The notes beneath the pieces were generated by a model. That model was given only the letters and a program-made list of their open reading frames with translations, made no database searches and had not been told where the DNA came from. The translations under genes were made by a program, and so were the position numbers. Source: Diplocarpon mali (Eukaryota > Ascomycota > Leotiomycetes > Helotiales > Drepanopezizaceae). From it: a DNA stretch of 64,000 nucleotides. Positions 1 to 64,000 of the stretch are shown here, in pieces; the first letter of the stretch is position 1, and each line of letters opens with the position of its first letter. The stretch is from positions 237,394 through 301,393 of the forward strand of contig JAENRP010000012.1 of the NCBI GenBank assembly GCA_024741835.1, in the 5' to 3' direction.

Positions 1-551
1 TCGTCTCTTCAAGGATACGCAAATCCAACCTATTGATAATGGAGGCATCTCTAGGTGCTGCAAAATTCAGGGCTGATCCTAAAGCCTTAAAGGCGTTGGA
101 GCCGATTGAATGGAACAATTCTTTCTTTTCGATATTGCTAAGCAATGAATAGTAAGAGGAAATAGAGGAAGAAGGGTCAATTGTGATGCCTAAACCCTTC
201 GGATGCCGCTTCTTAACCGACAATTTTACTACTGATGATAGTGCTTTTATAGGTATATTCCTCTTTATTATGAGATAAGAAGTAGAGATATACCTTTATC
301 ACTTCTGCCCTATGGATAACGCGACCTTTATACCTTCTTATTTTCTCTATAATATGATGTTCAGCCTTACCTAATAAGTCCTTTGAATGCATTATGGACT
401 CTACCTCTTAGCTATAATAGCGAAAAGTGGAGGAGCCTATCAGCTTATGGCCTACCTTGAACCTCCCTAATTGATTGGCCTTGGTCTTTACAATTAAGTC
501 GTTTTGATAAAGAGAGATGCAAGTGCTGCTAATAAAGAAATTCCGATTTTC

Positions 552-574
552 ACTCGCGGTCCCGGCCCGCGAGT
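552..574 (+). repeat. 23-bp GC palindrome, copy 1
   Basis: Arms ACTCGCG and CGCGAGT are a perfect 7-bp inverted repeat around the 9-nt core GTCCCGGCC. It lies in frame in tandem copy 1, where it encodes TRGPGPRV, between Phe and Asn codons. The surrounding DNA is strongly AT-rich. Confidence 0.8.
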
Positions 575-1436
575 CAATTTTATTGGAAAGCAAGTCTTGG
601 ATTATTAGATCCTACCGATCGGATAAGGGCCAGCTTTTAGAAGCCTTAATAGGTGGGTCGGCTCTTAGTCGATTGTGAAACTCACTCTATCCGCGAAGAA
701 GACGAGTCAATGGACTTCTTAAGCACTCGGTTCAAAATCTTAACTAGCTCGAATGACCGCAAAGTTGAAGCGAAAGGAGATCTTGCGACCTATTACTGAT
801 GATAGCAATCCAATTATAGTGATGATGAAATAGGGACACCTTCTTGAAATGCTTTCGGATAATTCTTATAGGACTGGTGGTTTTATAGCCTTTTGCAATA
901 ATTACATAGCTATCTTTAATAAGAATACCTTGGAAAATGAGACTTGAATCTCCGATTTTGTCTTTTCAATCTCTGCTCTAGAGCAACCTCTAGTACCTCG
1001 ATAGATTAACGCAAGCAGAACCATTGCACCTTTTAAGGCAGCTTTTCATCTTAAGAACTGCGGTAGCCTCTTTGAAGCTATTATTAGTCGACGCTCTTAG
1101 ATAGATCTATTAGTTATGATTGAAGTACGGGAGTTGTTTCTTTTTAATAAAGACGAATTGAAAATCCACTTTGTAGAATATAATTAGAAGCTCTTTAACG
1201 CCTTTGTTAAGGCTTGGACGAACGTTATAAACACTAAGTCGCTTCTTTATAGACTTAAGTCTTAGGGATAGCGCGATAAAGTAAATGCTATCCGAGAGCC
1301 TGATGCACTGATTGATAAAGGCATTATTGCAAGAAAATTCGGAAAAGAGATAAACCGAGACGCTAGCATAGTGTTAGACCCTGATTTAGGAACCAATCCC
1401 CTGTTTTTACCCTTAAGCTCAGAAACGCTAAGACTG

Positions 1437-1459
1437 ACTCGCGAGCCCGGCCCGCGAGT
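1437..1459 (+). repeat. 23-bp GC palindrome, copy 2
   Basis: Arms ACTCGCG and CGCGAGT around the core AGCCCGGCC. In frame in tandem copy 1, encoding TREPGPRV. It differs from the copy at 552 by two core bases. It sits in the C-terminal low-complexity part, at about the position matched by the element at 5325 in copy 2. Confidence 0.8.
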
Positions 1460-1811
1460 GAGGTTGGACTCGGCTGGCTTAAGCCCACGAGATGGTTCGG
1501 ATGAACCTCGGTCACTAAATCTAGGGGTACTAATAGAAGATCCTTTAAGAGAGGTCCCCGAAGCTGAGAAATCGCTGAGAAATGAGAACTAATGCAAGAG
1601 AAGAAGACTCCGAAGTGACGATAGAATTGACAATTGAGTCAACTTGAGCCTAGAGAATCGAGTCTACTACCTCCCTCTTGAAAACCATTTGGAGAGATTG
1701 CGAATTAGAAGTTGAATTTTTTTAGGGATTATCTACTTTCTATACACCTGCACCTCTTTATTCTCAACCTATTGTTCCATTCTATGCATATTCTTTATTT
1801 ACTTTACTCTT

Positions 1812-1818
1812 TATATAA
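1812..1818 (+). promoter_or_regulatory. TATA box upstream of tandem copy 2
   Basis: TATATAA lies 54 nt before the inferred ATG at 1872, inside the 156-nt spacer between the two tandem copies. Position and sequence fit a core promoter, but the whole region is TA-rich, so a chance match is likely enough to matter. Confidence 0.3.
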
Positions 1819-3086
1819 TTCATTCTTTGATTATTCCCTTTATATGCAACTTTCTAACGCTCACCTTTGAAATGTCTTCCTCACCTTTGACAATTGTCAT
1901 TCACCAATTGTAGGTCCTTGTATACGTCACACCCCACTTTTGTTCCCACTTCCAAGCTCATTATGCCTACTTTTCCTTTGTGTACTAGCGCGATTTCAAA
2001 CTCTATAAATAAGCCTCTCCCCGCACTACGATTTTACTTTTTTTACCTTTTCTATAACCCTACCAGACCTATAACACTAGCACCACTACTATTGTCTTTC
2101 GTTATCAATCTTTTCTAGTATAAGCCTCTTATATTGTTAATCTTTCCTAAATAATTATCTCTTCGTTTAGAGCTACCTCTCCTGCTAAATAATTTATTAT
2201 AGTACCACTAACCATAAGTAAAAAGGCCATACCTAAGAAGAATATATCGGTTGTTGCCTTAGGCAATAAGTCCTTGAGCACTACTAATAATGAACTAATA
2301 TTAGAGGGAGGGTTCTTATAGGATGGCAAGTCACTAAGATCATTAGAAGATGTAGTGAGCACTTATAGAACGTTGGGTGAGACCGAACAGCAGGTATTCT
2401 TAAATTCATCTATTAAGGTGCTTAACTATAGAATTTCTACTGTTAAGGAAGGATTCTTAGGTTTTAATGATTTCTTAGACAAGGAACTCTAAGGCAAAGG
2501 TATTGATTATGAAAAGTTTTTGCAAGAGTATTAAGGGTATGCCAATTCGATTGATTTGTTTCGGAAGAACTGAGATAAGAAAAATGAGTGTATGAAAAGA
2601 CTGATATAGTTTATAAGCGGAATACGCGGAACGCTCTTTCGGAGCCACTTTATAAATGATATTACTGCGAATAATGCTTTGCGGGGACTCGGCAAGATTT
2701 TTGAGACATACTAACTAGTGGCCAAAGCTATACAGGTGTTGAATCATTTCACTATCTAAGAAGGCATAAAGAAGTTGCAGGGAAATAGTGCGCGGAGTAG
2801 AAAATTTGTTAGATTCTTAAGCACCATTGTGCACTCTACTATTCAAACTATAAAGGACAGCCCCGCTTGGTATAATAATCTTGCACTCCTTAACTAAACT
2901 GTTCTAGATACGCTCGGCCTGCAATAGTCATAATACGGTCTACTTATTGTAAAAGAAAAGATGATATATCTGGTTGAATACACTATGAACTACTTCGATG
3001 ATGAAATGGAGAGATGGGAATTTGTTATGCCTGCCGCCCTGAAGCTACTACTACCCGCGGCAGGATTAATAGACAAGCGCGATTTG

Positions 3087-3109
3087 ACTCGTAGGCCTGG
3101 CCCACGGGT
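3087..3109 (+). repeat. 23-bp GC palindrome, copy 3
   Basis: Arms ACTCGTA and CACGGGT around the core GGCCTGGCC, encoding TRRPGPRV in tandem copy 2. Several differences from the consensus are C-to-T or G-to-A, so the element has decayed together with its host frame. Confidence 0.75.
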
Positions 3110-3272
3110 AGAAGTACTACGTGATGAAGATGCCCTTGAGCATAAGGTGCCTGTGATATTGGGAACACAAATGGCTGACTGTTACGACCCTTATTTATTA
3201 GACTCAGATGAGTTTGAATTGCTGTCCCTAGAAATGCCCTAAATACCCTGAACACCAGTGGCAAAGAAAATG

Positions 3273-3295
3273 ACTTGCGAGCCTGGCCTACGGGT
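3273..3295 (+). repeat. 23-bp GC palindrome, copy 4
   Basis: Arms ACTTGCG and TACGGGT around the core AGCCTGGCC, encoding TCEPGLRV in tandem copy 2. It begins 186 nt after the start of copy 3 in the same phase, so the two are separated by a whole number of codons. Confidence 0.75.
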
Positions 3296-4502
3296 TAATA
3301 TACGTGACGCTATAGACTCAGAAGATGATTTATCTAATAAAGAGATTGGTACTGTTACTAATGTGCTAGAAATTTTTAATGATACTAAGAAGGATACTGC
3401 TGATGTTGTGCAATCCTTCCCCGATGACTTGCAAAAATTTGTTCTCAAATTCTACGAGTCAATAATGAAGCGTTTGAGAAAGGAAGGTCGGGAAGAAGTT
3501 TTGTTAGCATAGGAAGGAACGGCAAGAGCTGTTAAACAAATTATGAAACTGCACTAAGACGAATTCTCTATAGACAATATTATATAGTTCTTCATCGACC
3601 GCAAGAAATTGAACGGTGACTACTATATTCTTAAAGAAAAGTCAGAAGATAGCACGACTATTGTCTCTATGGAATGCTGTCAAGTTCCCCTTAACATTAA
3701 GATGATACTATAGCATAGCGATAGATTCAAGATTGTAGTAATACTAGAAATGAAAACAAGACTCTCTAAATTTGTAGTAGGAATGTTCGAGGACTTTAAT
3801 TTTAATAAATTCTGCGCCCTCTATGAATGACAATACGCGTAGTACTATAGGCTGGCGATAACAGGCCTTAATAATAAAGATATGTCGTCTAACATCTACA
3901 AATTCTGCACTGCTCCTGACCTAAAGTTGTTCTTACTGCACCTAGGGAATTATGCAATTATGGCCACCGGCAATAGAATGGCAAGCTAGGTTAAAAAAGA
4001 TATGTCGTTAGGATTTGCTAAGTTTAAGGTAGCGCCCAAAGCTCTGAAATTATTCTATAATATCGCCTGGACCCCCGCCTGGTATAAGTCCATACTGACC
4101 TTAGACAACTTCATATCACTCTATAGCAAAGGCTTTTTGAATATGCCCAAACTGTTTAGTTGCGCATTCTTAGGCATAGTGCGCACATAAGGCTATGGTA
4201 TTCGCGGGAAGAGTTCGTTCGTGACTTTGGCATAGGAAGAGGTAGAAATGTATAGACACCATTTCCGCACCTTAGATAAGAAATCATTACCACCTTCCGC
4301 CTTCCTCTATAATATAACTTATAGCTTAATATAGTAGACCTTAAGGATGTACTATAGTCTGTATCTTAGTGCTCTATTGACTTATTATAATTCTTTATAT
4401 AAGCTGGTGGCGTATCCTAAGCCTGCACAGTTTGTAGGCATTGACTACTATTCGCGAATTGTTTCTACTAAGATTAACGCTAATACGAGATTCGTGAGAT
4501 TG

Positions 4503-4525
4503 ACTCCTGGGCCCGGCTTGCGGGT
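4503..4525 (+). repeat. 23-bp GC palindrome, copy 5
   Basis: Arms ACTCCTG and TGCGGGT around the core GGCCCGGCT, encoding TPGPGLRV. It lies in tandem copy 2 at the position that corresponds to the element at 552 in copy 1: about 498 and 504 nt after the shared SLG block, and both followed by an Asn codon. Confidence 0.75.
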
Positions 4526-5324
4526 TAATCCACCCGACAATAGAACCATTGACTACTACGTGATTCCGGCAGCTAAACAATCGACTGGAGAATTCGCTGT
4601 TTGGGAAAAATCCTATGAATTATCAAATCTCACACCCTAACGCCTTAAGAATGCTTAGTGGATCTTACTGAATTTGGCTCGAAATGCAGTATAACGGAAA
4701 GAATTGAATATTAGAGAGAAGACACTTCTAGAGGAGTACATCTCCAACGAGACGACTCCGTTCTCTGTGTTTATTAGATAAGGCACGTTCGTTGATATAG
4801 AATCTGCTAGAGAACTAGGAAAAGGTGGCTTCCTCACTATTAGCAACAACTATATAGAAGTTGTTAGCAATAACTCACTAGAGAATGGCATGGACCTAGA
4901 AGATTTTCTTATCGATTCCATTGGCATAAAGAGACCTAGCATTGCAAGATGGAGTGTTGCTAGAGAATCGTTAGCCAAATTTCGTGCAACGCTCGGCATA
5001 ACAAAAGGAGGCCTATTGTCAGAAGCTCTTATAAGAAGACGACTATGGAATAACCCATTGGTGGTAATGATTGTAAAGGATTTGTTCGCAAAAGATGTGT
5101 CTTAGCTAATAGCATACTTGAAGAAGCACGAATAAGAACTTTTTAAAGATTTTGCCAGTACTTAGAAGCTGGTTTAACAACTGGAGCTACAGTTGTATAG
5201 CGATAAGTCTTGGACAAAGACCAAGGACATAGATGATAATATCGAAGCTGATAACCTAATTGACGAGACGATACTTCTCGAGAAGTACAGCACTAAGAAG
5301 CCTTGTGCAAAAACCCCTGACACG

Positions 5325-5347
5325 ACTCCTGGGCCCGGCCCGCAACT
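5325..5347 (+). repeat. 23-bp GC palindrome, copy 6
   Basis: Arms ACTCCTG and CGCAACT around the core GGCCCGGCC, encoding TPGPGPQL near the start of the low-complexity tail of tandem copy 2. It corresponds in position to the element at 1437 in copy 1. The right arm shows two G-to-A changes. Confidence 0.75.
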
Positions 5348-5739
5348 TGATTTAGCGAAGGGCAAGGCTAAGGAAGTGGTATCCGTGGAATCTCCCGCCT
5401 CCCCCTCCTCTATTACCGACAATTCCCCTAAGGATGATGACGATGATAATAATAATAACGCCACTACACAAGTCTCTCTCCCTATTAGTAGAAGCCGCCA
5501 AAGCACACTAGCATCTGCCCGAACCACCGAAGCTCCCGCTACACCGAGACCTGTCTCGTCGGACACTAATAGCGATGCTATAAGAAGAAGTGGTCGTTTG
5601 GCGAAGAGAGTGTTATCTAGTAATAGTTCTCCTTATCCTTTAAAGAGAACTAAGGAAAACTGATACCTAGGTTGGTTCTATTTTAATTGTTTTTGCGATT
5701 CTATAGCTTGTTTGTTTGTTTTGCTAGTTTTGTTTTCTA

Positions 5740-5762
5740 ACTCCCGGGCCCGGCCCGTGGGT
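5740..5762 (+). repeat. 23-bp GC palindrome, copy 7 (outside the frame)
   Basis: Arms ACTCCCG and CGTGGGT around the core GGCCCGGCC. It lies 76 nt after the stop codon of tandem copy 2, in AT-rich 3' flank and in a different phase. This shows that the element is not confined to coding sequence. Confidence 0.8.
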
Positions 5763-5785
5763 GAAAAGCGTATAAAAAAATAAAA

Positions 5786-5823
5786 NNNNNNNNNNNNNNN
5801 NNNNNNNNNNNNNNNNNNNNNNN
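5786..5823. other. Assembly gap (38 N)
   Basis: A run of 38 undetermined bases is flanked by A-rich sequence on both sides (TAAAA before, a 12-A run after). The true distance and content across it are unknown. Confidence 0.98.
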
Positions 5824-6056
5824 AAAAAAAAAAAACTCCTCTTTTTTTTTACCTTTGATAATAATATAGCCCTAGTTTAGGCCTTTTGATATATTAGTTT
5901 TCTCGCACTTAAGGGTTTGCTAGTGATTGACATGCTATTGCTTTGACTTATATCGTTTTGTATTCTTTGCTAATAGTAGTGGGGGCCACTACTTTTGTTG
6001 TTTAGGATATATGTGAAGACCTAAGATGGATAGGTCTTGTGATATATATCATATGA

Positions 6057-6927
6057 TCGGCGCAGGACGGTAGGAGGATAAAAGGGCCATCTTCTATACA
6101 TAGAGATAGCGCGTGTCGCTATAGTACTGAATATACCCTATACTTGGGACTTGTTCCTAACATCTTGTCTAAGAGAGCCCGCTTATGGTGCTTCCTCCTC
6201 TTGTTTTTGGGTCTTCCCTTAGGCCTATTCTTGTGTTGTCTCCCCTCAGTTTTATACTACAGATGCTATTTCGGTGCAAGGGCCGGAGATCCTGCGGTGA
6301 CGAGCTCATGGATATTAGGAGGTGAGGTCAACTCGCGAAGCCAGCTTGTATGCTCGCTGATTTGATGCAGACACTTTCCTGAGATCTTGCTATAGTGAGT
6401 CTATTGCCCATCTATGGACTCGAATACTCACAATTCCAATAGCTGTCTTCGATCAGGACAACGGCAACCTACTCCTGGCGCAATATCAGGACTGCGGCTC
6501 TAACATCATTCCGATCGGCTCAGGGGTCAATGCCGTCCCTTCCGTCACGGGAGCTTGCAGGCCAACACGCACTGCTGCCTCTATCACCTCGAAATCTTCC
6601 ACCCGTCCATCCAAGTCCCCGAGTACCGGCAGTCCCAAGGTTACGGTCTCTTCGTCGAAAGCGGCATCTAGTTCCGTCAAGTCGTCCTCGTCAAAAAAAC
6701 CCTCAAGCCTCAGCTCCTCCAAAGGTCCATCCTCCACGAAACCACGCTCAACCCAGCCCGCGAAAAGTACGGCTAGTTCAGCGTCAAAAAAATCGAGTTT
6801 GTCCCCCTCAAAATCAGGTCCCGGTTCCAAGCTTTCCACGGCATCCACCACAGCAAAGCCCACAACCCTGTCTAGCTCAAAATCCTCATCGGCATCAAAG
6901 AAGAGAACTTCGACTCAGAAGCCGTAA
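6057..6927 (+). pseudogene. Ser/Thr/Lys-rich protein fragment, start missing
   Basis: An open frame from 6057, with no ATG, contains a strongly hydrophobic stretch (about 6186-6270). It can be joined through a plausible 49-nt intron (6322 GTGAGG to 6370 CAG, branch-like CTGAT) to a second frame that ends in TAA at 6925. The second part starts with an ordinary segment containing DQDNGNLLLAQYQDCGSN and then becomes a long Ser/Thr/Pro/Lys-rich tail, like linkers of fungal wall or secreted proteins. The missing start codon and the position next to the RIP-decayed block suggest a broken gene. I cannot name the family. Confidence 0.35.
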
Positions 6928-8576
6928 GAGCGAAGTAGGTAGGGGGAGTGAATATGGCTAAAGGGTGGGAGAATGAGGAAGCCTGCCCCCGACGAGAACT
7001 AGCGCTTGTTGCTTGCTAGTTCTGGCAACGACAGAGAGATGGGTCTTCTGATAGCTTTAGGGATCATGGAGAATTACCACAGCCTTGAAGGCTATCTACT
7101 GTTGATAAGCAGCTTGCACACCCTGTGATACCAACAGAAGCCATCTTCCATCACCTCGGTCACCGGTCCGCACCAAGACACTACGCAGCTCGTATGCTGG
7201 GTGCCTCAAAGAGTCTGATCCGAAGTCAGCGAGCAAGGTTCTCGCAGACGAAGCTGTGGCCGTGAGAGCGCGCTTGTGCGTGGAGAAGGCAGCGGTACGG
7301 CCATATCCCTATGCTGGCTCGGAGTCTTCGAGGCAGCGCTGGGCGGCATCGACGCGTCCTGCAGCGGCTACGCCGACAGGTGGTGCTGGAGCAGGTACCA
7401 AGACCTGCGCTGGGACACCAAGGGAGACCTGTGGTGGCTCTGCAAACAACATCCAATCTGCACTACTCGGCCACGCCGGCTCCATGGATGACATTATCAG
7501 ACGTGAGATTTTGCCAAGGGAGGTGGTCAGGTGCGAAGCTCTCGCGCAGCGGGGCTGAAACGTAAGTAGGGGAACTTTCAACACATCAATCATGAGTATG
7601 AACAAGGAATAAAGCTGTACTGCGTATCCCAACGTGCTACAACTTCACCACATCATCGACAGGCTATTTTGACAGCTTTGGCTTGGCGAGCACCTCTGAA
7701 ACCGAACCAAGATCTATCTCGAATATTGTTTACATTACGAAGAGCGCCTTAGCTGTCCTGTCCGCAGCCGGTGTTGAGGTCGAGAGGTCAAACTATCGAG
7801 CTTGTGTATAGGGACATACTCAAGTCCCATGCTAGGCTGCATATCGAGCCTGAATCGATTAAGCGAGGCTGATTGGGATCCTCGTACAACTCGAATGGCT
7901 CTGAGTGAAGACAAGCACAGCGCATTATTAATCTCTTGATTTCGAAATTAGACTGCAAGCTTCTGGACTAAGCGGAGAAAAGTTTGTACAATGGTGATAA
8001 GATCAAGTACCGCATCTTTGAACAACGAGAATCAAACTAGCTATATCTGCTCTCACAAGGTGAGAAAATCAACACCTACAAGACGTGCATAGCTGGTCGG
8101 TAAACAAATTAAGTCCAAGAAAAATTAGATTCAGGATGCATACACTTTAACAGAAAATACCAGAATAATCTGAGGGGTTGGGACCCCTACCGGATCCATT
8201 GATAGACCGGACAATACTTTATTGAGACGTGGTGGCAGCCTCCACCGCATTGACTCTGCCAAACTACACGAGAGGATGGAAATACAGAGGAGCAGGCGGA
8301 GTGAGACGAGAAGAAATCGAACTCCTACTCCGGACTCCAAATCGCAATCCATCATAGTACGCAGCGTAGAAGAAGTGCTTCGCTGTGTTTCTCTTTAAAC
8401 ATGCATCGAGATGTCAATGGAGTCGTGACTCGGTAGATATACTCTCGCCGCTCGGGGGGAGGCTCATGTTGCAGTGCGAAAAGATGTACGTATCCCCGTA
8501 AGCTACATTTCCAGGCCCAACGGGATCCTGTGCTGATGCAGAACCGCTAGAGTGACATGAAATTCAAGCCCTGTAT
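6928..8576. other. Gene-poor transition zone
   Basis: Apart from the WSC-like scrap at 7256-7558 I see no supported gene. Open stretches are short, and no splice-linked set of them makes a recognisable protein. Confidence 0.5.
7256..7558 (+). pseudogene. Possible WSC-like domain scrap
   Basis: A 100-codon frame with no ATG contains CAGTPRETCGGSANNIQ, which resembles the C-terminal end of fungal WSC domains (C-x-G-x-x-x-E-x-C-G-G-x-x-x). The preceding part of a WSC domain (its first Cys residues and the CYCG motif) is not seen in this frame. I infer a decayed exon of a carbohydrate-binding or sensor protein, perhaps related to the Ser/Thr-rich fragment at 6.4-6.9 kb. The assignment rests on one short motif. 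Confidence 0.2.
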
Positions 8577-8789
8577 CTACCTGACACTTAACCGGTAATC
8601 CTCCTGCTTGAAATCGAACCCGAGAGTATCGAGCTCCTCACCCTCCGGTGCTTCGACGGGTGATTGTGATGGATATTCCACCCGCCATTCTCTTCCTGCA
8701 ATCGATCGTTGAAATTCAGAGAAGATGATGTCGTTCTTCGCCAACTTATTATCAGGGTAGGCTCTCATGAGCCGTAGCTTAAGCTATTT
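8577..8789 (-). pseudogene. Unidentified reverse-strand coding remnant
   Basis: On the minus strand a frame reads naturally from about 8789 to a stop at 8577. It includes NDIIFSEFQRSIAGREW and ends in GFDFKQEDYRLSVR. The composition looks like a C-terminal exon of a globular enzyme, but upstream the frame closes at once and I found no exon that joins it. I do not recognise the family. Confidence 0.25.
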
Positions 8790-8935
8790 TACCAATCCTC
8801 ATAGCATACAATGGAGGATGGACATGCTATCAGACGGCGCCCGGGCCTACATATCTCCCATTTGTTGGAAACAGGCTTCTAGCTTTAATGCCAAGGATCG
8901 AATTGCTTCTCAGAATGTCCCCAGAATGGTTAAAA

Positions 8936-9553
8936 GCGTCCAGACCCATCTTCAAAATCTGGGTCAGAAGACCGAACCTGGCCACCCCAGACCCTCAGAT
9001 CGCCGCCGACTTCATGGAGGAGCGCGGCACGAAGAACTCGTCTCAGCCGCAATCCGTTGTGATGGGAGAGATTTATGCTTCCGGCTTCGTCCTGTGACCG
9101 TGTGTGTGTGGCGAGGAATGGCCCACCCCTTGCATCGAGCTCGCACGCCAGCTGTTCTCCGAGCATACAGAGCGAGACCGGAAGCCGAAAGGCTTTGATT
9201 TATTCGAGTCTTACGTGCTATTCTCCGTCCCCTATGCACGCCGAACTGACTTCGTGGATTGTGAATGCAGAAGGCAAAGACTTGAAATCATACAGTTCAT
9301 GGCCTCCCTAGGTGTTAGAGGCGCCTATAGAGCGGAGTCTTTCCCTGCCTTAAAGTATTTACCGTTATTCCTAGCACAGTGGAAGCGCGAAATTGAGCAT
9401 GCAAGGTCGGAGGCAGATGCGAATATGGCGCTTATCGACGACGTAAAAAGATCTATGGTGACTGCGAATGAAAAAGGCCAAGCGGCGGCTCCTTCGGTTG
9501 TTCCAACCCTCCCGGCGATTCAGGAAGAGGAGGCAAACCCACCGCGCGGTTAG
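8936..9553 (+). pseudogene. Cytochrome P450 pseudogene (N-terminal half, frameshifted)
   Basis: Two frames together match the first half of a fungal microsomal P450. The first (8936-9097) has an EW...PIFKIWV block and DPQIAADFMEERGTK...VVMGEIYASG, typical of the beta-1 and helix-B region. It stops at 9098. The second (9104-9553) carries a FDLFESYVLFSVPYARR segment and SFPALKYLPLFLAQWKREIE, the usual helix D/E and F-G region. The frame change near 9100 and the absence of the I-helix, the ExxR motif and the haem Cys loop show that the gene is broken and truncated. No N-terminal membrane anchor was found. Confidence 0.6.
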
Positions 9554-10417
9554 TATTTTGCTCCTATTCCAGCTATTCCCTTCGGAGCAGGGCGCACTAC
9601 CATTGTATCAGCGCTGCGTTCGGGCATCCTGGTCTTGATAACAGCTCTAGTCGAGTGCTAGATGGCGCAGAGCTGGCTGCTGTCATCGGGTCTGGCCGAC
9701 TCCTGATATCCGAAGACGAGGCAAATCGGCCGTAGATTCGAGCTTTGGTGAAGGCGATCCCCAGAATCAGAGCCGTTGCGGTCTGCAGGTGGGACAGCGT
9801 ATCCTTCTCCCAAGGACGATTGTATGGAGAATTACCACCTTCTTTCTGGTACAAGTATCCTCGGAAATTCATGGCCTATAAACCTGAATGAGGAGTACAA
9901 TGCAAGGCCTCACCCCTCCATCCCAGTATGTTTTCTTGACGAGAAAAATCACAGACACGCGCCCAGACTAAGAGGAGCCCAGACCCATCCAGCCAGACCA
10001 GCTCACTTGAGTTCCGGCTGGGTTCGACGAGCTTGCCCTGGATCAGGCTTAGCATTCAATCCGCTCTTCAATCGCCGTTTCGAAGCTCGTATGGGCATTC
10101 GTGATTTTGCGTAGTGGCGACTATGACACTTTCGGCTGCAGAGATGGCTTCAAGATCCCGCCTAAGCCTCTCCAATGCATGATCAGAATCCGGGGCGCGG
10201 AACACCGAGCGGTGCTGGAGAAGACAATGATTGAGGCTGAAGAGGAGATGGAGTAATATCCAGGTAGCTAGCATTCTTTCACATGCAGAGATTGCGCAGC
10301 GTGCTGGTCGACAAGCATTCCCTGTTGTTCAGAACCTTACGTTGTCATGCCTACGAGATAAAATCCAATGTTCTGAAACAACCTGCGACCTGGACTATTG
10401 GAAACAGACGGTCATTG

Positions 10418-10457
<40 letters not shown>

Positions 10458-10784
10458 GAAAAGAATCGAGTTTCCCAGTCTGCTAAGCTGTCTGTTCTGT
10501 GAAGGCACAGGAGCATATAATCAGATCGTCGTTTGTCGTTGTCTCTCACTCGCCCCCCGGACCCGTCAATACAAATTAACCTGGTAACCCCGCCCACACA
10601 CGTGCCTTGCGATAAGACCCGGATAAGCATCATCGACTCCAGCCCTCTCCAGTCTCCAACATTAGCAGCGGCTGCTTTCTCTTCCTACTAGTTATATCTA
10701 TCTAGCCCACATGCTCCTATCCAAGCCCCGGCCCTTCTACACCATACCTAATACTGAAGTGCCAAAACCCGGGAGCCAGCAAAG
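9554..10784. other. Gene-poor stretch
   Basis: No supported gene. The only structured element is the (AG)16 microsatellite at 10421-10452. The last 200 bases are the probable promoter and 5' UTR of the zinc-finger/LysM gene. Confidence 0.5.
10421..10452 (+). repeat. (AG)16 microsatellite
   Basis: A perfect AG dinucleotide run of about 32 bases, 330 nt upstream of the ATG of the zinc-finger/LysM gene. Confidence 0.95.
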
Positions 10785-11799
10785 ATGGAAGAAAGCTGCT
10801 GCACATGCGCAACGCTCCTTGAGAACCTTGGGCTCGTTTACCAAGAGAAGAGTGAGAAGCCGAAAGCCGTTGAGCGGCGACTGGAATGCTGCGGGCGAGT
10901 GATTTGCGGGACTTGCATAGCTGTACGTAACCTTGATCTCGTATCGACAGCTGCTGGGAAGAAATATGACGCTGATATGGATTTTGGTTTAGAATAACCA
11001 GCGGTTCGCAACGTATTGTAAGTCTCTCTTGAGCACCAAGTCCTTTGTTGCGTAGTAACCCGAAAAAGGTCCCTACTGCCAGGTGACTACGATACCATCT
11101 CCTTTACCACAAGGTCTCCGCGACCCGCCAAGCTACAAAGTAGCTTCCGCGTCCAAACCTCTACCACAACACTCTGTTGAACCCCCGCCATACTCTGATG
11201 TTCTCCCAACCTACTCCTCCCTCACCGAGCAGCGACTAGCAACCCCAGAGAAGGCTTTCTCGAGCGCAGTCCCAGCAGATGTCCTGCACTTTCTCGATCA
11301 CGAAAATGATTCCTTCACTTCCCTCTCTTTCCGCTACGGCGTCCCCATATCCGCGCTGAGGAAAGCGAACAACGTCACCTCGGATCATCTGCTGCTAGCC
11401 AGACGGACGATCGTGATACCAGCAGAGTTCTATAAAGGAGGCGTGAGTCTGAGTCCGCGGCCGCTTGAAGGCGAAGAGGAAGAGAGGAGGAAAGGATTGG
11501 TCAGGAGATGGATGGTTGCGTGTAAAGTGCCTGAGTACGTACTATGTTTCACCTTACCATTGGTATATATAAGTGTGGGATGATGGGACAGAGGAGACTG
11601 ACGTTGTAGTGTTACGCTGAATTGCAGATATGATATAGCGATTCTGTATCTTAATCAAGCCGATTATGACTTGAATGTTGCCATAGAAGCGTATAAGAAG
11701 GACGAGAGGTGGGGGAAGGAACACCCGATAGAAGCCAGCGTGAAAGGGAAAGGGAGGAGGCCTGATATAGGCCGAAGGCGGTTTACAGGCCAAAGATAG
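10785..11799 (+). CDS. Zinc-finger plus LysM domain protein, predicted intracellular
   Basis: Four exons by eye: 10785-10922, 10993-11017, 11069-11534 and 11628-11799, giving 266 residues. The start has two CxxC pairs. CCTC comes first, then CCGRVICGTC, then after a 25-nt micro-exon NNQRFATYCPYC, so a treble-clef or RING-like zinc finger occupies about residues 4-58. A Pro-rich linker follows, then a LysM domain (about 126-172) whose end reads LLLARRTIVIP. The last exon, DYDLNVAIEAYKKDERW, looks like a UBA-type helix. There is no signal peptide, so this is not a secreted LysM effector. Proteins of this architecture are conserved in filamentous ascomycetes without an assigned role. The acceptor at 10992 was chosen because it restores NN before QRFATYC. 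The gene converges on rse1. Confidence 0.8.
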
Positions 11800-11946
11800 A
11801 GACATGAAAGAGAGCGACGATAGGCCACTTGCTTTCAATGTTTTGTATTTTGCATCGTAGCATCGTGATGGTTGGTCATGATTGATCACATGACGCATGC
11901 CCCATCGTATTGTACATTTATCAAGTCCAACCGTTCCATGCGCCAA

Positions 11947-14900
11947 TTAGTATGCCGAACGAGTTCGAATGTCCTGCTCTCTTGTTAGCGGCTACTGGAA
12001 CCCATGGCCTGAAGACGGTGCTTACTGAAATTTTTCGCTCAATCTCCCTGACTGACCGGTCCAATTCCCCTGCAATCATTTGTTTTTTGTCCGTAGGCAA
12101 GAGGGTATATCTTTCACACAAGTCTCCATCAATGACCCCCTTGACAGGAACGTAATAGCTTCGGTAGATAAGGTGATCTCTTCCAGCCAACGGAGCATCC
12201 TCTGATCGAAGATGCTGCTCAAGAGTCTGGAAGAAATCGACATCTTCGCGACTGACAAAAGGAATTAGGATGCCGAGTGTTCCCTGAATCCCACCCCACA
12301 ATATGCATTCACGCCCTCCCGCAACCAGATTGGTCTTTTGTATGCTCATTGGAATATCTTGACTGAAGAAGTGGGCCATCAGCGTCAGCCGATGGGGAGA
12401 GCCTTGGAGGTATGATCGCTCGTGCACAAGGTGGGCCCCGGAGCCTTCCTCATCGGCTTCCTCGCTTGCTTTGGGAGGACATCTGAGAAGCCACAGGTTG
12501 CCGAACTTATCACCACCTGCGACTGTTTCGTAGTCGACCATTGTTGTACATGAGGTCCAACGAGCGATAGTATCATCCACGAACGGAATAATCCTGTTCT
12601 CCTGAAATTTGTATACGACCATGATGATGCTCTCTTGAACGTCACTGACCACTATACGGCTGCCTTGGGTTTGGAGGCCAACTATCAAGTTTGGCGCAAC
12701 CTCTGCTTGGGCCTTTCGCAGAAGTTGCCGCATTCCGAGGTCGTAAATTCTCAATTCTTTGCCAATCCCGACCAAGAGTCTTCCCTGGAACCCTAGAAGG
12801 GCCATAGGCGGTTCCTCGACCTTTGTTTTATGAATGAACTCGATTTCTTTGCCATTTTCATGGAAGCGGTACACATGCAGGAATCCAGCTGTAGACGATC
12901 TTGGGTTAACGACTATATCTTTGCCCGTTCCAACAATCAGAAAGAACTCATCGTCTTGACTTGAGAACGAAACAGCTGCTATGCTGACTGCTGCCTCGTT
13001 ATCATCGAGGTGTATCTTTTGAAGAACAATCTTTTCGGTGACGGGGTCAACAACCGATATGCATGATGCCCAGTGGTTTTTGCCTCGTGGATAGCCAAAC
13101 TCTTCTGGTGGTAGGACAGCCGCATCGCCATTGACGACGGCGGGATCTTCTAAAAGCTTGGCTTTCGTAGCCGGCGAGAGAATGTTATTGTCAGATTCGA
13201 TCGTGTAGAACAAGGGGTGTTCTGGGTGACGGACTAAACGGCGAGGGGTGTAAGTAAGTGGTATGGTTTCTTGCAGAAGGTTGTCGGTGAGTTTGTCGAT
13301 TGAGAATATCCTAGCGAATGGCAAGTGTCAGCAGATACCGCTCTAGAAGTTGCTTTGTGCATAGTAGATAGATGGTGAGATCTTCAGAAGGAACAATTGG
13401 ATTTATAATGTTTAATCTTCATTGCCACGTTGGACATAAGAAGTTTAACGATAAGAAAATCATCATATGATCTCTAAGGATTGAATAAAGAACTTGGCTG
13501 GGATATACCTCAAATTTTGCCCCTGAATACCGACCATCCCTTCGGTACATTGTTCGCTACTAAAGTTCCAGCCCCATTCGAGTCCAGGATAATTTAGCGG
13601 CGTGAGCATAAATCCTTTGGTGACGGGATCAGAGTATCCGAGCCACGGTCTGGAACTTAAAGCAAGCACAGCGGATTGTCCTTGGACGGAGACGCGGAAC
13701 AGTTTAGCAGGTTTCGGGCCAAGGAATCGGGTGCGAGTGTCTGAAAGCTCCCCAGTAACCTCGTCCAACACAGTCCTCAGATAGACTCCAGAGTAAAGAC
13801 CAATGTGAAGGTAAAGAGTGGAGCCTCCAGATGATGAATCAGACATGGCCATAATCGACAGAGCCGAGGGAGCTGATGTCAGAGCTTGGACTGACTTGTT
13901 TTCCAAAGTCGAGTCCGGGTCGAGGCTCAAGATCCGAACGGTTGAATCGTCACAACCCACAGCCAGAAATTGACTCCGTACTCGGCCTTCCGGAACCTCC
14001 CCAAGACTCAAGCAGGTGACAGTGCCGCTCATCTCTTTCTTTTCGTCGTACTCGGCAAGAGATCCATCGGAATCCATTTCGAAATAGACAATCTCACCGG
14101 AGCTCAGAGCAACGGCAACCTGTCGTTCGTTGGTAGTAGCTGCAACGATTGAGCGATGCTGGGGCGCAGCCCATTCGTTGACACGTCGGTCTGCTCTAAT
14201 ATGTCTAATACCTTTAGGGTGAACTTGGATCAAGCCATCATCGCCGAGTTGTTGCACTGCTAAAGTTGATGCACTGGATAAAAACCCTGTGTCCGTGACC
14301 TCTTCAACTGTCTCTCCGATGCTGAGGACAAGGGTGCCATTAGTGAAAGACAATATGATATAGGCATCAAAAGTGTCGTTTCGAGTGAGCTTTGTAGTCC
14401 AAACAGCGGATGGGATACCAGGCAATTCGGATTCGACAATTTCGCTGACTTCTAGTCCGTGTCTCAATGTTCTGAAAGTACTCCGAGCCCCGGTCCCGCA
14501 GATAGAATAGATCTGGGGGGCATCTTCTTCGGTCAAGTTTGCGACCTTGCAGTCCATCAAGGGGTTCATGGAGTCAATGCTCTCCACGAGACTCAGATTC
14601 TCCGCCGGTCGAGGGTGAAAGTAAACAGGCGTATATGATTCCTGTGGATCAGTAGGGAAATTGTCGCTGATGAATTCGATCTCCTCATCGTCATCTCCAA
14701 GCTTTTCGAATTGGTAGAATTGATGATTGCCGAACTCGCTGGCCACGAATAGGAAGCCACTCTTCAAAATGCATAAACTGGTGGCGACAGGAACACTATC
14801 AAAATACTTGATCTTAAGGCGTTTGACTTCTCCAGTCGGTATACCCTCGTCATTCTCAACCATTTCGATAGTAACTTTAAAAAGATCTCCATCGTCTGTC

Positions 14901-15985
14901 TGAAGCAAGAAAAAAAAAGCACCGGCGGCACCCTTGAGCTTATGCATGACACCGCCTACGATGACCCGCTTTCTTTTTGGGTCTTCTGTAGCTCCTCGCC
15001 GCCGCGGTATGGCGACGCGAAAAGATTCCTGGTTCGAATGTCGGTAGGTGATGTTATCTTCTCCGCATACTAATACTCCGCTAGGTCCATCCGTACCCCC
15101 CGGTACTTGGAAAAGAATCGATGCAGAGCGATCCACAGGATCTGACCACTTTCGTACAACATGGTTCAATCCAAGGTCGAGCTCGTAATACACCAGAGTT
15201 TTTTCGATTTCCTCATAGGCTTGACCAGTTGGATCTTGATCTGAATCACCGTAGTCAACTTCGAGAGCCGCAAAGACTGGGTTAGCATAGCCAACGTCCA
15301 GAGCGCACATGGCAAATACCAAGGTCTGAGCTTTGTGTGCTTCCAGTGGTGACGAGATGGTCAACTCTGCCTGGGCATTTCGATTAAGCACATAAACAAG
15401 CTTGTTTTTCTCCACTGAAGCAATGAGGCATGCCCGTCCCTTCGGGTCCACAGCCAAGTATTGTCCTGGGATAACTCTTCGAACGCCCGACTTCCCAAAA
15501 GTTTCTAAGTGCAATCGATTGAACTTGTTCTGTGTAGGAATGAACTCTACAATTGTAATGCGCCCAGAATCGGATGTGATGATAATATAATCTGACGCGG
15601 CTGTTTAGCTATATTCTTGCAATAAAGTCCATTTCCTATAGCACTTGCGTCCGATGACGTTTCATGGTGGGATTTCTCGCGCTGCCAGCCATGCTTCAAA
15701 TCACTAAGTGAGGTTCAAACAGAGAATATTGAAAAACTTACCCTTGTTACTGCCAGCTAGCCTGAAAGCAGCTATAGCTCTAATAATTCCAAAGACATCA
15801 TGGGAGAGAGCTGTGACGACCTTGCCCTGCGCCGGGTCGGGTCGGTGCAAGGTAAGACGGGAGGCCGAAGCAGTGATTATCTGCTGCTCCTTAGTACCCG
15901 TGAATTGCCCCAAGATAGCCTGTGTTGTCGCGGTTGGAGGCTGAACAGTTAGGCTGTACATGAACATGGACGAGGTTGTTGCCAT
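11947..15985 (-). CDS. rse1: RSE1/SF3B3, U2 snRNP splicing factor 3b subunit 3
   Basis: Exons on the minus strand are 15985-15742, 15591-13509, 13310-12026 and 11973-11947, giving 1212 residues, the usual length. The product begins [19 protein letters not shown] and contains blocks such as [20 protein letters not shown] and RKWSDPVDR. These identify the splicing-factor member of the triple beta-propeller family, not DDB1 or CPSF160. It forms the scaffold of SF3b, which holds SF3B1 at the branch-point duplex in the nucleus. The C-terminal CPSF_A region lies in the third exon. The last exon is only 27 nt and adds DIRTRSAY and the stop. Without it the frame would run into a spurious tail ending at 11921. 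The gene shares a 301-nt divergent promoter with mss51. Confidence 0.95.
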
Positions 15986-16286
15986 CTTATTCGAGGCGCG
16001 CAGAAGGTCTGCGCACCTAAGTCAATGAGCGATAGGCCTGCCTGAAATTTAGATGTGATCGCAGGCGGAATGGAGCTGACAATGCAGCTTGTCGCAGCTC
16101 AAATCATGTCGAGGTTGAATAAACTTCGGTTGTTTACCATCCTCCGCAAATCAAATTTGAATGGTGAGATCTAAGCGCTAGTACACCTTCAGACTAGCAG
16201 ATTATGTCCAAAGAGATCTCGTACGGGACTCTTTTATAAGGTCCAATTTCGCAGACTACCGGGCGAGGATCTGGTATCACACAACG
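15986..16286. promoter_or_regulatory. Shared divergent promoter of rse1 and mss51
   Basis: A 301-nt intergenic region between two outward-facing start codons must hold both promoters. TTTTATAAGG near 16232 is a TATA-like site 50-60 nt before the mss51 ATG. No other site is assigned. Confidence 0.5.
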
Positions 16287-17943
16287 ATGCGCAAATCGGC
16301 GTCCTACACTTGTCAGAATTGCTTGCGCGCCCTCAAGTCAGCTTCTCGACCTTTCCAACGCTCAGTTATCTCACCGCGGCTAGGCTCGAGACGCATTTCA
16401 ACAAGCCAGCTAAAGGCAACGAAACAACCTGCAAGGCAGGCCATCACACCCAAGCCACTGGGAAGAAGGGCATCTTCTTCGATAAGGCAGCAAGGGGAAA
16501 CAGTCAAGAATGAACCTTTTGAGCTCCGAACCCCGGGAGGGCTGGCATCAACTCCAGTTCCCGAGACTGGAGGCAGGCCACTCTTGATGCCAAACAATCT
16601 CTTCCATCCATTCTCTAGTTCCCCATCGCCCGAGATACGAAGGAGAGCTGCATTTCTGAAGCAGAATGCCTACTGCCCGCACCCCAACCACCATCAAACC
16701 CGCTTACCCATAAATCCCGATGACCCAGAAGCACGGAAGTCGATCAAAGGGCCATTGCCTCCAGCACACGTTAACTTTGAATGCCCAGACTGTGGTATAC
16801 CAGTGTCTTGCTCGGAGGAACATTGGGCAGATGATTATGAGGCACATTTAGAAATATGTGATACATTGAGAGAGATCAATGAGGATGACCATGATCTTCG
16901 GTCTGGTCGATTCTTTCCCGAGTTTGAATATCCAGGAGATCAGATTGAGGAGGCTATGGTCAACATGACCAATTGGGATACATTCTTGTTTTCCAGGGAG
17001 TTTAGGGCTATCAACGACGAAAGAAGTCTACGGCAAGCAACAAGATTATTAACCTACCCGGTTACAATCGGCAGCATTTTGCATGAATTGAGTCCGTACA
17101 ACATAAAAAAAGGCGGAAGGCTTACAGTGGAAGGTCTCAAAAGTTTGAGTGGTATGTATTATGAGTCCAATTGCGAGTTATGGACTAAAACCCTCTAGCT
17201 CTACGGTATTCGTTACATCCTCCTCGATCAGGCGGAAACGATACCGTCAAAGGACTCAAACCCAGTCCACCACCGATGCGAATATTCATCCTTGGTGCCC
17301 GGGCCGAGTCTTCTCTACCACGAGAAGTCTGGGTTCAACTGACTCATCTCTTTCCTCGAGTTGCGTTCCATTTGGTCTTCATCGGGCCAGAAAGCATGGC
17401 GGGCAGGGATGCCGAGTTTCCACTACCGCAGCGAACCCCAGAAAATCCTCATGGAGCCATCGTGGAGGATCGTTTGACCAATTTTTTGAAGATTAGCACC
17501 TACGTCGATTACTACCACACACTGCACGAAGCAGGACACTTCTATCCATACGATCCTTACTTTGATTGTTTTATGCTCTTTCATCCAGGCCTTGGGCACC
17601 CTGCCAGTTCCCACGAGTGGGCGTACACCATCCCGCAATTGCTAGAAACTAAAGTGCCTATCCTGGTCACGGGTTACACGCAGTACGACATGGAGAGGGA
17701 TGTTGATTGGGTCAAGAAAAATGTTGGTGGGGAGATGGATATGTTGATGGAACCAGGGGAAAACCGATTCAGAAGTTTGAGGTGGGACCTTAATGATCTA
17801 GATCCCCAAGATATCACCTGTGGTAATTGGGGAGTCTGGGCGTTCAGGGGAAAGAGGTAAACTAACTTGAGTCTCGCAACTGGGTCATGTTTACTGACAT
17901 TTTATACAGATATGAAACCATGCGAAAAGAGGCGGTGGTTTGA
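16287..17943 (+). CDS. mss51: MSS51, mitochondrial COX1 translational activator
   Basis: Exons 16287-17151, 17199-17856 and 17910-17943 encode 518 residues. The N-terminus is basic and Ser-rich (MRKSASYTCQNCLRALKSA), as in mitochondrial presequences. A zinc-binding segment FECPDCGIPVSCSEEHW, with downstream His and Cys, is followed by the long MSS51-specific domain. Landmarks are DDHDLRSGRFFPEFEYPG, NMTNWDTFLFSREF, FILGARAESSLPREVW, YYHTLHEAGHFYPYDPYFD and LRWDLNDLDPQDI. Family knowledge: MSS51 sits at the matrix side of the inner membrane, activates COX1 mRNA translation and couples it to Cox1 assembly. The last exon supplies only YETMRKEAVV. Both introns have clean GT-AG borders. Confidence 0.93.
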
Positions 17944-18459
17944 GTTCTGATGTGAGTAGATGGGACTTTCACATGGGTAATTGTGTATGATTGAAATAGT
18001 ATAGCACAAATTCCGGATGGCAAATGCTGATGTGCAAAGGCCTGTGTACATTAAGTCAGATAACTCTGGTCTCAGCCTGATCGCAATTCAAGGCTTTGCC
18101 CATCCATAAGTGAACCAAATGAAGTTAATAAGCTTAGAGATACGGAGGCTATTTGCCAATCTTTGAACTGAACAGACCTGCCACCAAGCGCCTGCATATG
18201 CAGGAACACAATGTCATCACTATCGCTAGCCATAGAGTGCGGTAAATGTGAATGCGACAAAAAACCGGCAAATTATGTGTTTCGAAGGAGCACATCCTAT
18301 CAACCCAATATAAATCTAGTTATTACTGTCCGCTATTTTCGTTTTTTTTTTCATCAGTAAACACAAACAACTGGAATTTCTTGTGGTCGCTTCCTTATCG
18401 AGCCGAGGCAAGTGATATCAAAAGAACCTCTTCAGCAAATTATCTGAAAACACACAACC
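17944..18459. other. Intergenic region mss51-tfc7
   Basis: 516 nt without a gene. TATAAAT at 18309-18315 is a candidate TATA element 150 nt before the tfc7 ATG. A T-run follows at 18343. Confidence 0.5.
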
Positions 18460-19494
18460 ATGACTCTCGAAGTTATCTACGTGACTCGGCATGGGGTAAG
18501 TTATTTTCCAAAGTTCCCACAATATCTAGTGTTTCCGTGAAGAAAATACTGCGCTTTCAGCCCTTGCTAAATCAAACGATAGTTCCGCTCTAACTGGGTC
18601 GTTGATCCCAAAACGGGGGAATACAGCACCTCGATTCCCTCCCCTACAGGAATCGCCAGCGACCCAGCCCTCGCTGGCTACGGCGTCGAGCAATCCAAAG
18701 AACTGGCCGAGCACCTGAAAACTCTCGACCCTCCCATCGAGCGCATCTATTCGAGCCCATTTTATCGCTGCGTGCAAACAATCACCCCGACAGTCGAAGT
18801 CCTCTCCGCCACTTCCAAAGACCCAGAAACGACAAAAGTTCGCGGGGAAAATGGGATAGGAGAATGGTACGGTATGGCACGGTTCGATCATCCCTCGCCC
18901 GCTGAAGCTCGCGTTTTGCAGAGCTTATTCCCACATTACAGTGTCACCTACCCACCAGTGATCAAGCCGTCTGTGAATGGGGAGACGATCGAGGAGTTGC
19001 ATGATCGCACGGCGTACGCGCTACATAGGATAATTGAAAAGAGCGATGAAGAAGGTGTGAAGGCTATTCTGCTGTGCACGCACGCGGCGACGTTGATTGC
19101 GATTGGGAGGGTGCTCACCGGACGCATGCCAGAGGATGTTTCGGAGGAGGATTTCAGGCCTTTCACCTGCGGACTGAGCATTTTTGTTAGGAAGGGCACG
19201 GAGGACATGGAAACGGATATCAAAAAGTGGGAGGGCCCCGAGACACAAATTCCGAAGGTCGACTGGAAGTGTGGGAAAGGCGTCGGTGGGGGCTGGAATA
19301 TCACCGTCAGTGGCGATTGCAGCTTCTTGAGCGGTGGGGAAGAGAGGGGATGGAGGTTCTCTGGGGATGAGTCTTTTGACCTTCATACTGGTCAAGCTCC
19401 TGCTCTCGATGCTGGAAATGGACTCGGGGTCATTGTTGAGGGCAAGAAACCAAGAACTATTGGTAGTGATTCTTCAGGACCTTCAAGACTGTAG
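18460..19494 (+). CDS. tfc7: TFC7-like TFIIIC tau55: histidine-phosphatase domain fused to TFIIIC sub6 barrel
   Basis: Exons 18460-18495 and 18583-19494 encode 315 residues. The first exon ends exactly after the phosphatase motif TRHG (residues 9-12), and the second begins FRSNWVVDPKTG. A second catalytic Arg lies in SSPFYRCVQT, an acidic residue in GIGEWYG and the second His in LCTHAATL, so the phosphohistidine active site looks intact. The C-terminus contains WNITVSGDCSFL and GGEERGWRFSGDESF, the signature of the TFIIIC subunit-6 barrel that pairs with the tau95 subunit on the A box of tRNA genes. In yeast Tfc7 the same two-domain layout forms part of TFIIIC. Whether the fungal phosphatase domain acts on a substrate is unknown. 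Confidence 0.85.
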
Positions 19495-19821
19495 GGTATT
19501 GGTATCAAGAACGTGGACCTCCATAACCACCTCCATGTTACTTTGTCGCGGGCCAAACAAAGCCTACACGATAGTAAAACCTCCATGAAGACCGACTCTT
19601 GCGGGCTCTGTTTGGCCTGCAAAGAAGTACACAGGAGACTGCCTTAGTTTGGGATACCCCGTGAATGATAGCGGTAGCCCGGCACTTAGGATAATCAACA
19701 AGTTTTGCTCTTTTTTCCTGGCTCAATTGATGCGGTGAAATGGGCCACCCTTTTCTAGGTTTCCAGATTCCCGATCTAGCATGATATACTAATCTAAATT
19801 ATGTAACGAAAAACGATATTC
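19495..19821. other. Convergent intergenic region tfc7-acid phosphatase
   Basis: 327 nt between two 3' ends, holding the 3' UTRs of both genes. No further gene or repeat is seen. Confidence 0.5.
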
Positions 19822-21436
19822 CTAGTATCCAGAAGGCTCCGGATTCTCAGGGAAAGCCGAGGCATCCATGTTGCTCAGGCATGCTAATTTCCAATCTTTC
19901 GGTGTATATTTGTCCACGATTGTTTTGAAAGCATCCTACAACGAATTTAGTATTTGTAGAAATCCGAAGATGGTGATGGGAACCCACAAGCGTGCAAAAA
20001 GATTCATCACCATCAAGGTGCTTCCCATGTGGTTTACACCCGGGGACTGACATAACTTTGTCGTTGTATCGCAACCTAACGAAGTACCCATCCAATTTGG
20101 ACCTTTCTGATATCGAGAGTGTCTCGATATTTTGTCTCGCAATCCCGACGGTGATCTTGCTAGCTGCACTGCCGCCAAAAAATTGACTGATCCAACTCGG
20201 CCATCCTCTCGATGGAGGTTCGGGTTTTGGCTCGTCTTTGATGGCATTTCGAGCGTGTTGTCCTCCAGATTTCTTGAAAAGCTCAAGAGCGATGTGGCTT
20301 GTATAAGGGGGCCAAGACTCTCCGTCGAAAGCCCCGAGACTAGAGAGGACAGCAGCAAGTGTGGTATCATGGCAACCACTGAGAGCGAATTTGATAGATT
20401 TCTCTCCGCCTCTTCCGTCTCCTAGGAATCCATCCTTGCCTCCGATCTCGAGATGGCCATCATTTTCGTTCTTCTCGACGCTGCCGACCATTCGCTCAAC
20501 AACATCTCCCATCAATGCTCCGATGCCTAACTTGCGATATTCTGCGGATTCTTGATACCCGCTAAACCATTCTTCGACGCCAATCTTCTCAATGAGCTTC
20601 CTGCCCTTGTAATCATAAAATTCCTTAGGGAGTCTGGTCGCGGGGCCGTGTGCTAAGGTGGAGTTGACAGTATCCATAATCCCAGACAGCCTAGGGTGAG
20701 AATCAACGGCCACTCGTTTGCTTTTCTCAGGCATCCATTTAGAGATGAGCTTATTCAGATATTCCATCTCGTCTGTATTATTCCACCGATCTGCCGTCCG
20801 CTGAGCGAAAGCTCTGGACAATTGAGCGAACCGCCTACAATTGCTATCATTCGGGAAGAGTGTTTCATCGGCTGGAGCTCGAGTTAGGATGGTGACTGGT
20901 GGAAAAGACGCCGCTCTTGCTTTCGAGGGGTACATGCCCCAGAAGGTCTGCTGGAGAGAGTCGAGAGCGCGAGGCATTGGAGTTGTGCGTAAGTAAATCA
21001 TATCGGCATCGTGGATTATGGGCGGCATGTACTGTAATTGATCGACATAAAGATACCTCAGCCTTTGCCCGAGCTCCCAGGTCGTCTCCCTTCCCTTGTC
21101 TGTCAATTCTCCCAAATTGCATACAGCATCAACCTCTCCCTTCGGTCCAGAAGCGATAGAGGGCCCGTCGTCTTTACCGAATGTCTCCAGACGCCTTCGC
21201 CATTGCAGAGGTTCCCATTTCTGTTCAGTCGACTCCCATGTTGCGGTCACCATCTGGCGGGCAACAGAGCAGTATGGCCAGAAGCCATTTAGGCCGGCAT
21301 TCTGGAAACGAGCAGACACTGGAGAGCGCTCGCCATGACGCAAAAGTACTTGGACAAGCTGGAGCTCCAAGCCTTTGGGGTAGAGTTTCTGTAGCTCATC
21401 CTGGGTATAAGGACCCCTTGCGTTGAGAGTGGTCAT
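19822..21436 (-). CDS. Histidine acid phosphatase (branch 2), intracellular type
   Basis: Exons 21436-19988 and 19935-19822 on the minus strand encode 520 residues. The nucleophile motif is VLLRHGERSP (His34) and the proton-donor motif is SGCHDTTLAAVL in the C-terminal third, both intact. There is no signal peptide, unlike secreted phytases or repressible acid phosphatases, so a cytosolic role is inferred. The second exon (DAFKTIVDKYTPKDWKLAC to PSGY) was chosen because reading through the 52-nt intron gives an unrelated tail. The substrate is not predictable. It is divergent from the PPR gene, with 274 nt between start codons. Confidence 0.88.
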
Positions 21437-21710
21437 CGTGATGTGTTGCAGGTTGGAGCTTCACAACCGCGTGCAACTGTGAGTTCATTGACAAGTGTAG
21501 CTAGGGCATCCATCGTGATTGTATTGGATGTCAAGAGTCCCCGGTGTCTCGCCCGGTCCTTCCAAGGTGGGGGACGTCGGGTGGGGGGCACTTGGGCTGA
21601 AGCTTGGGCCAGGGGCTGAACAGTAAAGTCGCGTCGTCTGGTCGTCCGCAAAGCAAAAATAATGCACCATTACAACCTCAACGCTGGCCCATATCTCAAC
21701 AGCGGGGAGA

Positions 21711-24461
21711 ATGGGATTCTCTCATGTGTGTTTGGCCTGCCGCCGACAATTTGGCCAGCTACGTTCTGCGCAGGTTGCACCATGCCGGTCTCGAGCTACC
21801 TTTATCTCACTCAGCAACAACAAGCCTCGAAACACCGTAAATAACAAGCTCGAAGAGCAGCCATTGAGCGCAACGGGCGGAGAGCAGAGCGTGGATTCTG
21901 GAAATAATCGCAATGTTTCTCACACCAAAACGTCTTCATCGCGACCTAAGAAGCCCGACTCTGGAGATGTACTCGAAGCGCTGTTTGAGCGGACTGTTCA
22001 CCCGCCAGCTCCCCAAGAGGTGGCAGATCCAGAAGCTCGATCATCTTTTGGCTCATATAAGAATGCTGAGAGGCTCAGATACATGATCTCCGAGTCGTAT
22101 CCTTTCGCAGACTCATGGGCTTTCTTTGTTGAACATTTCGGGCCAGAAGCAGCCGCCAAATCCGAGCTTGTGAAAGACACGAGTGGGAGACTGCAGGTGC
22201 CATCGTATCTGAAACCGACTGCTACCAACCTATTCAAAAAAATCATTCTTGCAAAGAGACAAAATCCTTATTCTCAATCTCTACCGAGCGCCACGGAATT
22301 ATCTAGGATATTTTATCAACTGGGCTATCTCAACGGCTTTGACTGGACGAATATGCTCTGCACAATTCTTCAAGGCCTGCTGAATCTTGAGCAACAGAGG
22401 CCAAACGATCTGGATAGCAAGAAACAACTTCTGTCCGACCTGATCGGTGTTTGGAATGTTGCATGCCGTAATGTTGGCCATCTAAAGAAATTTCCTGCGA
22501 TGGAGTCTCCAGCCGTCTACTGGTCGAGTCTACCTACCATTCTCAACCGAAATATACTTAGAGTTAGCCGCGTACGTGGGCCAGAATCGGCGTTCGCTCT
22601 ACTTGTGCCATCGTTCACTGTTCGAGATATCCCCACTCTTCCAGTTCTTACCAGTGCATCGTTTGGAATCCTTTCGGACAGCTCGGTAACGCCAGAGGAT
22701 CTTCCCATTGATGTGAAACCTCTTATGAAATTGTTCAGCCAGTTTATTACGGTTCCTGGCCATGATACCCGGGCATACAATCGTGTGCCGCATGAAGCAG
22801 GCCTCGATCAAATTATGCCATACGTGATCAGTAACAGCAAGATATTCGCAGATCGAGCCCAAAAAATTACACAGCAGATCCTTTTCGAGACTGCCCGAGC
22901 CGAACGTCGGCCTGTGCCTAGAGAATCTACCCCGGCTTCTAAAGGATTGAGTCTCAGCTTCATCGATAGACGAGTAAACGCTGCTCTGGATGATAGAAAC
23001 CTTCGCCAAGTTGACGAGCTCTGGACAGATGCGGCTCAGTGGCCGGTTGACCTCACCCCGGGCGAAGACTACACGCCCGCCAATGACGTCGGTCTTCTCA
23101 ACCGGAGTCTCGCTAATTCTTTCATTCGAGCATACATGGGACTCCGCCAGCCGAATCGAGCAATTGATGTTTGGAATCACATGGTCAATAGTGGTTTAAC
23201 GCCGAGTCTAAAGACCTGGCTCTCGATGATCACTGGCTGCAAGGCTGCGAAAGACCCCAAGGCTCTGGAGCAGGTTTGGAAGAGGATGCTGGCATCGGGG
23301 GTCAAGCCAGACACGCACTGCTGGGTAGCGAGGATCAACGGGTTGATATATTGCCGACAAATCGATGCTGGAATTGCAGCAATCGATGAAATGGGGCGTC
23401 TGTGGAAGCAAGCTGCCCGAGCGAAGCATCCTAATATGCCGCTTCCCCAACTGCATTTGGTCAAGGAAGTCGAAGGTGCCTTAAAGCCAGGCATAGAAGT
23501 TGTCAACGTGGCACTCGCCGGCTTGTTGAACCTGAACATGTCAAGTGCTGCGTACAAGGTTCTGGCCTGGGCGGGCAAGTTTGGCATCACTCCTGACGTG
23601 TCAACTTACAACATTCTCCTCAAGCCTCTGGTCGTTGGTGGTCACTCAAAGGAATCGATGGCACTTTTGCAGAGAATGCAAAAGTCAGGTGTTCAGGCCG
23701 ACATTGTCACCTTCATGACTATTCTGGACGAAACGATCCCGTCTTTGGAAGGTCTAAGTCTGCAAGAGATCATTGAGGTTTTCCACACTATTTTTGACGA
23801 GATTGAATCAGCGGGGCTAGCAGTTGAAATTCCAGTCTATACCAAAGTCATTCGTCATCTGCTACCCCGGGATGGAACTACAAAGTTAGGCATGCGTGCT
23901 GTCAATGCTGTCATAAGTCGTATGATCAGCAAGGGTGTCTACCCTACATCTCACATATTCTGTATACTTTTGAGCCACTTCTTCGACCAATCGCCTCCAG
24001 ACATGGAGGGGGTGCGAATCACCATTGAGCGCGCATCCTTAACAAAAAGAGGAACCGATGAAATATTCTGGGACCGGGTGATCGAGGGTTATTCCAGGTA
24101 TGGCGAGACTGGACCGGCCATGAAGTATCTTGGCAAAGTACAGGAAAAGAAGGGCAAAGTTGGATGGCTTGCTATGAAGTTGCTGTTAATCGCTCTAGTG
24201 GAGAACCAGGAATGGGATTTGGCGAGGACCCTGGTGAACAACGCAGTTGCTGATAATGGGGCGCCAGTCCCTGTTGAAGGTCAAGGAGCGGAACGCCAAA
24301 TGAGTTGGCAGTTCTGGAAGCTTGCTCGTGAGCTGAATCTTGTGGAACAAGGGCAAGAGCTGAAGCAGAAATATGAGGAAGCGGAAGATGAAAAGAAAAA
24401 GGGAGAGGGATCACTCCAAGACTCCGATCTAATTAGAAAGGTTGCAGACCGACTAAGATAA
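21711..24461 (+). CDS. Pentatricopeptide repeat protein, CYA5-like (COX1 translation)
   Basis: A single exon of 916 codons. The first 35 residues hold many Arg, Ser and Ala and few acidic residues (MGFSHVCLACRRQFGQLRSA), in keeping with mitochondrial import. From about residue 460 helical repeats with PPR spacing appear, for example NRAIDVWNHMVNSGLTPSLK, LEQVWKRMLASGVKPDTHCW, FGITPDVSTYNILLKPLVVG and MALLQRMQKSGVQADIVTF. The domain order resembles Neurospora CYA-5, which is needed for COX1 mRNA expression. The assignment to that orthologue group is from memory of the family and is less certain than the PPR call. The C-terminus is Glu/Lys-rich. The gene converges on mis12, with 127 nt between stops. 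Confidence 0.85.
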   Translation: MGFSHVCLACRRQFGQLRSAQVAPCRSRATFISLSNNKPRNTVNNKLEEQPLSATGGEQSVDSGNNRNVSHTKTSSSRPKKPDSGDVLEALFERTVHPPAPQEVADPEARSSFGSYKNAERLRYMISESYPFADSWAFFVEHFGPEAAAKSELVKDTSGRLQVPSYLKPTATNLFKKIILAKRQNPYSQSLPSATELSRIFYQLGYLNGFDWTNMLCTILQGLLNLEQQRPNDLDSKKQLLSDLIGVWNVACRNVGHLKKFPAMESPAVYWSSLPTILNRNILRVSRVRGPESAFALLVPSFTVRDIPTLPVLTSASFGILSDSSVTPEDLPIDVKPLMKLFSQFITVPGHDTRAYNRVPHEAGLDQIMPYVISNSKIFADRAQKITQQILFETARAERRPVPRESTPASKGLSLSFIDRRVNAALDDRNLRQVDELWTDAAQWPVDLTPGEDYTPANDVGLLNRSLANSFIRAYMGLRQPNRAIDVWNHMVNSGLTPSLKTWLSMITGCKAAKDPKALEQVWKRMLASGVKPDTHCWVARINGLIYCRQIDAGIAAIDEMGRLWKQAARAKHPNMPLPQLHLVKEVEGALKPGIEVVNVALAGLLNLNMSSAAYKVLAWAGKFGITPDVSTYNILLKPLVVGGHSKESMALLQRMQKSGVQADIVTFMTILDETIPSLEGLSLQEIIEVFHTIFDEIESAGLAVEIPVYTKVIRHLLPRDGTTKLGMRAVNAVISRMISKGVYPTSHIFCILLSHFFDQSPPDMEGVRITIERASLTKRGTDEIFWDRVIEGYSRYGETGPAMKYLGKVQEKKGKVGWLAMKLLLIALVENQEWDLARTLVNNAVADNGAPVPVEGQGAERQMSWQFWKLARELNLVEQGQELKQKYEEAEDEKKKGEGSLQDSDLIRKVADRLR

Positions 24462-24588
24462 GTGAAAATAGTTGCAAGATGTCATTTGGCAGTCCATACC
24501 GCTGTGAATAATGCCGAATGTACCAGTGCGGTTATGCTCGTACTTCCTGTGCCAGGCCATGCCGGCCACTCGAGCAAAGTAAACAACC

Positions 24589-25633
24589 CTAAGAGTCTCG
24601 CTCCACCGGATCACCCCTACCAACCATCCCTACGACTCTCTCCAGATCTTCCACTTCCCCCTTCCCCAATCTTCTGCCCTCGCCCTGCCACTCTCCATCC
24701 CTCACTTCGCCCATGACCCCCAGGTCCAGGCCTCTGACATTCTCCAAGTGCCTCTTCGTCTCCTTCTCCACAAACTCTAGCCTCTCCCTCCTCCAAGACT
24801 TCTCCTCCTCTCCAACCATCCCCTGCTTCCCACCCCCCTGCTTCATCTCCGCCAACCTTGGGCCCAGGCGCTCCAACAAGCTGCTGAGCGCCGGCATCTG
24901 CGACAAGGTGAAGCTGGTCGTGGTCGTCACCGGCTGTTTCACGTCTCCCATCAGCCCCCCCCTATCCTGCAAAAACGCCAACGCAGGATACGTCGGCTCG
25001 ACCGCCGCACCCGGCTCCCGTTTTGGCGCCTGGTGCGAGAGCAGCGCTCTGAGCGTCGTGAGCGTCGCCTCGTTCCTCGCCTTCTCCGCCATCAGCAGCG
25101 CGCGCAGCTTCTGCGTCTCTCTCAGCCTCCTCCTCTGCAGCTTCACGCTCTCGGCGCTCGGCGCATCCTTGTCCTGCACAAAGCTCAACCCCTCGTAGTG
25201 GCTCAGCCGTACCCAGTCCCGGACCTCCGGCGGCACGCTCAGGATGTTCCGCAGCGCGTAGATCTCGAGCCGGTCAAAGTTCTTGTCGATTTTGGCTTCC
25301 AGCAGCGTTTCCAGCTGGTGCACCCCGTTCTCGATCTCGTGCTTGGCTTGGGCAGCGACGGCCTTGCCGGCTTCTTCGGCTTCGGGCGTTGTCGGATGTG
25401 GGATCGTGAAGCCGAGATCGGATGGGTTTGCGGCCAGGAGGCCTCTCTCCACAGCTTCCGAGGCTTTGAATGCTAGCACGTTGATACTGCGCTGAGCGTC
25501 AGTGTTGACATCCGCCGTTTTCCATTTTGCAGAGACTAACTGACCTATTGACAACGTCGTCAATCAAGGCAGCTGGTCGATACGTGAGATGCTCGGTCAG
25601 CAGAGTGACCTCTGAATTGATTGACGCGCTCAT
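24589..25633 (-). CDS. mtw1: MIS12/MTW1 kinetochore protein
   Basis: Exons 25633-25545 and 25486-24589 on the minus strand encode 328 residues. The N-terminus contains LLTEHLTYRPAALIDDVVN and then, across the intron, SINVLAFKASEAVERGLLAA, the conserved start of the Mis12 family. A coiled-coil-forming middle part (residues about 75-190, rich in Leu, Arg and Glu) follows. The protein is the core subunit of the MIND/Mis12 complex, which links CENP-C at the inner kinetochore to Ndc80. The acceptor that restores VVNSINVLAFK was chosen over an earlier CAG. An upstream in-frame extension beyond 25633 exists, but the conserved protein starts at this ATG. Confidence 0.88.
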
Positions 25634-27625
25634 CTTGTGGGTTTGTTCCTCCCTGAGAGGAGAGGCTTTGCGCCGGCTCAACTCAGAGGACCAGACGGCG
25701 GTGCACAGCAGAGTGAGACGGCTCGGACGAACCGGTATCAGCGCAGCTCCGTGCTGCACGCAGTAGCTTGTTAGTCTTGGTCTGTTGAGTGAGTCGCTGT
25801 GAGGCTGCGGCTTCTTCAGATGTTGATATTTACTTCGCGGGGGACGCGACTGCACGGGCTCCAGACTTGGCGCGTTTCTGACATGTTGCCCCCTTTCTCG
25901 CTTCGTGTTGCCGGTGGGCCCCTCACATATCGGTTCGCTACTCCAGCATCCCTCGACAGTAGACACCCAGCATCTCTGATATGATCTCTGTCACAGAGCA
26001 ACGCCGCCTAGGGCTCGGAAAACCCCGTTCCCTCTATATTCCTCCTGTTATCAACTCCTGAACCCCAGAAACGTGCCACACACCGCCAGGATCTCCGTCT
26101 CCACAAGCATGGGCCTACAACCCCCGGAAATGCAACCGATGCATCTGCCAGCCCCGTTCGCCTCCGTTCAAGGAGCCGCGGCCATGCGACCGTGGAGCTT
26201 GTAGATGGCTCCTGTAAAGAAGCAGTTCCTGCCCTCCAGGCCTCCGGCGCCCTTGAAAACGCCGCCTGCCGCGTCCTGGAAAGTCAACACCAATTCGCTA
26301 AGAGCCGGCGTCCATCTCTCTCTCTCTCTCTCTCTCTCTGGCCATCTCGTCTGGAGTTCATGCCACTGGAAGGCGGCACATGAGACGTTGGAGCCTTGCC
26401 CCGACCGACCGGTGTAGTCGGCGGCTAGCTTTTCCGCTACTCGATATCCCGAGATTCTGGGGCCCGGTGTCCTTGTCTTGGCCACTCTCACTCGCTCTAC
26501 CAACCCATTCGACGATGGTCTACATATCGTCATCGTTCACTGTATCGTCAATCACGTCTATCCCGCCGGCTGATAAGTAGTAGCTCGCGCGACTCGCGCG
26601 CAGTCAAGCACGTCTCCTCTATCCCGAGGAGTAGCTTCGCGCAGCGGACGTTCGCGCTGGCGATTTCGGGCCCTCGCTCTCCACCGGACCTTCTCTTGCT
26701 CTTCATACCTAGGCTTGGGACTGAAAGGCTTCTCCAGGTCTGTGTCTAGCTAAGGATTCTTCTCCCAGGCCTGCTACGCATACTTGATGTGTTTTCGTCG
26801 CATCTTCATTTATGCTGGGTCCGGCTGCAGAACGGCATCTCTACGGGGAAAGATGTACAGGTCTTTACCTCCCTGCTCGTAAACATATCACGTCTGCACG
26901 TATTTTCGTCCCTTTCTCTTGAGCCGTGACGCGTGGATCAAAACGTGGTGGCGCGCGCCTCCTCCCGTCCTTGAAAGTTTCAGAGGGCGAAAAATGGGGC
27001 TGTAAACATGTCCGATACCCGCATGTTCCGCGCCGACTTACTGAATCATACGAGGATCATTTTCAAGCAGCTCTAGCCCAGATCGGTATACCCGTATCGT
27101 ATGTGCAAAGTGGGATTATAATGTTGTTATTCGGTGAACAAAGGGTCTTTCGGGGCGTGAGTGCGGATGGTAGAGGCGAGCATATGATCTGCCAGGTACG
27201 CGAGGACGAAGGTGATCGAGAAGGCAGAAGACTGCCCTCAAAGTTTAGTCGCCTAACTTGAGACCCAGCGAGTCGCTCGCAACTCTTGATAAACTCAACC
27301 AATAGAATCAGACAGAAACGATAATCTGAAACAAGCTTCACAATCAGTCAATCGGGCACACGCAGATGCGGAAAAATCGTCCATGCTATTAATTGCCCTG
27401 CTGTCTAGATCTCTCGTGCGCACCCTGACCGCGGCCTACCCCCCCTCCCCCCAACCCTCTCTCGACCCTCTCGCGCCTAGCGAGTAGGTAGGTTGAACAA
27501 ATAAAAGCCCAATGAATTATACCTTCTATGTATCCGGTTTCCTCTCATACGCCGCGTAATGCCAGGAACAGCCGGAGTGGGTCATTTATATAGTTTCGGA
27601 ATCTCTCCTCGCTGAGATGAGAATT
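25634..27625. other. Long intergenic region mtw1-DUF3455 gene
   Basis: About 2 kb. It contains the mtw1 promoter at its left end, a (TC)12 microsatellite at 26315 and C-rich runs near 27440. Open frames up to 120 codons occur on both strands but have no family resemblance, and I do not call them. Confidence 0.5.
26315..26339 (+). repeat. (TC)12 microsatellite
   Basis: A perfect TC dinucleotide run of 25 bases in the region upstream of mtw1, about 680 nt from its ATG. Confidence 0.95.
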
Positions 27626-28515
27626 TCATACAGCATAGAACCAGTATCTGTAAATCCATAAGTACATGCTAGACAAGGTTGAGGGTATAGTTGAGACTTA
27701 CTCAGCGGCATACTGGATCTCAAACACAGCAGGCTGTCCTGTGCATGAAGTAGGTGGATTGCCACCCGCAGTGTTGACACGATAGACTTCCGTCAAACCA
27801 CCCGTAGCGCCCGATCTCGCGCTCAGCTTCAACCAAGGAACAGTCCCATACCCCAGATCAGCTTGTCCCTTCGTCGCCCCCGCGGGAGCAGGCACTGAAG
27901 CGTTCTTCTGACACGGGGCGACGCCCAGATCCAGACCGACAGTATTGAGGTTGAACTCGGGGGTCGTATTATTGGTGAAATAGTGGTGGCCGCTGATGGT
28001 AAGCGTAGATGGTGAGAGGTTCCTCTGGTCAGCTGATGTGAGGTTGAATTGCAGAGAGACGTTTGACAGAGCGGCGAGGAGATCTGGGTAGGCCGCGGCA
28101 ACGCAGGACGCATTGTAAAGCGTTGCTACTGCGCCGGTGGCTACGGGAATCGCGGTAGCATTTTTAACGTCGCAAGTGTAGTTTTGTGTTCCCCGTCCGA
28201 CAGATACATGCTTCAAGAAAAGGCCCTTGGTCACTGCTGGTAAGGGAGTGGGAGCTGTAAAGAATTAGCATCGTGGAGCGTAACGAGAAGCAAGGGCGCT
28301 GACTGACATGCAATTGGCAGGACGGCGTTCTCCATATTGCATACGGGTGCTTCGGCCATGTCTCTTCCAGCTTGTATCTTTCGCCCCAGCATTTGAAAGT
28401 AATCAGACAGAATCCTCCTATTAGCTGGTTTCCTAGCCGAGCCAGCGGTGGTGAGGGTTGGAGCGGCAAGAGCACCGGCGCACAGCGCGGAAACAAGCCA
28501 TATTTGGGCAAGCAT
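27626..28515 (-). CDS. Secreted DUF3455 protein
   Basis: Exons 28515-28308, 28254-27702 and 27647-27626 on the minus strand encode 260 residues. The start MLAQIWLVSALCAGALAAPT is a clear signal peptide with likely cleavage after ALA. The mature part has GLFLKHVSVGRGTQNYTC, ADLGYGTVPWLKLSA and GLTEVYRVNTAGG, diagnostic of the DUF3455 family. Fungal databases often mislabel this family as malate dehydrogenase, and no enzymatic activity is established for it. Several N-x-S/T sites suggest glycosylation. The 22-nt last exon was chosen because it gives the expected ending AAEYWFY; without it the protein would stop at 27698. A TTATAAAC box on the minus strand near 28781 may be the promoter. Confidence 0.85.
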
Positions 28516-30351
28516 GTCGCAGTGCGAAAGGAAATAGGGATCAAAGATATGGGGGTGGCGCAAGCGAGACACAGCGAGAGCGATGAGATGGTGGAGATGG
28601 CGATGAGTCGACAAAGGCAAAGAATCAACAAGCCAGAACAGCGCTACTCAAGGGAACGACCCGAGATGTGTAGGATGGGACTCATAGAAGATCGGGGTAG
28701 TTTGGAGGCAATAGGGAATGTTGCGCACGAATGAATAGAAAGCAAAGCAAGCGGGTCTACCTGAGGGCTTGAGAGCGGTCTTATAAACAACCGCGCCTTT
28801 GAGAATGCACACATGTGCAGAGGGAATGGTACGGTTTTAGAAATACCACGAGCTGGACTGCCAGCCGCGCTACTGAGTATCCTGGGCAGCGGCAGCGGCA
28901 GCGGCAAGCCATTGAATGGTACGTTGAGATATGTATGGCATTCTAAAACGGGTGGGAGCCCACAGCGGCTGATCTGCCATGCTGCGTGAGCCGAGAGACA
29001 GGGGAGCCGTCTTGACGCTCGGCCGCCGCGAGCAGGCCGCTTGCTGCACGAATGAGGAGCAGAACTCACCCATCCAATGTTCTGACAGCAGATGCTCGAG
29101 TACGGGTACATCTCGGTTGGCGGCTGGCAGCAGAGACCAGGAAACAGTCTGCGTCTCGGAGTCCAGTCCTGCAGTGCCCTGTCCGTGTTGCAGTCGGGCG
29201 AGGAGCCGTTCTGGGGCAAGATACTGGCAAACCGCCTAATCTTTTTCGAGCCTGGAGTAGGCGTGAGGCCGATGCATATGCTCTGTGTTGCAGTACAGTA
29301 CAACCCCACGGGTGAGAAGGGTGTGTTCCACAGCGTGTTGCGGCCCTCGACAACCTCCTCGCCCTGGACTCGCAGCTGGTCGTATTGCACAAGCTTGAGT
29401 CCCTGGTACACGCTTTCTGCGCTGTCCCAATCAATATGATATGTATGGCAACAGTGGAGAGATTTGTGTTGTTTTGCCCCATCCAGACTGGTAGCGCACC
29501 GGCTATCTGGGAGGTCACCCAAGCTGTGCACGCATTTCTTGCAGTGACGCTCCCTAGATCAGATCTGGGAAAAAGGGCCGTCTTGGCCGATTTCCCGTAT
29601 CTTTGACGCAAGAGATTGATAGCCGCGATTGATTACCTCCAAGGGGGAAACTTGTGTGGCGGGGTGAGACGGGTTGGACGGACAGACTTTGGCTTTGGCG
29701 TGGCTATTCATAGCTACAGAGCGGCAAGGGTATGGGCGCTTACAGTCGTATTTTTGGACGTGGCCATCACCTCCCCGCCAATCTTAATATGGAGCCGACC
29801 AACCATCCCTGGGTAATGTTCTTTGTTTGACGTGGGGCATGATCGCGCAGGTGAGCTTAAGCCAAATAGACGGTGGTCGAGCGCGAGATGGCTACCAGGA
29901 CCTATTAGTGGTCCTGTGATTAGAGTGCTTCTCGAAGACCTTCGGTGGTTGATGCAGGGATTGCCCATCTCGGAGCCCCCGATGCTGGAGAAAATCACGC
30001 GAAATCGAGAATCGAAGGTGACCGAAGTACCGACTTGAATTGCTTATCCTCTTCTCCATGGGCGCAGCTATCGATCGGCCATCAACTCAACCTTCTCTTT
30101 GCCCAAATCGGCGCTGATCTGTCGATGGACAGTAACCGTAACCACTACCAATCTCTTACGGGTTTTTTCGATAAAGGTACCTATAGACAGTAAAATTTCA
30201 ACAGACGCCAGCTCCACAAGCAAGAAGCGAACCTGCCCAAGGAACGATCTGATATTCAACGAAAAAGGCCTGTACCGCAGTCGGGTACTGAGTTGGAACG
30301 TTCGGCCACGGCCTTCAATTTTCACACTTGATACACTATTCTCTCAGTTCT
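28516..30351. other. Intergenic region DUF3455 gene-coy1
   Basis: About 1.8 kb. Long overlapping open frames on both strands at 28.6-29.6 kb have Cys/Arg/Ser-rich composition, no homology that I recognise and no consistent splice sites. I regard them as GC-driven chance frames. A short GCAGCG repeat occurs at 28888. Confidence 0.45.
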
Positions 30352-32737
30352 TTATGATCCCTTTTCGCTGAAACCTGCCTTATGCCAATCGCTATCTGTC
30401 GCGTCCGTTCCAGGATTTGCAGCTACAGGGCCCGCTGCAGCGGCGACGGCTGCTCCCAACTGATTGGAACTGTCTGCTGAACTAAGCCAATATAAGGAAC
30501 AGAACACGACCAGATGCAGAGCCGCACAGTATCCCGCGAACAAGTTACGACTTGTCCTGGTGGCCAAAACCATCCTTGTAATAGAGAAGACTATTCGTTC
30601 TGGAAGACTCATACGTTTATAGGCCCGAGCTGACTCTCGTCCTCGAAACGCTGCAAACGGCGATATATTTGACTCATAGGCTGAGCGATATCGATCCAGG
30701 GCTAGTCCGGACGATGTTGAGCCGGACATCTGTATCGTCGAAGGATTGGGATTTGTCGTATAAGATGATGCAGACGAGGCTGTCGGGCCAGTCCTGTTAT
30801 ATGTTGAGACATATCTAGTCTTCTCATACAAATTGAGGTTGTCTTTTTGCAGGGACGCTATCTCTTGCCGTAACGAAGAGACCGTACGATGACTTTCCGA
30901 TAGCTCGTTTTCGAGTTGCGAGTTTCTTTTCCTGAACCGATCTCGCTGTGCCGTAATCATCGGCAAGATACCAGACCCACCTCCAACAGGTTCACCAGAT
31001 CTCAAAGCCTCCAATGGCGTTGTGCCTAAGTGTGCTTGTGATCTTGGATCGAACCCCGAAATAATAGAAGACGTCGGCGAGACTCGACCCTTACGACCAA
31101 AATTCGCAGTAGATTGTGGATATTTGCTCGTATAGGTTCCGGCAACCGATGCGCCAGACGGGTAAGCATTTGCAGAATCGTGAACGTTGGCAAGGTCGTT
31201 TTCAAGGGTGGTATTTAAATGCTGTGCTCGCTCAAGGTCTGCATTCGACTTGGATAGGTCTTCCTGCATCGATTGTAGTCGAGACTGCAAGTCTTGGTGT
31301 GAGACTCGCAAGACAGTTAGTTCATCACTCAGTTTTTTGTTGCGAGCAAGGAGAAGTTGTTCTAGTGTATCTCCTTTCCCTTTCGGCATAGATGCAGTTT
31401 CGATGCCTGATTGGGTTGCATTTGGTGCAGACTCGGCAAGATCGGCTTCATCATCGTCCCCAGTGGAAAACTCGATACTTTTAAGCACTTCGAGCTCCTG
31501 CTTCACATCTTCGTAATCACTCCATTTCTTTACCTTGGCGACAAGAGTGTCGCGCTCCTCCTTGAGCATACAAATCTCTCTCTCAAGTGAACGCAGTTTG
31601 CCATCTAGTTCCCGTTTTCTAGCATCTCTTTCTACTCTCGCGGCATCAAGTTTGCGCAGCAGTGACGAGTTTTCGGATCGCATTCGCATGAAAGAAGGAT
31701 CGTCCTCCAGATTCAACACAGGCTGACTAGGTACCTGGGAGGCTGACTGTGCGAGCTCAATCCTCAATTGTTCGTTCCGGCCTTCAACTTCCGCTAGTCG
31801 TACGCTTGTCCGTTCGAGGTCCGAATGTACCATCTCCAACTCTGCGCTGGTGAAATTCCCTCTCCCTACCTCATTCTCTGTTTCGGATTGCCCGAGTCGT
31901 TGAGTTACCTCGTAGCTAGCCTTGATTTCATTTAAGAGCCGGTCTTGGTTGTCAATCTTCTCTTCCAATAGTTTTTCCTTAGCTTCCCAGTTGTCTTTCT
32001 TCTCTTCCAGCACTGCTGCCCATGAGGTCTCTACTTCCTTCACTTTTGTTTCCACCCCTTCCTCGACACTTTTCCGCAGAGCACGTTCTGCCTCAAGTCT
32101 TGACTCTGTATCCTCCAATTGTAACGTGAGTTTACTGACGCTTTTCTGAAGGTGTTCATTTTCTAGCGTGATTTTGGGGAGAGTGTCCTCAGAAAGAAGA
32201 AGCGAGTCGACCGAGGCTTCGAGCAGAGGATATGGATCTGGTGCTTCGGAGAGAGATGAGTACACTTGCAGGAAGGCTGAATTGGTCGACTTGGAGTGGT
32301 TTGTTAACAGGTCGATGAACGTTTGGTAAGCTGGAAGAAATGGTGAGCTATGGTAAGCTACATAGCGGATATATCTTTTGATAAATACCAACCTTTGAGT
32401 AAACCTTTCATTTCACCCAATTTGGCCGAGTCGTCTAATTTTCTGAAGTCCTTGGTCTTTTGCGCCAGGTCCTTTCGTTGAACTGTAGAATCCCGCTGGT
32501 ACTGAACAATCTCTGATGCGGTATTGTCTAGGGATGGAATCAACGACGTGAGATTTATATCTGTATAAGGAAATTAACTAATGTGATGGTTCATGTTTCT
32601 TAGAACCTACTGCGCCATGCTGATATCGCCTTTTGGAAGTTGTTGTCACCGCCCTGTCCTGGGCCCCCATGGTGATCGCTTTCCAGAGACGAGCTGGCTG
32701 GCTCCACCGCGAGAGCCGCGCCTGCTAAGTCGGCCAT
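30352..32737 (-). CDS. coy1: COY1/CASP golgin, Golgi coiled-coil membrane protein
   Basis: Exons 32737-32611, 32560-32393 and 32330-30352 on the minus strand encode 757 residues. The N-terminus (MADLAGAALAVEP...NNFQKAISAWR) and TASEIVQYQRDSTVQRKDLA match the conserved CASP start. A long coiled coil follows from about residue 130 to 420. The C-terminal CASP_C domain contains RDRFRKRNSQLENELSE, then LPERIVFSITRMVL and a tail-anchor segment NLFAGYCAALHLVVFCSLYW (about residues 695-715). The family acts in tethering and fusion of vesicles at the Golgi and is membrane-inserted by the C-terminal anchor. Both introns are needed to recover AYQTFIDLLTNHS. Confidence 0.92.
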
Positions 32738-33582
32738 GTCAGAAGTCTGCTCAGTAGACAAGCATTAGATGTTTTTCGAGGTGTCTCATCTGACAGCCAG
32801 CTCCGTCAGAGACCGTCGGATTTGCGAGAGGTATGGGGGGAGATGGAATCGTTAAAGCTTCGTGTCCATTCATGCACGGCTTCAAGCTCGCTCGGACCCC
32901 TGGTTCCCAAGGGTTTTCAGGCTAGCCTCGTTACTCATCCTCCCGACTCGTTTAATAGCACTCAAACGGCAACGTCTTATTTAACATATTCCCTTCAAGT
33001 TCTGAGGAGAGATCATAGCCGATTCTAGAGAATTCGCTGAGTACTCAGTACTCGTTTCCCTCAAAAGTCTCCGAAACTTCATGCATCTCGGAAAAGGTCT
33101 CCGAATGAAAGCTAGTCTGTGCTCTGTACAATTCGTACTGATGTCTAAATTTTGATGGGCGCGTTAATATGAAGCAGGCCATTATTGATCTGAAGCCCGA
33201 CTACCTAGAAACGTTACAGAATAGCAAGATGATGAATCCCCAAGGTACTTGTGTATGTACACTTCTTAAGCAAGTCTTGATTGCACATGGATCTGATTTA
33301 CAGCCTACTACAAGGAATAATGTTGGGCTTAAAAGGCTTATATGTCTACGATAAATATCTCAGAACTAGTCGCTCCAAGCCATGCTGTTGCCTATTATGT
33401 TGCGAGCATTCTTACTAGATATGTGGGGAAATACAATATAAATACCAGGGGCTAAGTATCTCTACTTTCTCGCTGATTGTCGCTCCCCTTCAAACACTGC
33501 TATTAGTTCCGATAGAGACTCCGCATCACGACAGACAAAAAAGAAGTGACACGTCACCTAAGTCTACACCAATTCCAGCACA

Positions 33583-33929
33583 ATGGCATCTGTAAACACC
33601 ATACAGGTGATAGGGCAACCTGAAAGATATCTCGTTGGCTTCACTAAGTTCATCGCCTATAGTAAGGCTCATGACTTTTGCTTGAGAACTTAGATACCCC
33701 TCTCTCGCTCACTACAAAAATGATCTTGAAAATCCGAATGGCTGTAAGTAAACACCAGAATGATATCCGCATCAAAGAGAAGTTCAATCGTCTGATTTGC
33801 AATACAGCCAGGGTAATTCTAGAAAAACTTTTAGTCATAGTCATAGAAAGCCTGTTGGGCGGAGTATGGAGAAATAATGGGAAAATTGGCGGCCAACTTG
33901 TTTCTGCTGAGGTGGTCCTTGGCTTTTAA
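33583..33929 (+). CDS. Weak candidate small gene, function unknown
   Basis: A TATAAATA box at 33437 and a CT-rich leader precede an ATG at 33583 in a good context. The frame MASVNTIQVIGQPERYLVGF runs to a GTAAGG donor at 33662. It can join at the CAG ending at 33807 to a frame containing VILEKLLVIVIESLLGGVW and a TAA ending at 33929. That gives about 66 residues. A shorter 32-nt intron would also keep the frame but is too short for fungi. No family is recognised, so this may be a chance arrangement. Confidence 0.2.
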
Positions 33930-35128
33930 CCACAGTGACTCTGAGCTGCCGAGATAAAGCTGACTAACGAAATGCTTTGACAACCGCTTGATTTCACAAA
34001 AGAATCTTACCTTGGTCCAAAGATTAGAGTGGTATCACTGGCAAAATCTGAGTTGCGATGAAGGAAGGTTGGCATTTCGATAACCTTCTTCCTCTTGGCA
34101 GATTGTTTTTCTTTCCTGTTAGCAGGCTCAGCCGGCAGTCAATTCATCTCTCTTCAGCTTTTTCAGAACCTTGGGGGATATGGGGGTGAATTCGAGGCAA
34201 GTTATTGAAAGCTTTGGTTCTATTTATGCCGAGTATATTTCCATATCCACATTAATATTACTTGAGCTGAATTCAACATCCAGCACATACTTATCACGTC
34301 AATCCTTCAACGTCGTATAATTAAAATTTTCGATTAGCTCAATCAGAATATATACAGTATTATCCATGCTTTAGCTTCTCAAACTCAACCAGTCCGTCAA
34401 ACTCAGAGTAAGTGACTGGCGCCTAAGTCACATGTGCATAAGTTAATGGACCCATAGTTCGTTCTTCGACAAGTCTAGGATCTACGAGGAGTGGCTTCTT
34501 CTACATTGGAGGAAACCAGTTGAGAATGTAGACCGAAGCACGGGGTTCCTGAACATGACTTTCAAGTCATACTACGAAAACCGTTGATTATGGGAGTCTA
34601 CTCCCGAGTATCGAACTCACGGCGAGATAGAGGAGTAGCGCCAATTTGCTGCCGCCGAGCTCTCGTCTGCCATGTATCAAGACGCTGTTCAAACGACCAT
34701 CCAAGTTATCCCAAGGATCCCTGGATATGTGATTGATGGCCTTGCCGAGTCATGAAATGAAGCCACTTCAAATGAATTCGCTAAGAGTCAGTGGAGTTGT
34801 TTCTGATTATCATAGTAAAATTATTTCTATAGTTCATCGATGCCATGGGACAGAGATCTAAATTACACAGATTAGGTGCATGTGTTGAGAGGCGAGACCT
34901 TTGACACTGTCGAGATGAGCCGTCTATCGACACTATAATCCATGGAAGAAGCATCAATTGAGCAATTGCTACTCTGGTAACCTTCCCCGTGGTTGTAGTC
35001 CTACTTTTCATTGACGAAACCCCCTCCAACCAACTCCAATGCCGCGGTAAACACCGGAATATTGCCACAGCTCCGGAAGTTCTCCAACATCTGTTCTACG
35101 TAGAAAGGCTATCCCTGACGAGGGATTA

Positions 35129-35332
35129 TGATTCGTTGCACTAGTGGTGAGAAAAAGCTTGTATAAAGAAGAGGCCATCAAAAAGATGGATGAAGTTAAT
35201 TTGGAAATGAATACACAGGTTGATGAGCTTGCGGTTTCTGGTACGAAGTCCGAATTACAAATGAATTCGTGTTCTAGAAAAGGCATTAATGGCAGTGAAT
35301 TTATAGAGCTTGGGTCGATGCTCGAATATTAG
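35129..35332 (+). pseudogene. Short coding-like remnant
   Basis: An open frame after TGA at 35129 has a helical, charged composition (EEAIKKMDEVNLEMNTQVDE) and ends at TAG 35330. It has no upstream ATG in frame before the helical part, and no partner exon was found. It could be a relic of a larger gene. Confidence 0.2.
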
Positions 35333-35766
35333 AAGTTCTTTTATGCGATCAACTTTACATACTTGTCTGCTTGTTTGTTTGCTGGACTTGTTTATTTATT
35401 CGCCTGCTACCATTGATTAGCGCTTTATTTGTAACAATTTTGCCAAATAATTAGTTAATCATTGCACTTAGCGGTAGCTATAGTCACAGATAAATAAAAT
35501 GAGACTTGTGTTCCTTACCGGCCATCCTCCTACACCGCAAGGTAATGTAAACAGAACTCTTTATTTTTCGCTTACAGTGGGTTAGAATACCGACCTAATG
35601 GCCGGTGTTTTGCCGTCTTCAAGACTAAGCTAATCCCTGCGCCGCGGAGCTCCAATCTCTCTCATCCCACCATCATCTTCTGCCTCAATTCCGCTGAGCT
35701 GCAAAGCTGCAGATTCTTTGGAATGAATACACGATGAAGATTGGCGGAGGCCCTGCTTAGTGAAGC

Positions 35767-38700
35767 ATGGACCCCAAATACTCTGAGGAAACAGCGAAGA
35801 GGAGGCGGCTGGGTGCAGAGACGGGACCATTCGTACTGCGCCTTTTGCTTGAGGATCTGCCCCTGTCTGCAGAGGGTGACAGAGCTGACATTAATATCAA
35901 CTGTGTAGAGTTTCTAGGTAAATGTCAAGCTCGCTTGTGTTCTGCTGTGCTGAAGCTAACAATTCCCAGAACGGAACCTCTATGTTGGAACATCTGCCTC
36001 CGAAATCCTCCACTTCGTACAAATTCCGCCGGATCCTGAAGATGTCTCCGGGAAGCCCTCTTACATACTGGCTTCGAGACTTCCTCCAGCGTTCCATGAA
36101 CCTCCTTCCGCGGCGCGACAAGGCGTTCAACAAATCTTGCTTCTCCCGAAAGTTAACAAGGCGTGCATATTGTGTAATTGGACAGTCACGTTTTACTCCC
36201 TTCCAGAATTGAGCCCAGTCTTTGGCACAACACAGATACGGCCTTGCAATTGGATTGGTGGTATTGATCTGAACATCGACCTGAACGGAAGCGGACAGGA
36301 TGTCAGAAATCCGTCAGTCACAGTCCTGGCTTCTCTGAACAAGAAGATACGAGTTATCAAGATCAGTGAGGACCCTCGCGGACTTAGGGCAAGTGGCCCC
36401 TATCTTTTAAACAATGACTAGCTAATTCAAGCGTCAGACCATTGACTTTTCCGGAAGCGTGACATCTGTTCGGCGGGACTCATTTGCTTGTGTCGCTGAT
36501 TCTCACTCATATGCGCTTCTTGACGTGGATCGATTGCTGAAGATACCACTGTTTCCTATTTCTTCGCTAGACAATTCACAATCTAGCAGTGTTGGTGGCC
36601 ACGTCGAAGACATATCTGGTAATTCTATAGGTGGAATTTCGAGGAGCACATCTTCAGCTCAGCCATACTCAGCACTTGCAGGAGATCGAGGGCATGGACG
36701 CAGCACCAGCCTTGGTACATTCATGACTGCTGGCAGTACACAGCCGGGACAGCGAGCCACTAGTGGAGATCGTTTGGGCAGGGAAAGACCCGAGGATGTT
36801 TTGCAAGAATCCCCACCAGCACCCGCGAGAGAGCCAAGCCCAGCAAAGCCGCCTCCACCCCCTCCTCCTTCTGACTCTGGCGCCACAGAACAGATTCGAA
36901 CACCTCCGCAACCCCCTGTCTCTGGCTTATTGAAGCCTCACGTTGTGTCTCCAACGCCTCAAGAATTCCTCTTGGTAACAGGCACTGGGCCGCATGACCC
37001 AGGAGTCGGGATGTTTGTTAACCTAGAGGGAGATCCTACAAGATCTACCTTGGAATTCGATAGATATCCCGAAGAACTGGTAGTTGATGGTCGAGGGGTT
37101 GGCGTGGATCCGACCCCGACGACCATGGAGGACGAGGAAGAGGGCTTTGTGCTTGCGTCCATGGCTCGTGGTTTTGGCGATGAAACTCGTCACGGTTTAG
37201 AAATCCAGCGTTGGGATTTGGACCCTGGAGAAGGAGAATCTGAAAAGTATTGGCTGGACAGTCCAGTGCCCGAAAACCTAAGTGAGAACAGCACACCGAC
37301 CAGGATTGGTCTGCGATGTGTCGCCGATTTCGGAGACGTATACTTCGAAGAAGTGGTGAACAGGCTGCGCTTAAAGCGCTTCCAACCGTTTGCCACGAGA
37401 TCGATGGATGCATCTATTCTCTCTCTTCGTGGGGTCGACTCTAGGACAGCAATATCGCTGGAGCGAGTATCCGGAGAACGAGAACTTTTTGAAAACAGTG
37501 ATGACCTTCCCCAAGGTTGGGAAGATCGTCGTGATGAAGAGGAGCATCAGTTCGCTCGGCGGCTGGGCCATGCTCGAACACGGATCATCGCGTGGTCCGG
37601 AAAGAGTGTATGGTGGGCTGTCCGGAACCCTCTAGCTTTGAGATTAGATGCCAGCATCTCGGAAATGACTGCCGCCAGCAAAATCCGAGATGATCAAACA
37701 TATCCGTCACTTGATCGGAGGAAACTCATCGAAGTTATCAATTCCCTGCGTGGACGTGAAGCTAAAACAGAGACGGAATTTCTGAGTCTCGGATACATCA
37801 GGCAGCGAGCGGGACTGTTACTTTTCATGAGTGGCCTAGATGCACTTGCATTGCCGCCGTCAGAGCCAGAATACCGAATATGCGAGGACGCCCTACTGGA
37901 AGGGGGACTGGACCCCCGGGTTATCCTCGCTATTGTACCATATCTCCGGAACGAGATAGTACAGGGTGTAAAGGGTATCTGGATTCATGGTGGCGTCAGA
38001 GATGTTGCGGATAGCTTTATCACAAATAGCCGCCCCCAAAAGTCGGACACCGCAAAAGCAAACGATACGTCGGATCATATTTTGAAATTTTTAAGAAGAT
38101 TTCTGGCAGCGTGGAGGAAGAAGAAGGGCTTTGGTAGCATCGCAGACGAAAATGAAGTCTTCAAAAGCGTTGATGCAGCACTCCTCATTGTCCTGCTCCA
38201 ACTCGACCGATCAGCACCTCCCGGTCCTCCTAGGGGAAAGTCAGTGAGATTAGAACTTTATGAGTTGGTTGATAAGGGTGTAGACTGCTTTGAGAGAGCC
38301 ATCTCTCTTCTCGAATCCTATCATCGATTGTATATCCTCAGCCGCCTCTACCAAAGTCGCAAAATGGCTGGCGAGGTGCTTGCCACATGGCGGCGCATCA
38401 TTGAAGGCGAGCAAGACGACGGAGCTGAGTTCCGTGAAGGGGAAAAAAGAGTCCGAGAATATCTTGCCAAAATTAAAAATCCAGCTTTGGTCCAGGAGTA
38501 TGGTGTTTGGCTAGCCACCCGAGATCCCAAGATTGGTGTGCAAGTTTTTGCCGAAGATCGAAGCCAAGTCAAATTCGAGCCTACTCAGGTTGTCGAAATC
38601 CTTCGAGAGGGGGCCCCAGGAGCTGTCAAGGAATACCTAGAATACTTGGTTTTCAGCAAAAACCATGCGGAGTATATCAATGAACTCATAGCATACTATC

Positions 38701-39446
38701 TTGACATTGTCACCAATAAACTGGAAGATTCGGAAGATGCGAGGAGAATACTGGCACAGACTTACGAGTCATATCGAGCACTTCGCTCCCCGAAACCCAC
38801 GTACCGACAATTTATCACGGACAATTTCATTGATGAGGATTGGTGGCACAGTCGCCTACGCCTTCTACAGCTTCTTGGAGGTAGTCAAGGCTCTGCATCT
38901 CAGTACGACGTGGCAGCTATACTAGCACGGATCACCCCCTATGCACAAGAACTCGTCCCCGAGGTCATCATACTTGATGGTAGACAGTCGCATCACGAAG
39001 AGGCTTTGAGACTTCTGACGCATGGTCTGGGGGATTACGACACAGCAATCAATTATTGTCTTCTTGGCGGATCCAGTATGTACCATCCCGTATCTGGGAC
39101 TCTGGCACGAGAAACCCTTCCAACCCGAGATCAACAAGCCGAGCTCTTCGGTTTCCTGCTCTCGGAGTTCTTGCAAATCAAGGACATTAGCAACCGTGTT
39201 GAACAAACGAGCAATTTACTTGAGAGATTTGGCGGATGGTTTGATGTCGAACATGTCTTGAGTCTAATACCGGACACGTGGTCGGTGGATTTGGTTTCTG
39301 ACTTTCTTGTCAATGCCCTGAGACGTATTGTTAGAGAGCGTAGCGAAACCACGGTCACGAAGGCTCTCAGCGGCGCGGAGAACCTGAAGGTCGCCGCTGA
39401 CTTGATTAGAAAGATCGATGCAGCTGGCCCTTCTATTGAAGCTTAG
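35767..39446 (+). CDS. vps3: VPS3/TGFBRAP1-like CORVET subunit with CNH domain
   Basis: Exons 35767-35917, 35970-36388 and 36432-39446 encode 1194 residues. A citron-homology beta-propeller forms the N-terminal part (RNLYVGTSASEILHFVQIPP; SFACVADSHSYALLDVDRLL). It is interrupted by a Ser/Pro-rich insert with a seven-Pro run near 36843. The C-terminal half is alpha-solenoid with the Vps39/TRAP1 domains (YGVWLATRDPKIGVQVF; HHEEALRLLTHGLGDYDTAI). VPS3 is the Rab5-binding subunit of CORVET, which tethers early endosomes. The second intron (36389-36431) uses a GC donor, GCAAGT, and is only 43 nt. It is needed to join LR to QTIDFSG. The start was chosen at the first ATG of the open exon. Confidence 0.88.
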
Positions 39447-39585
39447 TAAACATTTTGACACGTATTTATGTCTATACTAGTAACTCCGGTATTGCGAAGA
39501 TGGGCTCTTGCACAAGCAGCAAGATCATGGGGACGGAGGGATCCCTTGTTCCTTGCAATCATCTGGTAGCTTCGTCTGGAGGTGA

Positions 39586-41321
39586 CTACAGCATTGCTCT
39601 AGTCTCACCCTCCACCAAATCCGAATCGTCCAACGTCAAGATCTCGAACTGGTTTTGCCTCCCCAGTCCCAAGCTCCTCATATCAACGTCCTCTACCTTG
39701 TGCAAAACATCGCCGTCCCACTCATCAGCTGCCATCAGGCTTGCAATCTTCCCGGCAATGAACTCCGCGCCAAGTCTAGCGCCTTCCAAGTTTGGTCCAG
39801 CGGGACCCAGTCGCAATGCTCCCAGTCGGCCAGTAACGAACAAGGGGATCTCTTCGTTCCACATCAGCTCTTTTGTCAGACATGGCATCCCGCCGACAGT
39901 CTCTATCGGGTGGGAATCGAGCAAGGGCTGTACAGCCGGCACTTTGTTGATATCTGCCACAACCCCCGTGGCATAAACAACATGGTCTGCTTGTAGCTCT
40001 CGCCTCCCATCTCGTCCATCGAGACCCATTGTCCACATCATCTCCAGCTCATCCCAGACGGCCTCCTTGACCTCGGTGAACTCCTCGATGACCAGCTTGC
40101 CTTCTCTCACCAGACCACACAAGATGCCCTTATATTCGGGGTTCACACTCCCTCCGCTACGAGCACACTTCATCATCTCAACTCTCTCCTCATCGGTATC
40201 GGCCTTCCAGAACTCACTCATCCGCTGGTTCTTGAATTTCGCCAACCAGCTAAGATCGACGTCAAAATGCTTGGTCTTGAGTGGGCCACGGAGGATCAGG
40301 TGGACATTCGATACGCCGTGAGAAGCAGCCAGGTGAGCAACTTGCGCGCTGGTTAATCCGCCGCCAATGATGGCCAGACTCGTGGGAATCCGTTTCTGGG
40401 CTTTGGATAGCAGGTGGGGCGGGAGAATGTTGGTGTTGGTTTCAGAGAGCTGGGTCTTGCAGAATATGTGGCTTACGCTCCCCTTGGATGAGAGGGGGCA
40501 GAACGGACAATCGGGTGGCAACGTGGGTTTTGCTGCGGCTCCGATGGCGAGAACTACGATGCGGGCCTTCTTGGTGCCCGTTGAGGTTTGTAGCGTAAAT
40601 ATTGACGTGAGGGGTGAATATGTTATGGATGCTACCGAGGACTTCTGCACCAAGTCGGATAGTTGGTATCGGGCTACAATCGAGTCGCAGTACTGCTTGA
40701 ACAGCGACTGGCTCGGGCGGTAGTAGTCGTGCCTGTCCCGCTCGTCCACGTAGGTCGTCTCTTGAGTACGCTTACTAGTGCTCGGTTAGCTCCTGTCCAA
40801 AGGGTCAACAATGCTAGGCGATATCGCGCCTACCCATCTCTCTGCTTCTTCTTCCTCTGGTGTTTACTCAATTCCTTGCCCACTACCCCTTGAATCTCCT
40901 TCAGTTCCTGCTGTCGGTCTGTCGTGACGGCATATTCCAGCAACCCATCTCGGTCCCTCGGATCAGGGTGAAAGAACATAGGGCTCCTCAGGTGTGTAAT
41001 GCCCAGCTCCTCGAACTTCTCATTCCAAGCACTCATCCACTGGTCGCCGTTCGCGTCCAGGACGGCAATGTCGGCTGCGTGGTTGGAGACATTGTGTCCC
41101 GGCAGGAGGCGATCTGGAGAGGTGTTTGCCCGTCGACTGGTACGGATGGGTTTTGATTTCCACCTGGAGGACGTGGCTTTCATAAAGTGGAACTTCTGAT
41201 GCTCGGATTCCGTAAAGAGGGCAGATGGAGTTGACTCGCGGAGGCGAGCTGCTACTGCCAGACCGCAGGGACCGGCACCTATGATGAGGACATCGTGGAT
41301 GTGTGTTTCCCCTTCTGCCAT
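39586..41321 (-). CDS. FAD-dependent oxidoreductase, monooxygenase-like
   Basis: Exons 41321-40834 and 40774-39586 on the minus strand encode 558 residues. The N-terminal dinucleotide-binding motif is VLIIGAGPCGLAVAARL (residues 11-27). A second Rossmann motif, SLAIIGGGLTSAQVA, binds NAD(P)H, and an ATG-type motif VVYATGVVADINK follows later. This is the layout of the class B flavin monooxygenase/pyridine nucleotide oxidoreductase superfamily. I cannot name the substrate. No secondary-metabolite neighbours are present, so a housekeeping role is more likely than a cluster role. The 59-nt intron follows RDG and rejoins at KRTQETTYVDERDR. The gene is tail-to-tail with vps3 (139 nt). Confidence 0.8.
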
Positions 41322-41591
41322 GCTGATAATGACTTGAAGTCACCGAGGCATCGACATAGCACAATGCTAGCACCAGGGATATAGATGTGTTATCAGAGGC
41401 CACACCTTGATGGCTATCCGCACAAGGCCAAGTCAGCCTTGCCCTGTCAACAAATGAAAGTTCACGCTGGCCCGACTTATTTCAGGGAACCTTGATGGCC
41501 ACAAAAGAAGCGGCAGAGTAGACTGGTAAATATTTCGCTGACATCTTGCACAGTATGGCGGTTTGAACAAACCAGTTTCTCCGAATGAATA

Positions 41592-43372
41592 TCATGACTC
41601 ATCAACCCATCCAAGAGCCTGTCCCATTTTGACCTTCTGCCCCTTCTGAACAGCCCAGTTCCACCCTCCCTTTCTCTTGGCCTTCTCTCCCATCCAGCCT
41701 TCATCGAGACTCGGTCTTTGCCCTTTCGGCGCTTCAAAGACAAGTACAATGGTGCTTCCCAACTGAAAGCCTCCCATTTCTTCGCCCCTCTTCAAGGCGT
41801 GGCCGTGAAGGATCGGGCTTGCAGCTTCATAGGTAGCTTCTGCAAATCCATCATATGATTCACCGTTCTTCGCTGCCTCTTCTGCTGCCCGGTCTGCTGC
41901 AGTGTCTGTTGTCAAGGAGTTTGTCCGGAGTTCTCTATCGAAGTTGATCTTGATCGAGCCCACGTTGGTAGCTCCGACGGGCGTGTATGAGAAGAATCCC
42001 CAACGCCATCGTCCCAAGAGAACGACTCGCTCATTGAGAGTGAAGAGTCCGGGCAGAGTGCGCTGCAGGTAAGGAGAAACGCTGTAAAGCTCACCGGCAA
42101 AATGACGACGCTTCTCCGCAACCCAGGCGCAGGGCGAATGAAAACGGTGGTAATCGCCAGGGGCCAGGTAGACAACGACATAGTATAACGAGGTCCGGTG
42201 TTCCGAAGTAAGGAGAGAGTACCATGGTTTCTGCCCTAGAGCCAAATCGGCACGAACCTCGGCTTCCGATGCAGCTGTGGGCTTTGTAGATGCGTCTTCA
42301 GCCTTCCTTACAGGCTGTTTCTTCTGTCCAGAAAGGAGATTTGGGAGTGTATATGAGATTCCATTGACCGAAGCAAATTGTTCATCTTGCTTGATAATCT
42401 CTTCGTCCCCTTCCCGTCGAGAGGCTGCACTAGCATCAAATTTGGGAGAGAAGATACTGCCTGGGTTGGACGGGCTGGGCGAAGTTTCTGGAGTGCTGGT
42501 ACCGAGAAGAGCATCAAGACTATATGTCATGCCTTTCACTTGCTCCACTTCACCGCTTTCGATTGCCCCAAATTGAAGAACTCGGCCATCAGCTGGGGAA
42601 AGAAGAGCGTTTTGTCTGGGATCGAGAGGGCGAGCACCAGGCTTCAAGGTCCGATAAAAGAAAGATGCGAGATTTGGGTATACGTGAAGATCAGACTCTG
42701 ATACTTCAGAAAGACTAGGTTAAATTTAGTTTTATGTAGCACGATATTCGAGGGCTTTCTATACTTGACGCCGAAGATATATGAATACAACTTGAACCCG
42801 GGAACACGGAGATAGTACGGTATCTCAAGTTCGTTGAACTTGCCCCAAATTCTAGACATAGCCTTAAGAGGCAGAGTTGACATAACCTGAACTTGCCTAA
42901 AATTTATCAGTTGTGTTCAGTCTAGAACAGAGATGAGGTCAATAACAAACCATGGTCCGGTGGGCCTGATTCTGTCCCTCCTCTTCGGCTTGCCTCCTGA
43001 TACATTGTCTACTCCGGGCCCTCCTGCTTTTGCATTTCCATCATTGTCCCGTTTTTCCTCGCGCCGTCGTGCCTTTTCCCGCTCATTGACTCTGTATAAT
43101 TGACCGAGGCCCAAGAAACCAACACCCAGCCCTAGCGGTATAGGATACCACTTTATCTTCGTGTCTTTCAGAGCCTTTCGAAGACGAACACCGAAAGAAT
43201 CTTTATAGTCAGTTTTCTGTTGGTGTAGACGTGCTGATGAAGAGAACGGTCGAGATTTGTGGTACCTGCAGATACATTGCGATTTTAATTGCGAAGGGAG
43301 TCTCGGGTTTTTTCTGATAGCCTTGCCGGAGATGGTCTGCCTGACACCCCATGATGCCGCTTGAGACGCCAT
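41592..43372 (-). CDS. psd1: PSD1, mitochondrial phosphatidylserine decarboxylase
   Basis: Exons 43372-42951, 42896-42765 and 42714-41592 on the minus strand encode 558 residues. A basic presequence ([21 protein letters not shown]) and one membrane segment around [19 protein letters not shown] anchor it in the inner mitochondrial membrane. Catalytic-domain landmarks are [47 protein letters not shown] and the self-cleavage motif LGST (about residue 503) in [16 protein letters not shown]. Autocleavage at the Ser makes the pyruvoyl prosthetic group that converts phosphatidylserine to phosphatidylethanolamine. A Ser/Pro-rich insertion within the catalytic domain ([15 protein letters not shown] onward) is usual in filamentous fungi. 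All key residues are present. Confidence 0.95.
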
Positions 43373-43940
43373 CTGGGGAAGACTGTACTTGTGGTCCTAA
43401 CTCACTGCCAGGCTCAACATCGTCAAACAAGTGGTGTGACGAAACTGAAGATGCTCTTCAATGCACAAGGATTTTGCCGCGCCCTACCGCCTAGCGATAA
43501 GCCGATAAAGTCTCTCATTAATCCTCGTGTTTGTGTGCTCCCTGGCGAGAGATTATTCCCTCCCGAGACCTGTTCTAACTATTCGAGAGTTGGTATTTTG
43601 CAGTGTTGCCATTTATCTCTGAAATCCTCTGCGATTCCCTGTGCCTGCTCCAGAAAGTTTTCTTGAAAATTATGATCGCTTGGAGAGAGCCTGCACTTGA
43701 GTGATTTCAGACGAGTGGCAAGGATCTAACTCCAGACGTGGAGCTCCGTTCCTTCAATCAACAGCTACCTAGTATGAACTGGCCACAAACACTTTATCCG
43801 CGCCGAACAACACCTTCATCAGCCGCGCACCAACCCCGTAATGCTTTCATAACAAGCTGGTCTATTCTCTCTGTCGATACGGTTTCTAAGTTTTCAGGCC
43901 CAGCTATATTCGTCGCCAGCACCTTCGTACAAACTCCGCC
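43373..43940. promoter_or_regulatory. Divergent promoter region of psd1 and the UBL membrane protein
   Basis: 568 nt between outward-facing start codons. No TATA box stands out on either side, and no operator-like repeat is seen. Confidence 0.45.
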
Positions 43941-46238
43941 ATGGCCGAGCCATTAGAATCACAATCAACTGGGGAGTCCGGACCCTTGAGCTTTACACTG
44001 CAGGTTGTCTCTCCTTCAGTAGGAGTGTCTAGTCCTTTACGATTTCCCCATCTGCCAGCAACTACGACTGTGAAAGAGCTAAAGGAGAAGGTTCGCAATG
44101 TTCTACCATCTCAACCGCAAGATGAAAGCCAGCGTTTTATTCATCGTGGCCGAATGCTGGCCAGAGAGACGGAGACAATGCTAGAGATTTTCGGTCAGGA
44201 GAGCGTATGAAGCTTAGTATTACCCCAGAATGGTTCAGCTCGCTGATTTGAGGTTCACTAGTTAGCCAGCTCCGAATCCCAAACTCTCCATTTAGTCCTC
44301 CGTCCTACAGGACCAGAAGCTGCACAACATGCTGCTCCAATCTCTACTACTCCAATTCCGCCGCCGTCTGCTACGGGTCTCCCTCTGCCCCCACATCTTC
44401 AACAGCGACCTCAGTCAACATCTGTAAATTTGATACAGCAACCTATGCATGGCATGCATGCTCAACAGCCTCTTCCAGGCTTTCAGCAACCACTGCCACT
44501 CCAGCAATTACAGCCCGGGGACCATCACCAGAATGCCATAACACAGAGACTTGCTCAGCTGCAACGAGAGACCCATCGCCTGCACCAAGAAATGATGTTG
44601 ATTGAGCAGAGAGCAAGAGCCCAGATCGGACAACCCATTGCCAATGTTCAACAAACACCTTTTGGTCCTGGAATTCCTCCCCAAAGTATCTTTCAACGCC
44701 CTGTCGGACCATCTCCACAAGCTCAAGCGTCGTTCCAGAGCATGATTAACCAGCACCAACTGCAGCGAGCGGCTGAAGGTCGAAACGGGGTTCAAGATAT
44801 CGGTGGAGTACCAGTTCAATCCGGTCAACTTTCTCAAACCGCATCAGGTAGGGCCAGCCCGGTTGCTCCTCGACCGGATTCCACTTCCACTTACCGTCGC
44901 GAGGGAGTTGGACCGGACGGGCAAAGATGGTCTGTAACGGTAAACCAGACCACTACAACCCACTATCCTATCCCGCAGCAACTGCAGCAGCAACTACAGC
45001 ATCAACAGCATCTTGCTCATCACGCAAATCCAGCCTTGGACATTCAGGCTTTACTGAGGAATGCAGACCGCTCCTTGGCTCAAGCTGAGCAAAACAACAT
45101 GCAGCGAAGTGTTTCAACCCCTACGCCGACGGCATCCGTCCCAGGAGCCACTGCCTCGGAACTACAGGGAGCGGTAGCTACTACGGGTGTTACTAACATT
45201 TCCCCTCCGGCATCTACAATTCTTCCTCCGCTCTCGACTGCCACCCTGCCACCCTCACAAACCATCAATATATCTCCTGCATCTAATTCTACGTCCACCC
45301 AACCCATGGTTTACCTTCTTTCATCACCAGCAGGACCTCGAGCTATTCTCGTTACGAACTCCGAAACATACTTCACTCCTCTTCAATCTTCTCGGCGCAG
45401 AAATTCACCCACCACGCAAATCCCTTGGCAAGGACAATCCCCTGTTGGAGCAGCAGTGCTTCCAGAAAACAGAAACAGAGGCGCTCATCGACGTCCAGCT
45501 CGACGTCCAGCCGCACCTGCTGTCGCGCCACATGCGAACCCCGGTGCAGGAGCTTTCGGCGCTCAATTTGGGGCGGTTCTTTGGCTCATCGTCCGTCTCG
45601 TCGGCTTCGTGTGGTTCTTTACATCTGGTAATCCTAGTTGGTCTAGATGGCTAATGGTCAGTGGGTTGGGACTGGTTGTGTTCCTCGTCAACACCGGTAT
45701 TCTCAACGGTTTTGTGGGCCAGCTTCTTGGCCCTGTTCGAAGGCACGTGGAAGCTTTGATCCCGTTGGCGGGACCCGAGGCTGCTTTGGTGCCTGCCGCG
45801 AATGCAGCAATTCCACAGCCTCCTAGAGACCCTCCGGCAGAAGGCTTAACACCAGAACAAAGACAAAGAGGAGAGCTTGACCCCGCCGAGGTGGCTGCTA
45901 GACTCATTGAACAGCGTCGACAGGCCCAAGGGGGTTGGCTGATTGCACATATCCGACGTGCAGAACACTCATTACTGTTGTTCCTCGCTAGTCTGGTGCC
46001 AGGTGTGGGAGAACGACACATTGCAGCTCGTGAAGCAGAGGCGGCTGCTGCAGAGGCACGCCGAGCTGAAGCGGCTGTAGCTGCAGATGCTGCAGCAAAC
46101 ATGGTAAATGCCGATGCCCCTGAAGCGGGAGGTATTGAGGGTACGGAGGGTACGGGTGAGCAAAGGGAAAATGATACGCATGAAGCTCAAAACAATGAGA
46201 GTGCAGCACCCCCCGCACAGCCGTTGATCGAGGTGTAA
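43941..46238 (+). CDS. Ubiquitin-like domain membrane protein (HERP/Usa1-like)
   Basis: Exons 43941-44204 and 44262-46238 encode 746 residues. A ubiquitin-like fold spans about residues 15-105 (TTTVKELKEKVRNVLPSQPQ; QRFIHRGRMLARETETM; SQTLHLVLRPTGP). A Gln/Pro-rich linker of some 400 residues follows. Then come two closely spaced membrane segments, FGAVLWLIVRLVGFVWFF (about 524-541) and WLMVSGLGLVVFLVNTGIL (about 551-569), and a hydrophobic stretch LLLFLASLVPGVG further on. The C-terminus is Ala/Glu-rich. The layout UBL-linker-membrane hairpin resembles HERPUD1 and yeast Usa1, scaffolds of the Hrd1 ER degradation complex. That link is inferred from architecture, not from a diagnostic motif. 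Confidence 0.75.
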
Positions 46239-47315
46239 ACGTTGGAGATATGGAAAATGTAAATCATGCGTCTTGTCGTCTAGTCATGTAGTCAGGTACG
46301 GAAAAACAATCGTGCACATTATTTCCATCGAAATATTATGAGAACGGGTTTGCCCTTGAACCCGAAATCATACACATCTTACGAGCCAACCGAATAGATC
46401 CCTGGAACTGGCTATCAACCGCACTGAGTACATAGCAGGGAAAAACGTTTGAGAACCAAATGCGAACAAAGAGCGACTCTGATCATAATGTATTGAAAAG
46501 TGTTATAGTGGTTTTGCAGGAGGTGAACAAAACTCTGCATCTCAAGATGTCTCACACGCTACAACTCAATAACAAACTATTCTTCTTCGAGAGCCTCAAA
46601 AGCAAGATGAGATTGAACAAAGTGAGACTCGAAATCACGCCCTGTGAGGGACCAGTACAGTAAAACGCTAGTAGGGAAACCCTGACCCGGCGCCATTGCC
46701 AGCTCGGCCTTCTGTCCTCACATGTCATGTCGATTGTTTTATCAGCGTCCATTTTTGATAGTAGGGTTCCGAGGGGCAGCTCGCTGGAAAATTGTTGATC
46801 ATAAAGGTCCACTCGAGTCGAGAAACTTCACCTAGGATGTATGCATTGGAAAAAGGAGGTCGGATCCGCACATTGAAGATTGCGAGTTCTTGCACGACAG
46901 AGATGAAAGAGTGGAGAATTGCGATAAGTAGAGGATGCTCGCTGGGATTGGGGAGGCCTGAAAACAAAAACGATGTCCAGAGCAGGTACGAACGTATCTC
47001 TAAAATGAATAAATCAAGGCTCTTATCCTAATCTAGGCCAACCGGGAAGTAGCTGAGTATATGCTTCCGCCCTAGAGTCAATGTCTCGTTCTCTATGGTA
47101 GAAGATAGTCATGCTTCACAGCTTCAGCAGAGGTTGAAAGATTTGAATGGGAATATTCGATCCCATGATATATATTTATATTATAGTACAAGGAGCACTT
47201 GCTCTCAAAAATCAAATTAGCTTCCAGCTAGGATGTCAACTGCTAAGCAACGCTGAATCATGACACCAGACTCGAATCGCCCTCAATCAAGTCCTAAAGA
47301 CTTACGCCGAGGGTA
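46239..47315. other. Convergent intergenic region
   Basis: About 1.1 kb between two 3' ends. Short frames only. A TATATATTTATATTATA tract lies near 47170. No gene is supported. Confidence 0.5.
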
Positions 47316-49154
47316 TTATGCGCGCGCTATCAGTCTCCTGCAGTGACGTCTCAATAGGGCATCGCTCTCGCTCTCACTCTCTCCTTTGAGTTTCCGCTTG
47401 GCGCTCTTGCTTACGCTCTCGATGTTCAGCCCGGGTCGCTGCACCCCGGTGGGAGATGTGAGTCCTCTCTGCAGAATATCATCGTCTAGGTCGCTTGCAT
47501 CATCCTCGTCTTCGTATCTGCGATTACTTGTGCTCTTTTCCTTGTCTTTAATTCTTCCCGTGAACTTCTGCTCAGCGGATTTCTTACCATCTCGCGGTCT
47601 CTCGGCTCGCAGAGCTCTCTGACCTTCGACATAGAGATCCAGGTTGTTCCGGTGTCTATCGATGGTATTACCGCCCCGCTGCTCGCGGATAATCTGCAGA
47701 TGCCTGGGTTGCTTAATGAGATGCTCATCCGTCAGCTTGGAACATAGGGTGTACTCGTAGTAAACATCTGGTCGCTCTCCGGTTCCGAACTCTGCCCAGG
47801 GAACTGAGTCCTTGACGAAGTCTCCGACAATCCTGGCCATACTTTCGTGATCACGGGTGATGGCCATCTTATTCTTCCCCTCGGGCAGTTCCCGAGTGTC
47901 AGGTCTAACGTCGAAGTCTCTACAGATCGACGGGAAGTCGAGGCACTTCTCCAGGCAGTAGAGATGTACATATCCAGCGCAGTGGTATGGATCTCTGTGC
48001 ATGTTGGACGAGTCCTCGTCAAAAGCGACTCGAAAATCGCCCTTGCGGATGGTGCGGTTGGGATCGGGACAGCATGAGAAGCGACACTTATCAGAGTTCT
48101 TCGTGGGATATCGACGGCCGCTGTCAGCGGGTACGGTCTGAATCCACAACGTGAACGTCTTGTTGGTGAGAGGATTTTGCGAGAGAAACTCGCTGATCTG
48201 CTCGACATCGAAGCTTCGCTTGGGATCTAGCTCTCCGTGTTCAGTGTAGACGAAGGTTGGTTCACCCGTATCGAACCTGACGCTGCCCCAGGACTCGGGC
48301 TTTTGTCTTAGGGGTCTGTAGTGCTTGGTTGGATCCGTGCTGGCGATGTTGTGGGTGCGCTTGTTTCTCGGAGTTTTGCTGCCTTCTGCTGCTGGTGTTG
48401 GTGCTGGCGTGGGTGGCACGGAGATACGTCGTTTCGCTTCTGCAAGCTTGTCTATCAGACCCTCTTCCGAGTTTTTGCGTCGCCTCAGTTCTGCTTCCAG
48501 CGCCTCAACAAGCTCCCGATCTGAGACCTCATGCTGCTTCTTAAGTTCCGCTTCAAGAGCCGTTTGGAGCTCGGCCTCGAAGGGAAATGTGTGTGCATCG
48601 ATGATATTGAGAGGCGTGCTTGGGTTGGTGAAGGCGTTGAGGATAGGGTTCAGGTAATTGCTGCTGGAGCGTTCTTGTCTGACTGCCGTTACTGATGAGG
48701 GTCTTGTGATTGGGGCAGATGATGACCATTGATGAGGCGAAGGGTCGTAGGGATGGGCAGCCCAGAGTCCTTCATCAGCTGGAGCCGAGATGGTGATTGG
48801 GACTGAAGATGATCCGTGGTTTGCAGATGGAGCCGCGAGGGCTTGTTGTCGAAGATCCTCCTGCAGCAACCAGCTGAGTGTTTCATACTCGCTCGTTTCT
48901 ACTTGTACTTCGGATTGCTCTTTGCCTGGATTCATGTCGAGATGTGACTGATCCACGTAGACTTCTGGAAGTTGCCTGTAATCGTTTGGCAAAGGCATAG
49001 CCATCAAGGCTTCGAAGTCGAACGTTACAGATAGCTGATCTTGCCATTCAGCCTGGTAGCTCTCGCTTGAGGCAGTTTGGGGAGTGTTTTTTTCTTGAGA
49101 GTCATTGGAGTTGTCCATTATAGTTTTATTCGGCAGCTCAGCCGTTATAATCAT
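47316..49154 (-). CDS. Uncharacterised fungal protein with a Cys/His-rich domain
   Basis: A single exon of 612 codons from ATG 49154. A second ATG 12 codons in (49118, MDNSNDSQEKN) is an equally good start. The N-terminal 250 residues are acidic and Ser/Pro-rich, followed by a Glu/Arg-rich helical stretch (VEALEAELRRRKNSEEGL). The ordered domain, about residues 285-490, contains CRFSCCPDPNRTIRKGDFRV, then DPYHCAGYVHLYCLEKCLDF, so Cys and His residues spaced as in a zinc site. The C-terminus is basic and ends RRHCRRLIARA. Similar proteins are common in filamentous ascomycetes and lack an assigned function. A nuclear role is a guess from its charge pattern. Confidence 0.75.
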   Translation of the reverse strand: MIITAELPNKTIMDNSNDSQEKNTPQTASSESYQAEWQDQLSVTFDFEALMAMPLPNDYRQLPEVYVDQSHLDMNPGKEQSEVQVETSEYETLSWLLQEDLRQQALAAPSANHGSSSVPITISAPADEGLWAAHPYDPSPHQWSSSAPITRPSSVTAVRQERSSSNYLNPILNAFTNPSTPLNIIDAHTFPFEAELQTALEAELKKQHEVSDRELVEALEAELRRRKNSEEGLIDKLAEAKRRISVPPTPAPTPAAEGSKTPRNKRTHNIASTDPTKHYRPLRQKPESWGSVRFDTGEPTFVYTEHGELDPKRSFDVEQISEFLSQNPLTNKTFTLWIQTVPADSGRRYPTKNSDKCRFSCCPDPNRTIRKGDFRVAFDEDSSNMHRDPYHCAGYVHLYCLEKCLDFPSICRDFDVRPDTRELPEGKNKMAITRDHESMARIVGDFVKDSVPWAEFGTGERPDVYYEYTLCSKLTDEHLIKQPRHLQIIREQRGGNTIDRHRNNLDLYVEGQRALRAERPRDGKKSAEQKFTGRIKDKEKSTSNRRYEDEDDASDLDDDILQRGLTSPTGVQRPGLNIESVSKSAKRKLKGESESESDALLRRHCRRLIARA

Positions 49155-50437
49155 GAGGTGACTGGCTCAGTGAGCTAAGATTGAGAATAATGGCACGATC
49201 CAGCCGTGAGTAGCAAAGCGGAGGCTATCTATATGAATGAATGTATATCTGTATGGGTGCAGTAATCATACGAAAAAACAGCATAGTAGATGAACAAGGG
49301 AGTACACAATTGCAATTGTAGAATTCTATGCACGTCAAGCAAGTCTCGAGGTCGGGGACATCCTCTTTGTATGATTGTGTCAATGATAAAGACGATGGCA
49401 ATGTTCAAAAGGCCGAATTGGGAGGGTGCCAACTTGCATGAAAGGAAATTGATAAAGAAACGGGCGTGCTAAAGCCAAAGACAATTTTTCATAGCATATC
49501 GAAAGCGTGAGTGTAGGAAAGTAGAACATGAACGACTGTACTCGGCGCCCATTAGACACAGATTTACTAGGGACCCGTAGCACTGGAAGCATAAGCTTTA
49601 CATGATAATACTACACATGTTTTGAAGCATGAGGGAGGGCAGGATAGAATGTAGATTCCATTGGTCAAAGCTTAATAATTTGGACCATATCTGTATACAG
49701 AGATAACCCCAAGAGCTTCTAGAGAAATTGTTACAAGTCTGATCAGCCAACTATCAGCAATTACTTCCACACACGAACAAGCAATATTGAGAGATGAGCC
49801 TTGCAAGGTATCAGAAGGTCTCCAAGAATTCAGCACAGGACTGTAGGGGTCCTCAGAACAGGTCTGTAAAATCTTTATGATTTTTCATCATCTTGCAGCT
49901 TGGTGGAGGGAGTGTGAAGAAAATAGTTGTACATACCATCAAGATATTGACGGGCCTGAAGCCCGATCTTGGGTTAATCTGAAGGCACGACGAGACAAAA
50001 TCTTTTTCATGGCTCTCGTCGAGTCGCACTGACTGTACAGTAGTTGCAAAGGGCCATGGCCACTGGCCTGTTCCATTGCTGTCGAATAATCGAACTTGAC
50101 GGGTGATGGAAAATTTGAATTTTATTTTCAACGAAATGCCTGCTCAATTGTGGGGTAGCTGCCTCTATTGCATTTCAAGACTAGCGCATCCTTAGTATCA
50201 CTTTCAGTCTAAACTCACGCCCTCATCACACTAGCATTGTCGTCATGCCTCAAGCATGCCTATAATCTGATTCTTGCGCAAACATACAACTACATCGACT
50301 ACGATCACCAGCCCTGCGACCTCCAAATATATGGTCTCATGTATTCTCCACACTCATTTAGACTCAACTAAACAGCAACTGTGAGGGGCTGCTACACCTG
50401 TTACCACCCCTCCTCCACCTCTGAAGAAACGGCCAAG
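49155..50437. other. Divergent intergenic region upstream of cps1
   Basis: About 1.3 kb between outward-facing genes. It is AT-leaning, with no gene and no clear repeat. The last 150 nt are the probable cps1 leader, rich in CAAC, CACC and CT. Confidence 0.5.
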
Positions 50438-53400
50438 ATGGAAGGGAGCCACCCAGAGCTACAAGCGCAGCTGGATCAATTGGAGCACGAGCTAGAGGTC
50501 AGTGCGAACGTTTCTGGTGATGAGAGAGGTGTTAAGTCCTGCCGCGTGTGCGACAGATTGTGCTTGAATCCGATGGGGTTGTCAGCTTGTCAACACTTCT
50601 ACGAACCTTTGCTTACATCTATCTCACACATAGGAAGGGGATATCACAGAGAAAGGGTATTTTTCAAGCCTTACACCCTGCTATGAACAATTGACACAGC
50701 CATGCAAGGGATTTGCTTCTGACTTACTCCTTCAGGTACCAAAAACGGCGAACACTCTTGTTATCACAATACCTAGCAGGCTCGGCAGTTGCTACAGAAC
50801 TTAAAGGTCTGCGTGTACACTCTCCTGACGACAGTGCTCACCCATCAAACGATGGCTCCCGCAATGCCTCTCTCGCTGCCCTCAATGCGAGATCGAATCA
50901 TTTTGGCGAACCATACAGTTCGAGACCCGCAATCTCACCCAAATCACCTGCCAGATCAAACTCGAGTGGAAAGCTAGATACAATGGCGAGCGATTATGGG
51001 AGCTTTGCGAACAACCAAGCCCAGCAGGAAGCTTACGCTGGGCCACCAAAGCAACTACAACTGGGGGTTCACAACCCAGAACAGCATATTTCTTCGCATG
51101 GCAACGAGACATTTCTTCCTACCACCTCCTTATTCGGAGGAACTTCGCCAGAGCCGACTTTGACAATGGCATCAACAGCTTCGGGCGCAAATTACGCATT
51201 CAATCCTGCATATCAGACGGGCTATACGCAGCAACAGGCAAACGGATACGACAGTCGAGCTGGGACAGTCATAGAATCGCAAGGCACGATGTTGGGCGAA
51301 TCGCAGCAAGGTTACTTTTCCGACTTTGCCAGTGCCGGGCAGCAGGCCTATGAGCATGGCCGTTCGAATTCTTATGGTGGAGGGCCTCACAGATATTCAT
51401 CTAGCGATGCTTTTTCGCCAACTGCCGCAATGGCCCCACCTATGTTGACTGCGAGCGACCTGCCTCCTCCAGCCGCGCTTGAATACCAGATGCCCTTAGA
51501 GCCTCGCGACGTGCCATTTGCAGTCTATGATCCCCATGATTCCAATACTCCGATGTCCAAATTCGATAATTTAGGTGCGGTCCTCAGACATCGGGCTCGA
51601 ACCAATGGGAAACGCCCGGCATATTGGGTTCTGGACTCCAGAGGAAAGGAAATGACCTCTATTACATGGGATAAGCTTACGAGTCGGGCAGAGAAAGTAG
51701 CTCAAGTTATCAGGGATAAGAGCTCTTTATATCGCGGGGACCGAGTTGCCCTGATCTACCGTGATACGGAGATTATTGATTTTGCAATTGCCCTCCTGGG
51801 CTGCTTTATTGCTGGCGTTGTTGCTGTTCCAATCAATGATCTCGAAGACTATCCGAAGCTCAACGTAATACTGACATCTACGCAAGCACATCTCGCCCTT
51901 ACTACCGATAATAACTTGAAAGCATTTCAGCGAGATATCACAACACAGAAGCTTAACTGGCCTAGAGGGGTAGAGTGGTGGAAAACAAACGAATTCGGAA
52001 GCTGGCATCCCAAAAAGAAGGACGAAGCGCCGCCTTTGGTAGTCCCGGACCTCGCTTACATCGAATTCTCGCGGGCACCAACTGGAGATTTGCGCGGTGT
52101 TGTTATGAGTCATCGTACAATCATGCATCAAATGGCTTGTCTCAGTGCAATATTTTCTACAGTGCCGACTGGGGCGGTAGGAGACACTTTCCATACGGGC
52201 CTCAGGGATAAGAACGGCAGGCTCATGGCCGGCAAAGACCAAAGTGAGATCTTGCTATCTTATCTGGATCCTCGGCAAGGCATTGGAATGATTTTGGGCG
52301 TGCTTTTGACGGTATATGGTGGCCACACCGCTGTGTGGATGGAGAATAAGGCCGTTGAAACTCCTGGCCTCTACGCACACATCATTACCAAGTACAAGGC
52401 GACCTTGATGTTAGCAGATTATCCAGGTCTCAAGAGAGCGGCCTACAACTATCAACAAGACCCCATGACTACCAGAAATTACAAGAAAGGAATGGAGCCT
52501 AATTTTCAGCACGTCAAGATGTGCCTGATAGATGCGCTTACAGTCGATAGCGAATTCCACGAAGTACTGGCTGACAGGTGGCTTCGTCCAATGCGAAATC
52601 CTCGGGCAAGAGAGCTAGTAGCCCCAATGCTGTGCTTACCCGAACATGGCGGTATGGTCATTAGTATGAGAGATTGGCTGGGTGGAGAAGAACGAATGGG
52701 ATGCCCTCTCAAACTGGACATGGGATGTGATTCTGATTCCGTCGACGAGAAGGCGGAAGACAAGGAAAAGGACAAGTCTACTTCTAACGGCTTTGGAAGT
52801 TTGATCGGCGGTGTCAACAAGAAAACCGTCGAACACAAAGAGAGGACAGAGCTGAGTGAGGTTCTCTTGGATCGCGAGGCTCTCAAGACCAATGAAGTCG
52901 TCGTTGTTGCAATTGGTGAGGAGGCCCGAAAGAAAGCTGGCACTGAGCCTGGAACCGTACGAGTAGGCGCGTTCGGTTTTCCCATACCAGATGCAACATT
53001 AGCAATTGTGGATCCTGAAACAGGATTGCTTGCTACACCTCACTCCGTGGGCGAAATTTGGGTCGATTCCCCGTCCCTCTCAGGTGGTTTCTGGGCTTTG
53101 CCGAAGCATACTGAACAAATATTTCACGCTCGGCCTTATAAATTCGAGCAGGGTGATCCCACACCCATGATGGTTGAGCCAGAATTTCTGAGAACTGGCC
53201 TGCTAGGCACTGTGATTGAGGGCAAGATTTTCGTGCTCGGCTTGTACGAAGACAGGATCAGGCAGAAGGTTGAATGGGTTGAGCATGGTCACGAGGTTGC
53301 AGAGCACCGCTACTTCTTCGTGCAGCACATAATTGTGACTATTATGAAGAACGTGCCAAAGATCTACGATTGCTCTGCATTTGATATATTTGTCAACGAC

Positions 53401-56294
53401 GAGCACCTTCCTATAGTACTGCTGGAATCGCAGTCTGCGTCAACGGCGCCAGCAACTTCAGGAGGGCCTCCTCGGCAGCTTGATACTGCTCTTCTCGACT
53501 CCCTCTCAGAAAGGTGCATGGAAGTCTTGATGCAAGAACACCATCTCCGTGTATACTGCGTTATGATCACCGCTCCAAATACATTACCAAAAGTCCTCAA
53601 AAATGGTCGAAGAGAAATCGGCAACATGCTGTGTCGGCGCGAGTTTGACCTTGGAAACTTGCCTTGTGTCCACGTCAAATTCGGGGTCGAGAGAGCGGTT
53701 CTGAACCTTCCCATTGGTGTTGATCCTATAGGAGGAATCTGGTCAACGCTTGCTTCCCAGACAAGAGAAGATATTCTTACACCGGGTGATAAGCAATACT
53801 CCGGGATCGATCGCCGGGAAGTTGTCATCGATGATCGGACCTCTACCCCTTTGAATAACTTCTCCAGTATTGTTGATCTGTTACAATGGCGGGTAGCAAG
53901 ACAAGCTGAAGAGCTGTCGTATTGCACCATCGACGGTAGGGGTAAAGAAGGCAAAGGCATGACATGGAAAAAGCTCGACACTAAGGTGGCAGCTGTCGCC
54001 ATGTACTTGAAGAACAAGGTCAAGGTTCGATCTGGCGACCATCTCATACTCATGTACACCCATTCGGAAGACTTCGTCTACGCGATACATGCTTGCTTCT
54101 GTCTTGGTGCAACAGTGATTCCAATGGCTCCCCTAGACCAAAACCGTTTGGGAGAGGACGCCCCAGCTTTCCTACACATGGTGGCCGACTTCTCTGTCAA
54201 AGCGGTGTTGGTCAATCAAGACGTGGATCACCTGCTTAAACAGAAGCCTGTCTCTCAGCATATCAAGCAATCGGCCCATGCCTTGAAGGTTACTGTTCCG
54301 AATGTCTACAATACTACCAAACCACCAAAACAGAACAACGGATGCCGCGATCTGGCCCTGACCATGCAGCCAGCTTGGATTCAATCCGGCTACCCAGTTC
54401 TTGTATGGACGTACTGGACACCGGATCAACGCCGAATAGCAGTCCAGATCGGCCATGATACCATCATGGGCATGTGCAAGGTCCAGAAAGAAACATGTCA
54501 AATGACGAGCTCGAGGCCAGTATTAGGCTGTGTCCGCAGTACGATGGGCCTGGGCTTCATACACACGTGTCTCATGGGGATATTTGTCGGTGCGCCGACG
54601 TATCTGGTCTCACCAGTTGAGTTTGCACAGAACCCGATTTCTCTGTTCTTGACATTATCGAGATACAAGATCAAAGACACATATGCCACACCTCAAATGC
54701 TTGATCATGCTATGGCCATAATGCCTGGTAAAGGATTTGCCCTGCACGAGCTCAAGAATATGATGATCTCAGCGGAAGGACGACCTCGCATCGATGTGTT
54801 TCAAAAAGTTCGTCTTCATTTTGCACAGACCGGACTTGACCGCACAGCTATCAACACCATCTACTCTCATGTCCTCAACCCCATGATCGCGTCGCGATCG
54901 TATATGTGTATCGAACCTATTGAATTGTGGCTCGATACACAGGCGTTGAGACGAGGTATGGTTTACCCTGTTGATCCCGAGTCGGATCCAAAAGCACTCC
55001 TGCTCCAAGATTCCGGGATGGTCCCCGTTTCAACTCAAATTGCTATCGTGAACCCGGAAAGTAAGACGCTATGCCATGAAGGTGAATACGGAGAGATTTG
55101 GGTCGAGTCGGAAGCTTGTGTGAAGTCATTCTACGGCTCTAAAGATCCTTTTGACGTGGAGAGATTCGATGGCCATACCACTGATGGCGATCCAAGCATC
55201 CAGTACGTCCGAACCGGAGACCTTGGTTTTCTACACAACGTGAGCAGACCTATTGGGCCGAATGGTGCACAAGTGGATATGCAGGTACTCTTCGTGCTGG
55301 GCAGCATTGGGGAGACTTTTGAAATCAATGGACTAAGTCACTTCCCCATGGATATCGAGTGTTCCATTGAGAAGTGTCACCGTAACATCGTCCCTGGAGG
55401 CTCGTAAGTTGACTTTTATTCTATACAAAATCAAGCTAACGTTCTGATAGAGCTGTCTTCCAGGCCGGTGGCCTCATCGTAGTCCTAGTCGAAGTAGGAA
55501 GGAAGGCATATCTCGCCTCTATCGTTCCTGTGATTGTTAACGCTATCCTTAACGAACATCAGATTGTTGTCGATATTGTGGCATTTGTCAATAAAGGCGA
55601 TTTCCCACGGTCCAGACTTGGCGAGAAACAAAGAGGAAAGATCTTGGCTACATGGGTTACAAGAAAGATGCGAACCATGGCCCAGTTCGGGATCCGGGAT
55701 GCCGATTCTGGTCTGAGCGACGTGACGGAAGCTTTGGAGCCTCGTAGCAGCGTCGGCAGCGTTAGAAACGGAAGTGTGGTGGCCAGTAGTCTCCGTCATG
55801 TAGAGTCTGCTCCGCAGATTATCGAGCAACATGGGGTCGAGCAGCAAATGCAGAGTCAGGACAATTTCTCCCCGCTGCCAACTGGTATTTCTGAGATGCC
55901 GGCAACGAACTATGCCGATGGTACATCCCCAAAGAAGGAGAATGGCTCCTCTATCAAGAGCGACGATACCCCGACCGAAGGTCGATTCAATCATTTCGAA
56001 CTCCCAGCTAACGAATACCCCTCGGAGAAAGCCAATCTCACGGACAGTAATCACGAATTTCAAGTCCCTGGCTTCGAAACACCCGACGCCCCTCGAGTCC
56101 CTCCACCTCGGGTTGGGCCAAAGCCAACAAGTCCTCAGAGCACTTTACCGGCGGTTGAAGGCCGAGAAGGCGATATGTGGAGCTTGCCTAGCCAGCAGCG
56201 CAGCCTGAGAGTGCAAAATGCCTCTAGCGGGGACGACGAGAATGCGTGGAAGAACGAGGCTATAATGCATATGAATCTCGCAGGACAGCGGTAA
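50438..56294 (+). CDS. cps1: CPS1/DIP2-family protein with two AMP-binding domains
   Basis: Exons 50438-50497, 50634-50656, 50736-55403 and 55451-56294 encode 1864 residues. The first three exons together make the DMAP1-binding motif (ELQAQLDQLEHELEEGDITE, then KGYQKRRTLLLSQYL). A disordered Ser/Gln/Tyr-rich part follows. Two adenylate-forming domains start near residues 300 and 1065 (NLGAVLRHRARTNGKRPAYW; SIVDLLQWRVARQAEELSY). The usual AMP-binding P-loop is degenerate (SRAPTGDLRGVVMSH). The family includes animal DIP2 and fungal CPS1, reported as important for virulence or stress in plant pathogens. Biochemical function is poorly known, with a role in acyl-CoA or lipid metabolism proposed. 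Exon 2 is a 23-nt micro-exon. The C-terminal exon ends in a long disordered tail. Confidence 0.92.
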
Positions 56295-57242
56295 TGGAAG
56301 GGATCTGAGTGTATATTTATACCTAGGAACTTGGATTTGAGTCGTCATGGCGTCGAGCAGGTGTTTCTCTTGTGATGGATGGGAGCAGGATGCGTGCTGT
56401 GCATGACGACAAAAGAATACTTCTTACGAGGTACATAGAACTAGGAGCCTTTTTGTGTGTGCTCCTTTGTATGTAAACCAGGAGACTGAGTACATGAATG
56501 CTCCGCTGTCTTGTTTTCACTTTGCTAGCATCTAGTGGTCGGTCAGATCAGGCCTCAACTCCCTCGTAGCTCGCAGGTCCCTGTAAGTCAGACCAGAGGC
56601 CGAGTTGCGCGGCGCATTCTTTTTTCCCACGTTAGACCGCTCGTGGGGCTAGGGGCGATGAATCAACATCGGAATACAAGGTACCTACCAACCCACCGCC
56701 GACACGCCAGAGGGTAACTCGGGATCTCCTGGCTACGTGAATCCATCGAGTGCGGCTTTCCGGCTGCTTGGGAAGGAAGGGATGAGAAGCTTAGGCCTCC
56801 CGATCGTGGGTCTCTTGATGATTCCAACACGCTTCCCTTGCCCGTTAGAACGGCCGACTGAGCAGAGGTGACCTGACCTATTTTTACTTTTGACTTTCCT
56901 CTTCTTNTCCCCTTTTCTTCCTCTTTTCTCTTCTTCTGCATTTCTTCCTCCTTGCTTCTCCGGCCTGCACTCGCCTCAACTTCTTCATTCTCGCGCCCTC
57001 TGATATCTCGAGGATCCATTCTCCCCAGAGGAGGAAAAAAAAAAAGGGGGAAGAGGAAGGTCACGTGCCCGCTCAGCCTCGCCGCCCCGAGCGTGTTTCA
57101 GCCTCTCCCAGTAACACCAAACATCGGGCTACGGCATCAAACGCCCGGGCGCCTCGACGCGAAGAGCACAAAGCTTTGTCGTCGCCGCCGCCGTCTCATT
57201 CTTTGTTGCTCCGGGGAGAAGGTCAAACGGAGGGCCGGTGTG
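56295..57242. other. Intergenic region cps1-pde1, pyrimidine-rich
   Basis: 948 nt. Bases about 56889-56965 are a long CT-rich tract, followed by a purine run near 57030-57058 and the palindrome CACGTG at 57062, a possible bHLH (E-box) site 180 nt before the pde1 ATG. One undetermined base lies at 56907. No gene is seen. Confidence 0.5.
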
Positions 57243-59029
57243 ATGGGGCTCGAGAAGGGCGACGAGATGCCGGCGCTGCAGGTCATCATTTTGGTAAGCA
57301 ATGCCTTGCTTCCTGCAACTTTCTCCTCTTCCCAGATCGATCCGCAGAAGCGCTGGCTGCATGAGATCAGCTTGCTTCACGTCACGCTCCACCTTCGCAT
57401 TCACCCTGCTCTTTGTTTCGTGCGGGACTTCTCCGTGCTTGGTCACGTGTGCCTTGCTCCTGGCTCTACCCAAGTGGTGGGTTGTCTTCGCATGCCGGTT
57501 GTGTGCTCAGTGTTGGGGAGTGGCGTCTCAGAAGCTGCTGCTAACATGGTGGTCCGCAGGGCTCTGGCGGCGGCCCGATGGAGGATAATGTTACCGCATT
57601 CCTCGTCCGAGCTACCTCGACGGGATGGAAGAAGGGAAGCATCCTCGCTGTGGACGCAGGAGTTCACCTGGCGGCTATCAGGCGCATGCTGGAGACTCAC
57701 AAGCAGAGTCGGCCGTGGGATCCCGAAGATCTGATGTCTTTGTCCCCTAGCAAGAGCCCCCGCAAACCCGTCACGCTTGTCGATGGCCCCTTTGAGGGAC
57801 TCGAACTCCCCAACCGATCTGCAAAGGCCAATGCTGGTTATATTCACAGGGAGCTGATCGAATGCCTCCTCCTCACGCATCCGCATCTCGACCACAGTTC
57901 GGGCTTCATCATCAACACCGCGGGTCTGCCTTCGACCCGGCAGAAGCGTATTGCGGGCTTACCAAGCACTATCGACGCCCTCAAGACACACATATTCAAT
58001 AATGTAATCTGGCCGAACCTGAGTGACGAAAACAACGGCGCCGGGCTCATCACCTATATGAGATTAGTAGAAGGCGGCTCTCTTGCTTTTGGCGAGGGCG
58101 ACAGCAGAGGCTATGTGGAGGTTTGCGATGGGCTGAGCATCAAAACCCTCACGGTCACGCATGGCCACTGCATCGAAAAGCATGCCTACCGGTCCAGTGT
58201 CCCACCTCCCAACCTACAGAGTTGGTCCCCAAAGATCTCAATTTCCGAGAGCTCCGCACGATGCGTGCCTCCGGCGTACCCCCTGCAACGAAACAGCTCA
58301 ACGACCTCTGGTCTCGGCGAGGAGAGCAGGGCCGACAGCTCCCATGATCGATGTTGTGTCTACGACAGCTCTGCTTACTTCATCCGAGACATCAGCACGG
58401 GGAAGGAGGTCCTGATCTTCGGCGACGTCGAACCGGATTCAGTATCGTTGCAGCCCCGGAATTACCTGGTTTGGGCCGAAGCCGCACCGAAGATTGTGTC
58501 GGGGAATCTGGGAGGGATCCTGATCGAGTGCTCTTACGACAACAGCCGCACCGATGATTTGCTCTTTGGTCACCTGAAACCACAACACCTGATCGATGAG
58601 CTGGCCAACCTGGCCGAGAAGGTGGGCAGTTTCCGCAAGGGCGTCGGATCATCTTGCAAGAGAAAACGCAACAGTAATGGCACACTGTCGGTGCCTCGAA
58701 ATCTGCCGAAAGCCGCCCGACTCCACTCACCCCCTGTTGCGAGTCCTTCGGTCAGCCCGCTGTCTGCTCGCTCCCGCTGCGATCACTACGACCACGCCGG
58801 GACCTCTCCGGTGCGAGACGGCCCGATCGAGACGAGACTCGCCAGACGCAGAGAAGCCAGCCTGCCGCTGAGGGGCGTCAAGATTGTCATCATACACGTC
58901 AAGGGGGAACTCAAGGATGGGCCCGGAGATGGAGAGGTCATCCTGGAGCAGCTGCGGGAGCTGGAGGAGCAAGCCGCGCTGGGCTGTGAATTTGTACTGG
59001 CGAGCTCTGGCCAGTCCTTCTACTTTTAA
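57243..59029 (+). CDS. pde1: Class II low-affinity cAMP phosphodiesterase
   Basis: Exons 57243-57293 and 57560-59029 encode 506 residues. The first exon MGLEKGDEMPALQVIIL joins GSGGGPMEDNVTAFLVRATS across a 266-nt intron with a CTAAC branch site, giving the conserved start LGSGGGP. The metal-binding motif LLTHPHLDHSSGFIINTAG (about residues 121-139) and later VTHGH, IFGDVEPDS and ILIECSYDNS are those of class II PDEs of the metallo-beta-lactamase fold. The enzyme hydrolyses cAMP to AMP and so damps PKA signalling. An internal Ser/Arg-rich insert (about 58650-58850) splits the C-terminal part, as in other filamentous fungi. The intron is the longest in the window and could carry regulatory sequence. 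Confidence 0.92.
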
Positions 59030-60129
59030 GCGCTGCGTCCGGGATCAGGTCACGAGGGTTGGGTGGGCTGACATGGGTACTTGAGCGACGGCGTATTGAT
59101 TGCCCAAGGACGCGACACCGGGGGGAGGGCAGGTTTGTACGGCGCCGGGGGTTGGCTTGCTCGAGTCCGGGCTTCCTAGAAGCGAATGTAGTGGTCATGG
59201 TGGGGGAGTGTGGGCATATCATGCTGCCGTGCTGAGGCTGTCAAGTTTCCCGTGTCGTGCCGCTGCCGCGTCGAAGGCAGGATCGCTGTCCCGGAGAGTA
59301 AGGGAGGGAGGGAGGGAGGGAGAGGGAGGGAGAGAGGGAGGGAGGGAGAGGAAGAGAAAGAGGAAGAGGGAGACGAAGAGGGAAGAGAGAAGAGGGGAAG
59401 AAAGGAGAGGAAAGACAGGGAAGACGGAGGAAAAGAGAGAGAGACTGCCAGCAGACCCGGCCCTGTCCGGCGCGGAGAGGACGGCGGGACGTCGACGACG
59501 GCTGCGCGGCAGGGAAAAGTCGTGCAGGCTCAGCAGCTCAGGGCCACGCGCGTCGGTGGGAGGTGCCGCGCCACCTGGGACCTGGAGAGGCCGGCGAGGC
59601 GGCGCCGAGGCCAGTGCCGACCGGCACGGCCGCCGAGGCATCTCGGCCACGTTGTTGGCGATGCGCGCGCGTCTCTACAAAAGAACATAATCTCCTATTG
59701 TCTGTGTGCGCGTGCCCTCGCTGACCGGCTACATCCACCCCTACCCTTCTTCGCACTCTGGAATCGTGACCTGCCCTCTCCCCGTCGCCCGAACCGACTG
59801 CCCCTCGTATCTCAACCCTGCCCCCTCCTCGGCACGACCTCCGCCGCCGCGCTGCTCCGAGGACCCCACACGCCACCCCTTGACAAGATGAGGGAGGGTG
59901 ACGGGTCCGCGTGTATATATCTGCTTTCAAATACCAAAACGCCAACTGTGTCTTCCGTGGAGAGACGAGAACCCCCCACGGGTGCCGCGTCGCTAAGCAA
60001 AACCTGGTCCGCCCTGTCCAGGAACATAGCCAGTCCCAAACACCTTGCATATCCATCCCGTTACCCCAGCCAACCTCTCGACCATGCGATGGCTCGCTTC
60101 TTCCGCGCATGGGTTCCTCTTCCGCATCT
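59030..60129. other. Convergent intergenic region pde1-ssh4
   Basis: 1.1 kb between two 3' ends. It is dominated by a purine-rich repeat tract at 59301-59444. Long GC-driven frames cross it on both strands, but their composition (Arg/Glu/Gly repeats) follows from the repeat itself. No gene is supported. Confidence 0.5.
59301..59444 (+). repeat. Purine (GGGA)n/(GA)n tract
   Basis: About 144 bases almost entirely G and A on the plus strand, beginning with GGGA repeats and grading into GAGA and GAAGA. The several runs of three Gs could form G-quadruplex or triplex DNA. Confidence 0.9.
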
Positions 60130-62056
60130 TCACCCGGATCCAGGTGCGCGGGTGCTGCCGCTCCGATCTCTCGTGCCCTGACTCCGGCTGCGTGCTCTGT
60201 CGCGGGCCCGGTCCCCCGCCACGGTATCGTTGTAGGTCGGTATCGGCGGCGGCGTGCTCTCCCGCCCCATCAGAGGCGCTCGCGCGCTGTCGACGCTGCC
60301 GCGGGGACTATTGGTGCTCGACTGGTGGGGGCTCGTGTACTCCGGCGGCGGGGGCTCAGATACCCCGAGACCCACCCTGGACACCGTGGGAGCGGCAGCT
60401 TCGGGGGCCAAGGCAGCGGCGATGCTGGACTCTCCGGGCTCGTAGTTCGACGGCACGTGGGTCAGGTGCGCAAGGGAGATGTCGGTGGGCGAGCGCACCG
60501 GCCCGGGGCTCGTCGGAGGCCCGTACCGGACATTGCCGCTCCTCGTCCGGCCGTGTCTGGGATCCGGGTGATGGCCGTGGCTGCTCTGCGCCCCTTCCCG
60601 GCCAGCTTCGAGGAGAATGCTACCCTGCTCGCTGCCGTACGGCGGAGGGGGGGCGAGGCTGCCCGTCATCGGGGCGAGGCCCCATTTCTTCACGTTGGCC
60701 TCGATGAAGACGAAGCCCGATTGCCCAAAGTTGACGTGCACGGTACACGGACCGTTCGCCCCGACGGCCGGGAACAGGTTGTGGGACTTGAGACCGTGAG
60801 CCACATCCTCCAACTTCTTGCCGTTCCGGGTGAAGAAGATCGTCCCCGTCCGCGGGCGATATCCTACCCCGATCACATCCCCCTGCACGAACTGCGGGCC
60901 GTAGGCGGGCCCGCTGAAAGGCTGGTTGTACCTCCGATGTCCGGTGGAAGTGTACGCGACCGAGTACTTGTGCCAGCCTACGCAAGCCATTAGCCCAAAA
61001 CACCGCCTCGCCGGGGGAGGGTCGATCCCGTACCTGGCAACCTGAACAAGGGATATGGCTTCGTAGCCACGCCGATGCTGATCAAGGTCGTCTCTGGCTT
61101 ATCGTAGATCTTCGATTCCCAGTAGTAGACCTCATTCTGCTTCGGTATCGGGAGATTCGTCAGGGTCGAGCACTCCGAGTCGAAGAATTCGATCTCCGTC
61201 CTCCCTTCCACGAAGCAGTTCGCGATCTCCAACTCCGGCTCGAACTCCCACGCCGACACGCCCTTCTCCTGGATCACGAGGTGCTGCGACATGGAGATGT
61301 CGGTCGGCAAGGAGTCTGGGGGGTTCGCTTCGATGAAGGCTGTGGGGGCCAGGTAAGCACCCATCGCCTCCGGGGTCATCAAGCTGCCATCGACGTACCT
61401 CTGGCCCGGAAGTATTCCGCCCGCTGCAGGTCATCCATCTCCTCCAGCGCGTCCGCCTCCTCCCGTGCGTAGGCCTGCTCGTCGTCGTACTCTCCCGGCC
61501 GCCCAATCCGATCGAGGAAGATGCGGCCACTGCTCGTGTACCGGAAGAAGTAGACGACGAGGAAGATGAGGGCGATGAGGATCGCGCTCCCAAAGGAGCT
61601 CAGCAGGCCGATCATGACGCCATTGATGGTGCTGTCGCTCTGGATGCGGATCTCGCTGTCCGTGGGCCGGAAGTCCGTCGTCTGCAGCGCGAGGAGAGCC
61701 TGGATCTTGCGAGCAGCGTCGTCGGCGAGGGCTGCTCTCGTGGGGGACGGCGTCGTGAGAGACGTGAGGAGGGTCGTGTGCGTCGTGCCCCTCGGCGGTT
61801 CCTTCATCGTGCCGTGCTGGGGCCGGGTCGCACGCCGGCCGTGACTGGGTGCCTCGGGGAGTTCGAGAGAGGGTCGAGGCTGGGGCGGGGATACGGGGTC
61901 GGCAGTCTCGGCCAGCGAGCCAGTTTCAATCCTCGGCGATGGTGGGGGTTCGGTGACGGCGCAGTGCGGTGTGGTGTTGTCGATGTTGGATGGGAGAGAG
62001 GAGGAGGAAGAGGAGGAGTCGTCACGATGCGAGTCTGGCCGGTTCGCAGGGGTCAC
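60130..62056 (-). CDS. ssh4: SSH4/EAR1-like SPRY membrane protein, Rsp5 adaptor
   Basis: Exons 62056-61399, 61339-61034 and 60977-60130 on the minus strand encode 603 residues. One transmembrane segment lies at about residues 147-171 (MIGLLSSFGSAILIALIFLV). A SPRY domain follows, with VSAWEFEPELEIANCFVEGR, EVYYWESKIYDKPETTLISI, YNQPFSGPAYGPQFVQGDVI and RPRTGTIFFTRNGKK. The C-terminal tail has two PY motifs, PPPPYGS and PPPPEYT, which bind WW domains of the Rsp5/Nedd4 ubiquitin ligase. In yeast Ssh4 and Ear1 recruit Rsp5 to sort membrane proteins into multivesicular bodies. The first intron (59 nt) avoids an in-frame stop after RGTSMAA. Codons are G/C-rich compared with neighbours. Confidence 0.9.
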
Positions 62057-62854
62057 TCGCTAAGTCGTAGCGTCACGACGGGGGCACGGCCGTTCGCGGC
62101 AGTGACCGACTCTGTGCGAGTGCGACGGCGTTGGGGGGACGACGATGACGTCTCTCCGACTTCACGGAGCCCGGACTACGGATTGACGGGTTTGAACTGA
62201 TGGGAAATCTAACCTGGGCTGATCGTGCAAATCGCCCCCTTGCTGGAGCTTCCGTCGAGGTTTCCAGTCGCCGCCACTGCCTGTGTAAGAGGCCTGTTCC
62301 CGCCATCATTCGATCACCCGGCCTCAAGAGTCGGCCCTGGCTACGTAGGAGAGGCCGGTCGGGAGAGATCCTCCTCCATCGACTGGGTGCGTCGGATTGC
62401 TTCCTCGTGCAGATGCGCATGATGGCACCGCGTTCTACCCAGCGCAGCGCTGAGCCGGGGCCCCGTGCTGGAGTTCTTCACGGCTACAAAGGTTTGACAG
62501 TGGCGCACCCACCAGGGGACCAAGACGGCACAGGTGCATGGCGTCTGCTACAGAACAGTTCCCTCCATGTGCTCTTCCTTGTGGAGTTGACAGGCCAGGA
62601 TTCCGTGAGGAGAGGCTTTGGTCGTAACGGAAGCGTGATGTGAGATTCCAAGGTCGACCCATCTCGAGGCCATCTCGTGGCCTCGGAGGACAGACCACTT
62701 TCTATCTTGCACCCCATGCAGCGTACTGCCCGGTTATCCTGCAAACCCCCAACAGGTGAGCGCCGCCACATGCACCTGGATACCCAGGTCCGGGATATCA
62801 TTGCGCACCACCTTCACTCCCCTTTGGCTGTGTGGCCCTGGAATAATCCACCCT
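62057..62854. other. Intergenic region ssh4-uch2
   Basis: About 0.8 kb between the 5' end of ssh4 and the 3' end of uch2. No supported gene or repeat. Confidence 0.5.
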
Positions 62855-63925
62855 TCAGCCTTCCATCTCCTCGTCCCCTCCCAGCCCCCCCCTCCCTTTC
62901 CTGGCCTTCGAGCGGCCCTGCTCAGCCCTTTCCTTCGCCTCCTCAACCCAGCTCGCATAGGCTTCCGGACCTTCCTTCAGCTTGGCCTCGATGACACCCT
63001 TCAACACCTCTCCCGCAAAGCCTACAAAATTGTGCCTCCTCAACGCATTCTCAAACTGCCAGTCGCTCCTCTTCCGCTCTTCCCGGCACAACATCTCGTG
63101 ATCTCCAATCTCCCGTGCCCTCAGCCTCAGATCCCGCACCATGGCCAGCAGGTTGAACCGAATCTCGTTCGCCGGGTACCTCTCGATCCTCCTCTGTAGC
63201 ACCGGGATGACCTTCGCGGGGAACTCGGCGAACGTGCTCGGGCCGTGTGCGATAGGCGCAGGCTGCAACCCGTCTAGTTCGTAGAGGATGCCGTTGATGG
63301 CCGTATACGCGATGAAGTGGTACACGGCGTCGTCGTCGTCGGTAGCCGTTCGTTGCGTCTCGTCCACGAACGGGCTGCTCTTGGCAAAGCTGTTGTGCAC
63401 GCGCCGGATCAGCTCGCTGTTGCTCAAGCACTCGCCCCGAAACTCTGCCGGGAACCCTGCCGTGAACTCCTTGAACTCCCTCAGCGGCACCCCGACGTCT
63501 ATCTGCGCCGTCTGGTTCAGCAGGACAGAGAGGAGGGCCTGAGTCCCACAGGCGTTGGGGATCGTCTGCGCGGCGAAGAACGAGCTTTCAGCGGCCGCGT
63601 AGTCGTACCGTCCATCCTTTGGCGTTCCGTCCGAGTTGGCTTGCGCGCCGGTAGGGTACTTGAAGAGGAAGATGACGCCGTAGACGGGCCCTAGCTGACC
63701 TAGGTAGTCCGCATCGAGCGTGATGACCTCTTCGAACTGGACATCTTTGACACCGAGGTTGTCGAGCAGGAAGGTGAATACACCCTAGGAGATGTCAGCG
63801 GCAGCATGTAGTGGAGACCAAGCTGTTCAGAGCGACGAACTGCGTCGGATTCAACTGCCGGGTCCATCAGCTGGTTCAGGCGGTATCAGAGAGGGTGACT
63901 GACTCGTGTTCCAACCACCAGACAT
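62855..63925 (-). CDS. uch2: UCH37/UCHL5-type ubiquitin C-terminal hydrolase
   Basis: Exons 63925-63904, 63854-63841 and 63784-62855 on the minus strand encode 321 residues. The first two exons together give MSGGWNTIESDA, which joins GVFTFLLDNLGVKDVQFEE in exon 3, the expected UCH start. Exon 2 is a 14-nt micro-exon. The catalytic residues are all visible: Gln in FAAQTIPNACGTQA, Cys91 in the same block, then His and Asp in AVYHFIAYTAINGILYELDG. The C-terminal helical extension (ENALRRHNFVGFAGEVLKGV) is the ULD-type domain of UCHL5, which binds the proteasome receptor Rpn13 in organisms that keep it. The protein trims ubiquitin chains at the 26S proteasome. The product is complete within the window. 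Confidence 0.9.
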
Positions 63926-64000
63926 GGTGGTGCTGGCTGTTGACTTGGGGGGTGCGGTGGAAGGGGAGGATGGGAAAAAATCCGAAAGCTCACAGGGGGG
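63926..64000. other. Upstream flank of uch2
   Basis: 75 nt of probable promoter or 5' UTR of uch2, C- and G-rich. The rest lies outside the window. Confidence 0.4.

Follow-up and report, generated by a model that had tools for sequence, protein, structure and literature searches.

A GC-rich palindrome carried by several LTR-retrotransposon families of the fungus Diplocarpon mali and read mostly in one phase

Rickettsia palindromic elements are frame-compatible palindromes of ~100-150 bp found in bacterial host genes. The mitochondrial palindromes of Neurospora are short, GC-rich, and located around tRNA genes. For the GC clusters of yeast mitochondria, such as GC42, mobility has been proposed, and the portion of the source available describes clusters that occur sporadically among strains and have AG as target nucleotides (PMC4478555). 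In the VANDAL/VANC system of Arabidopsis, as given in the accessible part of the paper, a motif enriched in certain transposable elements has grown by tandem repetition, and the VANC6 motif is also found in an unrelated element (PMC5735166). Sireviruses, which are plant Ty1/copia elements, carry RM boxes: short palindromes with a CGG...CCG core, present many times per element, for which a regulatory role is proposed in the sections available (PMC2829016). The genome paper of Diplocarpon coronariae reports LTR/Copia and Ty3 elements, and the words palindrom, gypsy and RIP are absent from its available text (PMC11527701). In a literature search on palindromes in fungal or LTR-retrotransposon reading frames, from whose scope subscription papers largely fell outside, no title or abstract described such a case.

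The Diplocarpon palindrome described here is compatible with coding frames, as are the Rickettsia elements, but these are longer and lie in host genes, whereas it was seen only in retrotransposons. It is a short GC-rich fungal palindrome like those of Neurospora, which differ in being mitochondrial and placed around tRNA genes. GC42-type clusters are likewise short GC-rich palindromes within AT-rich DNA, but are mitochondrial, and the sporadic presence and AG target described for them in the available text were not seen for the Diplocarpon palindrome (PMC4478555). With the VANDAL/VANC motifs it has in common shortness, tandem multiplication, and presence in unrelated elements; those motifs are, in the part of the account available, mainly non-coding and bound by a known element-encoded protein, whereas ours is mostly coding, and any protein binding it would be putative (PMC5735166). 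Like the RM boxes, it occurs many times per element and is common to elements of low overall similarity. Unlike them (the accessible sections place RM boxes in non-coding DNA, in LTRs and upstream of env), it is mostly coding, keeps to one phase, and is also present in Ty3/gypsy elements (PMC2829016). The mapped copies do not share the location of RM boxes, lying instead in the interior of fungal elements, in coding as well as untranslated parts.

The window, a 64,000-nucleotide stretch of Diplocarpon mali DNA, contains seven copies of a 23-mer located exactly where the initial annotation had placed them, beginning at 552, 1437, 3087, 3273, 4503, 5325, and 5740. Its description of an AT-rich setting is equally accurate, GC content being 0.38-0.40 in windows up to position 6000 versus 0.44-0.65 in the remainder. 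All seven palindromes lie in element A, a Ty3/gypsy LTR retrotransposon that has decayed, spans at least 15.5 kb, and is cut by the window. Pfam matches in this element are, in order, Asp_protease_2 (3e-5), RT_RNaseH (7e-13), and Integrase_H2C2 (2e-13), corresponding to protease, RT-RNase H, and integrase. In this decayed copy Pfam did not recognise the reverse transcriptase itself; RVT_1 (PF00078) is present in the pol relatives P0005-P0018. L031:1-132 and a stretch ending at window position 6259 match one and the same sequence in other loci and represent the long terminal repeats. Part of the 3' LTR maps to 5955..6259 (+), its end resting on agreement with the end of the 5' LTR (L031:1-132) and its start being the boundary of the mapped part only. 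The C-terminal part of ORF3, interrupted by in-frame stops, occupies 1..1592 (+), with the start of the frame upstream of the window at ~L031:7713. ORF4 (2199..5663, +) has 31 in-frame stops and annotated relatives in D. coronariae (P0001-P0004); no Pfam family matched the two pieces of ORF4 tried, and its AlphaFold model has a mean pLDDT of 28.7. Neither the 23-mer nor the pol alignment found a match among viral contigs.

Six of the palindromes are in frame, spread over ORF3 and ORF4, and start on codon position 1, in agreement with the initial annotation; all seven are given on the forward strand. In ORF3, the copy at 552..574 (TRGPGPRV) is the positional homologue of the copy at 4503..4525 in ORF4 (TPGPGLRV), and a second copy lies in the C-terminal tail (1437..1459, TREPGPRV). 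ORF4 also contains the palindromes at 3087..3109 (TRRPGPRV), the positional homologue of L031:8559 in ORF3; at 3273..3295 (TCEPGLRV), without an ORF3 counterpart; and at 5325..5347 (TPGPGPQL), in the C-terminal tail. The peptide T-x-x-P-G-P-R-V, previously ascribed to all six, is therefore encoded by three of them. The seventh palindrome (5740..5762) is untranslated and directly precedes an A-rich stretch, beside which lies an N run (assembly gap, 5785..5823), and then the 3' LTR. The seven had also been said to share one orientation, which is true of the centre base (C or T in 7/7) but not of the 5/19 mismatch marker, by which four copies are symmetric and three are of one kind; both orientations are present in the larger palindrome set. 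Element A as a whole contains 14 palindromes, of which 12 are coding (11 at codon position 1 and one in another phase) and two untranslated. Their spacing is more even than random (CV 0.52, p 0.012; exploratory).

With up to 3 mismatches allowed, a search of the genome for the 23-mer gave 168 forward and 165 reverse matches, versus 0 and 1 for a reversed control; since the site is palindromic the two sets overlap, and hence represent at least 168 places. The whole unit is an imperfect palindrome of ~35 bp (GATTTS-ACTCSCGGKCC-N-GGMCCGSGAGT-SAAWTC) with the 23-bp core at its centre and AT-rich arms. Its carriers comprise at least four LTR-retrotransposon families from two superfamilies, namely gypsy A and gypsy B (Ty3/gypsy) and copia 1 and copia 2 (Ty1/copia), the reverse transcriptase pieces of the two copia families being only 21.6% identical. 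Within these carriers the palindrome lies mostly in linkers between domains, with some copies in untranslated parts, and partly forms tandem arrays with spacings that are multiples of three (25/25 among the copia 1 matches; 45, 48, 54, 66, and 72). It is found in gag, pol, ORF3, and ORF4 of the gypsy elements and in the copia polyprotein, and the untranslated copies (L031:803, window 5740, and L052:1362) share the form of the coding ones. All 165 instances (158 places after overlap of loci) in 88 loci, which were fetched by motif match and do not constitute a host-gene survey, lie in LTR retrotransposons, 161 being assigned directly and the other four via further analyses. Dispersal through host genes is thus not apparent in these motif-picked loci. 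A weight matrix built from the 14 copies of element A recovers all of them, with scores of 22.9-39.3 and seven of the 14 in the window, and, at a score of at least 8, has no match in the remaining 57.7 kb of the window, which lies outside the element.

The central proposal of the initial annotation, a peptide-compatible palindrome that has spread, agrees with its presence in four families, in both coding and untranslated places, and with its absence from both copia linkers of six aligned relatives in a protein-level comparison. Restriction to one gene family at fixed positions was looked for and not found. Because of the four families, the untranslated copies, and the six copia relatives, the palindrome is not an ordinary motif belonging to a single protein family; the copy in another phase and the conserved third positions of ORF4 (below) likewise led to rejection of that candidate.

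A single phase is used at 14 of 15 non-homologous coding sites in the four families (p ~6e-6 for any one phase). By family the counts are 11/12 in element A, 4/4 in gypsy B, 4/4 in copia 1 (in L052), and 7/7 in copia 2; a further 45/45 copia 1 units have this phase in 10 of 35 other matches, chosen by homology rather than by motif. The exception is the RH-IN copy of element A (5857), read as LASPACES. All three phases had been thought free of stops, but a TAG occurs in phase 3 of the core at 3087 and, counting the two preceding bases, a TGA occurs in phase 2 of four of the six in-frame copies (1437, 3087, 3273, and 4503). Because these stops fall in the other phases, avoidance of stops partly explains the single phase.

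Constraint on the palindrome was assessed in ORF4 alone, since transversions are unevenly spread and ORF3 and pol have too little variation to inform. Among 11 copies of ORF4, transversions affect none of the 28 third positions inside the palindrome, compared with 210/1121 outside (p 0.0033) and 32/160 in local flanks (p 0.0034). With only those variants present in at least two copies the counts are 0/28 and 152/1121 (p 0.018), and a random-window test gives p 0.0026. At site 552 of ORF3, in 28 copies, a third-position transversion is seen at 1/7 positions (one singleton) versus 29/510. The zero count in ORF4 is a sign that the palindrome is constrained or homogenised at the nucleotide level, and constraint of this kind suggests a functional rather than a passively inserted sequence. 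Gene conversion, by homogenising the copies, would produce an equal signal, which was counted against a cis-acting role, as were the singleton at site 552 and the confinement of informative constraint to ORF4.

The pattern of RIP decay differs by dinucleotide. C>T changes are rarer inside the palindrome than in its flanks at CpC (0.03 versus 0.17) and CpT (0.01 versus 0.24). In dead copies, decay at CpG is about alike in palindrome and flanks (0.43 and 0.51), and decay at CpA is higher in the palindrome (37/43 versus 0.59). The palindrome is therefore not simply shielded in dead copies, and a GC island left by RIP was rejected on the same dinucleotide pattern; the decay at CpG and CpA was counted against a cis-acting signal. 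As to pairing, the 9/15 pair, in which both are wobble positions, covaries (20/25 versus 14.4 in shuffles; p 0.0145, uncorrected and one of 17 pairs). Watson-Crick pairs overall do not exceed shuffles (270 versus 272), and the 5/19 pair is mismatched beyond chance (6/25 paired, 11.7 expected); both observations were also weighed against a cis-acting signal.

We favour, with a probability of about 0.5, the reading that the palindrome is a cis-acting signal which copying and tandem duplication have spread among LTR retrotransposons and which is tolerated in linkers in one phase. It would serve its carrier elements as a nucleic-acid signal, most likely as a candidate DNA dyad site that a protein of the host or of the element itself would bind, and less likely as an RNA hairpin. 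The elements may have acquired it from one another, either by recombination or by switching template in the course of reverse transcription, and tandem duplication would then have multiplied it within each. Copies would have persisted only where the frame tolerates them, that is, in linkers and in the phase T-x-G-P-G-P-x-V. In this phase wobble positions would pair with wobble positions, so that both arms could change together with the peptide unchanged, and the flanking TTG would yield no stop; the peptide would be a tolerated by-product. Counted in favour of this reading are the presence of the unit in unrelated families, the untranslated copies of like form, the single phase, the array spacings in multiples of three, the third positions of ORF4, the rarity of C>T changes at CpC and CpT, the covarying 9/15 pair, and, as an exploratory result, the even spacing in element A. 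More speculatively, and improbably in our estimation, the palindrome may be recognised by a sequence-specific factor, conceivably a product of the large ORF3/ORF4 pair of element A, that counters silencing or drives transcription, in which case unrelated gypsy and copia elements would have taken the palindrome up, evenly spaced and in a silently drifting phase, as an anti-silencing code shared by fungal LTR retrotransposons.

It is also possible, though rather unlikely, that the palindrome is a selfish mini-element akin to mitochondrial GC clusters or Rickettsia palindromic elements, which inserts wherever it can, survives in the linkers and untranslated parts of retrotransposons because it does little damage, and is functionless for its carriers. 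Such behaviour would fit a unit that four families carry in both orientations and at places that are not homologous, the other-phase coding copy at 5857, the growth of arrays, and the six aligned relatives that lack it at the copia linkers. Equally in keeping, position 3728 of element A and a shorter relative (L041:631) have an identical 23-mer, in flanks that do not align. However, the seven window sites are present in 11/11 copies of element A (76/77 whole, the other truncated where the fetched stretch ends), and 10/10 copia copies carry the palindrome at both linkers. No empty site was found among relatives, including those 71-76% identical, at the 10/14 sites of element A spanned by other loci. 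Within a family, the palindrome is fixed at the sites tested. Neither recent movement nor the target duplication envisaged by the initial annotation was seen, there being no empty site for comparison at those sites. Its parallel with Rickettsia elements thus holds in appearance (non-homologous coding places, a tolerated frame, 15 sites, and four families) but not for a demonstrated mechanism, no insertion polymorphism having been seen at those sites or in the 10 copia copies. The constrained third positions of ORF4 and the lack of matches in the non-element part of the window also weigh against a selfish insert.

Conservation of the peptide itself, [DN][LF]T-x-G-P-G-P-x-V-[NKD]S, for a task at the protein level, for example polyprotein cleavage or the spacing of domains, with the DNA palindrome as a side effect, appears doubtful. 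In gag and pol, the coding copies do sit close to or right at the boundaries between domains (in gag ahead of the zinc knuckle, and at PR-RT, RH-IN, gag-PR, and IN-RT), the gypsy B protease and the element A zinc knuckle having been recognised by eye; linker positions are compatible with a peptide role too, and in this respect were counted against the cis-signal reading. The peptide also varies little among the four ORF4 proteins annotated in D. coronariae, which read RGPGPRV at the first two sites (8/8), TPGPGSRV at the third (3/3, P0004 being without that segment), and TPGPGP[RQ]L at the fourth (4/4), and it is present 2+3 times in the annotated copia protein P0041. A protein role is nevertheless difficult to reconcile with untranslated copies of like form, with the RH-IN copy reading LASPACES in another phase, and with the absence of third-position transversions in ORF4, and gypsy and copia aspartic proteases need not have a common site. 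2A ribosome-skipping peptides have the motif D-x-E-x-N-P-G-P; this candidate was rejected, as the listed peptides have neither N before P-G-P nor an upstream D-x-E. A hairpin of the genomic RNA, many per transcript and acting in packaging, dimerisation, or processing, is improbable: predicted folds of three 35-nt copies (-17.2 to -21.4 kcal/mol, z -3.4 to -7.0) and of one 23-nt core (-12.1 kcal/mol, z -2.9) favour it, but the non-Watson-Crick pairs of the core are without strand bias (G-U 21 versus A-C 24, a test blurred by RIP decay), the 5/19 mismatch is conserved, and both orientations occur.

A nucleotide signal inside the coding frames of unrelated retrotransposon families, in a single phase, is unusual. 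If it is only a passive insert, the palindrome would be the nuclear equivalent of mobile palindromes known from mitochondria and Rickettsia. It provides a directly testable case of a signal spreading between elements, by copying and tandem growth, under the constraint of a reading frame. The analysis suggests that several unrelated jumping genes of one fungus have in common a DNA or RNA signal, one that can by chance also be read as protein; if functional, different LTR retrotransposons of one genome would share a cis-acting code.

Positions 1-5780 of the window belong to a high-copy repeat. A DNA search of the assembly containing the window (C12:237394-301393; 49.4 Mb, 676 contigs) found at least 24 other copies at 78-83% identity among the 25 scored of 324 candidates, 22 of them covering nearly the full query length. 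Joined to the upstream DNA (locus L031), the region forms element A, a Ty3/gypsy LTR retrotransposon at least 15.5 kb long. It holds, in order, gag and protease (one frame), RNase H and integrase (another frame), ORF3, ORF4 and a 3' LTR, the protease, RNase H and integrase having Pfam matches. The reverse transcriptase (RT) gave no Pfam match in this copy; RVT_1 is present in the pol relatives P0005-P0018. ORF3 (L031:7713 to window 1592) and ORF4 (window 2199-5663), each about 1100 aa, are tandem homologues at the 3' end (337 of 1045 aligned residues identical). The pieces of both tried against Pfam had no match, and the ORF4 homologues among the protein matches listed are confined to Diplocarpon coronariae, the nearest named proteins being 69-75% identical. 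The copies examined are decayed, with at least 31 in-frame stops in each of the best 40 ORF4 matches and at least 37 in each of the best 38 pol matches, nearly all TAG or TAA. C to T change outside the palindromes peaks at CpA (0.59) and CpG (0.51), as expected of repeat-induced point mutation (RIP).

The initial annotation placed seven copies of a 23-bp GC-rich palindrome at window 552, 1437, 3087, 3273, 4503, 5325 and 5740, and these coordinates are exact. Element A carries 14 in total, at 803, 1812, 3728, 3890, 5857, 7292, 8559, 9945, 10830, 12480, 12666, 13896, 14718 and 15133 in coordinates running from L031 into the window. Two lie outside the frames, upstream of gag (803) and downstream of ORF4 (15133). 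The other 12 are distributed over gag (one, preceding a stretch recognised by eye as zinc-knuckle-like), protease-RT (two), RNase H-integrase (one), the pol tail (one), ORF3 (three) and ORF4 (four). Eleven of these 12 begin at codon position 1; the one between RNase H and integrase is in a different phase and reads LASPACES. Two ORF3 sites are matched by ORF4 sites at equal alignment positions, and a third pair sits in tails that align poorly. All 11 copies of element A compared have the palindrome at each of the seven window sites, whole in 76/77 cases; the incomplete one (5740 in L059) is cut by the end of the stretch taken. No empty site was found among the spanning loci, including relatives at 71-76% identity, which cover 10 of the 14 sites (803, 3728, 3890 and 8559 are spanned by no second locus, 15133 by just one) and some of which had been chosen by their match at 5857 or 10830. 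The 57.7 kb of the window outside element A contain no copy of the palindrome; an open frame of 468 aa there (11921-13327, minus strand) may belong to the CPSF-A / RSE1 family.

Matches outside element A were traced to further families. The element copia 1 (L052, minus strand; RVT_2 3.7e-47, copia gag 1.3e-10), whose nearest named protein is from D. coronariae (87% identity), has two copies lying after gag and before the protease region, two between part of the integrase and the RT, and one between the RT and the 3' LTR; the four coding copies all start on codon position 1. Ten more copia copies, drawn from 35 other matches by homology rather than motif and taken as 400-bp stretches, each have two units at gag-PR and two or three at IN-RT. 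All 45 units fall on codon position 1 in whichever frame has the fewest stops, and 25/25 spacings are multiples of three. The copia IN-RT linker (L070, L073, L081, L085, L106-L125) holds two to four units per copy, an in-frame minisatellite. Gypsy B (L086), an element with RVT_1, RNase H, an integrase, a zinc knuckle and LTRs that are 95.7% alike, carries one copy in gag, two before the RT and one at RNase H-integrase, all on codon position 1. On the plus strand of L052, copia 2 has a palindrome array in the frame of its RVT_2 match (3.2e-20), with 7/7 units scoring at least 10 on codon position 1; its RT piece is 21.6% identical to that of copia 1 over 222 residues. A shorter, possibly non-autonomous element (L037-L043, L046) is related to element A through part of gag and through the LTR, and carries palindromes of its own. 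Altogether, the 88 loci taken hold 165 instances, or 158 places when overlaps between loci are allowed for. Of the instances, 161 match a carrier family directly and four are homologous to the copia 2 array; all 88 loci were chosen by motif match, so the count covers motif-picked loci rather than host genes generally. Contig ends or N runs adjoin the palindrome preceding an A-rich stretch and the 3' LTR in L041 (C192 end), L043 (C357 end), L040, L042, L046 and window 5785-5823, where the assembler seems to break.

Over 25 sites, information content drops near -5 and +29, which delimits a palindromic unit of some 35 bp whose arms are AT-rich. Phase 1 translates as [DN][LF]T-x-G-P-G-P-x-V-[NKD]S and sets wobble opposite wobble across the dyad (paired positions sum to 24). 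A TTG ahead of the core puts TGA in phase 2. Counting homologous and tandem sites once (element A nine, copia 1 two, gypsy B three, copia 2 one), phase 1 is used at 14/15 independent coding sites (p about 6e-6 for a single phase, whichever it is; 6e-5 assuming two open phases and excluding the phase-2 site). Overall pairing is the same as in shuffles. Among 17 pairs tested, 9/15 covaries (p 0.0145 without correction), and pair 5/19, mismatched above chance, sorts the copies into three classes, a symmetric one and one for each orientation.

RIP does not produce transversions, which therefore date to the active life of the elements. At ORF4 third positions they number 0/28 in the palindromes versus 210/1121 elsewhere (p 0.0033) and 32/160 in local flanks (p 0.0034), or 0/28 versus 152/1121 for variants in at least two copies (p 0.018); over all positions the figures are 1/92 versus 326/3355 (p 0.001). 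The test rests on ORF4, since ORF3 and pol are too uniform for it; in 28 ORF3 copies the palindrome at site 552 has one singleton transversion at a third position. The deficit in ORF4, which gene conversion may also explain, speaks against a cause acting solely on the peptide.

The repeated peptide occurs in only five of the 160 proteins scanned, all from D. coronariae (the ORF4 relatives P0001-P0004 and the copia protein P0041); three more have a single chance-like match. Further carriers may be missed, since the three protein searches were each limited to about 8000 scored candidates, the third yielding the best 120 of 812. Six aligned copia relatives, including those of Rhynchosporium graminicola (P0043) and Blumeria (P0050), have no such peptide at either linker, and it is absent from the pol relatives. 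Four metagenome pol relatives (P0006, P0008, P0010 and P0011) have EPGS near the pol start, perhaps reflecting a different palindrome in other fungi. EPGS stands 56-77 residues before a YKRKADK block, near the position of the 3890 palindrome of element A.

The palindromic unit is thus common to unrelated LTR retrotransposons and lies within their frames in a single phase. The pattern noted initially, likened there to Rickettsia palindromic elements, is real and extends beyond the window; present-day mobility between copies was not borne out. Among the closest published parallels are the RM boxes of Sirevirus (PMC2829016), VANC motifs (PMC5735166) and the GC clusters of yeast mitochondria (PMC4478555). 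That the retrotransposon families share the unit is most simply explained by past spread between them, and we infer that the palindrome has a function.
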